Source: Candidatus Nitrosopumilus sp. (lineage in GTDB: Archaea; Thermoproteota; Nitrososphaeria; Nitrososphaerales; Nitrosopumilaceae). From it: a stretch of DNA of 38,508 bases. The stretch lies in contig JAANXA010000019.1 of NCBI GenBank assembly GCA_018263505.1, positions 1 to 38,508 of the forward strand, read 5' to 3'. Positions 1-38,508 of the stretch are shown piece by piece. Each line of letters opens with the position of its first letter. The stretch's first letter is position 1. A program made the position numbers and the translations under genes. The notes under the pieces are model-generated. The model saw only the letters and a list, made by a program, of their open reading frames with translations, was not told the origin of the DNA and made no database searches.

Positions 1-292
1 CTGGTACTTCTGCTGGTACTTCTGCTGGTTTTTCTTCCATACCTTTTGGTAAGGTTGGTTTTGGTTTTGCAGTTTCAGCAGGTTTTGTTTCTGCTGGTAC
101 TTCTGCTGGTTTTTCTTCCATACCTTTTGGTAAGGTTGGTTTTGGTTTTGCAGTTTCAGCAGGTTTTGTTTCTGCTGGTTTTACCTTAGCAGGTTTCGTT
201 TCTAGCTGAGTAGAAAGATTATTTAATTTTGTTTCTAATTCGGCAATTTTCCTTTCAAGATCTTTTTTCGTTTGCTTTTTAGCAGTTGCCAT
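1..292 (-). CDS. Lys/Ala/Pro-rich repeat protein, N-terminal part
   Basis: Reading leftward from an ATG at 292-290, the frame stays open to the window edge, so only the first 97 codons are visible. The protein starts with a short charged helix (MATAKKQTKKDLERKIAELE) with coiled-coil character. It then becomes low-complexity, rich in K, P, A, E and T, with a 27-residue unit containing PKPTLPKGMEEKPAE present twice in tandem (81-bp DNA repeats) and apparently continuing past the edge. No signal peptide or enzyme motif is seen. A TATA-like stretch about 27 bases upstream fits a leaderless start. Function is unknown; the composition resembles flexible linker or nucleic-acid-binding tails, but that is only a guess. 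It is divergent from the gene at 388. Confidence 0.75.
   Translation of the reverse strand, partial: MATAKKQTKKDLERKIAELETKLNNLSTQLETKPAKVKPAETKPAETAKPKPTLPKGMEEKPAEVPAETKPAETAKPKPTLPKGMEEKPAEVPAEVP
13..174. repeat. 81-bp tandem direct repeat, two full copies
   Basis: Units 13-93 and 94-174 appear identical by eye and are preceded and followed by partial copies. The 81-bp length keeps reading frame (27 codons), so the repeat lengthens the minus-strand protein without breaking it. The near-perfect DNA identity suggests recent expansion or ongoing homogenisation. Confidence 0.9.
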
Positions 293-356
293 AATTTTGA
301 TGCGTAATCTAGGGTTTATGTACATTTGGTTTAGTTTCAAATATGGTTAGATCAAG

Positions 357-366
357 TTTTATAAGC
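357..366 (+). promoter_or_regulatory. TATA-like box for the gene at 388
   Basis: TTTTATAAGC is centred about 28 bases before the ATG at 388, the spacing expected for a leaderless archaeal transcript. Confidence 0.55.
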
Positions 367-387
367 AGAAATACAGTATGATGTATT

Positions 388-762
388 ATGGACGATTTTG
401 AAAAAGAGTTTCCTGACTTTGATTGGAAAAATACGCCAGCATATAAACATCCAGGAGGGAAAGATTGTCCATGCCCAAAACACGAATACATTAGAGAACA
501 AATTAATTTTACAAAACAAGTAAATGAAAAAGGCAAAGAGCCATCAAAAGTCACACTCAAGTTCTGTCCTGATCATTATAGAGTATATACAAAAGAAGTA
601 ATCCCAGCAATGCCACTGAAATATAGAATTCTTACAAAAATTGCATTAAAGTTAGGTGCAATCAAAGTTGAACAGTTAAAATACATGGAATCGGAATTAT
701 GCTTTTATTGTAAATTTGGTTCAGGCGGACATGATAAAAAAACAGAATTACCACCAATGTAA
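388..762 (+). CDS. hypothetical Cys-rich small protein
   Basis: A 124-residue soluble protein that I do not recognise. It has a CPCPKH motif near residue 30, an FCPDH motif near residue 67 and a CFYC motif near residue 107. Together these give enough Cys and His ligands for one or two zinc sites or a metal cluster, though that is inferred from spacing only. The N-terminus is acidic and the middle is lysine-rich. No membrane segment is seen. The start is supported by a TATA-like box 28 bases upstream. It lies 70 bases before the UbiD-family gene on the same strand, which seems to have its own promoter, so a functional link is not established. Confidence 0.75.
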   Translation: MDDFEKEFPDFDWKNTPAYKHPGGKDCPCPKHEYIREQINFTKQVNEKGKEPSKVTLKFCPDHYRVYTKEVIPAMPLKYRILTKIALKLGAIKVEQLKYMESELCFYCKFGSGGHDKKTELPPM

Positions 763-832
763 AAATCATCCATACAAAATACAATTTCTAAAATCTAGTT
801 AAGCTTATACTTGAACTTTCATCAGAAAAATT

Positions 833-2275
833 ATGCCAATTGAGGACATTCAAGAATTCATCATAGAACTTGAAAAAAATAATGAGTTGAAGAGAGTCAA
901 AACCCAAGTTGATTCAGAATTAGAAATTGCAGAAATAATGAGAAGAGAAATGTATTCCAATGGACCTGCAATTCTTTTTGAAAATGTAAAAGGATTTGAC
1001 ATGCCAGTTTTAGGAAATGCATTTGGTTCAATGAAAAGATTAGAAATTGGATTGGAAATGTCAGACTTTACAGAAATTGGTCAGCGTATAGTAGATATGA
1101 CAAAAATGGATGTACCTTCAGGATTATTAAACAAAATAAAAAAATTACCAGAATTATCAAAGATGACAGCATCATTTCCAAAGAGAGAAGTTAAAGGACC
1201 AGTAACAGAGATTACATCAAGTAATGCATCTTTTGATGATTTACCAATTCTTAAATCATGGCCAGATGATGCAGGTAGATTCATCACACTTGGATTAGTA
1301 GCTACAAAACATCCAGAAACAGGAGTTAGGAATCTAGGTGTTTTCAGAATTCAAATAATTGATAAAACTCATGCATTGATGCATTGGCAAAAACATAAAC
1401 GTGGTGCACATCATGGTGAAATTTCAAAAGAAAAAGGTGAAAAAATTCCCACAGCAATCATTATTGGAGGAGAGCCTTCAACTATTTTTTCATCAATTGC
1501 CCCAGTACCAGAAGGATTAGACAAGTATCTATTTTCAGGAATTACTAGAAAAGAAGGAATCAAAATGGTGAAATGTAAAACAATTGATTTAGAAGTTCCT
1601 GCAAATGCTGAAATTGTTTTAGAAGGATATGTAGATCCTTCAGATATGAGAGATGAAGGACCATTCGGAGATCATACAGGATATTATACACCAGTTGAAC
1701 CATATCCAACTTTTACACTAACTGGAATCATGCGAAGAAAGAATCCAGTTTATGTCACTACAGTTGTAGGAAAACCAATTCTTGAAGATGCATATATTGG
1801 GAAAGTTATCGAACGGTCATTTTTGCCATTAATCCAAATGTTCCATCCAGAAGTGGTTGATTTTAGTATGCCAGCTGCAGGATGGTTTCAAGGATTTGCA
1901 ATAATTTCAATCAAGAAAAGATATCCAGGTCAAGCAAAAAAAGTCATGATGGGATTATGGGGAATGGGGCAACTATCACTTACAAAGATGTTTGTAGTGG
2001 TGGATGAAGATATCAATGTTCATGACATCAATGATGTGATTTGGGCAATAACTACCAGAGCAGATGCAGCACGAGATACAACAATAATCAACAATGCCCC
2101 TACAGATACTTTAGATCCAGCATCACCATTAGTAAATTTAGGTTCAAAGATGGGAATCGATGCAACTCAAAAAACAAAGGAAGAAGGATATGAAAGAGAA
2201 ATACAACAACAAGTCAAAGTGGATGAGAAAACAAAAGACCTAGTAGATTCAAAATGGTCACAATATGGATTATAA
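833..2275 (+). CDS. UbiD-family prenylated-FMN decarboxylase
   Basis: 480 residues, full length for UbiD enzymes, which decarboxylate unsaturated acids using prenylated FMN made by UbiX. Family signatures seen: GVRNLGVFRIQ near residue 163, the His-rich HALMHWQKHKRGAHH just after it, IIIGGEPS, and DEGPFGDHTGYY near residue 280, which carries the acidic active-site and metal region. Two roles are plausible. One is decarboxylation of trans-anhydromevalonate 5-phosphate in the archaeal mevalonate pathway. The other is an MqnL-like step in futalosine menaquinone synthesis, hinted at by the adjacent MqnC-like gene. Context cannot decide between them. Its stop codon abuts the stop of the convergent neighbour exactly. 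Confidence 0.9.
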   Translation: MPIEDIQEFIIELEKNNELKRVKTQVDSELEIAEIMRREMYSNGPAILFENVKGFDMPVLGNAFGSMKRLEIGLEMSDFTEIGQRIVDMTKMDVPSGLLNKIKKLPELSKMTASFPKREVKGPVTEITSSNASFDDLPILKSWPDDAGRFITLGLVATKHPETGVRNLGVFRIQIIDKTHALMHWQKHKRGAHHGEISKEKGEKIPTAIIIGGEPSTIFSSIAPVPEGLDKYLFSGITRKEGIKMVKCKTIDLEVPANAEIVLEGYVDPSDMRDEGPFGDHTGYYTPVEPYPTFTLTGIMRRKNPVYVTTVVGKPILEDAYIGKVIERSFLPLIQMFHPEVVDFSMPAAGWFQGFAIISIKKRYPGQAKKVMMGLWGMGQLSLTKMFVVVDEDINVHDINDVIWAITTRADAARDTTIINNAPTDTLDPASPLVNLGSKMGIDATQKTKEEGYEREIQQQVKVDEKTKDLVDSKWSQYGL

Positions 2276-3388
2276 TTAAATGACAGGATTATAGAAATTA
2301 TCTCTTTCTTCAACAGAATATCCAATTTGACTAATAGCATTAATGATTTTTTGATCAGTCAACTCAGTTGAACGGGCACCAGTACAAGATACAACTTCTT
2401 CACCAATCAAAGTACCACCAAAATCATCAGCTCCATATTGTAAAGCAAGTTGAGCCATACCAATACCATTTGTCAACCATGAGGACTGAATATGTGAAAT
2501 AAGTCCATCAAATACAAGTCGAGATATTGCAATCATTTTCAAGAGTTGAATTCCACCAGTTCCAATATCAACAATCCCTTCTTCTTGCATCAAAGTATTA
2601 TTTGGTTCAAAATTCCAAGGAATAAATGCCATAAATCCATTAGTTTTTTCTTGAAGTTTTACTAATTTGTAAAAATGATCAACAACGTCACGATTATTTT
2701 CCACATGACCATACATCATAGTAGCAGAAGAAGGAAGTCCAATTGAATGAGCCTCATCCATGATTCTAATCCAATCATCACTAGAAATTTTCTTTGGAGA
2801 AATTACATCTTTAACAGAATCCACTAAAATCTCAGCTCCAGCTCCTGGCATAGATTGCAAACCAGCATCTTTTAATCTAGATAGAATTTCTTTAGTAGAT
2901 GATTTTTCAACTCTTGCAATCATATCAATTTCAGAAGTAGATAATCCATGAACTCCAATTTCAGGGAACTTTTGACGAATCATTTTAAACGCATCTTCGT
3001 AATATTCGATTTTCAAATTTGGGTTATGTCCACCTTGAATCAAAACTTGTCGAATATTGAACATTTGAGAAGATGTTTTTATTCTAGATTCAATTTGATC
3101 AAGAGATAAAGTATAAGCTTCTTCAGAACCAGGAGATCTATAAAATGCACAAAATTTACAATCAGTAATACAGACATTAGTATAATTCAAAATTATATTA
3201 TTTACAAAAGATGCTTTTTTTCCAAATTGTTTTCGAGTTAGATAACCAGAAACAAGTCCCATCAAATGGACATCATCAGATTCTAAAAGACGCATACAAT
3301 CTTCAGGTCCGGGTCTTTGTCCATTTAGAGAATGTTCTAAAATATCTTTAATGTCACTTTTTTGTAGTTGTTCGGTTGTCTGACTCAA
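2276..3388 (-). CDS. mqnC: Radical SAM enzyme, MqnC-like (dehypoxanthine futalosine cyclase)
   Basis: 370 residues with the radical SAM cluster motif CITDCKFC (C-x3-C-x2-C) near residue 72, in the context NYTNVC...CAFYRSPG that is shared by MqnC, MqnE and CofH/CofG. The motifs VLIQGGHNP, YGHVE and especially FIPWNFEP fit MqnC, which cyclises dehypoxanthine futalosine in the futalosine route to menaquinone. The protein would use SAM and a 4Fe-4S cluster in the cytoplasm. A CofH-type F420 enzyme is the main alternative, because these families are closely related and thaumarchaea make F420. It is convergent with the UbiD-family gene with zero spacing. Confidence 0.75.
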   Translation of the reverse strand: MSQTTEQLQKSDIKDILEHSLNGQRPGPEDCMRLLESDDVHLMGLVSGYLTRKQFGKKASFVNNIILNYTNVCITDCKFCAFYRSPGSEEAYTLSLDQIESRIKTSSQMFNIRQVLIQGGHNPNLKIEYYEDAFKMIRQKFPEIGVHGLSTSEIDMIARVEKSSTKEILSRLKDAGLQSMPGAGAEILVDSVKDVISPKKISSDDWIRIMDEAHSIGLPSSATMMYGHVENNRDVVDHFYKLVKLQEKTNGFMAFIPWNFEPNNTLMQEEGIVDIGTGGIQLLKMIAISRLVFDGLISHIQSSWLTNGIGMAQLALQYGADDFGGTLIGEEVVSCTGARSTELTDQKIINAISQIGYSVEERDNFYNPVI

Positions 3389-3510
3389 TTGTTTTTAATT
3401 CTTTGAGATTTCTATTTAATCCTTGACTGAAAAGATATGAAAAATAAAATAGATGAAATTATGAATTTGTGCCCGATTTACAGATAATTACAGTTTAATG
3501 ATTCACGTTA

Positions 3511-3519
3511 TTTTTAAGT
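3511..3519 (+). promoter_or_regulatory. TATA-like box of the aromatic amino acid operon
   Basis: TTTTTAAGT is centred about 27 bases upstream of the ATG at 3543, matching a leaderless transcript that begins at the first gene of the shikimate cluster. Confidence 0.55.
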
Positions 3520-3542
3520 AGGGTACAAAAAGAAATCAAAAC

Positions 3543-4325
3543 ATGGTTTCAGGAAATCAAATTAGATTAAACAGAATTCTTAGAAAAGGAAAAATGCTCT
3601 GTATTCCAATGGATCATGGGATTTCTAATGGACCAATAGAAGGACTTGAAAATCCAGCAGATACAATTTACAAATGTGAAGGACATGGCCTTACAAGTGT
3701 CATAATCAACAAAGGAATTATCAAAACATTACCAAAACCAACAAAAGTTGGAATTCTAGTTCATTTTTCTAGTAGTACAAGTCTATCATTATCCCCAAAC
3801 CGTAAAATGTTGACAGGTACTGTAAAAGAAGCAGCAGCATTAGGAGCTGATGGAGTTTCATTACATATCAACATAGGAGGGAAAGAAGAACCAGAAATGT
3901 TAGAACAACTTGGAATGACTGCAGATCAGTGTCACAAATGGGGAATGCCACTTTTAGCAATGATGTATCCAAGAGGAGAGAATATCAAAAATCCACATGA
4001 ACCAGAAATTGTTGCACATGTTGCAAGGATTGGAGCTGAATGTGGTGCAGATATTGTCAAGACACTATACACAGGAGACATAGATTCATTTGCAAAAATT
4101 GTAAAAAGTACACCGGTTCCAATTGTTATTGCAGGTGGACCTAAAGCAAAAACAGATTTAGATATTCTTCAAATGACCGAAGATGCCATTACTGCAGGTG
4201 CAAAAGGGGTCACATATGGTAGAAATATCTTTGCTCACAAAGCACCAGAAAAAATGGTAGAAGCATTATCTGAAATTATTTTCAGAAAAGGTACAGCAAA
4301 GGAAGCAATGAAAAGAATTGAGTAA
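3543..4325 (+). CDS. 2-amino-3,7-dideoxy-D-threo-hept-6-ulosonate synthase (AroA')
   Basis: 260 residues of a class I (Schiff-base) aldolase, FbaB/DhnA superfamily. [10 protein letters not shown] lies near residue 22, and the probable catalytic lysine sits in [11 protein letters not shown] near residue 172, with the phosphate-binding IAGGP following. In archaea lacking DAHP synthase this enzyme joins 6-deoxy-5-ketofructose 1-phosphate with aspartate semialdehyde to begin dehydroquinate synthesis. The assignment over an ordinary fructose-bisphosphate aldolase rests on the next gene, AroB', overlapping it by 8 bases, and on the rest of the pathway following in order. No DAHP synthase is visible in the window. 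Confidence 0.9.
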
Positions 4326-5379
4326 AAATAGAGAATTAATTATTTCGCCTAAAGGATCAAAGGCACAATTAGAAAAATTTCTTCTGCAATTAGAAGAAGA
4401 GGGAATAAAAACAGTTTATTTGGATCCAAAAAAATTAGGCAAGAAAAAAACAAAACTACAAACAGTTTTTCCATCAAACTCTGCAAATTTTGTAATACTT
4501 GAAAAAGAAACTAGTACAAAACCAAAAGGCAAAAAAATTGGAAAGAAATTCGAAGTGTTATCAAATTCTGATATAGATGATGTGTTAAACATTGCAAAAA
4601 AAGGGCTAGATTTCGTAGTTGTAGAAGTCAAAGATTGGAAAATTATCCCATTAGAGAATATTATTGCCAAACTTCATAAAATACATACAAAGATTTTTGC
4701 AATTGCCAGAACACCTGAAGAAGTTAGAAAGATGTTTTCAATTTTAGAAGTAGGTGTAGATGGAGTAATTTTCAATACGTCATCAATTAATGAGGTAAGA
4801 GAAGCAATGGTGTATCTTGGAACTAGAAGTTTCGATATGAAACCTGCAAAAATTATGGAAATTAAGGAAGTAGGTGATGGTGAACGTGTTTGTGTGGATA
4901 CTGCATCTATTCTTCATAAAGGGGAAGGAATGTTAATTGGAAGCAGATCAAACTTTTTGTTTTTAGTTCATAATGAATCAGTTGGATCATCATTTACATC
5001 ACCTAGACCATTTAGAGTAAATGCAGGAGCAGTTCATTGTTACACATTATCTCCTGATGGCACAACAAATTATCTATCAGAAGTAGAAACAGGTTCAGAA
5101 GTTCTAATTTTAAATTCTAAAGGGAAAGCAAGGAGAGCCACAGTAGGGAGATCAAAAATTGAAAGAAGACCAATGTTAATGATAAAAGCCAAAGCAGGTA
5201 ATGAAGTCGGAGGAATAATTGCACAAGATGCAGAAACAATCAGATTTGTAAAATCTAATGGACAATTAGTTTCAGTAACACATCTAAAAAAAGGTGATAC
5301 AGTAATGGTTCATTCAAAACCTGCAACAGGAAGACACTTCGGAATGGAAGTGTCAGATGAATATATTTTAGAAAAATAA
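4318..5379 (+). CDS. 3-dehydroquinate synthase II (AroB')
   Basis: 353 residues, matching the archaeal AroB' family (unrelated to bacterial AroB), which oxidatively deaminates and cyclises the AroA' product to 3-dehydroquinate using NAD. Characteristic stretches are GDGERVCVDTASILHKGEGMLIGSRS near residue 183, RPFRVNAGAVHCYTLSP after it and the C-terminal GRHFGMEVSDEYILEK. The start is TTG at 4318, inside the last codons of AroA' (8-base overlap), which suggests translational coupling. The N-terminal 60 residues are Lys-rich and variable in look. It is followed after one base by aroD. Confidence 0.9.
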   Translation: MSKNRELIISPKGSKAQLEKFLLQLEEEGIKTVYLDPKKLGKKKTKLQTVFPSNSANFVILEKETSTKPKGKKIGKKFEVLSNSDIDDVLNIAKKGLDFVVVEVKDWKIIPLENIIAKLHKIHTKIFAIARTPEEVRKMFSILEVGVDGVIFNTSSINEVREAMVYLGTRSFDMKPAKIMEIKEVGDGERVCVDTASILHKGEGMLIGSRSNFLFLVHNESVGSSFTSPRPFRVNAGAVHCYTLSPDGTTNYLSEVETGSEVLILNSKGKARRATVGRSKIERRPMLMIKAKAGNEVGGIIAQDAETIRFVKSNGQLVSVTHLKKGDTVMVHSKPATGRHFGMEVSDEYILEK

Positions 5380-5380
5380 A

Positions 5381-6052
5381 ATGAAATACAAAACTTGTGT
5401 AACAGTTGCAGAAAAAACACCAAATAAAATTAAACAGACATTAAAAATTGCATTAAGAAAATCAGATTATGTAGAAGTCAGATTCGATTTTTTAAAAATT
5501 GAACAAATACCAGAAGCATTAGAAAATATCAAAAAAGATATGAACAAAGTGGTGTGTACACTAAGACCAAAAACAGAAGGAGGTAAATTTTCAGGAAATG
5601 AAAATGAACGAATTGCAATAATTAAATTGATTGCTGAATATTCACCGTTTTTGTTAGATGTAGAATTTAACACAATGAAAAAGAATCAAGCATTAAGAAA
5701 ATATCTGAAATCAACTAAAACAAAATTACTAATATCATGGCATGATTTTAAAAAAACACCTACAACAACAGAATTGAAAAAGAAACTAGATCAAATGAGT
5801 AAAATTTCATCAAATGTAAAAATTGTAAGTACAGCAAAATCAACAGAGGACTCAACAAGAATGTTAGAGTTATACAACAAGAAAAGGATAAACAATCTAA
5901 TTTCATTTGCAATGGGAGATTTTGGAAGAATTTCTAGGGTTTTGTGCCTATATTTGGGCAGCCCTTACACATATGTCTCTCTTGGAAAAGCAATAGCACC
6001 AGGTCAATTCAGTGTAGATGAAGTAAACAAAATAATTAATTTAAAAAAATAA
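5381..6052 (+). CDS. aroD: 3-dehydroquinate dehydratase, type I (AroD)
   Basis: 223 residues, typical for archaeal type I enzymes that dehydrate 3-dehydroquinate to 3-dehydroshikimate through a Schiff base. Seen: EVRFDFL near residue 32, CTLRPKTEGG near residue 59, the catalytic histidine motif ISWHDFKKTP near residue 118, and NVKIVSTAKS near residue 147 holding the imine-forming lysine. The C-terminal GQFSVDEV is also typical. The start lies one base after the AroB' stop, so it is firmly within the operon. A 50-base gap follows before aroE. Confidence 0.92.
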   Translation: MKYKTCVTVAEKTPNKIKQTLKIALRKSDYVEVRFDFLKIEQIPEALENIKKDMNKVVCTLRPKTEGGKFSGNENERIAIIKLIAEYSPFLLDVEFNTMKKNQALRKYLKSTKTKLLISWHDFKKTPTTTELKKKLDQMSKISSNVKIVSTAKSTEDSTRMLELYNKKRINNLISFAMGDFGRISRVLCLYLGSPYTYVSLGKAIAPGQFSVDEVNKIINLKK

Positions 6053-6102
6053 CAGTTCCATTTTGAGAGTTTAAATCAATCCAAAATATTTAAAAAAATA
6101 AG

Positions 6103-6924
6103 ATGGGTAAAACATTTGCAGTAATTGGAGATCCAATTGATCATTCATTGTCACCACACATTCATAGCGCAGCATTTAGAGAATTAGGTTTAGAACATTC
6201 GTATATCGGATATAGAATTCCAAAAGATGAATTAGCAGAAGGGATTGAAGGATTAAAAAAGATACAGATAAGTGGTTTTAACATTACCATTCCACATAAA
6301 ATTGAAATGATGAAGTATGTGGATAAGATAGATGAATCGTGTAGTTTAATTGGAGCAGTGAACACAGTGGCAAATAACAATGGTGTTCTCAAAGGATATA
6401 ATACAGATATGGATGGTTTTTTAGAACCATTTAAGAAAAAAAATCTTAAAATTGAAAATTGTAGAATTCTATTGTTAGGTGCAGGAGGAGCTGCAAGAGC
6501 AATAGTTGCAGGCATTGCAAAAGAAAAAGCAAAAAGCATTACAATTGCAAATAGAACATTAGAAAAAGCAAAAGAGTTATCAGAATTTGCAACAAAAATA
6601 CAATTAGAATCAAATTTCATTCAAATTAATGAGGTTAAAAATTCGGCAAAAAATTATGATATTATTATTAATGCAACATCAATTGGGTTAAAAAATGAAT
6701 CAAGTCCAATCACATTTGAAGGAATTAGAGAAAATACAATTGTTTACGATATTGTATACAAACCAATGAATACAGATTTTCTTAAAAAAGCAAAAGAGCA
6801 TAAAGCAATCATAATTTATGGATATGAGATGCTTTTAGGACAAGCAATAAGGGCATTTGAGATATGGCATGATATGAAAGCACCTTATAATGCCATGAAA
6901 AAAGCATTGTTAGGAGGATTTTGA
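6103..6924 (+). CDS. aroE: Shikimate dehydrogenase (AroE)
   Basis: 273 residues. It reduces 3-dehydroshikimate to shikimate with NADPH. Seen: substrate-binding SLSPHIHSAAF near residue 15, NITIPHK with the catalytic lysine near residue 60-66, GAVNTV, NTDMDGF with the catalytic aspartate, the Rossmann loop LLGAGGAARA near residue 126, and NRTLEKA with the arginine expected for NADP preference. The C-terminal YGYEMLLGQA is conserved. The 50-base gap upstream contains GTTTAAAT about 30 bases before the ATG, so an internal promoter is possible. Its stop overlaps the next start by one base. Confidence 0.95.
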   Translation: MGKTFAVIGDPIDHSLSPHIHSAAFRELGLEHSYIGYRIPKDELAEGIEGLKKIQISGFNITIPHKIEMMKYVDKIDESCSLIGAVNTVANNNGVLKGYNTDMDGFLEPFKKKNLKIENCRILLLGAGGAARAIVAGIAKEKAKSITIANRTLEKAKELSEFATKIQLESNFIQINEVKNSAKNYDIIINATSIGLKNESSPITFEGIRENTIVYDIVYKPMNTDFLKKAKEHKAIIIYGYEMLLGQAIRAFEIWHDMKAPYNAMKKALLGGF

Positions 6925-7778
6925 TGGTAAAAGCTATAGCAACAGTTCATGGAGCTGTTTCAATTGTTAATGCAATTGCAAATCAAAAAGGAGCAACTTT
7001 AGGAATAGAATTAAAAGTCATTGCAACAGTGGAGACTAGTCCAGGAAAAGGCATCACAATAAAATCAGAAAACAAAAGTCTAAGTTCACGTTTAATTAAC
7101 AAAACAGTCGAAAAAATTGTAACAAAAAAAGACTTGGAGCAAAATAAAATCACAATCACATTAGATTCAGAAATTCCTACAGGATATGGTTTAAAGAGTT
7201 CTAGTGCAATTTCATCAGCTGTTGCACTTGCCTGTGCTAAAATTTTCAAACCAAAATTTACTGATCAACAAATTCTAGTTGCAGGAGTTGATGCATCAAT
7301 TGAAACCAAAGTAAGTATTACAGGAGCATATGATGATGCATGTTCATGTTACTATGGAGGATTCAATGTGACAGATAATGCAAAAAAGAAACGAGTTAGT
7401 AATGAAAAAGGCCCTACAAATTTAGTTGCAGTGATATTTATCCCAAAAAATAGAAAAAGAGGAAACTTGAAAAAACTCAAAGTATTATCATCAGTATTTG
7501 AAAATGCTTGGGAGATGGCAAAAAAAGGAAAATATTGGGATTCAATGATCATAAATGGATTAGCAACATCATCCATTCTAAATTCAGAACCAAAAATAAT
7601 TACCAATTTAATTGAAAAAGGGGCAATTGGCGCATCAGTATCAGGAAATGGACCATCAATTGCAGCAATTGTAAAAAAAGAAAACGAATCAAATATCAAA
7701 AAAGTATTCACAACATTAGAAGGAAAAATTATTGTTTCAAAAATAAATAACAAAAAGGCAGAAGTTCATGAAGTGTAA
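6924..7778 (+). CDS. Shikimate kinase, archaeal GHMP type
   Basis: About 284 residues, a GHMP-superfamily kinase that phosphorylates shikimate with ATP, unrelated to bacterial AroK/AroL. The ATP-binding motif PTGYGLKSSSAISSA lies near residue 87, and VSGNGPSIAAI near the C-terminus is GHMP motif 3. I chose ATG 6924 rather than the preceding TTG at 6921 because AGGAGG at 6912-6917 then stands 6 bases from the start and the start overlaps the aroE stop (TGATG). Its 3' end overlaps the next gene by 11 bases. Confidence 0.93.
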   Translation: MVKAIATVHGAVSIVNAIANQKGATLGIELKVIATVETSPGKGITIKSENKSLSSRLINKTVEKIVTKKDLEQNKITITLDSEIPTGYGLKSSSAISSAVALACAKIFKPKFTDQQILVAGVDASIETKVSITGAYDDACSCYYGGFNVTDNAKKKRVSNEKGPTNLVAVIFIPKNRKRGNLKKLKVLSSVFENAWEMAKKGKYWDSMIINGLATSSILNSEPKIITNLIEKGAIGASVSGNGPSIAAIVKKENESNIKKVFTTLEGKIIVSKINNKKAEVHEV

Positions 7779-9033
7779 AGTAGAAAAATCAAAAATTTCA
7801 GGACAAATAACATGTCCTCCAAACAAAAGTTATTCTCATAGAGCAATTTTTCTTGCATCTATGTCAGAAGGAAATAGTATAATTAACAATGTGTTATTGT
7901 CAGAAGATACAAAGGCAACAATTGAAACATGTAAAAGATTTGGAGCGATTATCGAGAGTACAGAATCATCAATTATAATCAAAAATCCAATTGATTTAGG
8001 CACAAAAGTACCTCAAATAAACACTGAAAATTCTGGAACCACAATTAGAATTGCATCAGGTATTGCGAGTTTGTATTCTGATGAAATAACACTTACAGGA
8101 GATGCCAGTCTTCAAAAAAGACCCATGCAACCATTATTAGATGCATTAACTAGCATGGGGGCACAGTGTAGTTCAGAAAATGGAAAACCGCCAATTAAAA
8201 TTAAAGGAAAAATCACAGGAGGAGAAGTTACAATTCCAGGAAATTTTTCCAGTCAATTTATTTCAGCATTATTAATTTGTGCACCACTAACTAAAAATGG
8301 AATCCAATTAAATATTGAAGGGAATCTAGTTTCAAAGCCATATCTTGATGCAACAATTGCAACGATGAGAAAATTTGGAGTAACAGTTCAAACATTAATT
8401 CCATACAAAAAATACAACATTACACCACAAATTTACAACAATACTTCATTTACAGTTCCAATTGATTTTTCAAGTCTTGCATTATTATTATCAGCTGCAG
8501 TACTTAATGGAGAAGATGTTGTGATAAAAGGGAATCTTGGAGACTTGCCACAAGGTGATGAAGTATTCATAGATATTTTAGAACAGTTAGGAGTTGGAAT
8601 AGATATTGATGATGAACAAATCAAAATAAAGTCAGTTGAGAAATTAAGTGGAGGTAAATTTGATTTGAGTAATTCACCAGATCTCCTACCACCGTTAGCA
8701 ATTTTGGCATTAAAAACATCCGAATCAATTGAAATTATTAATGTAGAACATGCAAGATTAAAAGAAACAGATAGAATTGCAATTATTTCAAGAGAATTGG
8801 TGAAAATAGGGATCAAAGTAGAAGAAAAAGAAGATGGATTAATTTTAAAATCATCAGAGAATCTAAAAGGAGCAGAATTGATTTCAGAAAATGATCATAG
8901 GTTATTCATGGCATTTTGTATTGCAGGGATGTTTGTAGGAGATTGTACAGTAACTGATCCGGATTCAGTCAATGTATCATATCCAAATTTTATTGATGAA
9001 ATGAGTAGAATGGGCGCTAAGATCCAAATTTAG
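7768..9033 (+). CDS. aroA: 3-phosphoshikimate 1-carboxyvinyltransferase (EPSP synthase)
   Basis: 421 residues, full length. It transfers enolpyruvate from PEP to shikimate 3-phosphate. Motifs: CPPNKSYSHRAIFLAS at residues 12-27, ENSGTTIRIASG near residue 87 (NSG instead of the more usual NAG), LQKRPMQPLL near residue 112, LPQGDEVFIDIL, HARLKETDRIAI near residue 330 and ENDHRLFMAFCIAG near residue 373. All active-site blocks are present. It overlaps the shikimate kinase gene by 11 bases. A 147-base gap with its own promoter-like elements separates it from aroC. Confidence 0.95.
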   Translation: MKCKVEKSKISGQITCPPNKSYSHRAIFLASMSEGNSIINNVLLSEDTKATIETCKRFGAIIESTESSIIIKNPIDLGTKVPQINTENSGTTIRIASGIASLYSDEITLTGDASLQKRPMQPLLDALTSMGAQCSSENGKPPIKIKGKITGGEVTIPGNFSSQFISALLICAPLTKNGIQLNIEGNLVSKPYLDATIATMRKFGVTVQTLIPYKKYNITPQIYNNTSFTVPIDFSSLALLLSAAVLNGEDVVIKGNLGDLPQGDEVFIDILEQLGVGIDIDDEQIKIKSVEKLSGGKFDLSNSPDLLPPLAILALKTSESIEIINVEHARLKETDRIAIISRELVKIGIKVEEKEDGLILKSSENLKGAELISENDHRLFMAFCIAGMFVGDCTVTDPDSVNVSYPNFIDEMSRMGAKIQI

Positions 9034-9144
9034 TCAAACTGATTCAGAAAATATAATTTTAATAGATTTGGATAGGCACAGAATTATTAAAAAAATCAAC
9101 ATAAAGGAAAAAAATAGGCACAAGATGAGAAAATAGTAAATTAG

Positions 9145-9174
9145 AATGATGAATTATAAGCATGAATCATCATT
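9145..9174 (+). promoter_or_regulatory. Inverted repeat flanking a TATA-like box before aroC
   Basis: The 8-base arms AATGATGA (9145-9152) and TCATCATT (9167-9174) are perfectly complementary and enclose TTATAAG. That box is about 24 bases from the aroC ATG at 9181. The arrangement looks like an operator over a promoter, giving the second half of the pathway its own control point. The wider gap also repeats ATAGGCACA at 9072 and 9114. Confidence 0.5.
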
Positions 9175-9180
9175 AACTAA

Positions 9181-10278
9181 ATGTTGCCGGGAAGTTCAAT
9201 TGGTCAGCGTCTTGTTTTAACAAGTTTTGGAGAAAGTCATGGAAGAGCCATTGGGGCGGTTTTAGATGGATGTCCTGCAGGGTTAGAACTTGAAGAAAAA
9301 GATATTCAAAAAATGTTAGATCAAAGAAAACCAGGTCAAAATATTATTTCAACTCAAAGAAAAGAAGGAGACATTGTAGAAATTGTTTCAGGAGTCTTTA
9401 GAGGATATACAACAGGTTCTCCAATTACAATGTTAATTTGGAATAGTGATCAAAAATCAAAAGATTATGATGATTTAAAAACAAAATTAAGACCAGGTCA
9501 TTCAGATTTTCCTGCGATGGTAAAATATAATCAATTCAATGATCATAGAGGAGGAGGCAGATTTTCAGGGAGATTGACTGCAACACATGTAATGGGAGGA
9601 GCCATTGCAAGAAAATTACTGAAAATTGCAACAAAAATTGAAACTAATTCATTTACAACACAAATAGGTAAAATCAAAATGGAAAAAGAATTCAATGAAA
9701 AAATGATTAATTCGATTTACAAAAATGAAGTTAGATGTCCTGAAATTAAAACTGCAAAAACTATGAGAGAGAGTATTTTACATGCAAAGAAAAAAGGAGA
9801 TTCCTTAGGAGGAATTATTGAATCAATTACAACAAATGTTCCAGTTGGATTGGGAGAACCAATTTTTAATTCACTTGAATCAGATTTGAGTAAAGCAATG
9901 TTTTCTATTCCATCAGTTAAAGGCGTGGAATTTGGTTCAGGATTTGCAGGATCAGAGTTACATGGTTCAGAAAATAATGATTTGTATACAATAAAGAGAG
10001 GCAAAATAATTACAAAAACAAATAATTCTGGCGGGATTTTAGGAGGAATTTCAAATGGAATGCCAATTACAATGAAGATTGCATTCAAACCAGCATCATC
10101 AATTGCACAAAAACAAAGTACCGTAGACATCAAAACAAAAAAAGAAACAACATTACAAGTCAAAGGAAGACATGATCCATGTGTTGTTCCAAGAGCACCA
10201 CCAGTAGTAGATGCATTAGTAGCACTAACAATTGCAGATCATGCACTAATTTCAGGCATAATTAAACCAGTTTTGTAA
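9181..10278 (+). CDS. aroC: Chorismate synthase (AroC)
   Basis: 365 residues. It converts EPSP to chorismate with reduced FMN. Signatures: SFGESHGRAIGAVLDGCPAGL near residue 15, RPGHSDFPAMVKY near residue 103, the FMN-binding HRGGGRFSGR near residue 122, VEFGSGF, GGILGGISNGMPI near residue 285, and GRHDPCVVPRAPPV near residue 334. All three classical family blocks are intact. The start agrees with a TATA-like box at 9153-9160. It is followed after 4 bases by the chorismate mutase fusion. Confidence 0.95.
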   Translation: MLPGSSIGQRLVLTSFGESHGRAIGAVLDGCPAGLELEEKDIQKMLDQRKPGQNIISTQRKEGDIVEIVSGVFRGYTTGSPITMLIWNSDQKSKDYDDLKTKLRPGHSDFPAMVKYNQFNDHRGGGRFSGRLTATHVMGGAIARKLLKIATKIETNSFTTQIGKIKMEKEFNEKMINSIYKNEVRCPEIKTAKTMRESILHAKKKGDSLGGIIESITTNVPVGLGEPIFNSLESDLSKAMFSIPSVKGVEFGSGFAGSELHGSENNDLYTIKRGKIITKTNNSGGILGGISNGMPITMKIAFKPASSIAQKQSTVDIKTKKETTLQVKGRHDPCVVPRAPPVVDALVALTIADHALISGIIKPVL

Positions 10279-10282
10279 TAAA

Positions 10283-11650
10283 ATGTCAGACATTAACGAG
10301 TTACGAAATAAAATGGATGAGATTACCATAGAAATGGTAAGACTACTCAAAGAAAGAACAGATATTTCAAAAGAGATTGGAGAGGTTAAAAAAAATATAG
10401 GTAAAGGAATTACTGATGAAACTCGAGAAAATAATTTACGAAATAAGGTTGTATCATTATCTAAAGAATTAGAATTAAATGAATCAATTGCAACAAAGTT
10501 TTTGAATTTTTTACTAAATGAATCAGTAAAAATTCAAACAAACAACAAACAAACACATCTATCAATTTTCTTAAAAGCAAAATCACTTGAAGAAAAAGGG
10601 AAAAAAATTATCCATATGGAAGTTGGAGAACCAAATTTTTCTCCACCATTAATTGTAAAAGATTCATTGGAAGAAGTTTTCGATAAAGGGTTTTTAAAAT
10701 ATGGTCAAGTAAGGGGGATTCCGGAATTTAGAGAAAAATTAGCATTGTACGTATCAAAAAAATTCAACACAAATGTTTCACAAGAAAATATCATTGTTAG
10801 CCCAGGAGCAAGGTTTTCAATATTTACAGCAATTACAACATTGTTAAATCCAGGAGACGAAATGGTTGTAATAGAACCCGCATGGCCAGCATACAAAGAT
10901 TGTGCATTAAATGCAGGAATCAAAGTTAGGACAATCAATACAACATTAGAAGGAAAGTGGGAGCCTACAATTGAACAAATTAAAAATATAATTAATTCAA
11001 ATACAAAAATGATTGTACTAAATTATCCAAACAATCCAACAGGAAAAGTTCTTCCCAAAAAACTACAAGATGAAATTGTTGAAATTGCAAAAGAGAATCA
11101 AATCTATATTCTTAGTGATGAGATATATTCTCAATATGTAAAAGAAAACTGGACAAGTATTCTAAGTTATAATTATAAAAAAAGTATCATAACTCAATCA
11201 TTCTCAAAATCACATGCAATGACAGGATTTAGAGTAGGATACGCAATTGCAGATTCAAAAATCATAGAAAAAATGGCAAAACTCGAAGCATTATGCCTCA
11301 CAAATGTATCTGAACCAATTCAATATGTTGCAATGAAAGCATTAGAATCAGACACATCAGAAAATACAGCAACAATACAAAACAGACTAGATATGTTATC
11401 ACAAAAAGCAACTAAAATGGGATTAGAATTCATAATTCCAGATGGTGCAATGTATATTTTTGCTAAAATCAACAAAGAAGGGTTTGATGGAGTCAAATTT
11501 GCAAACTCTACACTTGAAAAAGGATTAGCAATTGCACCAGGTGAAGGATTTGGAGATTACAAAAAGTACATTAGAATTTCAGCATGTCAAGATGAAAATA
11601 GCTTAATAGAGGGGATGAATATACTAGAAGACATACTGAGGAATGATTAG
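10283..11650 (+). CDS. Chorismate mutase (AroQ)-class I aminotransferase fusion
   Basis: 455 residues in two parts. Residues 1-90 form an AroQ-type chorismate mutase helix bundle (DINELRNKMDEI, LLKERTDISKEIGEVKK, ending in a helix by residue 88). Residues about 92-455 are a fold-type I PLP aminotransferase: EVGEPNF, YGQVRGIPEFREKLA, NYPNNPTGK near residue 250, SDEIYSQ, the PLP-lysine motif SQSFSKSHAMTGFRVGY near residue 305, and a substrate-binding arginine in RISACQ. The fusion would make prephenate and then transaminate it, or transaminate its keto-acid products, channelling flux to tyrosine and phenylalanine. Whether the substrate is prephenate (arogenate route) or an arylpyruvate cannot be told by eye. 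Confidence 0.88.
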   Translation: MSDINELRNKMDEITIEMVRLLKERTDISKEIGEVKKNIGKGITDETRENNLRNKVVSLSKELELNESIATKFLNFLLNESVKIQTNNKQTHLSIFLKAKSLEEKGKKIIHMEVGEPNFSPPLIVKDSLEEVFDKGFLKYGQVRGIPEFREKLALYVSKKFNTNVSQENIIVSPGARFSIFTAITTLLNPGDEMVVIEPAWPAYKDCALNAGIKVRTINTTLEGKWEPTIEQIKNIINSNTKMIVLNYPNNPTGKVLPKKLQDEIVEIAKENQIYILSDEIYSQYVKENWTSILSYNYKKSIITQSFSKSHAMTGFRVGYAIADSKIIEKMAKLEALCLTNVSEPIQYVAMKALESDTSENTATIQNRLDMLSQKATKMGLEFIIPDGAMYIFAKINKEGFDGVKFANSTLEKGLAIAPGEGFGDYKKYIRISACQDENSLIEGMNILEDILRND

Positions 11651-12505
11651 TTGAAAAAGAAAATTACAATTATAGGAGCAGGCGGCCAAATGGGCCAATG
11701 GTTTGTTAAGTATTTTGCAGATAAAGACTTTGAAGTAACAGGTCATGATTCAGAAAATACTGTTTCGGGCAAAAACATCATAATATCTGAATCATTGGTA
11801 GGTGCAATTCTCAAAGCAGATTATGTAATATTGTGTACTCCAACAAAGAGAACACCTGAAATTATCAGACTAATTGCAAAAGAGATGAAACGTGGAACAT
11901 ACCTCATTGAGATTTCTTCAGAAAAATCTAAAGTAGCTTCTGCAATGTCTAAAATGCCTGCAAAGATTAATCCAGTTTGTATTCATCCAATGTTTGGTCC
12001 AGGAATTAAAACAATTAAAGGTCAAAACATTATTTCAGTTCCAATCAAAGATGCTAAAAAAGAATTAACAACTGCAAAAGAGTTGTTTGATGGAGCAAAC
12101 TTTGTTACAATAGATGCAATAGAACATGATAAAAAAATTGCAGTTATTTTAGGATTGACTCATTTAATGAATTTAGTATTTGCAAATATCATCTCAAAAG
12201 ATGAAAAAACAATGTTGACCGAAAAAATGTCTGGAACCACATTTAGAGTTCAAAAAACATTAGCAGAAAGCATTATGACTGAATCCCCAGAACTGATTGA
12301 AACTATCATTGCAAATCCAGAAATCAGAAGAGTTGCAGAAGATCTTTGGAAAGATGTTGGAAGATTACTTACATCCGTTCAAGAATCAAAAACTGAAGAA
12401 GTTGTAGAATACATAAAAGAATGTCAAGAGAGACTCTCAAAACACACAGATCTCAATGAGTCATACAAGAGATTGACCAAAATGGTAAAATCTGTTGAAA
12501 AATAA
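11651..12505 (+). CDS. tyrA: Prephenate/arogenate dehydrogenase (TyrA)
   Basis: 284 residues. The N-terminal Rossmann loop IIGAGGQMGQWF at residues 6-17 ends at an aspartate (GHDSEN), which suggests NAD. ILCTPTKRTPEI, EISSEKS and IHPMFGPG near residue 113 are TyrA signatures, and the C-terminal half is the helical dimerisation domain. It makes hydroxyphenylpyruvate from prephenate or tyrosine from arogenate. TTG at 11651 follows the previous stop directly, with GAGGA 8 bases upstream, so the gene is coupled to the mutase-aminotransferase fusion. No prephenate dehydratase (PheA) gene lies in the cluster. Confidence 0.9.
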   Translation: MKKKITIIGAGGQMGQWFVKYFADKDFEVTGHDSENTVSGKNIIISESLVGAILKADYVILCTPTKRTPEIIRLIAKEMKRGTYLIEISSEKSKVASAMSKMPAKINPVCIHPMFGPGIKTIKGQNIISVPIKDAKKELTTAKELFDGANFVTIDAIEHDKKIAVILGLTHLMNLVFANIISKDEKTMLTEKMSGTTFRVQKTLAESIMTESPELIETIIANPEIRRVAEDLWKDVGRLLTSVQESKTEEVVEYIKECQERLSKHTDLNESYKRLTKMVKSVEK

Positions 12506-12510
12506 TAAAA

Positions 12511-12915
12511 ATGCGTTCAACAAAAATTGTAACATCTTTTATCAAAGATGACGATAAGTTATTGATTCTAAAAAGAAGCAATAAAGTAAAATCTATGAAA
12601 GGATTGTGGGGAGGAATTAGCGGGATGATTGAAGGAAATGAAGAGCCTTTAGAGAGGGCAAAAATTGAAATTTTTGAGGAGGTAAACATAACAGAAGATG
12701 AAATTGTACTTATCAAATCAATTAAAGAAATGCAAGTTAGTTCTCATCAATATGAAAATCATAAATGGTTAATTTTTCCATTTTTGTTTGAATCAAAAAA
12801 ACCAAAGATAAACCTCAATTGGGAAAATTCAGAATTCAAATGGATTAAAATTAATGAATTAAAAAATTATGATACAGTTCCAAGTTTAGATAAAGTTTTA
12901 TTCAATTTGCTGTAA
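12511..12915 (+). CDS. Nudix hydrolase
   Basis: 134 residues with a Nudix fold: the strand LLILKRSNKV, then GLWGGISGMIEGNE and the Nudix helix ERAKIEIFEEVNI near residues 49-58. Compared with the consensus GX5EX7REUXEEXGU, the Arg is replaced by Ile and the last Gly by Asn, but the metal-binding EExx glutamates remain. Such enzymes hydrolyse nucleoside diphosphate derivatives; the substrate here is unknown. It follows tyrA by 5 bases and could be the last gene of the operon. Its 3' end overlaps thiC (convergent) by 18 bases. Confidence 0.85.
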   Translation: MRSTKIVTSFIKDDDKLLILKRSNKVKSMKGLWGGISGMIEGNEEPLERAKIEIFEEVNITEDEIVLIKSIKEMQVSSHQYENHKWLIFPFLFESKKPKINLNWENSEFKWIKINELKNYDTVPSLDKVLFNLL

Positions 12916-14226
12916 ATTTTCATTTTCTTTTTCATATTTTTTTTGTTGTGGAAGCATCATGTAAACACAAGCACCACCACACATGGTACATGGAACATTA
13001 TTTCCAGGATGTTGTCCAGTTCTACTATGAATCTTTGCAGATTCTTCAGGATCAATAGATAATGCAAGTTGTTTTTCCCAATCCAAAGTACGTCTTGCTT
13101 CAGTCATCTCCATATCCCATTTAATGACTTTATCGCGAATTTTTACAAGATCACCTGCATGTGCAGCTATTCTATATGCAAGTAATCCTGCTTTAACTTC
13201 TTCAGTATTAGGTAAAGCCAAATGTTCAGAAGGGGTAAGATAACATAAAAGATCAACACCTTCACTTGCAGAAACAGCAGCTCCTATTGCACTTGCAATA
13301 TGATCATGACCAGATGCAATATCAGTTACCAACGGACCTAGAACATAATAAGGAACATCACCGATTAGAGATTTTGCCAATCTAACATTTGCTGCAACTT
13401 CATTTAATGGAACATGTCCAGGACCTTCAACCATTACTTGTACATCTTGTTCATGAGCACGTTTGGTCAACTGTGAAATATTGATCATTTCTTGAACCTG
13501 TAATTCATCATGAGAATCCAAAATAGAACCAGGTCTCAAAGCATCACCAAGACTAAAAGTTACATCATATTTTTTAGCAATTTCAAGTAAGTAGTCATAA
13601 TGGGTTAAGTATGGATTTTCTTTATCATGTTTTAACATCCAGGCAGCAGTAATAGTACCACCTTTACTTACAACCCCACCATATCGCTGTACTTTTAAAA
13701 TTCTTTTTGCAATATCTTTTGTAATTCCACAATGAATAGTAGTATAATCCACACCATCTTTGGCATTATTTTCAAAAGCATTTAGATAATCATCTTCAGT
13801 TAAATTCAAAGGGTTTTTGTGAACCTCAACACCATAATTGTATGCCTCATAAATTGGAACAGTTCCAAAAGTAATTGGAGCAGTATCCAAAAGTGTGTGA
13901 CGAATTTTTTTTACATCGCCACCATCACTAAGATCCATGATGGTATCTGCATGATATTTTACAGCAACCTTTGCTTTTTCAATTTCTTCTTCCAAATTTA
14001 CATTTAGAGTAGATGTTCCAATATTCACATTTACTTTAGTTTTCAATCCTTTCCCAATTCCAATATTATGAATTTTTTGAGTTCTCACATTATTGCTAGG
14101 GACGATAATAGAACCTCTAGCTATTTTAGACAGTAACCAATCAACAGAGACATCCTCATCTTTTGCAACTTGTTTCATTTCTTCAGTAGGTATACCACGA
14201 CGTGCAGAAGTCATTTGAGTTGCCAT
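12898..14226 (-). CDS. thiC: Phosphomethylpyrimidine synthase (ThiC)
   Basis: About 442 residues. It rearranges aminoimidazole ribotide to HMP phosphate using SAM and a 4Fe-4S cluster. The cluster motif CTMCGGAC (C-x2-C-x4-C) is near the C-terminus, and GPGHVPL, SLGDALRPGS, GGTITAAWM and YTTIHCGIT are all family blocks. I prefer the ATG at 14226 (MATQMTSARRG) to the upstream one at 14238 because GTTTAAATC at 14249-14257 stands about 27 bases before it. No TPP riboswitch fold is apparent in the short upstream region. It serves thiamine synthesis with thiDN nearby. Confidence 0.95.
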   Translation of the reverse strand: MATQMTSARRGIPTEEMKQVAKDEDVSVDWLLSKIARGSIIVPSNNVRTQKIHNIGIGKGLKTKVNVNIGTSTLNVNLEEEIEKAKVAVKYHADTIMDLSDGGDVKKIRHTLLDTAPITFGTVPIYEAYNYGVEVHKNPLNLTEDDYLNAFENNAKDGVDYTTIHCGITKDIAKRILKVQRYGGVVSKGGTITAAWMLKHDKENPYLTHYDYLLEIAKKYDVTFSLGDALRPGSILDSHDELQVQEMINISQLTKRAHEQDVQVMVEGPGHVPLNEVAANVRLAKSLIGDVPYYVLGPLVTDIASGHDHIASAIGAAVSASEGVDLLCYLTPSEHLALPNTEEVKAGLLAYRIAAHAGDLVKIRDKVIKWDMEMTEARRTLDWEKQLALSIDPEESAKIHSRTGQHPGNNVPCTMCGGACVYMMLPQQKKYEKENENLQQIE

Positions 14227-14248
14227 AACAAATGTCATACTTTACCTG

Positions 14249-14257
14249 ATTTAAACA
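14249..14257 (-). promoter_or_regulatory. TATA-like box of thiC
   Basis: Read on the minus strand the element is TTGTTTAAATC, centred about 27 bases before the ATG at 14226. A TTGTTTAAA sequence also occurs (on the minus strand) just before thiDN at 14941-14950. Confidence 0.45.
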
Positions 14258-14319
14258 ATCGTGAGAATTACAGAACAAATCAAAAAATAATCATATCATA
14301 TTAAGAAGATCGATCCATC

Positions 14320-14326
14320 TTATATG
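14320..14326 (+). promoter_or_regulatory. TATA-like box for the 32-residue zinc protein
   Basis: TTATATG is centred about 25 bases before the ATG at 14348, supporting a real leaderless mini-gene. Confidence 0.5.
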
Positions 14327-14347
14327 CAATAATCACATAAACGAATT

Positions 14348-14446
14348 ATGAGAACAATAAGAGAATGTAGACATTGCGGTAGAGAATTTCAAAGTATGAA
14401 AGATGAATTTTGTTCATTTAATTGTATTACACAATCATCATCCTAA
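14348..14446 (+). CDS. 32-residue putative zinc-binding miniprotein
   Basis: The short ORF encodes a protein with CRHCG at residues 7-11 and FCSFNC at residues 22-27, that is C-x2-C-x11-C-x3-C. This is the ligand pattern of small treble-clef or DUF2116-like zinc knuckles. The TATA-like box 25 bases upstream and the absence of any overlapping gene support it. It is divergent from thiC. Function is unknown; such knuckles bind nucleic acids or proteins. Confidence 0.65.
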   Translation: MRTIRECRHCGREFQSMKDEFCSFNCITQSSS

Positions 14447-14455
14447 AAATCAGAA

Positions 14456-14683
14456 TTAATCTAAATGTAATTCTTGTTTTAATGATTCTTTTTCTAGTTG
14501 GATTTTTAAAATTCTATCTAAAATAGGCACGGTTAATCGTTCAGATTCAGAAGATTTTTCAAAATTAGATTTTATTTCATTAACTCTTTTAGTAAAATCA
14601 ATTTCATAAGCAATTAAAGAAATGTAATGACGTAATTTTTGATTCTCTGTTTTTAAATTTTCAATACTAGTTAAATCAATCAT
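14456..14683 (-). CDS. Small coiled-coil protein, unknown function
   Basis: 75 residues from ATG 14683. That start overlaps the stop of the upstream zinc-ribbon gene as ATGA, so I prefer it to the TTG at 14698. The sequence is mostly helical with heptad-like leucine and isoleucine spacing (SIENLKTENQKLRHYISLI and ILKIQLEKESLKQEL). There are no cysteines and no membrane segment. It probably acts with the coupled zinc-ribbon protein, possibly as a dimeric partner. I do not recognise the family. Confidence 0.65.
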   Translation of the reverse strand: MIDLTSIENLKTENQKLRHYISLIAYEIDFTKRVNEIKSNFEKSSESERLTVPILDRILKIQLEKESLKQELHLD

Positions 14684-14871
14684 CTTGGAGGACTCCAATA
14701 TTCTTCAACATATGCAGAGTTTTCAGATGAAATTAAAAGTTGTTTGCCACATTTGAAACATTGCCATAAAAATTTGCCATCCTTTTTTGTTTGGTATTGC
14801 ATTGGAAGTAAACAAGTACTACAATTTAATTTTCCAGGTAAAGAATCATCAGACAAAGGTATTGCAATCAT
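14680..14871 (-). CDS. Small zinc-ribbon protein
   Basis: 63 residues with CSTC near residue 17 and CFKC near residue 38, giving the four cysteines of a zinc ribbon around the core QYQTKKDGKFLWQCFKCG. A TATA-like box (minus strand GATTTTATACT, about 14890-14900) lies 24 bases before the ATG. The gene forms a two-gene unit with the coiled-coil ORF by an ATGA overlap. The role is unknown; zinc ribbons of this type are common in archaeal transcription or translation accessory proteins. Confidence 0.7.
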   Translation of the reverse strand: MIAIPLSDDSLPGKLNCSTCLLPMQYQTKKDGKFLWQCFKCGKQLLISSENSAYVEEYWSPPR

Positions 14872-14961
14872 ACAATTAATAAAATAATAAAGTATAAAAT
14901 CATATCAAAAAAATACAAAAATAAAGGAAAAACAGATTAGTGTTTAAACAAGACAGAGAAT

Positions 14962-16260
14962 ATGAATATTCTTTCAATTGGAGGTTCAGATCCATCATCA
15001 GGAGCAGGAATACAAAGTGATATCAAAACATTCTCATCATTAAATGTACATGTATTAACAATAATTACAGCAATCACAAGTCAAAATACCACAAATTTTG
15101 GTAGAGTTGAACCAGTTTCAAAAAAAATTTTAGAAAGTCAAATTCAAAATATAATTTCAGATTTTAAAATTGATGGAATCAAAATAGGAATGGTTTACAA
15201 CTCAGAGATCATTAAAACATTACATAAGCAATTAAAAAAAATGGAAATTCCAATAATTGTGGATCCGGTAATCAAATCAACAACAAATGGAATACTATTA
15301 AAAAAAAGAGCAATTAAAGATTTTCAAAAATTCATTATACCACTTGCCACCATTATTACACCAAATGAATTTGAAGCAAGGGTATTGTCCAATGAAAATG
15401 AAAATTCTAAAACAGCACATACGAAAATTGCAATAAAAATTCAAGAAATGGGTTCAAAGAATGTCATAATCACAGGGATAAAAACAAAGAAAACTGAAAT
15501 CTCAGATCTAGTTTTAGAAAGAAATTCAAACTATTGGATTTCAGGGGGAAAAATCAACAACACAAATCATGGTAGTGGAGATAATTTTTCAGCTGCGTTA
15601 ATTTTTTCATACATCAAAAATAAGAATATTCAAAAAGCAGTGAAATTTGCCAAACAGTTTACACACGAATCTATCAAAAATGCTAAAAAAATTGGTAAAG
15701 GAATTCCAATCACAGAAGTTAAAAAACAAGATAAAATTACCAATGATTTAACAGATGCAATAAACAAATTCATAGAAATTAAAAATATTTACAAAAACAT
15801 ACCAGAATGTCAAACAAACTTTGTTTATTCTAAGCAAAAACCAAAATCAACAAAAGACATACTGGGCATATCAGGAAGAATAGTCAAAGCTGGGAAAAGA
15901 GTAGTGGTTGCAGGTGATTTAGAGTATGGAGGGTCAAAACATGTTGCAACAGCAGTATTAGCTATGAATAAAAAATCAGCAGATGTTTGCTCTGCAATCA
16001 ATATTAAATATCAAGAAAGCACTATTTCGAAAATCAAAAAGTCAAAAATGATTTTAAGTTATTATGACAGAAGGGAAGAATCACAATTCAATAAAATAAA
16101 AAAATCATCCATAAAATGGGGCATAAAAAAAGCTATTAAAAATTCAAAAAATATACCAGACGTTATTTTTCATAAAGGGGATTTTGGAAAGGAGCCGATG
16201 ATAATTATTTTTGGTGAAAACCCAAAAAAGGTATTAGATAAAATTTTAAAAATTGTGTAA
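14962..16260 (+). CDS. thiD: ThiD-ThiN fusion: HMP(-P) kinase / thiamine-phosphate synthase
   Basis: 432 residues. Residues 1-250 are a ribokinase-fold HMP/HMP-P kinase: SIGGSDPSSGAGIQSDIKTF at the start, GMVYNSE, VDPVIKSTTNG, TPNEFEA, and the anion-hole region NTNHGSGDNFSAAL near residue 205. Residues about 265-432 are a ThiN domain (SGRIVKAGKRVVVAGDLEYGG, DVIFHKGDFGKEPMIIIFG), which in archaea replaces ThiE and couples HMP-PP with the thiazole phosphate. The ThiD-ThiN fusion is known in archaea. A GTTTAAAC palindrome lies 13-20 bases before the ATG. It works downstream of ThiC. Confidence 0.93.
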   Translation: MNILSIGGSDPSSGAGIQSDIKTFSSLNVHVLTIITAITSQNTTNFGRVEPVSKKILESQIQNIISDFKIDGIKIGMVYNSEIIKTLHKQLKKMEIPIIVDPVIKSTTNGILLKKRAIKDFQKFIIPLATIITPNEFEARVLSNENENSKTAHTKIAIKIQEMGSKNVIITGIKTKKTEISDLVLERNSNYWISGGKINNTNHGSGDNFSAALIFSYIKNKNIQKAVKFAKQFTHESIKNAKKIGKGIPITEVKKQDKITNDLTDAINKFIEIKNIYKNIPECQTNFVYSKQKPKSTKDILGISGRIVKAGKRVVVAGDLEYGGSKHVATAVLAMNKKSADVCSAINIKYQESTISKIKKSKMILSYYDRREESQFNKIKKSSIKWGIKKAIKNSKNIPDVIFHKGDFGKEPMIIIFGENPKKVLDKILKIV

Positions 16261-16310
16261 AAAACAATAGTCAAATTTATCCTTGAACATAAATACTCAA
16301 ATTTGAAATA

Positions 16311-17018
16311 ATGTTTGTGAAAGCAGTAATTCTTGCCGGAGGGCTAGGGACAAGGTTGAGACCACTAACTAATGATACACCTAAACCCATGCTACCTATT
16401 GCAGAAAAACCAATTTTAGAGCATCTAATAAATTGGACCAAAAAAAGTGGCGTAAAATCAATAGTTCTATGTGTAAGTTATCTAAGAGAATCAATTGAAG
16501 AGTATTTTGAGGATGGAGAAAAATTTGGAGTTAAAATTGAGTATGCTGTTTCAAATAAACCACTTGCCACAGCAGGTCAATTAAAAACTGCAGAGCAATT
16601 CATTGAAAATGATTTTGTTTGTATGTATGGCGATTCAATTTTTAATTTTAGTTTAAGAAATATGATCAAACAGCATTTAGTAAAAAAATCATTTATCACA
16701 ATGAGCCTAAATGAGTATAAAACAAATTTGCCATATGGAGTAATTGAAACTTCAAAAAACGGGAGAGTGAAAAATTGGAATGAAAAACCAGAAATCAAAG
16801 CAAATGTGAATATGGGTTGTTATATTATGAATTCTAGAATATTCAAATTAATCCCAAAAAACAAACCATATGGAATGGATGATGTAATCAAAAAAGCAAT
16901 GAAACAAAAAGAAATAGTAAATAGTTTCATCACAAAAAAAGGGTTTACAGATATTGGAAATAAAGAATCATACAAAAAAGCATGTGATGAATATGAGAAA
17001 AAATTGGGTAAAATTTAG
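16311..17018 (+). CDS. Sugar-phosphate nucleotidyltransferase
   Basis: 235 residues, a single NTP-transferase domain. The signature AVILAGGLGTRLRPLTNDTPKPMLPIA at residues 5-31 binds the nucleotide triphosphate and Mg. CMYGDSIF near residue 104 holds the metal-binding aspartate, and FTDIGNKESYKKA ends the domain. There is no left-handed beta-helix acyltransferase domain, so it is shorter than GlmU. The sugar is uncertain: glucose, mannose and N-acetylglucosamine 1-phosphates are all possible. The GNA1-like gene two bases downstream favours an amino-sugar nucleotide. Confidence 0.9.
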   Translation: MFVKAVILAGGLGTRLRPLTNDTPKPMLPIAEKPILEHLINWTKKSGVKSIVLCVSYLRESIEEYFEDGEKFGVKIEYAVSNKPLATAGQLKTAEQFIENDFVCMYGDSIFNFSLRNMIKQHLVKKSFITMSLNEYKTNLPYGVIETSKNGRVKNWNEKPEIKANVNMGCYIMNSRIFKLIPKNKPYGMDDVIKKAMKQKEIVNSFITKKGFTDIGNKESYKKACDEYEKKLGKI

Positions 17019-17020
17019 AA

Positions 17021-17458
17021 ATGAATGAATTAATCATAAGGGAAATAGAAGAAAAGGATTTGACAAAAGGGTTTCTTACTACATTAGATGTATTGAAAAA
17101 AGCAAGTAATTTGGAAGAAAAAAAAGCATTAGAAATTTTAAGGAAAATCAAAACAAATCCCAATCATCACATAATTGTTGCAGAAGTAAAGGGAGAGATT
17201 GTAGGGTCTACAACACTGTTAATTGAACCCAAATTTATTCATGGGGGAGGGATTGTAGGACATATAGAAGATGTTGCAGTGAGTAAAGAATTTCAAGGTA
17301 AAAAAATTGGCGAGAAAATTATCAAGCATGCATTAGAAATTGCAAACACCAACGGATGTTATAAGACAATTTTAGATTGTACTGACGAAGTACAGGGATT
17401 TTATGAAAAATTAAAGTTTAAGCATAATGCAAATGGATTGAGATTTGATCACATTTAG
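17021..17458 (+). CDS. GNAT acetyltransferase, GNA1-like (glucosamine 6-phosphate)
   Basis: 145 residues. The GNAT acetyl-CoA loop is in VSKEFQGKKIGEKII near residue 90, preceded by GGGIVGHIEDVAV, and the C-terminus reads GCYKTILDCTDEVQGFYEKLKFK. These blocks resemble eukaryotic glucosamine-6-phosphate N-acetyltransferase GNA1 (GHIEDIAV, YKIILDC, FYEK). It would acetylate glucosamine 6-phosphate on the way to UDP-GlcNAc-type precursors for N-glycans or other surface sugars, in line with the nucleotidyltransferase gene 2 bases upstream. The 3' end overlaps the convergent membrane-protein gene by 4 bases. Confidence 0.82.
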   Translation: MNELIIREIEEKDLTKGFLTTLDVLKKASNLEEKKALEILRKIKTNPNHHIIVAEVKGEIVGSTTLLIEPKFIHGGGIVGHIEDVAVSKEFQGKKIGEKIIKHALEIANTNGCYKTILDCTDEVQGFYEKLKFKHNANGLRFDHI

Positions 17459-17892
17459 AAATATTCTTTTTTTGGACGAACTTTTTTGAGTTTAGTCAAA
17501 TAGGCTCCAACACCAATGACAGCAAAGGATAACACCATAAATAATATCGGAACATATTGCACAATATTTGTAATATACTTTTCATCAATTTCACCTAACA
17601 TCAAATAACAAACAACCATTCCAGATAACAAAATAATACCACCTGCAATAATCATACCTCCAATAATACGTGAGCCGTATCGTTTACTCATTATGTAAGG
17701 GACTGCAGCTAAAATTCCAGCTGGTGCAACACCTATAGAAATAAACTGGAAAATTTTTGAGTCAAACCAAGAATCATCAATTATAGCATTTTCAGGAGGA
17801 TTAACCACATAACTGTAAATAGAAATCATTTCACCTACAAACATTACAAATAAAGCAAGACTTGTAAGCGCAAGCCATTTTTCAAGTCCCAT
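17455..17892 (-). CDS. Four-helix membrane protein, unknown function
   Basis: About 145 residues. Four hydrophobic segments are visible: LALTSLALFVMFVGEMISIYSYV, FISIGVAPAGILAAVPYIM, IIGGMIIAGGIILLSGMVVCYLM and YVPILFMVLSFAVIGVGAYL, followed by a basic tail KKVRPKKEYF. I start at ATG 17892; an in-frame TTG at 17901 is possible. No catalytic motif is seen. It lies between sugar-nucleotide genes but on the opposite strand from GNA1, so a shared role is unproven. Confidence 0.75.
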   Translation of the reverse strand: MGLEKWLALTSLALFVMFVGEMISIYSYVVNPPENAIIDDSWFDSKIFQFISIGVAPAGILAAVPYIMSKRYGSRIIGGMIIAGGIILLSGMVVCYLMLGEIDEKYITNIVQYVPILFMVLSFAVIGVGAYLTKLKKVRPKKEYF

Positions 17893-17934
17893 AAGATTCA
17901 AAAGATTAGATTAGTAAATAAACTATTCAGAAAA

Positions 17935-18951
17935 TTATTCAATACCAACTAGATTAGCTAGTTCTTTTCTACAAGATATTCCAAGTTTTTCTGCAGCCTG
18001 TTCAGGAGAAATATCATTCAAGAAAATTCCAAAGCCACGTTCTAAACCAGTATGTGTTTTTGTTATAGGGTAAACTTCAATATGCCAATGAATTTGTCTA
18101 CTATTTTTCTTTTCAGGGGATAGATGAAATGCAAAATTAAAGGACACATTTTTAATAGTTTTTGATAACCCTCCCAAAGTAGATCTTAAAATTAAAGATA
18201 AATCATTTATTTCCTTTTGAGATATTTTTGAAAAACTAGTTGTGTGTTTTTTAGGAGAAATCCAAAACTCATAGGGAGAAGAAGGGGCCCAAGGGCAAAA
18301 AGCGATAAAGCCTTCAGTTTGAAGAATTTGTCTAGGACCGCCAATTTCATCATTTACAGTTTGACACATATGACAAACACCTTTTTCATTTAGAATTTTA
18401 TGAGATGCCTCAGCCTCTTCTTCAATTACAGGAGGAATAGTAGAAAATGTTAAGAGGTTCAAATGAGGAAATGTACTGTTATTTCCAGAAAGTTCTCCTT
18501 GATCACCGTAAATAGAAACATACGTTACACCTTTTTGAGTATAAAGCCATCTTAGACGATCTTGAACAACAACAAGAACATTGGACCATTGTTCAGTGTT
18601 AATAGTTGAGAAATTTTCTTTAGAATTTGGAGTAGCGACTACAACATAATGAAAACCATAGGAGGGTTCACTGTAAAATGGACGATCACTGTAAGAGTTT
18701 TCGGCATCTACAGACATGATAGGATTTTTACTTTCAAAGACTCTGATGGACCAATCAGTTACATAATTATCTTCATCATCTTGAAGACGTTGCAACATAC
18801 CATCTTTTGCAACTAATGATAAAACAGAAGGATTAGTCATAGATTCATTTCCAGGAGCAAAAGGAGATTTTTTAGGATCAGAAATTTTCTCATTATTTTT
18901 TGAAACGATCATGAAACGTTCTGAAACATAATCCTTTCGCATTGCACCCAT
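17935..18951 (-). CDS. GalT-like nucleotidyltransferase (HIT superfamily)
   Basis: 338 residues resembling galactose-1-phosphate uridylyltransferase. RKDYVSERFMIVS at the N-terminus is a GalT-type opening, CHMCQ near residue 195 is part of a possible metal site, and IHWHIEVYP near residue 288 is the second HIT-like block. The usual active-site HPHxQ is represented here by FPHLN near residue 160: a histidine remains, but the glutamine that interacts with the nucleotidyl-enzyme appears to be Asn. It may be a GalT relative with another sugar 1-phosphate or nucleotide preference, such as an ADP-sugar phosphorylase-like enzyme. Neighbouring genes also concern activated sugars. Confidence 0.8.
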   Translation of the reverse strand: MGAMRKDYVSERFMIVSKNNEKISDPKKSPFAPGNESMTNPSVLSLVAKDGMLQRLQDDEDNYVTDWSIRVFESKNPIMSVDAENSYSDRPFYSEPSYGFHYVVVATPNSKENFSTINTEQWSNVLVVVQDRLRWLYTQKGVTYVSIYGDQGELSGNNSTFPHLNLLTFSTIPPVIEEEAEASHKILNEKGVCHMCQTVNDEIGGPRQILQTEGFIAFCPWAPSSPYEFWISPKKHTTSFSKISQKEINDLSLILRSTLGGLSKTIKNVSFNFAFHLSPEKKNSRQIHWHIEVYPITKTHTGLERGFGIFLNDISPEQAAEKLGISCRKELANLVGIE

Positions 18952-19127
18952 AACAATAATCGATGTCAGATGATGTTAAAATGTTTACTGAAAATCAAGT
19001 ACAAGAAATAGAATTGTGTTTTGGTTAATAAAAAAATCAGAAATAAAAAAATAGAAAACATATTTGATCGCAAACCATGTTGCAAGATTTAAAGCAAAGA
19101 TGCAAAATCTCGTAAAACAGAGATTAA

Positions 19128-20414
19128 ATGAGTAATTCTGATATTCATATGATTTATGTTCTATTAGATGGGGTAGGGGATCTTCCTCATCCTGATTTAG
19201 ATGGGAAAACACCATTAGAGGCAGCAAATACACCAATTTTAGATAAAATTGCTAGTAATGGAGCAATAGGAGAAGTGATTTCAGTAGGCAAAGGAATAGC
19301 ACCAGAATCAGATATTGCAGTTTTCAATATGTTAGGATACAAATTCAATCATGCAGACTATGTAGGAAGAGGAGTAATAGAAGCAATAGGGATAGGAATT
19401 GATTTTAAAGATGGTGATTTAGCACTGAGAGGAAATTTCTCCACATTAAATAGTGAAGATATAATCACAGACAGACGAGCAGGAAGAAACATTGCAATAG
19501 AAGATGCAAAAGGAGTTGCAAAAGAAATTGAAGAAAAAGTCAAATTTTCAAATCCAGATACAACAGTTGTCGTATCTCCAACAATAGGGCACAGAGTAAC
19601 AGTAAGAATCAGAACAAATTTGCAAAAATTATCTTCAAAAATTACAAACACAGATCCAGCTTATAGCAACATTGGAGGGATGGGAGTTGCAAAAGCTGTA
19701 GGCGATGTTATGAAAATTGAAAAATGTTTACCTCTAGAAGATATAGAAAATGCTAAAATTACTGCAAACATAGTAAACGAGTTTTCTGAGCAATCAATTG
19801 AAATTTTAAGAAAAAGTCAAATAAATAAAAAACGAAAAGAAGACAACAAAAAAGAGCTTAGTTGTATTTTACTTAGAGATGCAGGAAATAAATTTCCAGA
19901 TGTAATTCCAATTAATAAAAAATATGATATGAAATTTTCATGTATTGTAGATATGCCAGTAGAGTTGGGAATTTCGGACGTACTAGAAATGAAAGCATTT
20001 GAAGCTGGAGGGTTAACAGATTATGAAGAAAAAGCAAAGGTTGCTGCAAAAGCAATGGAGACTCAAAATTCAATATATGTACATCTTAAAGGACCAGATG
20101 AATTCGGACATGATGGAGATGCAGTTGGAAAAATGAAAAATATTGAAGAAATTGATCAAAGATTCTTCAAGACATTAGTGGATAATATTGATTCGGACAA
20201 AGTTGCAATAGTCATATCAGCTGATCATTCAACACCATGTATCAATAAAGGACATAGTGATGATCCAGTTCCAATTTTAGTTTCAGGTAATTTTATTAAA
20301 AATGATGGGACTACTAGAATGACTGAAGAACAAGCCAAGAAAGGAAGTATAGGTTTGCTTCAAGGGGCAGAAGTAGTTTCTAAATCTCTAGAACTGATCA
20401 AATCTCAAAAATAG
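19128..20414 (+). CDS. apgM: 2,3-bisphosphoglycerate-independent phosphoglycerate mutase, archaeal type
   Basis: 428 residues of the alkaline-phosphatase superfamily. It interconverts 3- and 2-phosphoglycerate in gluconeogenesis. Seen: YVLLDGVGDLPHPDLDGKTPLEAA near residue 10 (first metal aspartate), PESDIAVFNMLGY near residue 61 (phosphorylated serine), RAGRNI, YSNIGGMGVAKAVGD, HLKGPDEFGHDGD near residue 325, and ISADHSTPCINKGHSDDPVP near residue 365 with the remaining metal ligands. Length and motif order match archaeal ApgM. Its 3' end overlaps the convergent DUF309 gene by 17 bases. Confidence 0.93.
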   Translation: MSNSDIHMIYVLLDGVGDLPHPDLDGKTPLEAANTPILDKIASNGAIGEVISVGKGIAPESDIAVFNMLGYKFNHADYVGRGVIEAIGIGIDFKDGDLALRGNFSTLNSEDIITDRRAGRNIAIEDAKGVAKEIEEKVKFSNPDTTVVVSPTIGHRVTVRIRTNLQKLSSKITNTDPAYSNIGGMGVAKAVGDVMKIEKCLPLEDIENAKITANIVNEFSEQSIEILRKSQINKKRKEDNKKELSCILLRDAGNKFPDVIPINKKYDMKFSCIVDMPVELGISDVLEMKAFEAGGLTDYEEKAKVAAKAMETQNSIYVHLKGPDEFGHDGDAVGKMKNIEEIDQRFFKTLVDNIDSDKVAIVISADHSTPCINKGHSDDPVPILVSGNFIKNDGTTRMTEEQAKKGSIGLLQGAEVVSKSLELIKSQK

Positions 20415-20958
20415 TCAAAGTTTTTGTTTGTCGCATTTCAATTGCTTTTTTTCTTAATCTCTCAAGGTCTATTGAATGATACATTGAAGGCGAAGTGCCT
20501 AATTTGTCTAAAACTCTTCTAAGCATTCCGATTCCAATTTTAAGATCATCTTCTTGTGCATGAGCAAATGCTACAGCAAATAAAATTATTCCTTGAATGA
20601 TTTCTTTTTCTCGTCCAAAACACTGTTTCCATACTCCTTCAAATGCCTCATGACATTCCCAAAATCGTTCATGATTAAAATAATAAATTCCATCAATAAG
20701 TCCCTGTTCTTTTTCAATCTTCTCTTCAAACACATGTCGAATATTATCAATAGGGCCAATAGGGGATAGAAGATCAATTAGTTTGTCAAGATTTTCTTTT
20801 TCTACACCCACATCAAATTCTACAAATTTTCCTGCAACTCTTACAACTCTAATTGAAACATCAATACCAGATGCAAGATCTCGAGCTGTGTAGATCAAAT
20901 CTCTAGAATTTTTTGGAGTGTAGATGGTATTTTTAAGGTGGAGCATATAACGCTGCAT
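20398..20958 (-). CDS. DUF309-domain protein
   Basis: About 186 residues from ATG 20958. Upstream in-frame TTG 21006 and ATG 20997 also exist; GTATAAGAG at about 20985-20993 is placed to serve the shorter start. The C-terminal part has the DUF309 signature: YYFNHERFWECHEAFEGVWKQ, then EKEIIQGIILFAVAFAHAQ, an all-helical domain with conserved His and Glu and no known reaction. The N-terminal 85 residues (LKNTIYTPKNSRDLIYTARDL, GKFVEFDVGVEKENLDKLI) are predicted alpha/beta and not recognised. It is divergent from the ribosomal protein operon. Confidence 0.82.
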   Translation of the reverse strand: MQRYMLHLKNTIYTPKNSRDLIYTARDLASGIDVSIRVVRVAGKFVEFDVGVEKENLDKLIDLLSPIGPIDNIRHVFEEKIEKEQGLIDGIYYFNHERFWECHEAFEGVWKQCFGREKEIIQGIILFAVAFAHAQEDDLKIGIGMLRRVLDKLGTSPSMYHSIDLERLRKKAIEMRQTKTLTIFEI

Positions 20959-21008
20959 GATCACATGGTGTAATGATTTCTTTAATCTCTTATACATTTC
21001 AATCAAGG

Positions 21009-21016
21009 TTTATATG
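21009..21016 (+). promoter_or_regulatory. TATA box of the rps24e-rps27ae operon
   Basis: TTTATATG is centred about 28 bases upstream of the ATG at 21041. This sets the start of S24e and argues against the longer in-frame reading from 20957. Confidence 0.6.
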
Positions 21017-21040
21017 AAATATCTAAAGGATTTTGGATAC

Positions 21041-21418
21041 ATGTCTATCATTGAAACAATTACAGACGTTGATAATACCTTCTTATCCAGAAGAGAATTA
21101 ACATGTAATTTTGCGGGTTTGAGTGGAAAACTCAAAAAATTAGAAGCAGTTGATATGATAAACAAAGAATTCAAGTTAGAAGGCAAAATCATCATTCCAA
21201 TTAGATTAAGAACACAAGTTGGAAAGCCAACAATTACAGGAACATTCTTCGTTTATGAGGATGAGGAATTGGCAAAAAAACACATCAATCCAACAATATT
21301 CACTAGATTAGATAAAACCAAAGCTAAACTAGCAGAAGCTGAAGCAGCAGCAAAAGAAGCTGAAGCACCAGCTGAAGAAGTAAAAGAGGATGAAGTAAAA
21401 GAGGAGAAAACTGAATAA
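21041..21418 (+). CDS. rps24e: Small-subunit ribosomal protein S24e
   Basis: 125 residues. The core (IETITDVDNTFLSRRELTCNF, then KPTITGTFFVYEDEELAKKH) is S24e, with the typical NTFLSRRE opening and TGTFFVYEDEE strand. The C-terminal 35 residues are an Ala/Glu/Lys-rich tail (AEAEAAAKEAEAPAEEVKEDE) beyond the usual fold, probably disordered and exposed. I chose ATG 21041 from protein similarity and the TATA box 28 bases upstream. The stop overlaps the S27ae start by one base (TAATG). Confidence 0.92.
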   Translation: MSIIETITDVDNTFLSRRELTCNFAGLSGKLKKLEAVDMINKEFKLEGKIIIPIRLRTQVGKPTITGTFFVYEDEELAKKHINPTIFTRLDKTKAKLAEAEAAAKEAEAPAEEVKEDEVKEEKTE

Positions 21419-21603
21419 TGGCTGTTGAGAAAAAAACCAAAAAAGGTTCTAGTCCAAATGTTTACAAGTATTTCAAAGTGGATGGAGATAAAATTACAAG
21501 AATTAAAAAAATATGTTCAAGATGTGGTAAAGGAGTATACATGTCAGAGCATAAAGATAGACACACATGTGGAAAATGTGGATTAACTGAATTTAACCAG
21601 TGA
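21418..21603 (+). CDS. rps27ae: Small-subunit ribosomal protein S27ae
   Basis: 61 residues with a zinc ribbon, CSRCG near residue 33 and CGKCGL near residue 51 with RHTC before it, and the KVDGDKITRIKKICSRCGKGVYMSEHKDRHTCGKCG pattern of archaeal S27ae without fused ubiquitin. It is translationally coupled to S24e. The pairing of rps24e and rps27ae is common in archaea. Confidence 0.95.
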   Translation: MAVEKKTKKGSSPNVYKYFKVDGDKITRIKKICSRCGKGVYMSEHKDRHTCGKCGLTEFNQ

Positions 21604-21685
21604 GTTTGTATTAATTAATTAAATTTCTAGAAAGTAATTTTAAAAATAATCATTTGATTTTATTCTATTTTAAAAAATTCAACGT

Positions 21686-21859
21686 TTAGGAATCATATAA
21701 TTTTCTATTCTTGTTCAATTTCTTTTTGTTATGCTCAATTATGATATAATGTCTAATCATTTCCTTAATTTTTTCTTCAACTGTCAAATGTTCATTTATT
21801 GAAATTCCTAGAAAATCAAAATATTCCATGTCTTTTAGAGAGATTGTTACCTTTCTCAA
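21686..21859 (-). pseudogene. Short ORF, possible gene remnant or second cistron
   Basis: A 57-codon reading frame from TTG 21859 gives LRKVTISLKDMEYFDFLG followed by helix EEKIKEMIRHYI and a basic tail. The strand-helix layout is reminiscent of ribbon-helix-helix antitoxin-like proteins, but this is weak. Its start overlaps the stop of the ORF at 21856-22026, so the two may be one gene broken by a frameshift, or two coupled cistrons. Confidence 0.3.
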
Positions 21860-22026
21860 CTCAATACAATTACCTTAATTGATGCATCTGTATCTGAAAT
21901 TAATCTTGCATGGTTCTCACAGACTCGCATTATCTCTTTTGCAAATGGTTTTCGTGAATTCAGATAATGATAGTACAGTAATCTAAAGTTTGATTCGGTA
22001 TTACATCCCAAAATATTGCACAACAT
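21856..22026 (-). pseudogene. Short ORF, possible upstream half of a broken gene
   Basis: A 56-codon frame from ATG 22026 (MLCNILGCNTESNFRLLYYH..., with KPFAKEIMRVCENHARL later) ends in TGA exactly where the next frame begins. No promoter or ribosome binding site stands out. It is not recognised. Kept as a low-confidence candidate because the amino acid composition looks protein-like in both halves. Confidence 0.3.
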
Positions 22027-22103
22027 GAGAGTAAAACTAGACAGATTGAGGCTAAAAGAGAATGGTTATTGTATGATTTGAAAAAATCTAATTCCATTTC
22101 ATT

Positions 22104-22113
22104 AATTTATTAA
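22104..22113 (+). promoter_or_regulatory. TATA-like box for the C2H2 mini-gene
   Basis: AATTTATTAA is centred about 27 bases before the TTG at 22136, the leaderless spacing also seen at other genes here. Confidence 0.45.
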
Positions 22114-22135
22114 CACTCAATTTTATCATGGTTTA

Positions 22136-22297
22136 TTGGATTTATTCAAAAGAAAATCTAAAGATGTGGCAGATACAGAATGTAAAATATGTCATATGAA
22201 ATTTTCTGATCCTGAAAGAACAATGAGGCATATGGTTAAAGCACATTCAAACCCACAAAAAAATAACAGACGAATAGGTAGTGCAAAATATAGTTAA
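22136..22297 (+). CDS. 53-residue C2H2 zinc-finger protein
   Basis: Read from TTG 22136, the protein begins MDLFKRKSKD and holds a single classical-looking zinc finger, CKICHMKFSDPERTMRHMVKAH: C-x2-C-x12-H-x4-H at residues 16-37. A basic tail (NPQKNNRRIG) follows. A phenylalanine and a methionine sit at hydrophobic-core positions of the finger. The TATA-like box 27 bases upstream supports the TTG start. It is convergent with the HExxH gene, 7 bases away. It is probably a DNA- or RNA-binding regulator; the target is unknown. Confidence 0.72.
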   Translation: MDLFKRKSKDVADTECKICHMKFSDPERTMRHMVKAHSNPQKNNRRIGSAKYS

Positions 22298-22304
22298 TTT
22301 TAAA

Positions 22305-23012
22305 TCAATACAGTTTCTTTTTATGAATTTTCAAACTTTTTTGTTGTAATTGATCAATCTTCGAAATGAATGAAGGAGCAATTTTGATTTTAGAGAGAGA
22401 ATCTACAGATAATTTTACAGTATTAGTATCTAAAGAAATATTAGTTTTTGGAAGATTTTTTTCTGCCCAAAATTTCATGGCTTTATCTTCAAGTTTATAA
22501 TCACGGAAGCCAGCAGGGAATCTTTTTGTTATATGTGCAAGTAATGTTCTGTCATTAAAAACAGCTTTGGGTTCAAACAATCGGGTTTCATCACTGTAAA
22601 CATTTTCAAATAAATTTCCAGAAATTTCATCAGATAGTAAATCCATTTTAGATATTTTTCGAACTAATTCTAAAAAATGTAGAAATTCATGTGCCAAAAT
22701 TGCATGAATTGTACCTTTAAGCCCATAAGCAACAAGAGGTGCAGAAATTTGAATAACAACTTGGAATTTATCATCAAACATTACAGGTAGAGTTCTAGCA
22801 AATAGAATCCCATATTCATAAGAATTTGGATTAGGGGCAGAAAGTACAAGAGAAGGTTCAACATAAGCAATAGGGTATTGAATTCCAGATGCTTTTTCAA
22901 TTCTATTAATGCCCTCTATAATTAGAGGAAAACGTTTGATGATCAAGTTGAAAACAGAATCAGGGATTACACCTTTGGAATGTGCAGATTTAAGACGAAT
23001 TAAAGGATCCAA
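22305..23012 (-). CDS. Hypothetical protein with HExxH zincin motif
   Basis: 235 residues starting at TTG 23012. A zinc metallopeptidase-like motif AHEFLHFLELV lies in a helix near residue 108 (H-E-x-x-H). A downstream acidic ligand could be a Glu or Asp in DEISGNLFENVYSDE about 20 residues later, as in gluzincins. No signal peptide or membrane helix is evident, so it would be cytosolic. I do not recognise the family. The regular length and intact frame argue for a real gene. Peptidase activity is an inference from the motif alone. Confidence 0.75.
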   Translation of the reverse strand: MDPLIRLKSAHSKGVIPDSVFNLIIKRFPLIIEGINRIEKASGIQYPIAYVEPSLVLSAPNPNSYEYGILFARTLPVMFDDKFQVVIQISAPLVAYGLKGTIHAILAHEFLHFLELVRKISKMDLLSDEISGNLFENVYSDETRLFEPKAVFNDRTLLAHITKRFPAGFRDYKLEDKAMKFWAEKNLPKTNISLDTNTVKLSVDSLSKIKIAPSFISKIDQLQQKSLKIHKKKLY

Positions 23013-23054
23013 TATTCCTTTTTATTAATTTTGAATGTAAAAAGGTTGATTTAG

Positions 23055-23153
23055 TTAGGATCTTGGTTTTCCAGATTTTGCTTTCTTTCGCTTACGAATT
23101 TCAGCTCGTTGATCAGCATGTCTTTTGTGTTTACCTTTTTTTCTCATCGGCAT
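23055..23153 (-). CDS. 32-residue basic protein
   Basis: The short ORF encodes MPMRKKGKHKRHADQRAEIR followed by KRKKAKSGKPRS, almost entirely basic. It lies alone between the HExxH gene and pus10. The strong charge and codon-intact frame suggest an RNA- or ribosome-associated miniprotein. No domain is recognised, and the evidence is composition and isolation only. Confidence 0.55.
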   Translation of the reverse strand: MPMRKKGKHKRHADQRAEIRKRKKAKSGKPRS

Positions 23154-23188
23154 GTAATTTTCTAATATTTGACGCTAGTTAATTGTTA

Positions 23189-24334
23189 TCATTTAGTTTC
23201 AATATCAAGGAAATCAAATTCCTTACAAGTACACGATGCGTTTAAAATTTTGGAAATTCCAGGCGAAACATCATCACCAATCACAAAACGTTTGATTGGA
23301 AGACCACCATCAACTTTAAGAATTAACGAAAAAGAATAGTTTGAAATTTTACGATATTTACATGAGTAGATTTTTTTTTCAGAACGTTTTCCTGATTTGT
23401 CATAAACAATTACAGGAATTTGGGTAAGAACTTTTAATTTTTTTAATGAATCAGAATTCAAAATAGAATCACTATTAATTTTGATTTTTATATAAGAGAT
23501 AAATTTGATAGGAGATTTTGGAGGATTAGGAATTATTTTTAGATTAAAAATGTTCAGAGAATCCAGAATCAATGATTTTTTTCTCAAATTTCTTTTCCGG
23601 GGGTTATGAAGTTTTACAAAAAAAGGCCTACCAGAGCCCAACACCAAACTAGATTTATCTTCACCTCCAATCCAAGTAAATTTTGCAATACCACCACCTA
23701 ATTTTTCAAAAAGGAATTTTGAAATTATTCCTTCCACACTGTCAAATTTAGAAATCCCATGAGAATCACAAATTCGACATCCTTTTCCCAAACAATTTTC
23801 ACATGATACTTGTTTTTGAGGAATTCCTCTAAGTGATTTTACATATCTTCCCGAGATAGTAATAGATTTTGAGCGTAATTGACAAGATTCATCTTTTATA
23901 TTTACAGTAAATACTACTTCAGGATTAAGATTGTCTATAATTTTGCGAGTTTGTTTTGCAAATAATTTTCCCAATTCTTTTGTAATGTCAGTTTTGATTC
24001 CATCAATTCCTTTGAGTCTATATTTTGAACGAATACAATCATCTCTATCAATTATAGAAGGTTTTACTATAGTTCCAACACTAAAGGAAGAAAAAGAATA
24101 ATTCAAAGATGCATCATGCATCATTTTTAAAAAATAATTCAGATTTTTAAAAATATTTTTACAGATATGACATTTTTTTGAGGTTTTTTGATTATGGTGT
24201 AATTTTTTTCCCAATAATTTATTTGAAGATAAATGAAGTTGTTTTGAAAAAAATCTACCTAAACAATGATCACATAAATCATATTTTTTTAGGATTTGAT
24301 TTACAAGAGGAGTAATTTGGGAGTAATCAGACAT
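23189..24334 (-). CDS. pus10: tRNA pseudouridine synthase Pus10
   Basis: 381 residues. Archaeal Pus10 makes pseudouridine at tRNA positions 54 and 55. Zinc-binding pairs CDHC near residue 20 and CHIC near residue 55 belong to the N-terminal accessory domain. CENCLGKGCRIC lies near residue 185. The catalytic block is WIGGEDKSSLVLGSGRPFFVKLHNPRKR near residue 220, where the aspartate of GGED is the expected nucleophile. LKVDGGLPIKRFV near the C-terminus is also typical. It is the last gene of the minus-strand run aIF5A, guide RNA, dph6, srp54, pus10, 21 bases after srp54. Confidence 0.9.
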   Translation of the reverse strand: MSDYSQITPLVNQILKKYDLCDHCLGRFFSKQLHLSSNKLLGKKLHHNQKTSKKCHICKNIFKNLNYFLKMMHDASLNYSFSSFSVGTIVKPSIIDRDDCIRSKYRLKGIDGIKTDITKELGKLFAKQTRKIIDNLNPEVVFTVNIKDESCQLRSKSITISGRYVKSLRGIPQKQVSCENCLGKGCRICDSHGISKFDSVEGIISKFLFEKLGGGIAKFTWIGGEDKSSLVLGSGRPFFVKLHNPRKRNLRKKSLILDSLNIFNLKIIPNPPKSPIKFISYIKIKINSDSILNSDSLKKLKVLTQIPVIVYDKSGKRSEKKIYSCKYRKISNYSFSLILKVDGGLPIKRFVIGDDVSPGISKILNASCTCKEFDFLDIETK

Positions 24335-24355
24335 TTTATGATATAATCAATGAGA

Positions 24356-25681
24356 TTATCCTAATCCCATTTTTCTAAGAGTACCTTGCATCTGACGACC
24401 TTTAGATGCTTTCATCATATTCTTAGAATTTTTATAATTTTTTAACAATTCTTTAACCTCACTTTCGGGCCAACCAGAGCCACGAGCAATTCTTTTGATA
24501 CGAGAAGAATTTAGTAAATCAGGATCTGCTTTTTCACCTTTTGTCATACTTTGAATAATGTATCTCCATTTTGAAACTCTTCCTTCCATTTGATTTACTT
24601 GATCACCTTTAACCATCCCTGAAAGGCCAGGCATACTATCAAGAAGTCCTTGCAAAGATCCCATCTTTGTTACTTCTTCTAACTGATAAAAGAAATCATC
24701 CATATTCATTTTCCCACTAGAAATTCTTTTCATTCTAACATCATCACCTTCATTTTCTAATCGTTTTGCTAAATCCAATACGGCTTGAATATCACCCATT
24801 CCAAGTAATCTACCAACAAAACGAGTGGGAGAAAATTTTTCTAAATCATCAATTCGTTCACCAGTTCCAATGTACATAATTTGTGCACCAGTTGCAGCTG
24901 ATGCAGCAAGAGCTCCACCTCCTTTTGCAGAACTATCTAATTTTGTTATAATAACACCACCAACAGGAATTGTTTTATGAAATGCTTCAGCCTGATTGAA
25001 ACATTGTTGACCAATAGTACCATCAATTACAAGTAATGCTAAATCAGGATCTGCAACTTTGTTAATTCGATCCATTTCATCTAACAAATCTTGTTCTTCT
25101 TTATGACGTCCAGCAGTATCAATTAGAATAACATCCAATGGTTGACCTTCAAAATGTTTTAAACCATTTTTGACAATATTTGGAGAATCTTTATTATTTT
25201 CTTCACCATATACTTCAACATTAGATTTTTCACACATAGTTCTAAGTTGAACTAAAGCACCGGGACGATAAGTATCAGCACCAACTACACCAACTTTATA
25301 CCCTTGTCGAGTCAAAAATTTTGCCAGTTTTGATGCAACAGTGGTTTTACCACTTCCCTGAATCCCCAATAAAATTATTTTATTTTGTTTTCCAGGTTTA
25401 AAATCAAATTCAGATTCATTCCCAAGCAACTTTGATAATTCATCATATAGAATTTTTACAATGTGATCTTTACGTGAAAGTCCAGGTGGAGGAGTTTCAT
25501 TTAATGCTCTTTCTTCCAAATGTTTTGTAATTTCAAGAACTAAACGTACATTAACATCAGATTGCAATAAGGCCCTTTGAACATCTTTAGATAATTCTTT
25601 GATTAAGTCTTCATCTATACCCGAAGATTTTACAATTTTTTTAATTGCATCACTTAAACTACTTTTAAGTCCATCAAGCAT
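24356..25681 (-). CDS. srp54: Signal recognition particle 54 kDa protein
   Basis: 441 residues. N domain to about residue 90, then the GTPase domain with GIQGSGKTTVASKLA (G1) near residue 107, DTYRPGALVQL, DTAGRHKEEQDL (G3), TKLDSSAKGGGAL (G4) and GTGERIDDLEKFSP. The Met-rich M domain follows from about residue 300 (DDFFYQLEEVTKMGSLQGLLDSMPG) and binds SRP RNA and signal sequences. It targets nascent membrane proteins together with 7S RNA and FtsY. Its start overlaps dph6 by 8 bases. Confidence 0.96.
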   Translation of the reverse strand: MLDGLKSSLSDAIKKIVKSSGIDEDLIKELSKDVQRALLQSDVNVRLVLEITKHLEERALNETPPPGLSRKDHIVKILYDELSKLLGNESEFDFKPGKQNKIILLGIQGSGKTTVASKLAKFLTRQGYKVGVVGADTYRPGALVQLRTMCEKSNVEVYGEENNKDSPNIVKNGLKHFEGQPLDVILIDTAGRHKEEQDLLDEMDRINKVADPDLALLVIDGTIGQQCFNQAEAFHKTIPVGGVIITKLDSSAKGGGALAASAATGAQIMYIGTGERIDDLEKFSPTRFVGRLLGMGDIQAVLDLAKRLENEGDDVRMKRISSGKMNMDDFFYQLEEVTKMGSLQGLLDSMPGLSGMVKGDQVNQMEGRVSKWRYIIQSMTKGEKADPDLLNSSRIKRIARGSGWPESEVKELLKNYKNSKNMMKASKGRQMQGTLRKMGLG

Positions 25682-26363
25682 TGTAATTCAACTCAGCATC
25701 CACTATTTCAAACCTTCCTCTATAACCATCCCAATTTTTTTCAAATTGAATTATTTTGATTGGATATGAAAAAAGTGGACAATTGGTAACAAAAGTTTCA
25801 GATTCACCACCTTCAAAATTTAAATTAAATCCAAATTTTTCAGATAATTGAATTAACTTATCAATTTCTGATTTAGATATTGGTTTTCCTAACCATGAAT
25901 CATCAAGACCGTCTGACGATACAGTAGTCATAATAAAATCAAAATTTGCATCAATTAGATCATTCATGTATTTTTTTGGTTCAGAATCCCATAAAGGAGA
26001 CAACACAGAAAGTCCTAATTTCTCACATACAGACGAAAATTTTTCTTTCTGAAATTTACTTTTTATTCCACCATGAACTAATCCATCAATACCAAATTTT
26101 TCTTTTGCGGATTTTAGCAAATCTTCAAGTAAAATTAATTCATCATCTATATTATCAGAATTGGATTCGAGAGTCAGATGAGGAATATTCATTGATTGTG
26201 ATTGAAGTTTTGTCCACTGTAAATTTGGATGATGTAGTAGGTGACTCTCATCAGATTTAGCAAAAATACTTAGTAAACAAGTTATTTGGTGGCCTTGTTG
26301 TTTTGCAAGGTAAATTGCATATGCACTATCTTTCCCTCCTGAAAAAAGAGATGCTAATTTCAT
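25674..26363 (-). CDS. dph6: Diphthine-ammonia ligase (Dph6 family)
   Basis: 229 residues of the PP-loop adenine nucleotide alpha-hydrolase superfamily. ASLFSGGKDSAYAIYLA at residues 4-20 is the ATP-pyrophosphatase loop. GLVHGGIKSKFQKEKF, LSPLWDSEP and GLDDSWLGKPI are conserved in the MJ0570/Dph6 group, and GGESETFVTNCPLF ends the core. The predicted reaction is ATP-dependent amidation of diphthine on elongation factor 2. It follows aIF5A and a guide RNA and overlaps srp54 by 8 bases, so it lies in a translation-related unit. Confidence 0.88.
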   Translation of the reverse strand: MKLASLFSGGKDSAYAIYLAKQQGHQITCLLSIFAKSDESHLLHHPNLQWTKLQSQSMNIPHLTLESNSDNIDDELILLEDLLKSAKEKFGIDGLVHGGIKSKFQKEKFSSVCEKLGLSVLSPLWDSEPKKYMNDLIDANFDFIMTTVSSDGLDDSWLGKPISKSEIDKLIQLSEKFGFNLNFEGGESETFVTNCPLFSYPIKIIQFEKNWDGYRGRFEIVDAELNYNA

Positions 26364-26405
26364 TATCCAAAAATAGAATCAAACAAATTTTTGAAAGTTA
26401 TTGAA

Positions 26406-26470
26406 GGACGCTTCATTACTCATAATCCTCATCAAAAATCAGACGGCTTTTCCGCTCATCATCAGCATCC
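26406..26470 (-). ncRNA. C/D box guide sRNA (dual guide), putative tRNA-Met C34 guide
   Basis: Read 5' to 3' on the minus strand: terminal stem GGAUGCU, box C AUGAUGA, 13-nt guide GCGGAAAAGCCGU, box D' CUGA, 3-nt spacer, box C' UUGAUGA, 12-nt guide GGAUUAUGAGUA, box D AUGA (C to A variant), terminal stem AGCGUCC. Both stem halves pair over 7 bp with one G-U. Guide lengths and the D'-C' spacing match archaeal C/D sRNAs. The D guide complements an ACUCAUAAUCC target, that is the CUCAUAA anticodon loop of elongator tRNA-Met. Counting five bases upstream of box D falls on C34. It sits 3 bases after the aIF5A stop and 42 bases before dph6. Confidence 0.85.
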
Positions 26471-26473
26471 GAA

Positions 26474-26884
26474 TTAATTTTTTATTCTCATTATTTTTGT
26501 TTTGTCCATTACAACCCAGTACTCGACATTCTGACCATTTTCTAACTTTCCTTTAACTTCATCATCAATCAAACTAATATCAATTGTTTCAAAAGTTTCA
26601 GAATCCATTACCTGAACTGTGTCACCATTGATTGAGATGATTTGACCAACTTTTTTGTTAATCATAGGTACATGTATTTGCATGCTAACGGGTCCCACAT
26701 GAGGTCTTTTTTGACCATCAAAGATTCCTTCAGCTACAATTCTTGCCTTTGCAGCACCGTGTTTTCCAGGTTTAGATGTATCATATTCCTTGATTTGACA
26801 AGGTTCACCACTAGGTTGATCAGAATGGGGTAATAGAATGTAAGATCCTATTTTCAAAGAACCAAGATCAGATGGCTTACTCAT
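26474..26884 (-). CDS. eif5A: Translation initiation factor aIF5A
   Basis: 136 residues. The hypusine loop DTSKPGKHGAAKARI is near residue 36, with the modified lysine in GKHG, followed by an OB-fold domain (VPMINKKVGQIISINGDTVQVMD). It helps peptide-bond formation at difficult sequences after deoxyhypusine or hypusine modification. TTTTAATA on the minus strand (26907-26914) is about 26 bases before the ATG, so a leaderless start is likely. The next elements downstream are the C/D sRNA and dph6. Confidence 0.95.
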   Translation of the reverse strand: MSKPSDLGSLKIGSYILLPHSDQPSGEPCQIKEYDTSKPGKHGAAKARIVAEGIFDGQKRPHVGPVSMQIHVPMINKKVGQIISINGDTVQVMDSETFETIDISLIDDEVKGKLENGQNVEYWVVMDKTKIMRIKN

Positions 26885-26906
26885 GAAAAACAGTTTTTTG
26901 TCGAAT

Positions 26907-26914
26907 ATTAAAAC
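26907..26914 (-). promoter_or_regulatory. TATA-like box of the aIF5A-sRNA-dph6-srp54-pus10 run
   Basis: TTTTAATA on the minus strand lies about 26 bases before the aIF5A ATG. No other good box is seen before dph6, where the C/D sRNA occupies the gap. Confidence 0.45.
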
Positions 26915-26917
26915 TTT

Positions 26918-27532
26918 CTACTTTAGTTGTTCAAGAACAGATAGACTCATCAAACTAGTCATAGCCATACCTTTTCTAGTTACATCTCTAACAGTTTGAT
27001 CACAATATTTTTTTACACTTTGATGACTCTTATCACTTACAACTTCAAGGACTACAATATTTTCAGAATAAGGAAACGTGAATTTTTGTGGAGTTAAACA
27101 AAATGTAGATAATGTTCCAAATCCTGCCGTTTCAAGTTTATCACGTCTAAGTAAAAGATAAGCCAATTCAGATAAAATATCATCATCTTCATCAGGTTCT
27201 AAATAATATACAGAAACAAAATTAGTTTCACCATCCAAAAAGCGTTGAAATAAATCATCTCTAATATTAAAGACAAAAGAGGTTTTTTCTTGATTGTGTG
27301 TTTCAAAATCTTTTGATATTTTGGTATGATCTTTGAATTTTCCTAAGAGATAGTGATTTGTAGCACCTGTGAAATAGGGTTTGCTATCAGTAGAAAAAGT
27401 TCCAGTGACAAAAAAAAGAGTTTCAATATTTTTTGATTTCATCCAAGATTCTTTTAATGAAATGGATTCGTGTGAGTGTAGATAAGGAGCACAGACATAA
27501 CCAGAATATACAGATTCTAATTCAGACAACAT
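26918..27532 (-). CDS. Hypothetical protein, 204 residues
   Basis: Not recognised. A soluble, mixed alpha/beta protein with an acidic stretch LEPDEDDDILSELAYLLLRRD near residue 105 and a strand-rich middle (KTSFVFNIRDDL). The C-terminal region CDQTVRDVTRKGMAMTSLMSLSVLEQLK looks helical. No metal or nucleotide motif is visible. GCATAAATAA on the minus strand at 27551-27560 is about 24-26 bases before the ATG and supports the start. It lies between aIF5A and tRNA-Tyr with its own promoter. Confidence 0.75.
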   Translation of the reverse strand: MLSELESVYSGYVCAPYLHSHESISLKESWMKSKNIETLFFVTGTFSTDSKPYFTGATNHYLLGKFKDHTKISKDFETHNQEKTSFVFNIRDDLFQRFLDGETNFVSVYYLEPDEDDDILSELAYLLLRRDKLETAGFGTLSTFCLTPQKFTFPYSENIVVLEVVSDKSHQSVKKYCDQTVRDVTRKGMAMTSLMSLSVLEQLK

Positions 27533-27634
27533 AGTATTCGGTCATTATGATTATTTATGCTTATTATGAATTAGATTTGTTTGAAGTATTTACTTCGATA
27601 GTTTTTTAATAGCAAAAAACAGGATTTTTTTTGT

Positions 27635-27761
27635 CCCGTGGTAGCTCAGCCTGGTAGAGCTTCCGGCTGTAGTTGTTGGCTTTAGATGGCTGACCGAATA
27701 ACAGCATATCAGGCATACAGAAACCGGGTTGTCGGTGGTTCAACTCCGCCCCGCGGGACCA
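27635..27761 (+). tRNA. tRNA-Tyr (GUA) with a 50-base intron at 37/38
   Basis: Acceptor arm CCCGTGG (27635-27641) pairs with CCGCGGG (27751-27757). The discriminator A and an encoded CCA follow. D stem GCTC/GAGC, anticodon stem TCCGG/CCGGG, T arm GGTGG-TTCAACT-CCGCC. The anticodon is GTA, followed by G37. Intron 27673-27722 leaves the loop CUGUAGA, as in other archaeal tRNA-Tyr. A bulge-helix-bulge is supported: exon CUGU pairs with intron ACAG (27717-27720), with bulges AG^U and AA^A at the splice sites. The outer intron helix is weak by eye. Confidence 0.93.
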
Positions 27762-27858
27762 CAAAATTACACGTATTTTAAGAATAATTATAAAAATAAT
27801 AAAAAGATAGACTAGTTTAAGAAAACAAAGAAGAAATCTTAAATTAAAAATTTAATGT

Positions 27859-28050
27859 CTATTCTGTTTTTTTGACTTTTTGAGCTGCTGGGCCTTTTTT
27901 ACCTTCGCCAATCTCAAATTCGACTTTATCGCCTTCGTTGATAAATCCGTCAACATCTGTCTTGTGAACAAATAGATCGTCTCCACCTTCTCTTTCGATA
28001 AAACCAAAGCCCTTAGTTCTATTGAACCATTTTACGGTACCTTGTTCCAT
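27859..28050 (-). CDS. cspA: Cold-shock domain protein (CspA family)
   Basis: 63 residues, a single cold-shock OB fold. RNP1 KGFGFIE at residues 14-20 and RNP2 DLFVHKT near residue 26 are intact, and WFN precedes RNP1. It binds single-stranded nucleic acid and probably acts as an RNA chaperone. Csp genes are bacterial in origin and rare in archaea other than thaumarchaea and some others, so ancient transfer is likely. A TATA-like stretch and an inverted repeat precede it. Confidence 0.95.
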
Positions 28051-28073
28051 GTGAATTTCAAAATTACATTCAC
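28051..28073 (-). promoter_or_regulatory. Inverted repeat between TATA and start of cspA
   Basis: GTGAAT (28051-28056) and ATTCAC (28068-28073) form a 6-bp inverted repeat immediately before the cspA start codon, and ACTATATT (28072-28079) partly overlaps it. It could be an operator or a short RNA hairpin. The short arms make chance possible. Confidence 0.35.
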
Positions 28074-28115
28074 TATATTAACTAAGGTATTAAAAACAAA
28101 TTATGTAAAAAGTTT

Positions 28116-28427
28116 CTAGAAATCTCTAGCAATATGATTATTTTCTTTTAACCATTCAACTTGAGGAAGTGTAAATCTCCAAACAATATCTCCACGGTCT
28201 TGATCTTTAAAATCCCAAGGGGCAATAATTACAATATCATTGTCCCTAATCCAAACTCTTCTCTTTAATTTTCCTCTAATTCGACCTCGTCTAGTTACAT
28301 TGTCATCACATTTTATCATCACATTTTCACCACCCATCATTTTTAAGACTCGACCAAAAAGTTCACCTTCTTCAGGAAGACGAATTTCTTTTAATGCACT
28401 TTCATTTTTTACTTGGCGCTTACCCAT
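28116..28427 (-). CDS. eif1A: Translation initiation factor aIF1A
   Basis: 103 residues, S1-like OB fold of aIF1A: LPEEGELFGRVLKMMGGENVMIKCDDNVTRRGRIRGK followed by KRRVWIRDNDIVIIAPWDF and GDIVWRF. It binds the small-subunit A site during initiation. A TATA-like box on the minus strand is about 27 bases before the ATG. It is divergent from the YkgJ-like gene. Confidence 0.95.
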   Translation of the reverse strand: MGKRQVKNESALKEIRLPEEGELFGRVLKMMGGENVMIKCDDNVTRRGRIRGKLKRRVWIRDNDIVIIAPWDFKDQDRGDIVWRFTLPQVEWLKENNHIARDF

Positions 28428-28449
28428 GTTTTTGAAATAGACAATGAGA

Positions 28450-28458
28450 GCATATAAC
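28450..28458 (-). promoter_or_regulatory. TATA box of aIF1A
   Basis: The minus-strand AGTTATATGC is centred about 27 bases before the aIF1A ATG at 28427, the spacing of a leaderless start. Confidence 0.55.
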
Positions 28459-28522
28459 TGGTAGGGTTTTTAGAAAAAAACAACACATAAAAAATTTTAG
28501 AATAATATGAAGAGCATCCAAT

Positions 28523-29089
28523 ATGGAATTCAAATGCGTAGATGAATGTTCTCAATGTTGTACAGAAAGAGAATATTATCCAGATAAAAAATTTGGAAAG
28601 ATTGGAGTATTAATTCTTCCAGAAGAAAAACAAAAAATGGAAAAAATTGGAAATGAACTTAAAATCAAAATTAACATACTTCCACGAATAGGTACCTCTA
28701 AAAATAAAAAGACAGAGCCTGAGGTTTTAGCATATCAAATGATGGGAATTGAAAAAAATGGAAATGTATGTCCATTTTTAGATACAAGTGGAAATAGTAA
28801 ATCACCTCATGGGGGATTCCCATGCAATATTTACAATGAAAGACCATTGGCATGTAGGGCATATCCATTAGTGGAATCAAATCCAATAATGTTAGACGAG
28901 AAATGTAAATTTTGTAAAGAACATAAAACTGCAGAAGAGAACCTAAATTCAGAAATAGAATCATTGCTCAAAATTAAAAATGAAATGAATACAAATGCAA
29001 CAACAATTTGGAGATATGCAACAAATGTTGGAGAAGAAGAAGATAAACACTATTTTCAAAATGGGTGGATTTTAGAAGAAATGCAATAA
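28523..29089 (+). CDS. YkgJ-family putative metal- or Fe-S-cluster-binding protein
   Basis: 188 residues with cysteines in the YkgJ pattern: CVDECSQCC at residues 5-13, CPFLD near residue 82, CNIYNERPLACRAYP near residue 100 and CKFCKEH near residue 127. The family is thought to bind zinc or an Fe-S cluster; its reactions are mostly unknown. No membrane segment is seen. It stands alone between aIF1A and the alcohol dehydrogenase, both on the other strand. Confidence 0.8.
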   Translation: MEFKCVDECSQCCTEREYYPDKKFGKIGVLILPEEKQKMEKIGNELKIKINILPRIGTSKNKKTEPEVLAYQMMGIEKNGNVCPFLDTSGNSKSPHGGFPCNIYNERPLACRAYPLVESNPIMLDEKCKFCKEHKTAEENLNSEIESLLKIKNEMNTNATTIWRYATNVGEEEDKHYFQNGWILEEMQ

Positions 29090-29127
29090 ACAGAATATGG
29101 TGTTTAGTAGAAAGAGTGTGAAGAGAG

Positions 29128-30180
29128 TTAAGGGTTGATTACTGCTCTACCGATAATTTTTCTTTCCTTAAGATCATCAAGAGCAGTATTTGCTTCACCT
29201 AAGGTGTATCTTTTTGAGATGACTGGATTAATGGTTCCTTTTCTTGCAAGATCTAGTAGTTCAACCATATCATCATAGTTTCCGGTATATGCACCTTGAA
29301 TTGTGATTGACTTTAATGGAATTGTTACCAAAGATAATTCCAAGGATCCACCAAAAAGTCCTACTAAAATCAAGTTTCCTCTTTTTCGTAAAACAGCTAA
29401 ACCAGTTTTAACTGTAGGAGGGGCATTAACAAAATCAACTACGCTATCTGCACCTTTATCATTACATATTGAAAGAATTTTCTGAACAGCATCTGAATCC
29501 TTTGAGTTTACGACAAAATCTGCACCCATTTCTTTTGCAGTCTCCAATTTTGCATCATCTAAATCCACACATACAATTTTTGCAGTAGAGATTGCATGTG
29601 CAATTTGTACACCCATTAATCCCAATCCACCAGCTCCAATGATTACTAAGAATTCAGGAGAGTTATGATTTGCTTTTTTAATGGCAGTGTATGCAGTGAG
29701 TCCAGAACATGCTAATGAAGTTGCAGCATCAGGATCAACACCATCAAGTTTTGCTAAATATTTTGAGTCAGGAATCAAAGAATAATCAGAATAACCACCA
29801 TCTTGGAAAACACCAATAGAACGAGGAGCATCACAAAGATTTTCATTTTGTATTTTACACGCAGGACATTCGCCACATCCAATCCAAGGGAAAACTAAAA
29901 CTTTGTCTCCAATAGACACGTCAGATACATCATTACCAACGGCATCAACTGTTCCTACAATTTCATGACCAGGAGTAACTGGATATTTTACACCTCTATC
30001 TGTTACTTTCATAAATTGACCATCTCCCATATCATATCCACCTTCCCACAAATGTAGATCGCTATGACATACCCCAACAGATTGAACTTTGACTAAAACT
30101 TGAGTTCCTTGAGGTTTTGGTGTTTCAGAATCAATTACTGCAAGAGGTTCATTTGGACCAGTTATTCTAGCAGATTTCAT
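29128..30180 (-). CDS. Zinc-dependent alcohol dehydrogenase (MDR family)
   Basis: 350 residues. Catalytic zinc ligands are in VGVCHSD near residue 37 and TPGHE near residue 70. The structural zinc site is CGECPACKIQNENLC near residue 98. The Rossmann motif is GAGGLGLMGVQ near residue 178, followed by CVDLDD, whose aspartate favours NAD. In thaumarchaea such enzymes are candidates for the semialdehyde reductases of the 3-hydroxypropionate/4-hydroxybutyrate cycle, but substrate cannot be read from the sequence. TTATATT on the minus strand at about 30203-30209 fits a leaderless start. It is divergent from scpA, 31 bases away. Confidence 0.9.
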   Translation of the reverse strand: MKSARITGPNEPLAVIDSETPKPQGTQVLVKVQSVGVCHSDLHLWEGGYDMGDGQFMKVTDRGVKYPVTPGHEIVGTVDAVGNDVSDVSIGDKVLVFPWIGCGECPACKIQNENLCDAPRSIGVFQDGGYSDYSLIPDSKYLAKLDGVDPDAATSLACSGLTAYTAIKKANHNSPEFLVIIGAGGLGLMGVQIAHAISTAKIVCVDLDDAKLETAKEMGADFVVNSKDSDAVQKILSICNDKGADSVVDFVNAPPTVKTGLAVLRKRGNLILVGLFGGSLELSLVTIPLKSITIQGAYTGNYDDMVELLDLARKGTINPVISKRYTLGEANTALDDLKERKIIGRAVINP

Positions 30181-30211
30181 AGTTGGAACTTCTCAACTAA
30201 CAATATAAGAG

Positions 30212-30952
30212 TTGACTGGAAATGAGAAAAAAATAGAGCCGTTAGATATTATTGAATTAAAAGATAGGATTTGCGTGAGTGAATCTCATAAACCCAATAG
30301 TATTTCTCAAGAACCAGTAAATATTTTGTTTGATCCAAAATCAGTGGTCAAAAAAGACGTGTGGGAAATTGATTTAATTCAAATTCTCAACATGTTGGTG
30401 GCAATTCTTGAAAAAAAAGGTAAAAAAGATCTTAAAGTTGCAGGAATGGCAGCATTATCATCGTCATTAATCTATAGAATGAAAGTTGAAAGTATTTTTG
30501 CATTACAAAAAGCAGCAATGGAAAAAAAACCAATGCATCAAAGAACAGATGTAGACATTGAATTAATCGACATACCATATAGACATGAGTCAACATATCC
30601 GGTATCATTAGATGATCTGTTAGGATTACTTCAAAATTTGATTGGAACAATTGCAAATCCTCAATCAAGACGAAGTAAAAAATTAGAGATAGAACCAATT
30701 GAAGCTCCAGACTTTCAGGAATTTTTTATTTCTCTTGAAAGTATAATTGGAAAATATGAAGATTTGATCATGAATAAAATCTCAAAAACAGGATTCGGTT
30801 TTCTTCAAGATATAATTGCAGATCTTGATCAAGTAGATTCTATAAGATGTTTCTTTGCATCGTTATTTTTAGCTAGAGATCAAAAAGTAGATTTGGAACA
30901 AGTTGAAGATAATATCAAAATCAGCATGATAAAAGAAAAATTAAAAAATTGA
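30212..30952 (+). CDS. scpA: Segregation and condensation protein ScpA
   Basis: 246 residues. It is the kleisin subunit that closes the SMC ring. Near the N-terminus is a helical SMC-binding region (WEIDLIQILNMLVAILE), in the middle DIPYRHESTYPVSLDDLLGLLQNLIG, and the C-terminal winged helix FFASLFLARDQKVDLEQVEDNIKISM is characteristic. The start is TTG at 30212. It is followed 22 bases later by scpB. SMC itself is not in the window. Confidence 0.88.
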   Translation: MTGNEKKIEPLDIIELKDRICVSESHKPNSISQEPVNILFDPKSVVKKDVWEIDLIQILNMLVAILEKKGKKDLKVAGMAALSSSLIYRMKVESIFALQKAAMEKKPMHQRTDVDIELIDIPYRHESTYPVSLDDLLGLLQNLIGTIANPQSRRSKKLEIEPIEAPDFQEFFISLESIIGKYEDLIMNKISKTGFGFLQDIIADLDQVDSIRCFFASLFLARDQKVDLEQVEDNIKISMIKEKLKN

Positions 30953-30974
30953 AGGGATATAGTGAGAAAGACAA

Positions 30975-31547
30975 TTGGTAAGAATTGAAAACATAGATGA
31001 ATCAACAGCTAGAATAGAATCAGCACTATATTCTGCAGGTAGACCACTCAGAGTAGAAGATTTGATCAGGGCATCAGGCACAGAATCCAGGGCAAAAACA
31101 CTTGAACTATTAAACAATATTATGAAGAAGACAAAGTCAGCGTTTAAGGCAATTGAGATTACAACACTTCCAGATGGGACATATGTAATGCAATTAAAAC
31201 CAGAATACAGTTCAACGGTTAAAAAATATGCATCAAAACCAATTCTTCCAAATGCAACATTGAAAACATTATCATATATTGCATATCAACAACCAATTTC
31301 ATCAAAGCAGCTTGTTGAAACTAGAGGGTCTGGAGTATATGCACATCTAAAAGAATTAAGACAGCTTGATTTTATTACTCATCAAAATGTAGGCAGATTA
31401 AAAATTTTCACAACTACACAAAAATTCCAAAAGTATTTTGGGATTCAAGGAGATGTTGAAGATCTAAAATCAAGATTGTTTTCCAAAGTAAGAAAAACTG
31501 CAAGTTTGAGTCAAAAGAATTCCACGCCACAAATTGTTCAAAATTAA
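30975..31547 (+). CDS. scpB: Segregation and condensation protein ScpB
   Basis: 190 residues. Two winged-helix domains are recognisable: RIESALYSAGRPLRVEDLIRASG at residues 13-35, and LKTLSYIAYQQPISSKQLVETRGSGVYAHLKELRQLDFI near residue 100. This is the ScpB pattern (second domain with QPI and RG). It binds ScpA as a dimer in the SMC-kleisin complex. The start is TTG 30975. The tail after residue 160 (SRLFSKVRKTASLSQKN) is basic and probably disordered. Confidence 0.88.
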   Translation: MVRIENIDESTARIESALYSAGRPLRVEDLIRASGTESRAKTLELLNNIMKKTKSAFKAIEITTLPDGTYVMQLKPEYSSTVKKYASKPILPNATLKTLSYIAYQQPISSKQLVETRGSGVYAHLKELRQLDFITHQNVGRLKIFTTTQKFQKYFGIQGDVEDLKSRLFSKVRKTASLSQKNSTPQIVQN

Positions 31548-31583
31548 ATTCAATTTTATTCAAGGCTAATTTTTTGCGTTTTG

Positions 31584-31590
31584 TATAAAT
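31584..31590 (+). promoter_or_regulatory. TATA box of rps8e
   Basis: TATAAAT is centred 27 bases before the GTG at 31614, which supports that start codon and a leaderless mRNA. Confidence 0.6.
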
Positions 31591-31613
31591 TAGAGTGATT
31601 TAGACATATTTTT

Positions 31614-31997
31614 GTGAGAAAGTCAGTAGAAAATTTAGCAACCAGTAAAATTACTGGAGGGCGACGTAGTCCATTAAGAATAAGAAGAAAATATGAAACT
31701 GACAGATATCCAAATGAGGCAATTAATGGAGCTCAAGTAACAATTACAAGAAGAATTAGAGGAAATAATAAAAAAACAGCTTTAAAATCAATTGATTTTG
31801 TTAATCTCGCAACAGGAGGCTCAAAAGTGAAGAAAGTAAAAATTGTCAAAGTGTTAGAAAATGCAACAAACAATGATTACAAAAGAAGAGGAATTATTAC
31901 AAAAGGTGCAATTCTTGAAACTCAAGATGGCAAATGCAGAGTAATTTCTAAACCAGGACAAAACGGCATAGTTAATGCAATTTTAGTAAAGGAATAA
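31614..31997 (+). CDS. rps8e: Small-subunit ribosomal protein S8e
   Basis: 127 residues, the usual archaeal length. KITGGRRSPLRIRRKYETDRYPNE at residues 13-36, the KIVKVLENATNNDYKRRGIITKGAILET block and the final GQNGIVNAILVKE are diagnostic. GTG start, TATA box 27 bases upstream. It is the last clearly cellular gene before the virus-like region. Confidence 0.95.
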   Translation: MRKSVENLATSKITGGRRSPLRIRRKYETDRYPNEAINGAQVTITRRIRGNNKKTALKSIDFVNLATGGSKVKKVKIVKVLENATNNDYKRRGIITKGAILETQDGKCRVISKPGQNGIVNAILVKE

Positions 31998-32027
31998 AAT
32001 GAAAGATGAGGAGTTACTTAGTAGTTA

Positions 32028-32052
32028 GTTTTTATTCAAAGTATCTTTTTTC
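32028..32052 (+). terminator. T-rich tract after rps8e
   Basis: TTTTTATT and a later TTTTTT run stand 30-55 bases past the rps8e stop, as expected for archaeal intrinsic termination. The same short spacer holds the boundary between host genes and the minus-strand viral genes. Confidence 0.4.
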
Positions 32053-32073
32053 AGGCACAAAAAAATAAAAAAA

Positions 32074-32373
32074 TTAGAGGATGTAAAATTCATCATCCCA
32101 TCCTTGACCTCTGCCAGAGACGTATGCACGAATCTTTAGGGTGTATCTTCCCTTTTTCAACGGTACAGTCCTCCATCCAAATATTCCACGTTTTCTTTTG
32201 GCTAGTTTGAATTGGATGATACTGCCCATCTCAAAATCTACTTGTACTGGCAAATTGTCTTTGTATATTCCACCAGAAATAAACTCTGCATCCTTTACGC
32301 AAACAACTAATTCTTTGCCGCCAAGTATTGCATTTCCAAATTCTGATTTTACAAAGTTTGCATCATAACTCAT
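32074..32373 (-). CDS. Hypothetical provirus protein, 99 residues
   Basis: Not recognised. A soluble, strand-rich protein. The C-terminal half is basic and glycine-rich (KRKRGIFGWRTVPLKKGRYTLKIRAYVSGRGQGWDDEF), resembling a beta-sandwich. It overlaps the previous gene by 4 bases (ATGA type), so it belongs to the same viral transcription unit and is the last gene before the host flank. It may be a virion or lysis accessory protein; there is no direct evidence. Confidence 0.7.
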   Translation of the reverse strand: MSYDANFVKSEFGNAILGGKELVVCVKDAEFISGGIYKDNLPVQVDFEMGSIIQFKLAKRKRGIFGWRTVPLKKGRYTLKIRAYVSGRGQGWDDEFYIL

Positions 32374-32561
32374 TGCCCAGTTTCCTCCCAGAGATATTTT
32401 GCTGCAAATCCTACAATGGTTCCAGCCAGTCCGCCTTCTACTGCACCGTCAAACACTCCAAATAGAAATCCGTACAATGATGCACCGATTGTAAATGCAG
32501 CCATTGCAGCAGCAGTATACTTTCTAAAGACTGTCTTTTTTGGTGTACTATTTTGTGACAT
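32370..32561 (-). CDS. Small membrane protein, holin-like
   Basis: 63 residues. A basic start (STPKKTVFRKYTAAA) is followed by two adjacent hydrophobic glycine-rich segments, AAAMAAFTIGASLYGFLFGVF and GGLAGTIVGFAAKYLW, separated by a short acidic turn. Size, topology and position after tail genes resemble phage holins, but the sequence alone does not prove it. Its upstream region contains an array of six TGTAC motifs and a TATA-like element about 27 bases before the ATG. Confidence 0.65.
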   Translation of the reverse strand: MSQNSTPKKTVFRKYTAAAMAAFTIGASLYGFLFGVFDGAVEGGLAGTIVGFAAKYLWEETGQ

Positions 32562-32584
32562 GATATACTGAGATATTTTTTTTA

Positions 32585-32592
32585 GGTATTTT
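32585..32592 (-). promoter_or_regulatory. TATA-like box for the last provirus genes
   Basis: Minus-strand AAAATACC is about 27 bases before the ATG at 32561, directly downstream (in transcription sense) of the TGTAC array. Confidence 0.4.
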
Positions 32593-32614
32593 GGAAGTAA
32601 TAGTTAGGTATCAA

Positions 32615-32670
32615 ATGTACTACTGTACGACAAGGTGTACGGGTGTACTAGTGTACGGGAATGTGTACAG
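32615..32670. repeat. Array of six TGTAC motifs (operator or iteron array)
   Basis: TGTAC begins at 32616, 32624, 32636, 32644, 32652 and 32664, so spacings are 8, 12, 8, 8 and 12 bases. The middle three are contiguous 8-base units of the form GTGTAC plus two bases. GTAC is its own reverse complement, so each site is a small palindrome. The array fills the only sizeable gap among these viral genes. It lies 23-85 bases upstream of a TATA-like element, suggesting binding sites for a regulator or a replication initiator. Confidence 0.8.
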
Positions 32671-32673
32671 GTA

Positions 32674-32952
32674 TTATTTATCAGATATTCCCAAATGACC
32701 AATAATTCGTGCCACATTCTTATCAATGTGGTTTACACGCCGATACATTGAATCATGTGTTTGACCTGATTTACAAATCTCCCTTTGAAGTGATGCACGC
32801 ACTTCTCCCAAATTTTCATTTGCCTCATCAATTCTTGCAGACAATACTTTAAGGCATGCATCACGGCATGCCATATGTGAAAACACCCTCCACAAAATCA
32901 CACCAGTTCCAGACAAGGAAACTATAATTGTAATGAGTAAATCAAGGTGCAT
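32674..32952 (-). CDS. Membrane-anchored coiled-coil protein, provirus
   Basis: 92 residues. One N-terminal membrane helix (LDLLITIIVSLSGTGVILWRVF) is followed by a Cys-containing turn (MACRDACLKVL) and a long helix with coiled-coil character (SARIDEANENLGEVRASLQREI, later YRRVNHIDKNVARII). The layout resembles phage spanin-, holin- or XhlA-like cell-surface proteins placed after tail-fibre genes. Lysis or attachment roles are possible. It lies 32 bases downstream of the fibre gene, and the TGTAC array begins right after its stop. Confidence 0.65.
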   Translation of the reverse strand: MHLDLLITIIVSLSGTGVILWRVFSHMACRDACLKVLSARIDEANENLGEVRASLQREICKSGQTHDSMYRRVNHIDKNVARIIGHLGISDK

Positions 32953-32984
32953 TGTATCATTGTCTTTTTTACAATTATTTAGAA

Positions 32985-34439
32985 CTAAAAATAGTATGGT
33001 ATCTTTACAATGCCACCATTAATTTTTACTTTGATAAATGCAACCGGATGATCTGGCAATATGGCTCCTGCTCCAATTGCAGTCAATGAAACATCCATCC
33101 CTAAATCAAGTGTACCTGAAATCTGCAAGTCACCTACTTTTGAAATATCTTGAAAATTCATATCAAGATCACTTGTTGCAAAACCACTCCAACTAGAATT
33201 ATCAACATATTGTTTTGATGCTACATCAGTTGGATTTGTTGGTTCTGAGATTCCAGTAATTTTGTTTTGATTCATATCAAGTGCATCATTGATGTCTATA
33301 CCACCTGATGCAATTTCAACCTTTGAGTATCCGCCTACTTTGAAATTATATTTTTCTGTGTAATTGATTTCCCATGTTGCACCAAATGAGTCAAAGTAAA
33401 ATGCTTGACCAATTCCAGCAGTAACACCAGTGAATCCTTTGATTGCTTTGTTGTTCATGTTTATCTCCTCCCAAAAATCAATCTCATTGCTTTGAATAGT
33501 CATTTTTGTAAAACCACTTAGCATGAAAAATATCTCATCACCTGCACCGGCATTTACTACAAGTCCGTTTGTTGCTTGCAATATTGAACGGTTTAGATCA
33601 TCAAAAATAATTGCATTTACATCATAAAGTGTATTACCACTCATATCACCATTGAAAAAGTTTGGTGCCAAATCAGATAGATTCAAAATTGTACCTCCAG
33701 TCTTTACTTTAACGTCATTTCCCTTTTGCCAAATCTCACCGTTATCTATTGTAAGTGGCATTGATTCGTCTCTTGCAAAACCTTCTAGATCAATTATGTT
33801 AATCTTTGATAGTTCAGAGTATCCCAAGTTCCAGCCAAGATACATCATATCCCCAAAATCTGATTCCCAAGAATAGTATCCCTTGGTATGAAAAATCCAT
33901 GTATCTATAACTTCATTCCATAGCATATTTGCTCTGCCAGATGTAGGAATTGTACTTCCTGTACTAGGGGACACAAGGAATGTTTTTCCAACATTGTCAA
34001 GCGTGTTTGATTTAATATCGACTCTTAGATCATTTGAGTTGACTTCACGAAATTCTGTAAAAAAACCTGATACTGATTGAAATGAGTGCTTTTGAGTTAC
34101 ATCAACTAGATACGTCAATCCAACCGTTGAAGAAAATATATTGTGATTTAGTTGATACCAACCAATAGATGCAACCCCTGAAATCGAACTGGAAGGATCA
34201 TCAAAATCAATATGCTTTACCTCTTTAATTGAGTGATTATTCATGTACAAATCATCATCAAATAAAATATCCCCTACTGACAATGAACTATTAGAAGATC
34301 CAGAAGATCCAGAACCTACACCAGAACTAACACTAGAGTTTTGCTCAAATCCGTACAGTCTAGATACACCGTACAGTTCAGAGATTTCGTTTTGCTGTCT
34401 GTATATCCTTGAGAATACATCATCAGAGTTTTCAGTCAT
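32985..34439 (-). CDS. Tail fibre-like protein with repeated D-x-M-N motif
   Basis: 484 residues. After a short helix there is a Ser/Gly linker near residues 34-56 (SSVSSGVGSGSSGSSNSS), then beta-rich repeats. Five copies of a DLxMNxxxIxxV-type unit are visible: LYMNNHSIKEV, GDMSGNTLYDV, INMNNKAIKGF, LDMNQNKITGI and LDMNFQDISKV. One precedes EPTNPTDVASKQYVD, a phrase widespread in phage tail fibres. Such proteins trimerise and bind the host surface. The start overlaps the stop of the hub gene by 4 bases. Confidence 0.85.
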   Translation of the reverse strand: MTENSDDVFSRIYRQQNEISELYGVSRLYGFEQNSSVSSGVGSGSSGSSNSSLSVGDILFDDDLYMNNHSIKEVKHIDFDDPSSSISGVASIGWYQLNHNIFSSTVGLTYLVDVTQKHSFQSVSGFFTEFREVNSNDLRVDIKSNTLDNVGKTFLVSPSTGSTIPTSGRANMLWNEVIDTWIFHTKGYYSWESDFGDMMYLGWNLGYSELSKINIIDLEGFARDESMPLTIDNGEIWQKGNDVKVKTGGTILNLSDLAPNFFNGDMSGNTLYDVNAIIFDDLNRSILQATNGLVVNAGAGDEIFFMLSGFTKMTIQSNEIDFWEEINMNNKAIKGFTGVTAGIGQAFYFDSFGATWEINYTEKYNFKVGGYSKVEIASGGIDINDALDMNQNKITGISEPTNPTDVASKQYVDNSSWSGFATSDLDMNFQDISKVGDLQISGTLDLGMDVSLTAIGAGAILPDHPVAFIKVKINGGIVKIPYYF

Positions 34440-36919
34440 GATACAGTTATTCTCCTCTCTCCAATAATGGTTCTAAGAAATCCCCCTGAACCGCTACTTG
34501 TTTTAGATATAGAGTAAATTATTTTTCGTGCCACAAGTTTGATTGTGTTTTGATGTCCATCTACTGTTTCATTTATTGCCAAATCATCATTATAATAAAA
34601 TGAGTCCCCCCACTTTACATCACATTTTCCAGTGGTTTTTATCGGAAATTCCTTTTTTGAGAATTTGATAACTTGTTTGAACGATTGTACATCATTTTTT
34701 AATTGTGCATATGAAAATGTCAACGGTCTTTGCAGAAACTTTGTCTCATAATTTACATCTTCTTCATTTGCCACATCATTTGATGTTACAAGTAATGGCT
34801 TTACAAAACGAAAACCGTCAATTGATAACTCAAATCTAGTTGCATCCATTATGTCTGGATTTAGTCCACCCACATATTGACCAGCACCGTTGTAAGAATC
34901 CATTGTGTATATTCCACCTCTAACTACATTTCTCCAATCAAAGATCTCAGTTTTCTCTACTTCTGGATTCATTGAAAATGCGTTTCCAACCATTGAGCGA
35001 TGAATCTTAAAGGCTCCAATTGGTACATCAATTTTTGCAACCACGTCATTGTGTGGATGTGTGTACTGTGCAACAACTACATTGTCACTTTTATCACAAA
35101 ACCATATAGCCATTTTAAAATCAGCCCTAGTCATCGGAAGAATAAGATTTTCTTGTTTTAGTTTCTCAAAAAATGACACACCTTGAATCACTCCATAATC
35201 CTCAGATGATATCCCTTGATTGAATCCCCTTTTTGCATCATGTGTCTGATGCATGTTTTTCATATCAAAAGATGCAAGGGATACTTTTTCACCAGTCAAA
35301 ACAGAACCCGATGAATTTCGAGGAAATGGAAAAGCAAAGTTAAGCCCAGCAAAGCGTGCATTTTTTCCAGCACCGCTAGTAAATACAATGTCTACTGAAC
35401 TAGAAGAATTGTTTGGCTCATCTATTAGTCCAGCACCGTTAGATATTGAATCATACTCATGAACACAGTCAAAAGCAAGGTTATCAACAAAATGTCCAAT
35501 AGGTGTGGTACCGATTACTATTTGAGAGTACGAACCGTCTTTCCAAATTCCATCTTTAAATGTCAAACTCTGTCCAGTAGAAAATACGTAAACTTCCAAT
35601 CCTTCCTGTGATCCTCTAAGTGATTCCCATGAATCCCCACTCCACTGTACAACCTCATTTGAGAACCCTTGACTATTCCCCATAACTAACACACGAAAAC
35701 CGTCATAAATTGAACCGTTCATTTTATACTCATTTGGAATGTTATTCAATGATGCAGTGGAATAATCAACCCATGTTCGGGGATGATTGGTATCACGGAT
35801 AATTACATCAGGGGATATTACTGCAGACTTTACAGGATTGATAATATGCCCTCCAGAGTTATTCTTCCAGTATTGCACAGGACTCAGAGGGGAATAACTA
35901 ACAGAAGGTGAAAATGTCTCAATGCTCCAAAATGATCCATTTGGAGGATTATTTGCATTTGTTGAATCATGTAATGTCGTACATTTGTAAATTGAACCGT
36001 TGAATCCAACTCTCATATCTGGTTTGTATTGTATTCCACTTTGCCAATTTTTCACTGCAAAGTGCTTGTCCTTTTCTCCCAAGTATCTAGAGTAATCAGT
36101 AGGATATGTTCCAGAACTCTTATCACCCCATGCCATAACATTGGTTCCATATTTAATTGAGATTTCTGAATTCATCTCAAGCACGTCATGTTTAATCTCG
36201 TTTAACAGTCCCTTTCTTATTGTAATTGGTGCTCCATCAGTGTGACCTTTAGGAAAAATAGACAGATTGATTTTGTCAATATTACCACTTCCATTATAAT
36301 CAGATACAAAACGATAATTGTAAAATTCAAACTCACCTCCAGCAGATACAGGACTGGCAAGTTTGTCAATTACTTGTAAAATTCTGTCATGTGAAAATCC
36401 TTCGGACACATCAAAATTGTAAGTGTTGTATGTTGCCTTTGACATCATGTTACCGGTTTTTGTTGATTCATCAAAAGTGTCATTTTGTGTGTGTTTTTCT
36501 ATGAACGGTTGTAAAGATCCTCGATTGTCATTGTAACTGTTACATATGTCCTCAACTACTTCAACACCACTGCTTCTAAGGTATGGCTTTAGTACGTGTA
36601 TTTTTGCTATGTGCCTTGATTGGTGAGAGCAAAATAATCTCACTTGTAGACCAGAATAATTTCTAGATGAATTTATTGTAACTATTTCTAGAACCGTTGA
36701 AAATGTTTCATTGTTCTTATCTGTAATTTTTACAAATACTTTATTACCCTTATCTATAATTGCACCTTTTGTAAGGTATCTGCCATTTTTTGCAGAAAGA
36801 GTTATTGTTGCATTTGTAAATTCCTCATTTCCAGTATCTTCTAATTCCAGTGATACGACATGTTTTGTCATATCAGTATTTGTGTCGAGATTTATTACCT
36901 CATAACTCCAAAGAGGCAA
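34436..36919 (-). CDS. Large tail hub-like protein with possible carbohydrate-binding module
   Basis: 827 residues, the largest gene in the window. The N-terminal 250 residues (beta-rich, LEDTGNEEFTNATITLSAKNG, then VVEDICNSY and ILQVIDKLASP) resemble baseplate-hub or tail-protein domains of the gp27/gpD type, judging by layout only. Residues about 290-335 (NWQSGIQYKPDMRVGFNGSIYKC ending in PPNGSFW) match the compact pattern of CBM5/12 chitin-binding modules. The C-terminal half is also beta-rich. It may bind sugar on the host surface layer. It abuts the preceding 156-residue gene directly. Confidence 0.75.
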   Translation of the reverse strand: MPLWSYEVINLDTNTDMTKHVVSLELEDTGNEEFTNATITLSAKNGRYLTKGAIIDKGNKVFVKITDKNNETFSTVLEIVTINSSRNYSGLQVRLFCSHQSRHIAKIHVLKPYLRSSGVEVVEDICNSYNDNRGSLQPFIEKHTQNDTFDESTKTGNMMSKATYNTYNFDVSEGFSHDRILQVIDKLASPVSAGGEFEFYNYRFVSDYNGSGNIDKINLSIFPKGHTDGAPITIRKGLLNEIKHDVLEMNSEISIKYGTNVMAWGDKSSGTYPTDYSRYLGEKDKHFAVKNWQSGIQYKPDMRVGFNGSIYKCTTLHDSTNANNPPNGSFWSIETFSPSVSYSPLSPVQYWKNNSGGHIINPVKSAVISPDVIIRDTNHPRTWVDYSTASLNNIPNEYKMNGSIYDGFRVLVMGNSQGFSNEVVQWSGDSWESLRGSQEGLEVYVFSTGQSLTFKDGIWKDGSYSQIVIGTTPIGHFVDNLAFDCVHEYDSISNGAGLIDEPNNSSSSVDIVFTSGAGKNARFAGLNFAFPFPRNSSGSVLTGEKVSLASFDMKNMHQTHDAKRGFNQGISSEDYGVIQGVSFFEKLKQENLILPMTRADFKMAIWFCDKSDNVVVAQYTHPHNDVVAKIDVPIGAFKIHRSMVGNAFSMNPEVEKTEIFDWRNVVRGGIYTMDSYNGAGQYVGGLNPDIMDATRFELSIDGFRFVKPLLVTSNDVANEEDVNYETKFLQRPLTFSYAQLKNDVQSFKQVIKFSKKEFPIKTTGKCDVKWGDSFYYNDDLAINETVDGHQNTIKLVARKIIYSISKTSSGSGGFLRTIIGERRITVS

Positions 36920-37390
36920 CTAATCACCTCTATCCAAAATTAGTGTTATTTGAAAAACAGATACATCATTTTTAGTTGAATTACTCCAAGTAACATCACG
37001 TAGTAACAAACCCACTTGATTACTACCAACTCCAATAGGGGATACATCATATGGAGTAAAATCATCAAAACTTATTCCAAATCTTCCGTGAACGTAATTG
37101 TCATTTTCAGATGATTCGTCATCCCAGTCTTTGATTTTCTGAATAATTGTAGAGTCTGATCTTTTTGATACAAATCCAGATAATATGTAAACAGTTTCAG
37201 TTTTTCCCAAGTCCTGATGCTCAGAATTTTCCTCACCTGCTGCCTGATTATCAGATATTCCTCTAACAGAGTTTACTCTAAAATCCTCACAAAATGCATA
37301 ATGTCCATTAGTATTATTTGATGAATTAAAATCAATAAAATCAATACCTGATGTATCATTTACATCAGTTAATCGGTACAGTCGAATCAA
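36920..37390 (-). CDS. Putative tail protein, 156 residues
   Basis: Not recognised. Acidic, beta-rich, with GKTETVYILSGFVSKRSDSTIIQKIKDW near residue 64 and FQITLILDRGD at the end. Its position between the 246-residue protein and the hub-like protein, with a 4-base overlap upstream and direct abutment downstream, suggests a distal-tail or connector component of siphovirus-type tails (Dit-like position). That is inferred from gene order only. Confidence 0.65.
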   Translation of the reverse strand: MIRLYRLTDVNDTSGIDFIDFNSSNNTNGHYAFCEDFRVNSVRGISDNQAAGEENSEHQDLGKTETVYILSGFVSKRSDSTIIQKIKDWDDESSENDNYVHGRFGISFDDFTPYDVSPIGVGSNQVGLLLRDVTWSNSTKNDVSVFQITLILDRGD

Positions 37391-38127
37391 TTTCCTCTCC
37401 TAATTGCAAAATAATTAATCTGTTCTAGATCATTATTTCTTTTAATTTCATATGTGTTAAATGGAGTCTTTGCAGAAATTGAACCAGTTGAATCTGCAAT
37501 GATTAACTGTGAAAAACCAGACCTGATTGATTGCTGATGCTCTTTTTTTCTCAGTGCATTGTATTCATCTTGAACTCGTTCTCTAAAGGACAAATCAAAT
37601 ACACCTCCCCTTCTTGTGAGTTCATCCATGATGAATAATGCAATGTCTTTTGCTGCAAGTATTCCGCCCAAAATTGGCAAAGTCCTTGTAAACATATTTG
37701 TCATAAATCCAACTGGATTTTTTGCCAGACCTAAAAACTGATTTGCTTTTCCAGTTCCCAAATCAGACTCTAGTATTTGCCGAAGCATATTGCTTTGATT
37801 ATTCATCTGGTCTCGAATTACCTCAAAGTTTGATTCTTTCTGAATTGCTTGGCTTGATGTCCTATCTCTTTTTCTAGACACTGCACCAGAGACTTGTCTT
37901 CTTTTCTTGGAACCCTTGACTCCTTTATCTACTGAGCCTCCAAAGATTCCTCCCTTGTTTGGATTATCTTGGTCTAGTCTATATTCAAGAGGAGATTTTC
38001 CACGAGATAGTATTTTCTCAGACTGTTCTTTTTGCTCTGCTAATTCCTTGAGCCGTTGAACCTTTTGAGCCTCCCTATCTAATCTATCAAGGGGGATAAG
38101 ATTAATGTCAATTGGTTGCTCAACCAT
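37387..38127 (-). CDS. Putative tail-assembly protein, 246 residues
   Basis: Not recognised. A strongly charged N-terminal half (LDRLDREAQKVQRLKELAEQKEQ, then a GSKKRRQVSGAVSRKRDR patch) is likely helical. A middle hydrophobic segment NPVGFMTNMFTRTLPILGGILAAKDIALFIMDEL near residue 135-170 could be a membrane-interacting helix. The tape-measure slot lies here in siphovirus maps, and the charged helices plus a hydrophobic patch would suit a short tape measure or chaperone, but the length is small for that. A 4-base overlap joins it to the next gene. Confidence 0.6.
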   Translation of the reverse strand: MVEQPIDINLIPLDRLDREAQKVQRLKELAEQKEQSEKILSRGKSPLEYRLDQDNPNKGGIFGGSVDKGVKGSKKRRQVSGAVSRKRDRTSSQAIQKESNFEVIRDQMNNQSNMLRQILESDLGTGKANQFLGLAKNPVGFMTNMFTRTLPILGGILAAKDIALFIMDELTRRGGVFDLSFRERVQDEYNALRKKEHQQSIRSGFSQLIIADSTGSISAKTPFNTYEIKRNNDLEQINYFAIRRGN

Positions 38128-38160
38128 AATACAGTTTTAGTCAATTAGAATTTTAGAGAA

Positions 38161-38508
38161 CTAATTCAAGATATTTCTTCGCCACTGCAACACCTCATCA
38201 TTAATTCTATCAATTGCTACGGGTAATTTTTTCTCAACTGTTGTAGCAATTATTTCTCTTTTTGGAATACCTGAAACCTTGTGACCTCCAGAGAAGAATC
38301 TGTTTCCTCCATCAATCCAAGATAATGCCTTTTTGTTTTTTGGCAAAATCATATGATCCTTTGTGCCTTGCTCTATTGCTAAGGCAACATCAAAATTGTC
38401 TTCTGATTTATAATCAGATATTACTTTGAATTTAATTTTAGATTTTAGAAATTTTGGTTCTGACAGATATACTTGCTCAATTACCTTTTTTGATATTCCT
38501 TCTTTGTT
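38161..38508 (-). CDS. HK97 gp10-like tail-completion protein, C-terminal part
   Basis: Open from the right edge for 115 codons; the start lies beyond the window. PKNKKALSW, GGNRFFSGGHKVSGIPKREII and a helical end (KKLPVAIDRINDEVLQW) match the HK97 gp10-like family, in which a mid-protein xPKxxKAL phrase is followed by HxVxGxxxRxF/I. Such proteins sit at the neck and tail joint of head-tail viruses. The internal ATG at 38352 is not the real start because coding continues upstream without interruption. Confidence 0.7.
   Translation of the reverse strand, partial: NKEGISKKVIEQVYLSEPKFLKSKIKFKVISDYKSEDNFDVALAIEQGTKDHMILPKNKKALSWIDGGNRFFSGGHKVSGIPKREIIATTVEKKLPVAIDRINDEVLQWRRNILN

Follow-up and report, generated by a model that had tools for sequence, protein, structure and literature searches.

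A box C/D sRNA of a Nitrosopumilus-like archaeon, probably derived from the aIF5A transcript, with predicted methylation targets in elongator tRNA-Met and 23S rRNA

The 38,508-nt stretch of DNA analysed here (the window, which is contig C11 of a 1.37-Mb Nitrosopumilus-like genome, G000) encodes a box C/D sRNA, and we regard its presence at 26470-26406 of the minus strand as confirmed. Very likely this is a double-guide sRNA, probably originating from the aIF5A transcript, for the 2'-O-methylation of C34 in elongator tRNA-Met and of the nucleotide that we equate with E. coli C2510 in 23S rRNA. We propose that L7Ae, Nop5 and fibrillarin would bind the C/D and C'/D' motifs and that the D guide would recognise elongator tRNA-Met by base pairing to its anticodon arm, preferably while the intron is still present; C34, which lies opposite guide nucleotide 5 counted from box D, would then be 2'-O-methylated by fibrillarin. 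The D' guide would pair with CGGCUUUUCC in 23S rRNA and direct methylation of the C presumed to be equivalent to E. coli C2510.

Read on the minus strand from 26470 to 26406, the order of the elements is GGAUGCU-G-AUGAUGA-GCGGAAAAGCCGU-CUGA-UUU-UUGAUGA-GGAUUAUGAGUA-AUGA-AGCGUCC (Table 1). Boxes C, D', C' and D thus stand in the order of the class, with a guide before each of boxes D' and D and a stem flanking the whole. The terminal stem comprises 7 bp including one U-G pair, one unpaired G lies between its first arm and box C, and the D'-C' spacer measures 3 nt (UUU). This layout had already been proposed in a sequence-only reading of 26406-26470, and every element and coordinate of that proposal proved correct. 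The fold of the single sequence is unremarkable (z -0.77), as is expected for box C/D RNAs.

Table 1. Features of the sRNA gene and its neighbours (window coordinates)
Feature	Position	Strand	Remarks
Box C/D guide sRNA gene	26406..26470	-	Mature RNA taken to run from stem to stem; 65 nt
Terminal stem, 5' arm GGAUGCU	26464..26470	-	Compensatory changes
Box C, AUGAUGA	26456..26462	-	Sequence and alignment of relatives
D' guide, GCGGAAAAGCCGU	26443..26455	-	Nucleotides 2-11, counted from box D', complementary to CGGCUUUUCC of 23S rRNA
Box D', CUGA	26439..26442	-	Identical in 104/104
Box C', UUGAUGA	26429..26435	-	UGAUGA in 102/104
D guide, GGAUUAUGAGUA	26417..26428	-	Complementary to U/ACUCAUAAUCU of elongator (pre-)tRNA-Met; position 5 opposite C34
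Box D, divergent AUGA	26413..26416	-	AUGA 50, UUGA 50, other 4, CUGA 0 (n=104)
Terminal stem, 3' arm AGCGUCC	26406..26412	-	Compensatory changes
aIF5A gene, upstream	26474..26884	-	Pfam PF21485/PF01287; probable host transcript
Diphthamide synthase gene, downstream	25674..26363	-	Pfam PF01902; neighbour in 104/104 family loci

Comparison among genomes supports the sRNA strongly. A blastn search (E<=0.01) detected homologs in 133 of 151 genomes sampled from the host family. A covariance model trained on 48 sequences gave hits, with a best E of 4e-16, in 288 of the 350 genomes examined from the class, which comprises ammonia-oxidizing archaea and their relatives; other families and orders are among them, and the weakest hits (E near 0.01) need not be orthologs. 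In these 48 sequences, pairing in the terminal stem amounts to 98.8% and six of its seven pairs show compensatory changes, a result equalled by none of 500 shuffles, and shifting the stem partner destroys the pairing. All seven pairs are compensatory in 27 outgroup sequences, in an alignment that is fitted to the covariance model. The core of the D' guide, GAAAAGCC, is identical in all 104 relatives read while the flanking guide letters vary, and the D guide retains GAUUAUGAGU in 97 of them. Besides the sRNA, the model picks up another, lower-scoring match in the host and in many genomes of the family, perhaps a further C/D sRNA with the same boxes.

Box D departs from the consensus CUGA in the window and in all 104 family relatives, so that the divergence noted in the sequence-only reading was borne out across the family; the UGA is kept in 102 relatives. 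Box C is mostly AUGAUGA and reads AUGAUUA in 13 relatives, each of which has UUGA as box D, and the internal C'/D' motif is canonical. In the usual kink-turn scheme, the letter lost from box D is the partner of the second G in box C and formation of the sheared G-A pairs remains possible, and divergence in one box is tolerated among archaeal box C/D sRNAs. Because box D is not CUGA, assembly of the RNP at the terminal motif is less certain, and judged from the sequence it may be weaker than usual, while the assignment to the class is unaffected. The genome encodes a fibrillarin (C23:183-833, E=2.8e-89), and both guides are complementary to a tRNA or rRNA with the target at the fifth nucleotide, as described below.

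Three genes for tRNAs with a CAU anticodon are present in the host, whose identities we assigned from their stems: initiator tRNA-Met (L013), tRNA-Ile(CAU) (L015) and a single elongator tRNA-Met (G000:C24:11742-11856, L049) with a 40-nt intron. The D guide had been proposed to fit the elongator tRNA-Met with C34 at position 5, which calls for a host gene with the matching anticodon arm, and this gene does carry ACUCAUAAUCU. The D guide pairs with A31-U41 and its fifth nucleotide lies opposite C34. The anticodon arm and the register of the proposed target hence stand, and two details require revision: its last letter is U, which makes the outermost pair G-U, and the intron splits nucleotides 30 and 31, so that guide nucleotide 1, which pairs with the last intron base, can do so in the pre-tRNA only. 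At the initiator tRNA-Met and tRNA-Ile(CAU) loci the match to the D guide spans just 7 contiguous nt, and on this basis the guide would distinguish the elongator from the other two. Both the register and the extent of the match single out C34 of the elongator among the CAU tRNAs. Only 3 of 5000 shuffled D guides reached at least 11 contiguous pairs with a host tRNA, and the matching anticodon arm is present in all 84 genomes in which the sRNA and an elongator tRNA-Met gene were both read. In the half of the genome read for outgroup G156, its elongator tRNA-Met was not found.

ARAGORN places the intron of the elongator tRNA-Met at an odd position. Reading the gene as GCCAG, followed by a 40-nt intron ending in GGCAAU and then by ACUCAUAAUCUGG, gives an anticodon stem of 5 bp without mispairs (CCAGA/UCUGG) that closes the loop CUCAUAA; since this reading restores stem and loop, we infer that the intron lies between nucleotides 30 and 31. 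The elongator tRNA-Met genes of the family (L049; relatives in L118-L147 and L227-L287) likewise have their intron at this non-canonical position, where it splits the anticodon stem. Of the 84 genomes, 73 have a pair between guide position 1 and the final base of the intron (A-U in 59, G-U in 10, U-A in 2, G-C and U-G in one each), and 11 have no standard pair there. Changes on both sides are seen in the U-A cases (genus g15) and in the G-C case (g2). These few events are suggestive of pre-tRNA-Met as the substrate, without amounting to proof.

For the D' guide, the 13-nt target ACGGCUUUUCCGC derived in the sequence-only reading does not exist as such. Its exact sequence occurs in the host genome only in the sRNA itself, and a search allowing 2 mismatches added nothing except two unrelated sites. 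Shorter contiguous pairing, in contrast, locates a site in 23S rRNA: the inner part of the guide forms 10 contiguous pairs with U-CGGCUUUUCC-UA, directly behind the conserved motif CUCGAUGU. If the A of CGAUG is E. coli A2503, as we assume, the fifth nucleotide before box D' lies opposite C2510, which we take to be located beside the peptidyl-transferase centre. Counted from the A-loop and not by alignment, C4456 of human 28S rRNA appears to be the equivalent of this predicted site. An rRNA match of at least 10 nt was also reached by 49 of 5000 shuffled D' guides (about 1%), and the match alone is thus modest evidence. Conservation strengthens it: every site found without mismatch in 23S rRNAs of the family reads CGGCUUUUCC, and the guide core is invariant there. 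Among the 27 outgroup RNAs, 25 carry GAAGAGCC as their D' core. The 23S rRNA of outgroup G156 (half of the genome read; archaeal LSU rRNA by Rfam) has CGGCUCUUCC, and L327, the sRNA of that genome, carries GGAAGAGCCG; a change at one position in the guide is accordingly matched in the target, and 10 pairs are retained. This covariation, one event observed with one outgroup 23S rRNA, makes the predicted rRNA target unusually well supported for a case based on sequence alone. In Nitrosotalea-like genera the pairing with 23S rRNA extends over just 8 contiguous nt. Two outgroup RNAs (L341, L343) keep the D guide and lack the D' core, and six others (L332, L333, L338, L339, L342, L345) keep the D' core with a different D guide. 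As either guide is kept without the other, the two appear to evolve as separate modules. At L208 (G052), too, one guide is lost or changed and the other kept, which suggests modular turnover of targets.

The modest match also bears on the possibility that only the D guide is functional, acting on C34 of tRNA-Met, and that the D' guide is an orphan with a coincidental match to 23S rRNA. The frequency of equal matches among shuffled guides and the 8-nt pairing in some genera would agree with this, as would the Pyrobaculum tRNA-targeting sRNAs reported without a second target (PMC7994747). However, an 8-nt core that is invariant amid variable flanking letters, the joint change of guide and 23S rRNA in G156 and the retention of the core in six outgroup RNAs whose D guide has changed all argue against an orphan, and we consider it improbable. 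Conservation of the D' segment could alternatively reflect a structural hairpin (GCGG-AAAAG-CCGU), as four pairs are possible in the window sequence and the minimum-energy fold contains an overlapping hairpin. The arms are not kept among the 104 relatives, though (TCGG..CCGU, TTGG..CCGU, GCGG..CCAU, CGAG..CCAA and others), and the invariant letters are those opposite 23S rRNA. The hairpin was rejected on these comparative data and is barely credible.

A further alternative arises from the genomic neighbourhood. In the window the sRNA begins 3 nt past the stop codon of aIF5A, and the genes for diphthamide synthase, SRP54 and Pus10 follow it. The distance to the aIF5A stop codon was measurable at 74 family loci, and at 57 of these the codon precedes the sRNA by 0-6 nt. 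The sRNA is probably transcribed with aIF5A and processed out of the 3' end of this transcript. The same arrangement, together with the constant downstream gene, would fit a conserved element of the aIF5A 3'-UTR whose kink-turns bind L7Ae and which controls the aIF5A mRNA or the downstream diphthamide synthase without being a methylation guide. Yet both guides fit real targets in the right register, with covariation between guide and rRNA, none of which regulation alone needs, and aIF5A was not detected beside the RNA at the outgroup loci L321, L323, L326 and L327. We therefore deem a purely regulatory element very unlikely, while a regulatory role could coexist with the double-guide function that we favour.

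Guiding of methylation to C34 of elongator tRNA-Met is already known in archaea, namely in Pyrococcus (sR49) and Haloferax volcanii (PMC2584109, PMC7994747), and the work of Joardar et al. 2011 on Cm34 guides is cited in the excerpt of PMC6601510. The Haloferax guide also pairs with part of the pre-tRNA-Met intron (PMC2584109). The window sRNA shares with the Haloferax guide and sR49 the stand-alone archaeal C/D architecture, the predicted target nucleotide and perhaps the part of the intron in the pairing, whereas it differs in lineage and sequence, in the predicted 23S target of its D' guide and in its non-CUGA box D, the Haloferax RNA being known here by description. In addition, the intron at 30/31 allows only one intron base to pair. 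At gathering thresholds, Rfam returned no C/D match. The best match at relaxed thresholds is sR41 (RF01126), which aligns over the full length with 29.8 bits, far below the curated gathering score of 54. The D guide of the sR41 consensus (..CUAUGAGcg-CUGA) fits a CAU anticodon in the same register as that of the window sRNA, but the D' guide is different and box D is CUGA instead of AUGA.

In humans, C34 of elongator tRNA-Met has two box C/D guides, SNORD97 and SCARNA97 (PMC6601510, excerpt); unlike the window sRNA they are eukaryotic and two separate RNAs, and the excerpt states no rRNA target for them. SNORD49A/B guide Cm4456 of human 28S rRNA (PMC9941101). They are eukaryotic snoRNAs, whereas the window sRNA is archaeal and has a predicted tRNA target as well. 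We know of no tRNA target of SNORD49A/B. Archaeal double-guide C/D sRNAs usually target two rRNA sites within 100 nt (PMC4644070, PMC7994747); the window sRNA has the same architecture, with two guides and a short D'-C' spacer, and combines one predicted tRNA site with one predicted rRNA site. In the tRNA-targeting sRNAs of Pyrobaculum one guide serves the tRNA and the other is without a target (PMC7994747, a review), whereas both guides of the window sRNA have well-supported predicted targets in two classes of RNA. What is new is the RNA of this lineage, its combination of a predicted tRNA target with a predicted rRNA target, and a box D that is consistently other than CUGA. A limited literature search found no description of this sRNA, nor of box C/D sRNAs from ammonia-oxidizing archaea, which are hardly described. 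One RNA that can be traced through the class is predicted to link modifications of the wobble base and of the peptidyl-transferase centre, and its constantly divergent box D offers a natural test of how far archaeal RNPs need the terminal C/D motif.

Behind the sRNA of several other genera we observed a short copy (7-10 nt) of the D' core in antisense (e.g. AGGCTTTTCT), similar to the 23S target and 0-3 nt behind the 3' stem: L168, L180, L184, L191 and L213 (g9), L202, L204 and L207 (g6), L198 (g8), L157 and L210 (g12), L181 (g20), and L192 and L197 (g21). The copy is absent behind the sRNA in the window species. When the 3' flank was included in the fold, pairing between copy and D' guide beat the terminal stem in some genera only. 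The copy may serve as a mimic of the target within the precursor or, alternatively, as a T-rich terminator. It is conceivable, though rather unlikely, that one sRNP made from the aIF5A mRNA 3' end links two methylations, that of the wobble base in elongator pre-tRNA-Met and that of the ribosomal catalytic core, and that, in several genera including Nitrosotalea-like ones, the target copy behind the 3' stem would keep the D' guide inactive in the precursor until 3' processing switches it on. At L191, L180, L202, L198 and L192, which represent several genera, a small cysteine-rich and apparently leaderless ORF (of the type MKGLCHVCLASNVE...) has its start in the interval that separates the sRNA from the diphthamide synthase gene. 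Elsewhere in the window, the plus strand carries a tRNA-Tyr(GUA) gene at 27635-27761 whose anticodon loop is interrupted by a 50-nt intron; the default tRNA scan overlooked it, and it was detected by Rfam and, once introns were permitted, by ARAGORN.
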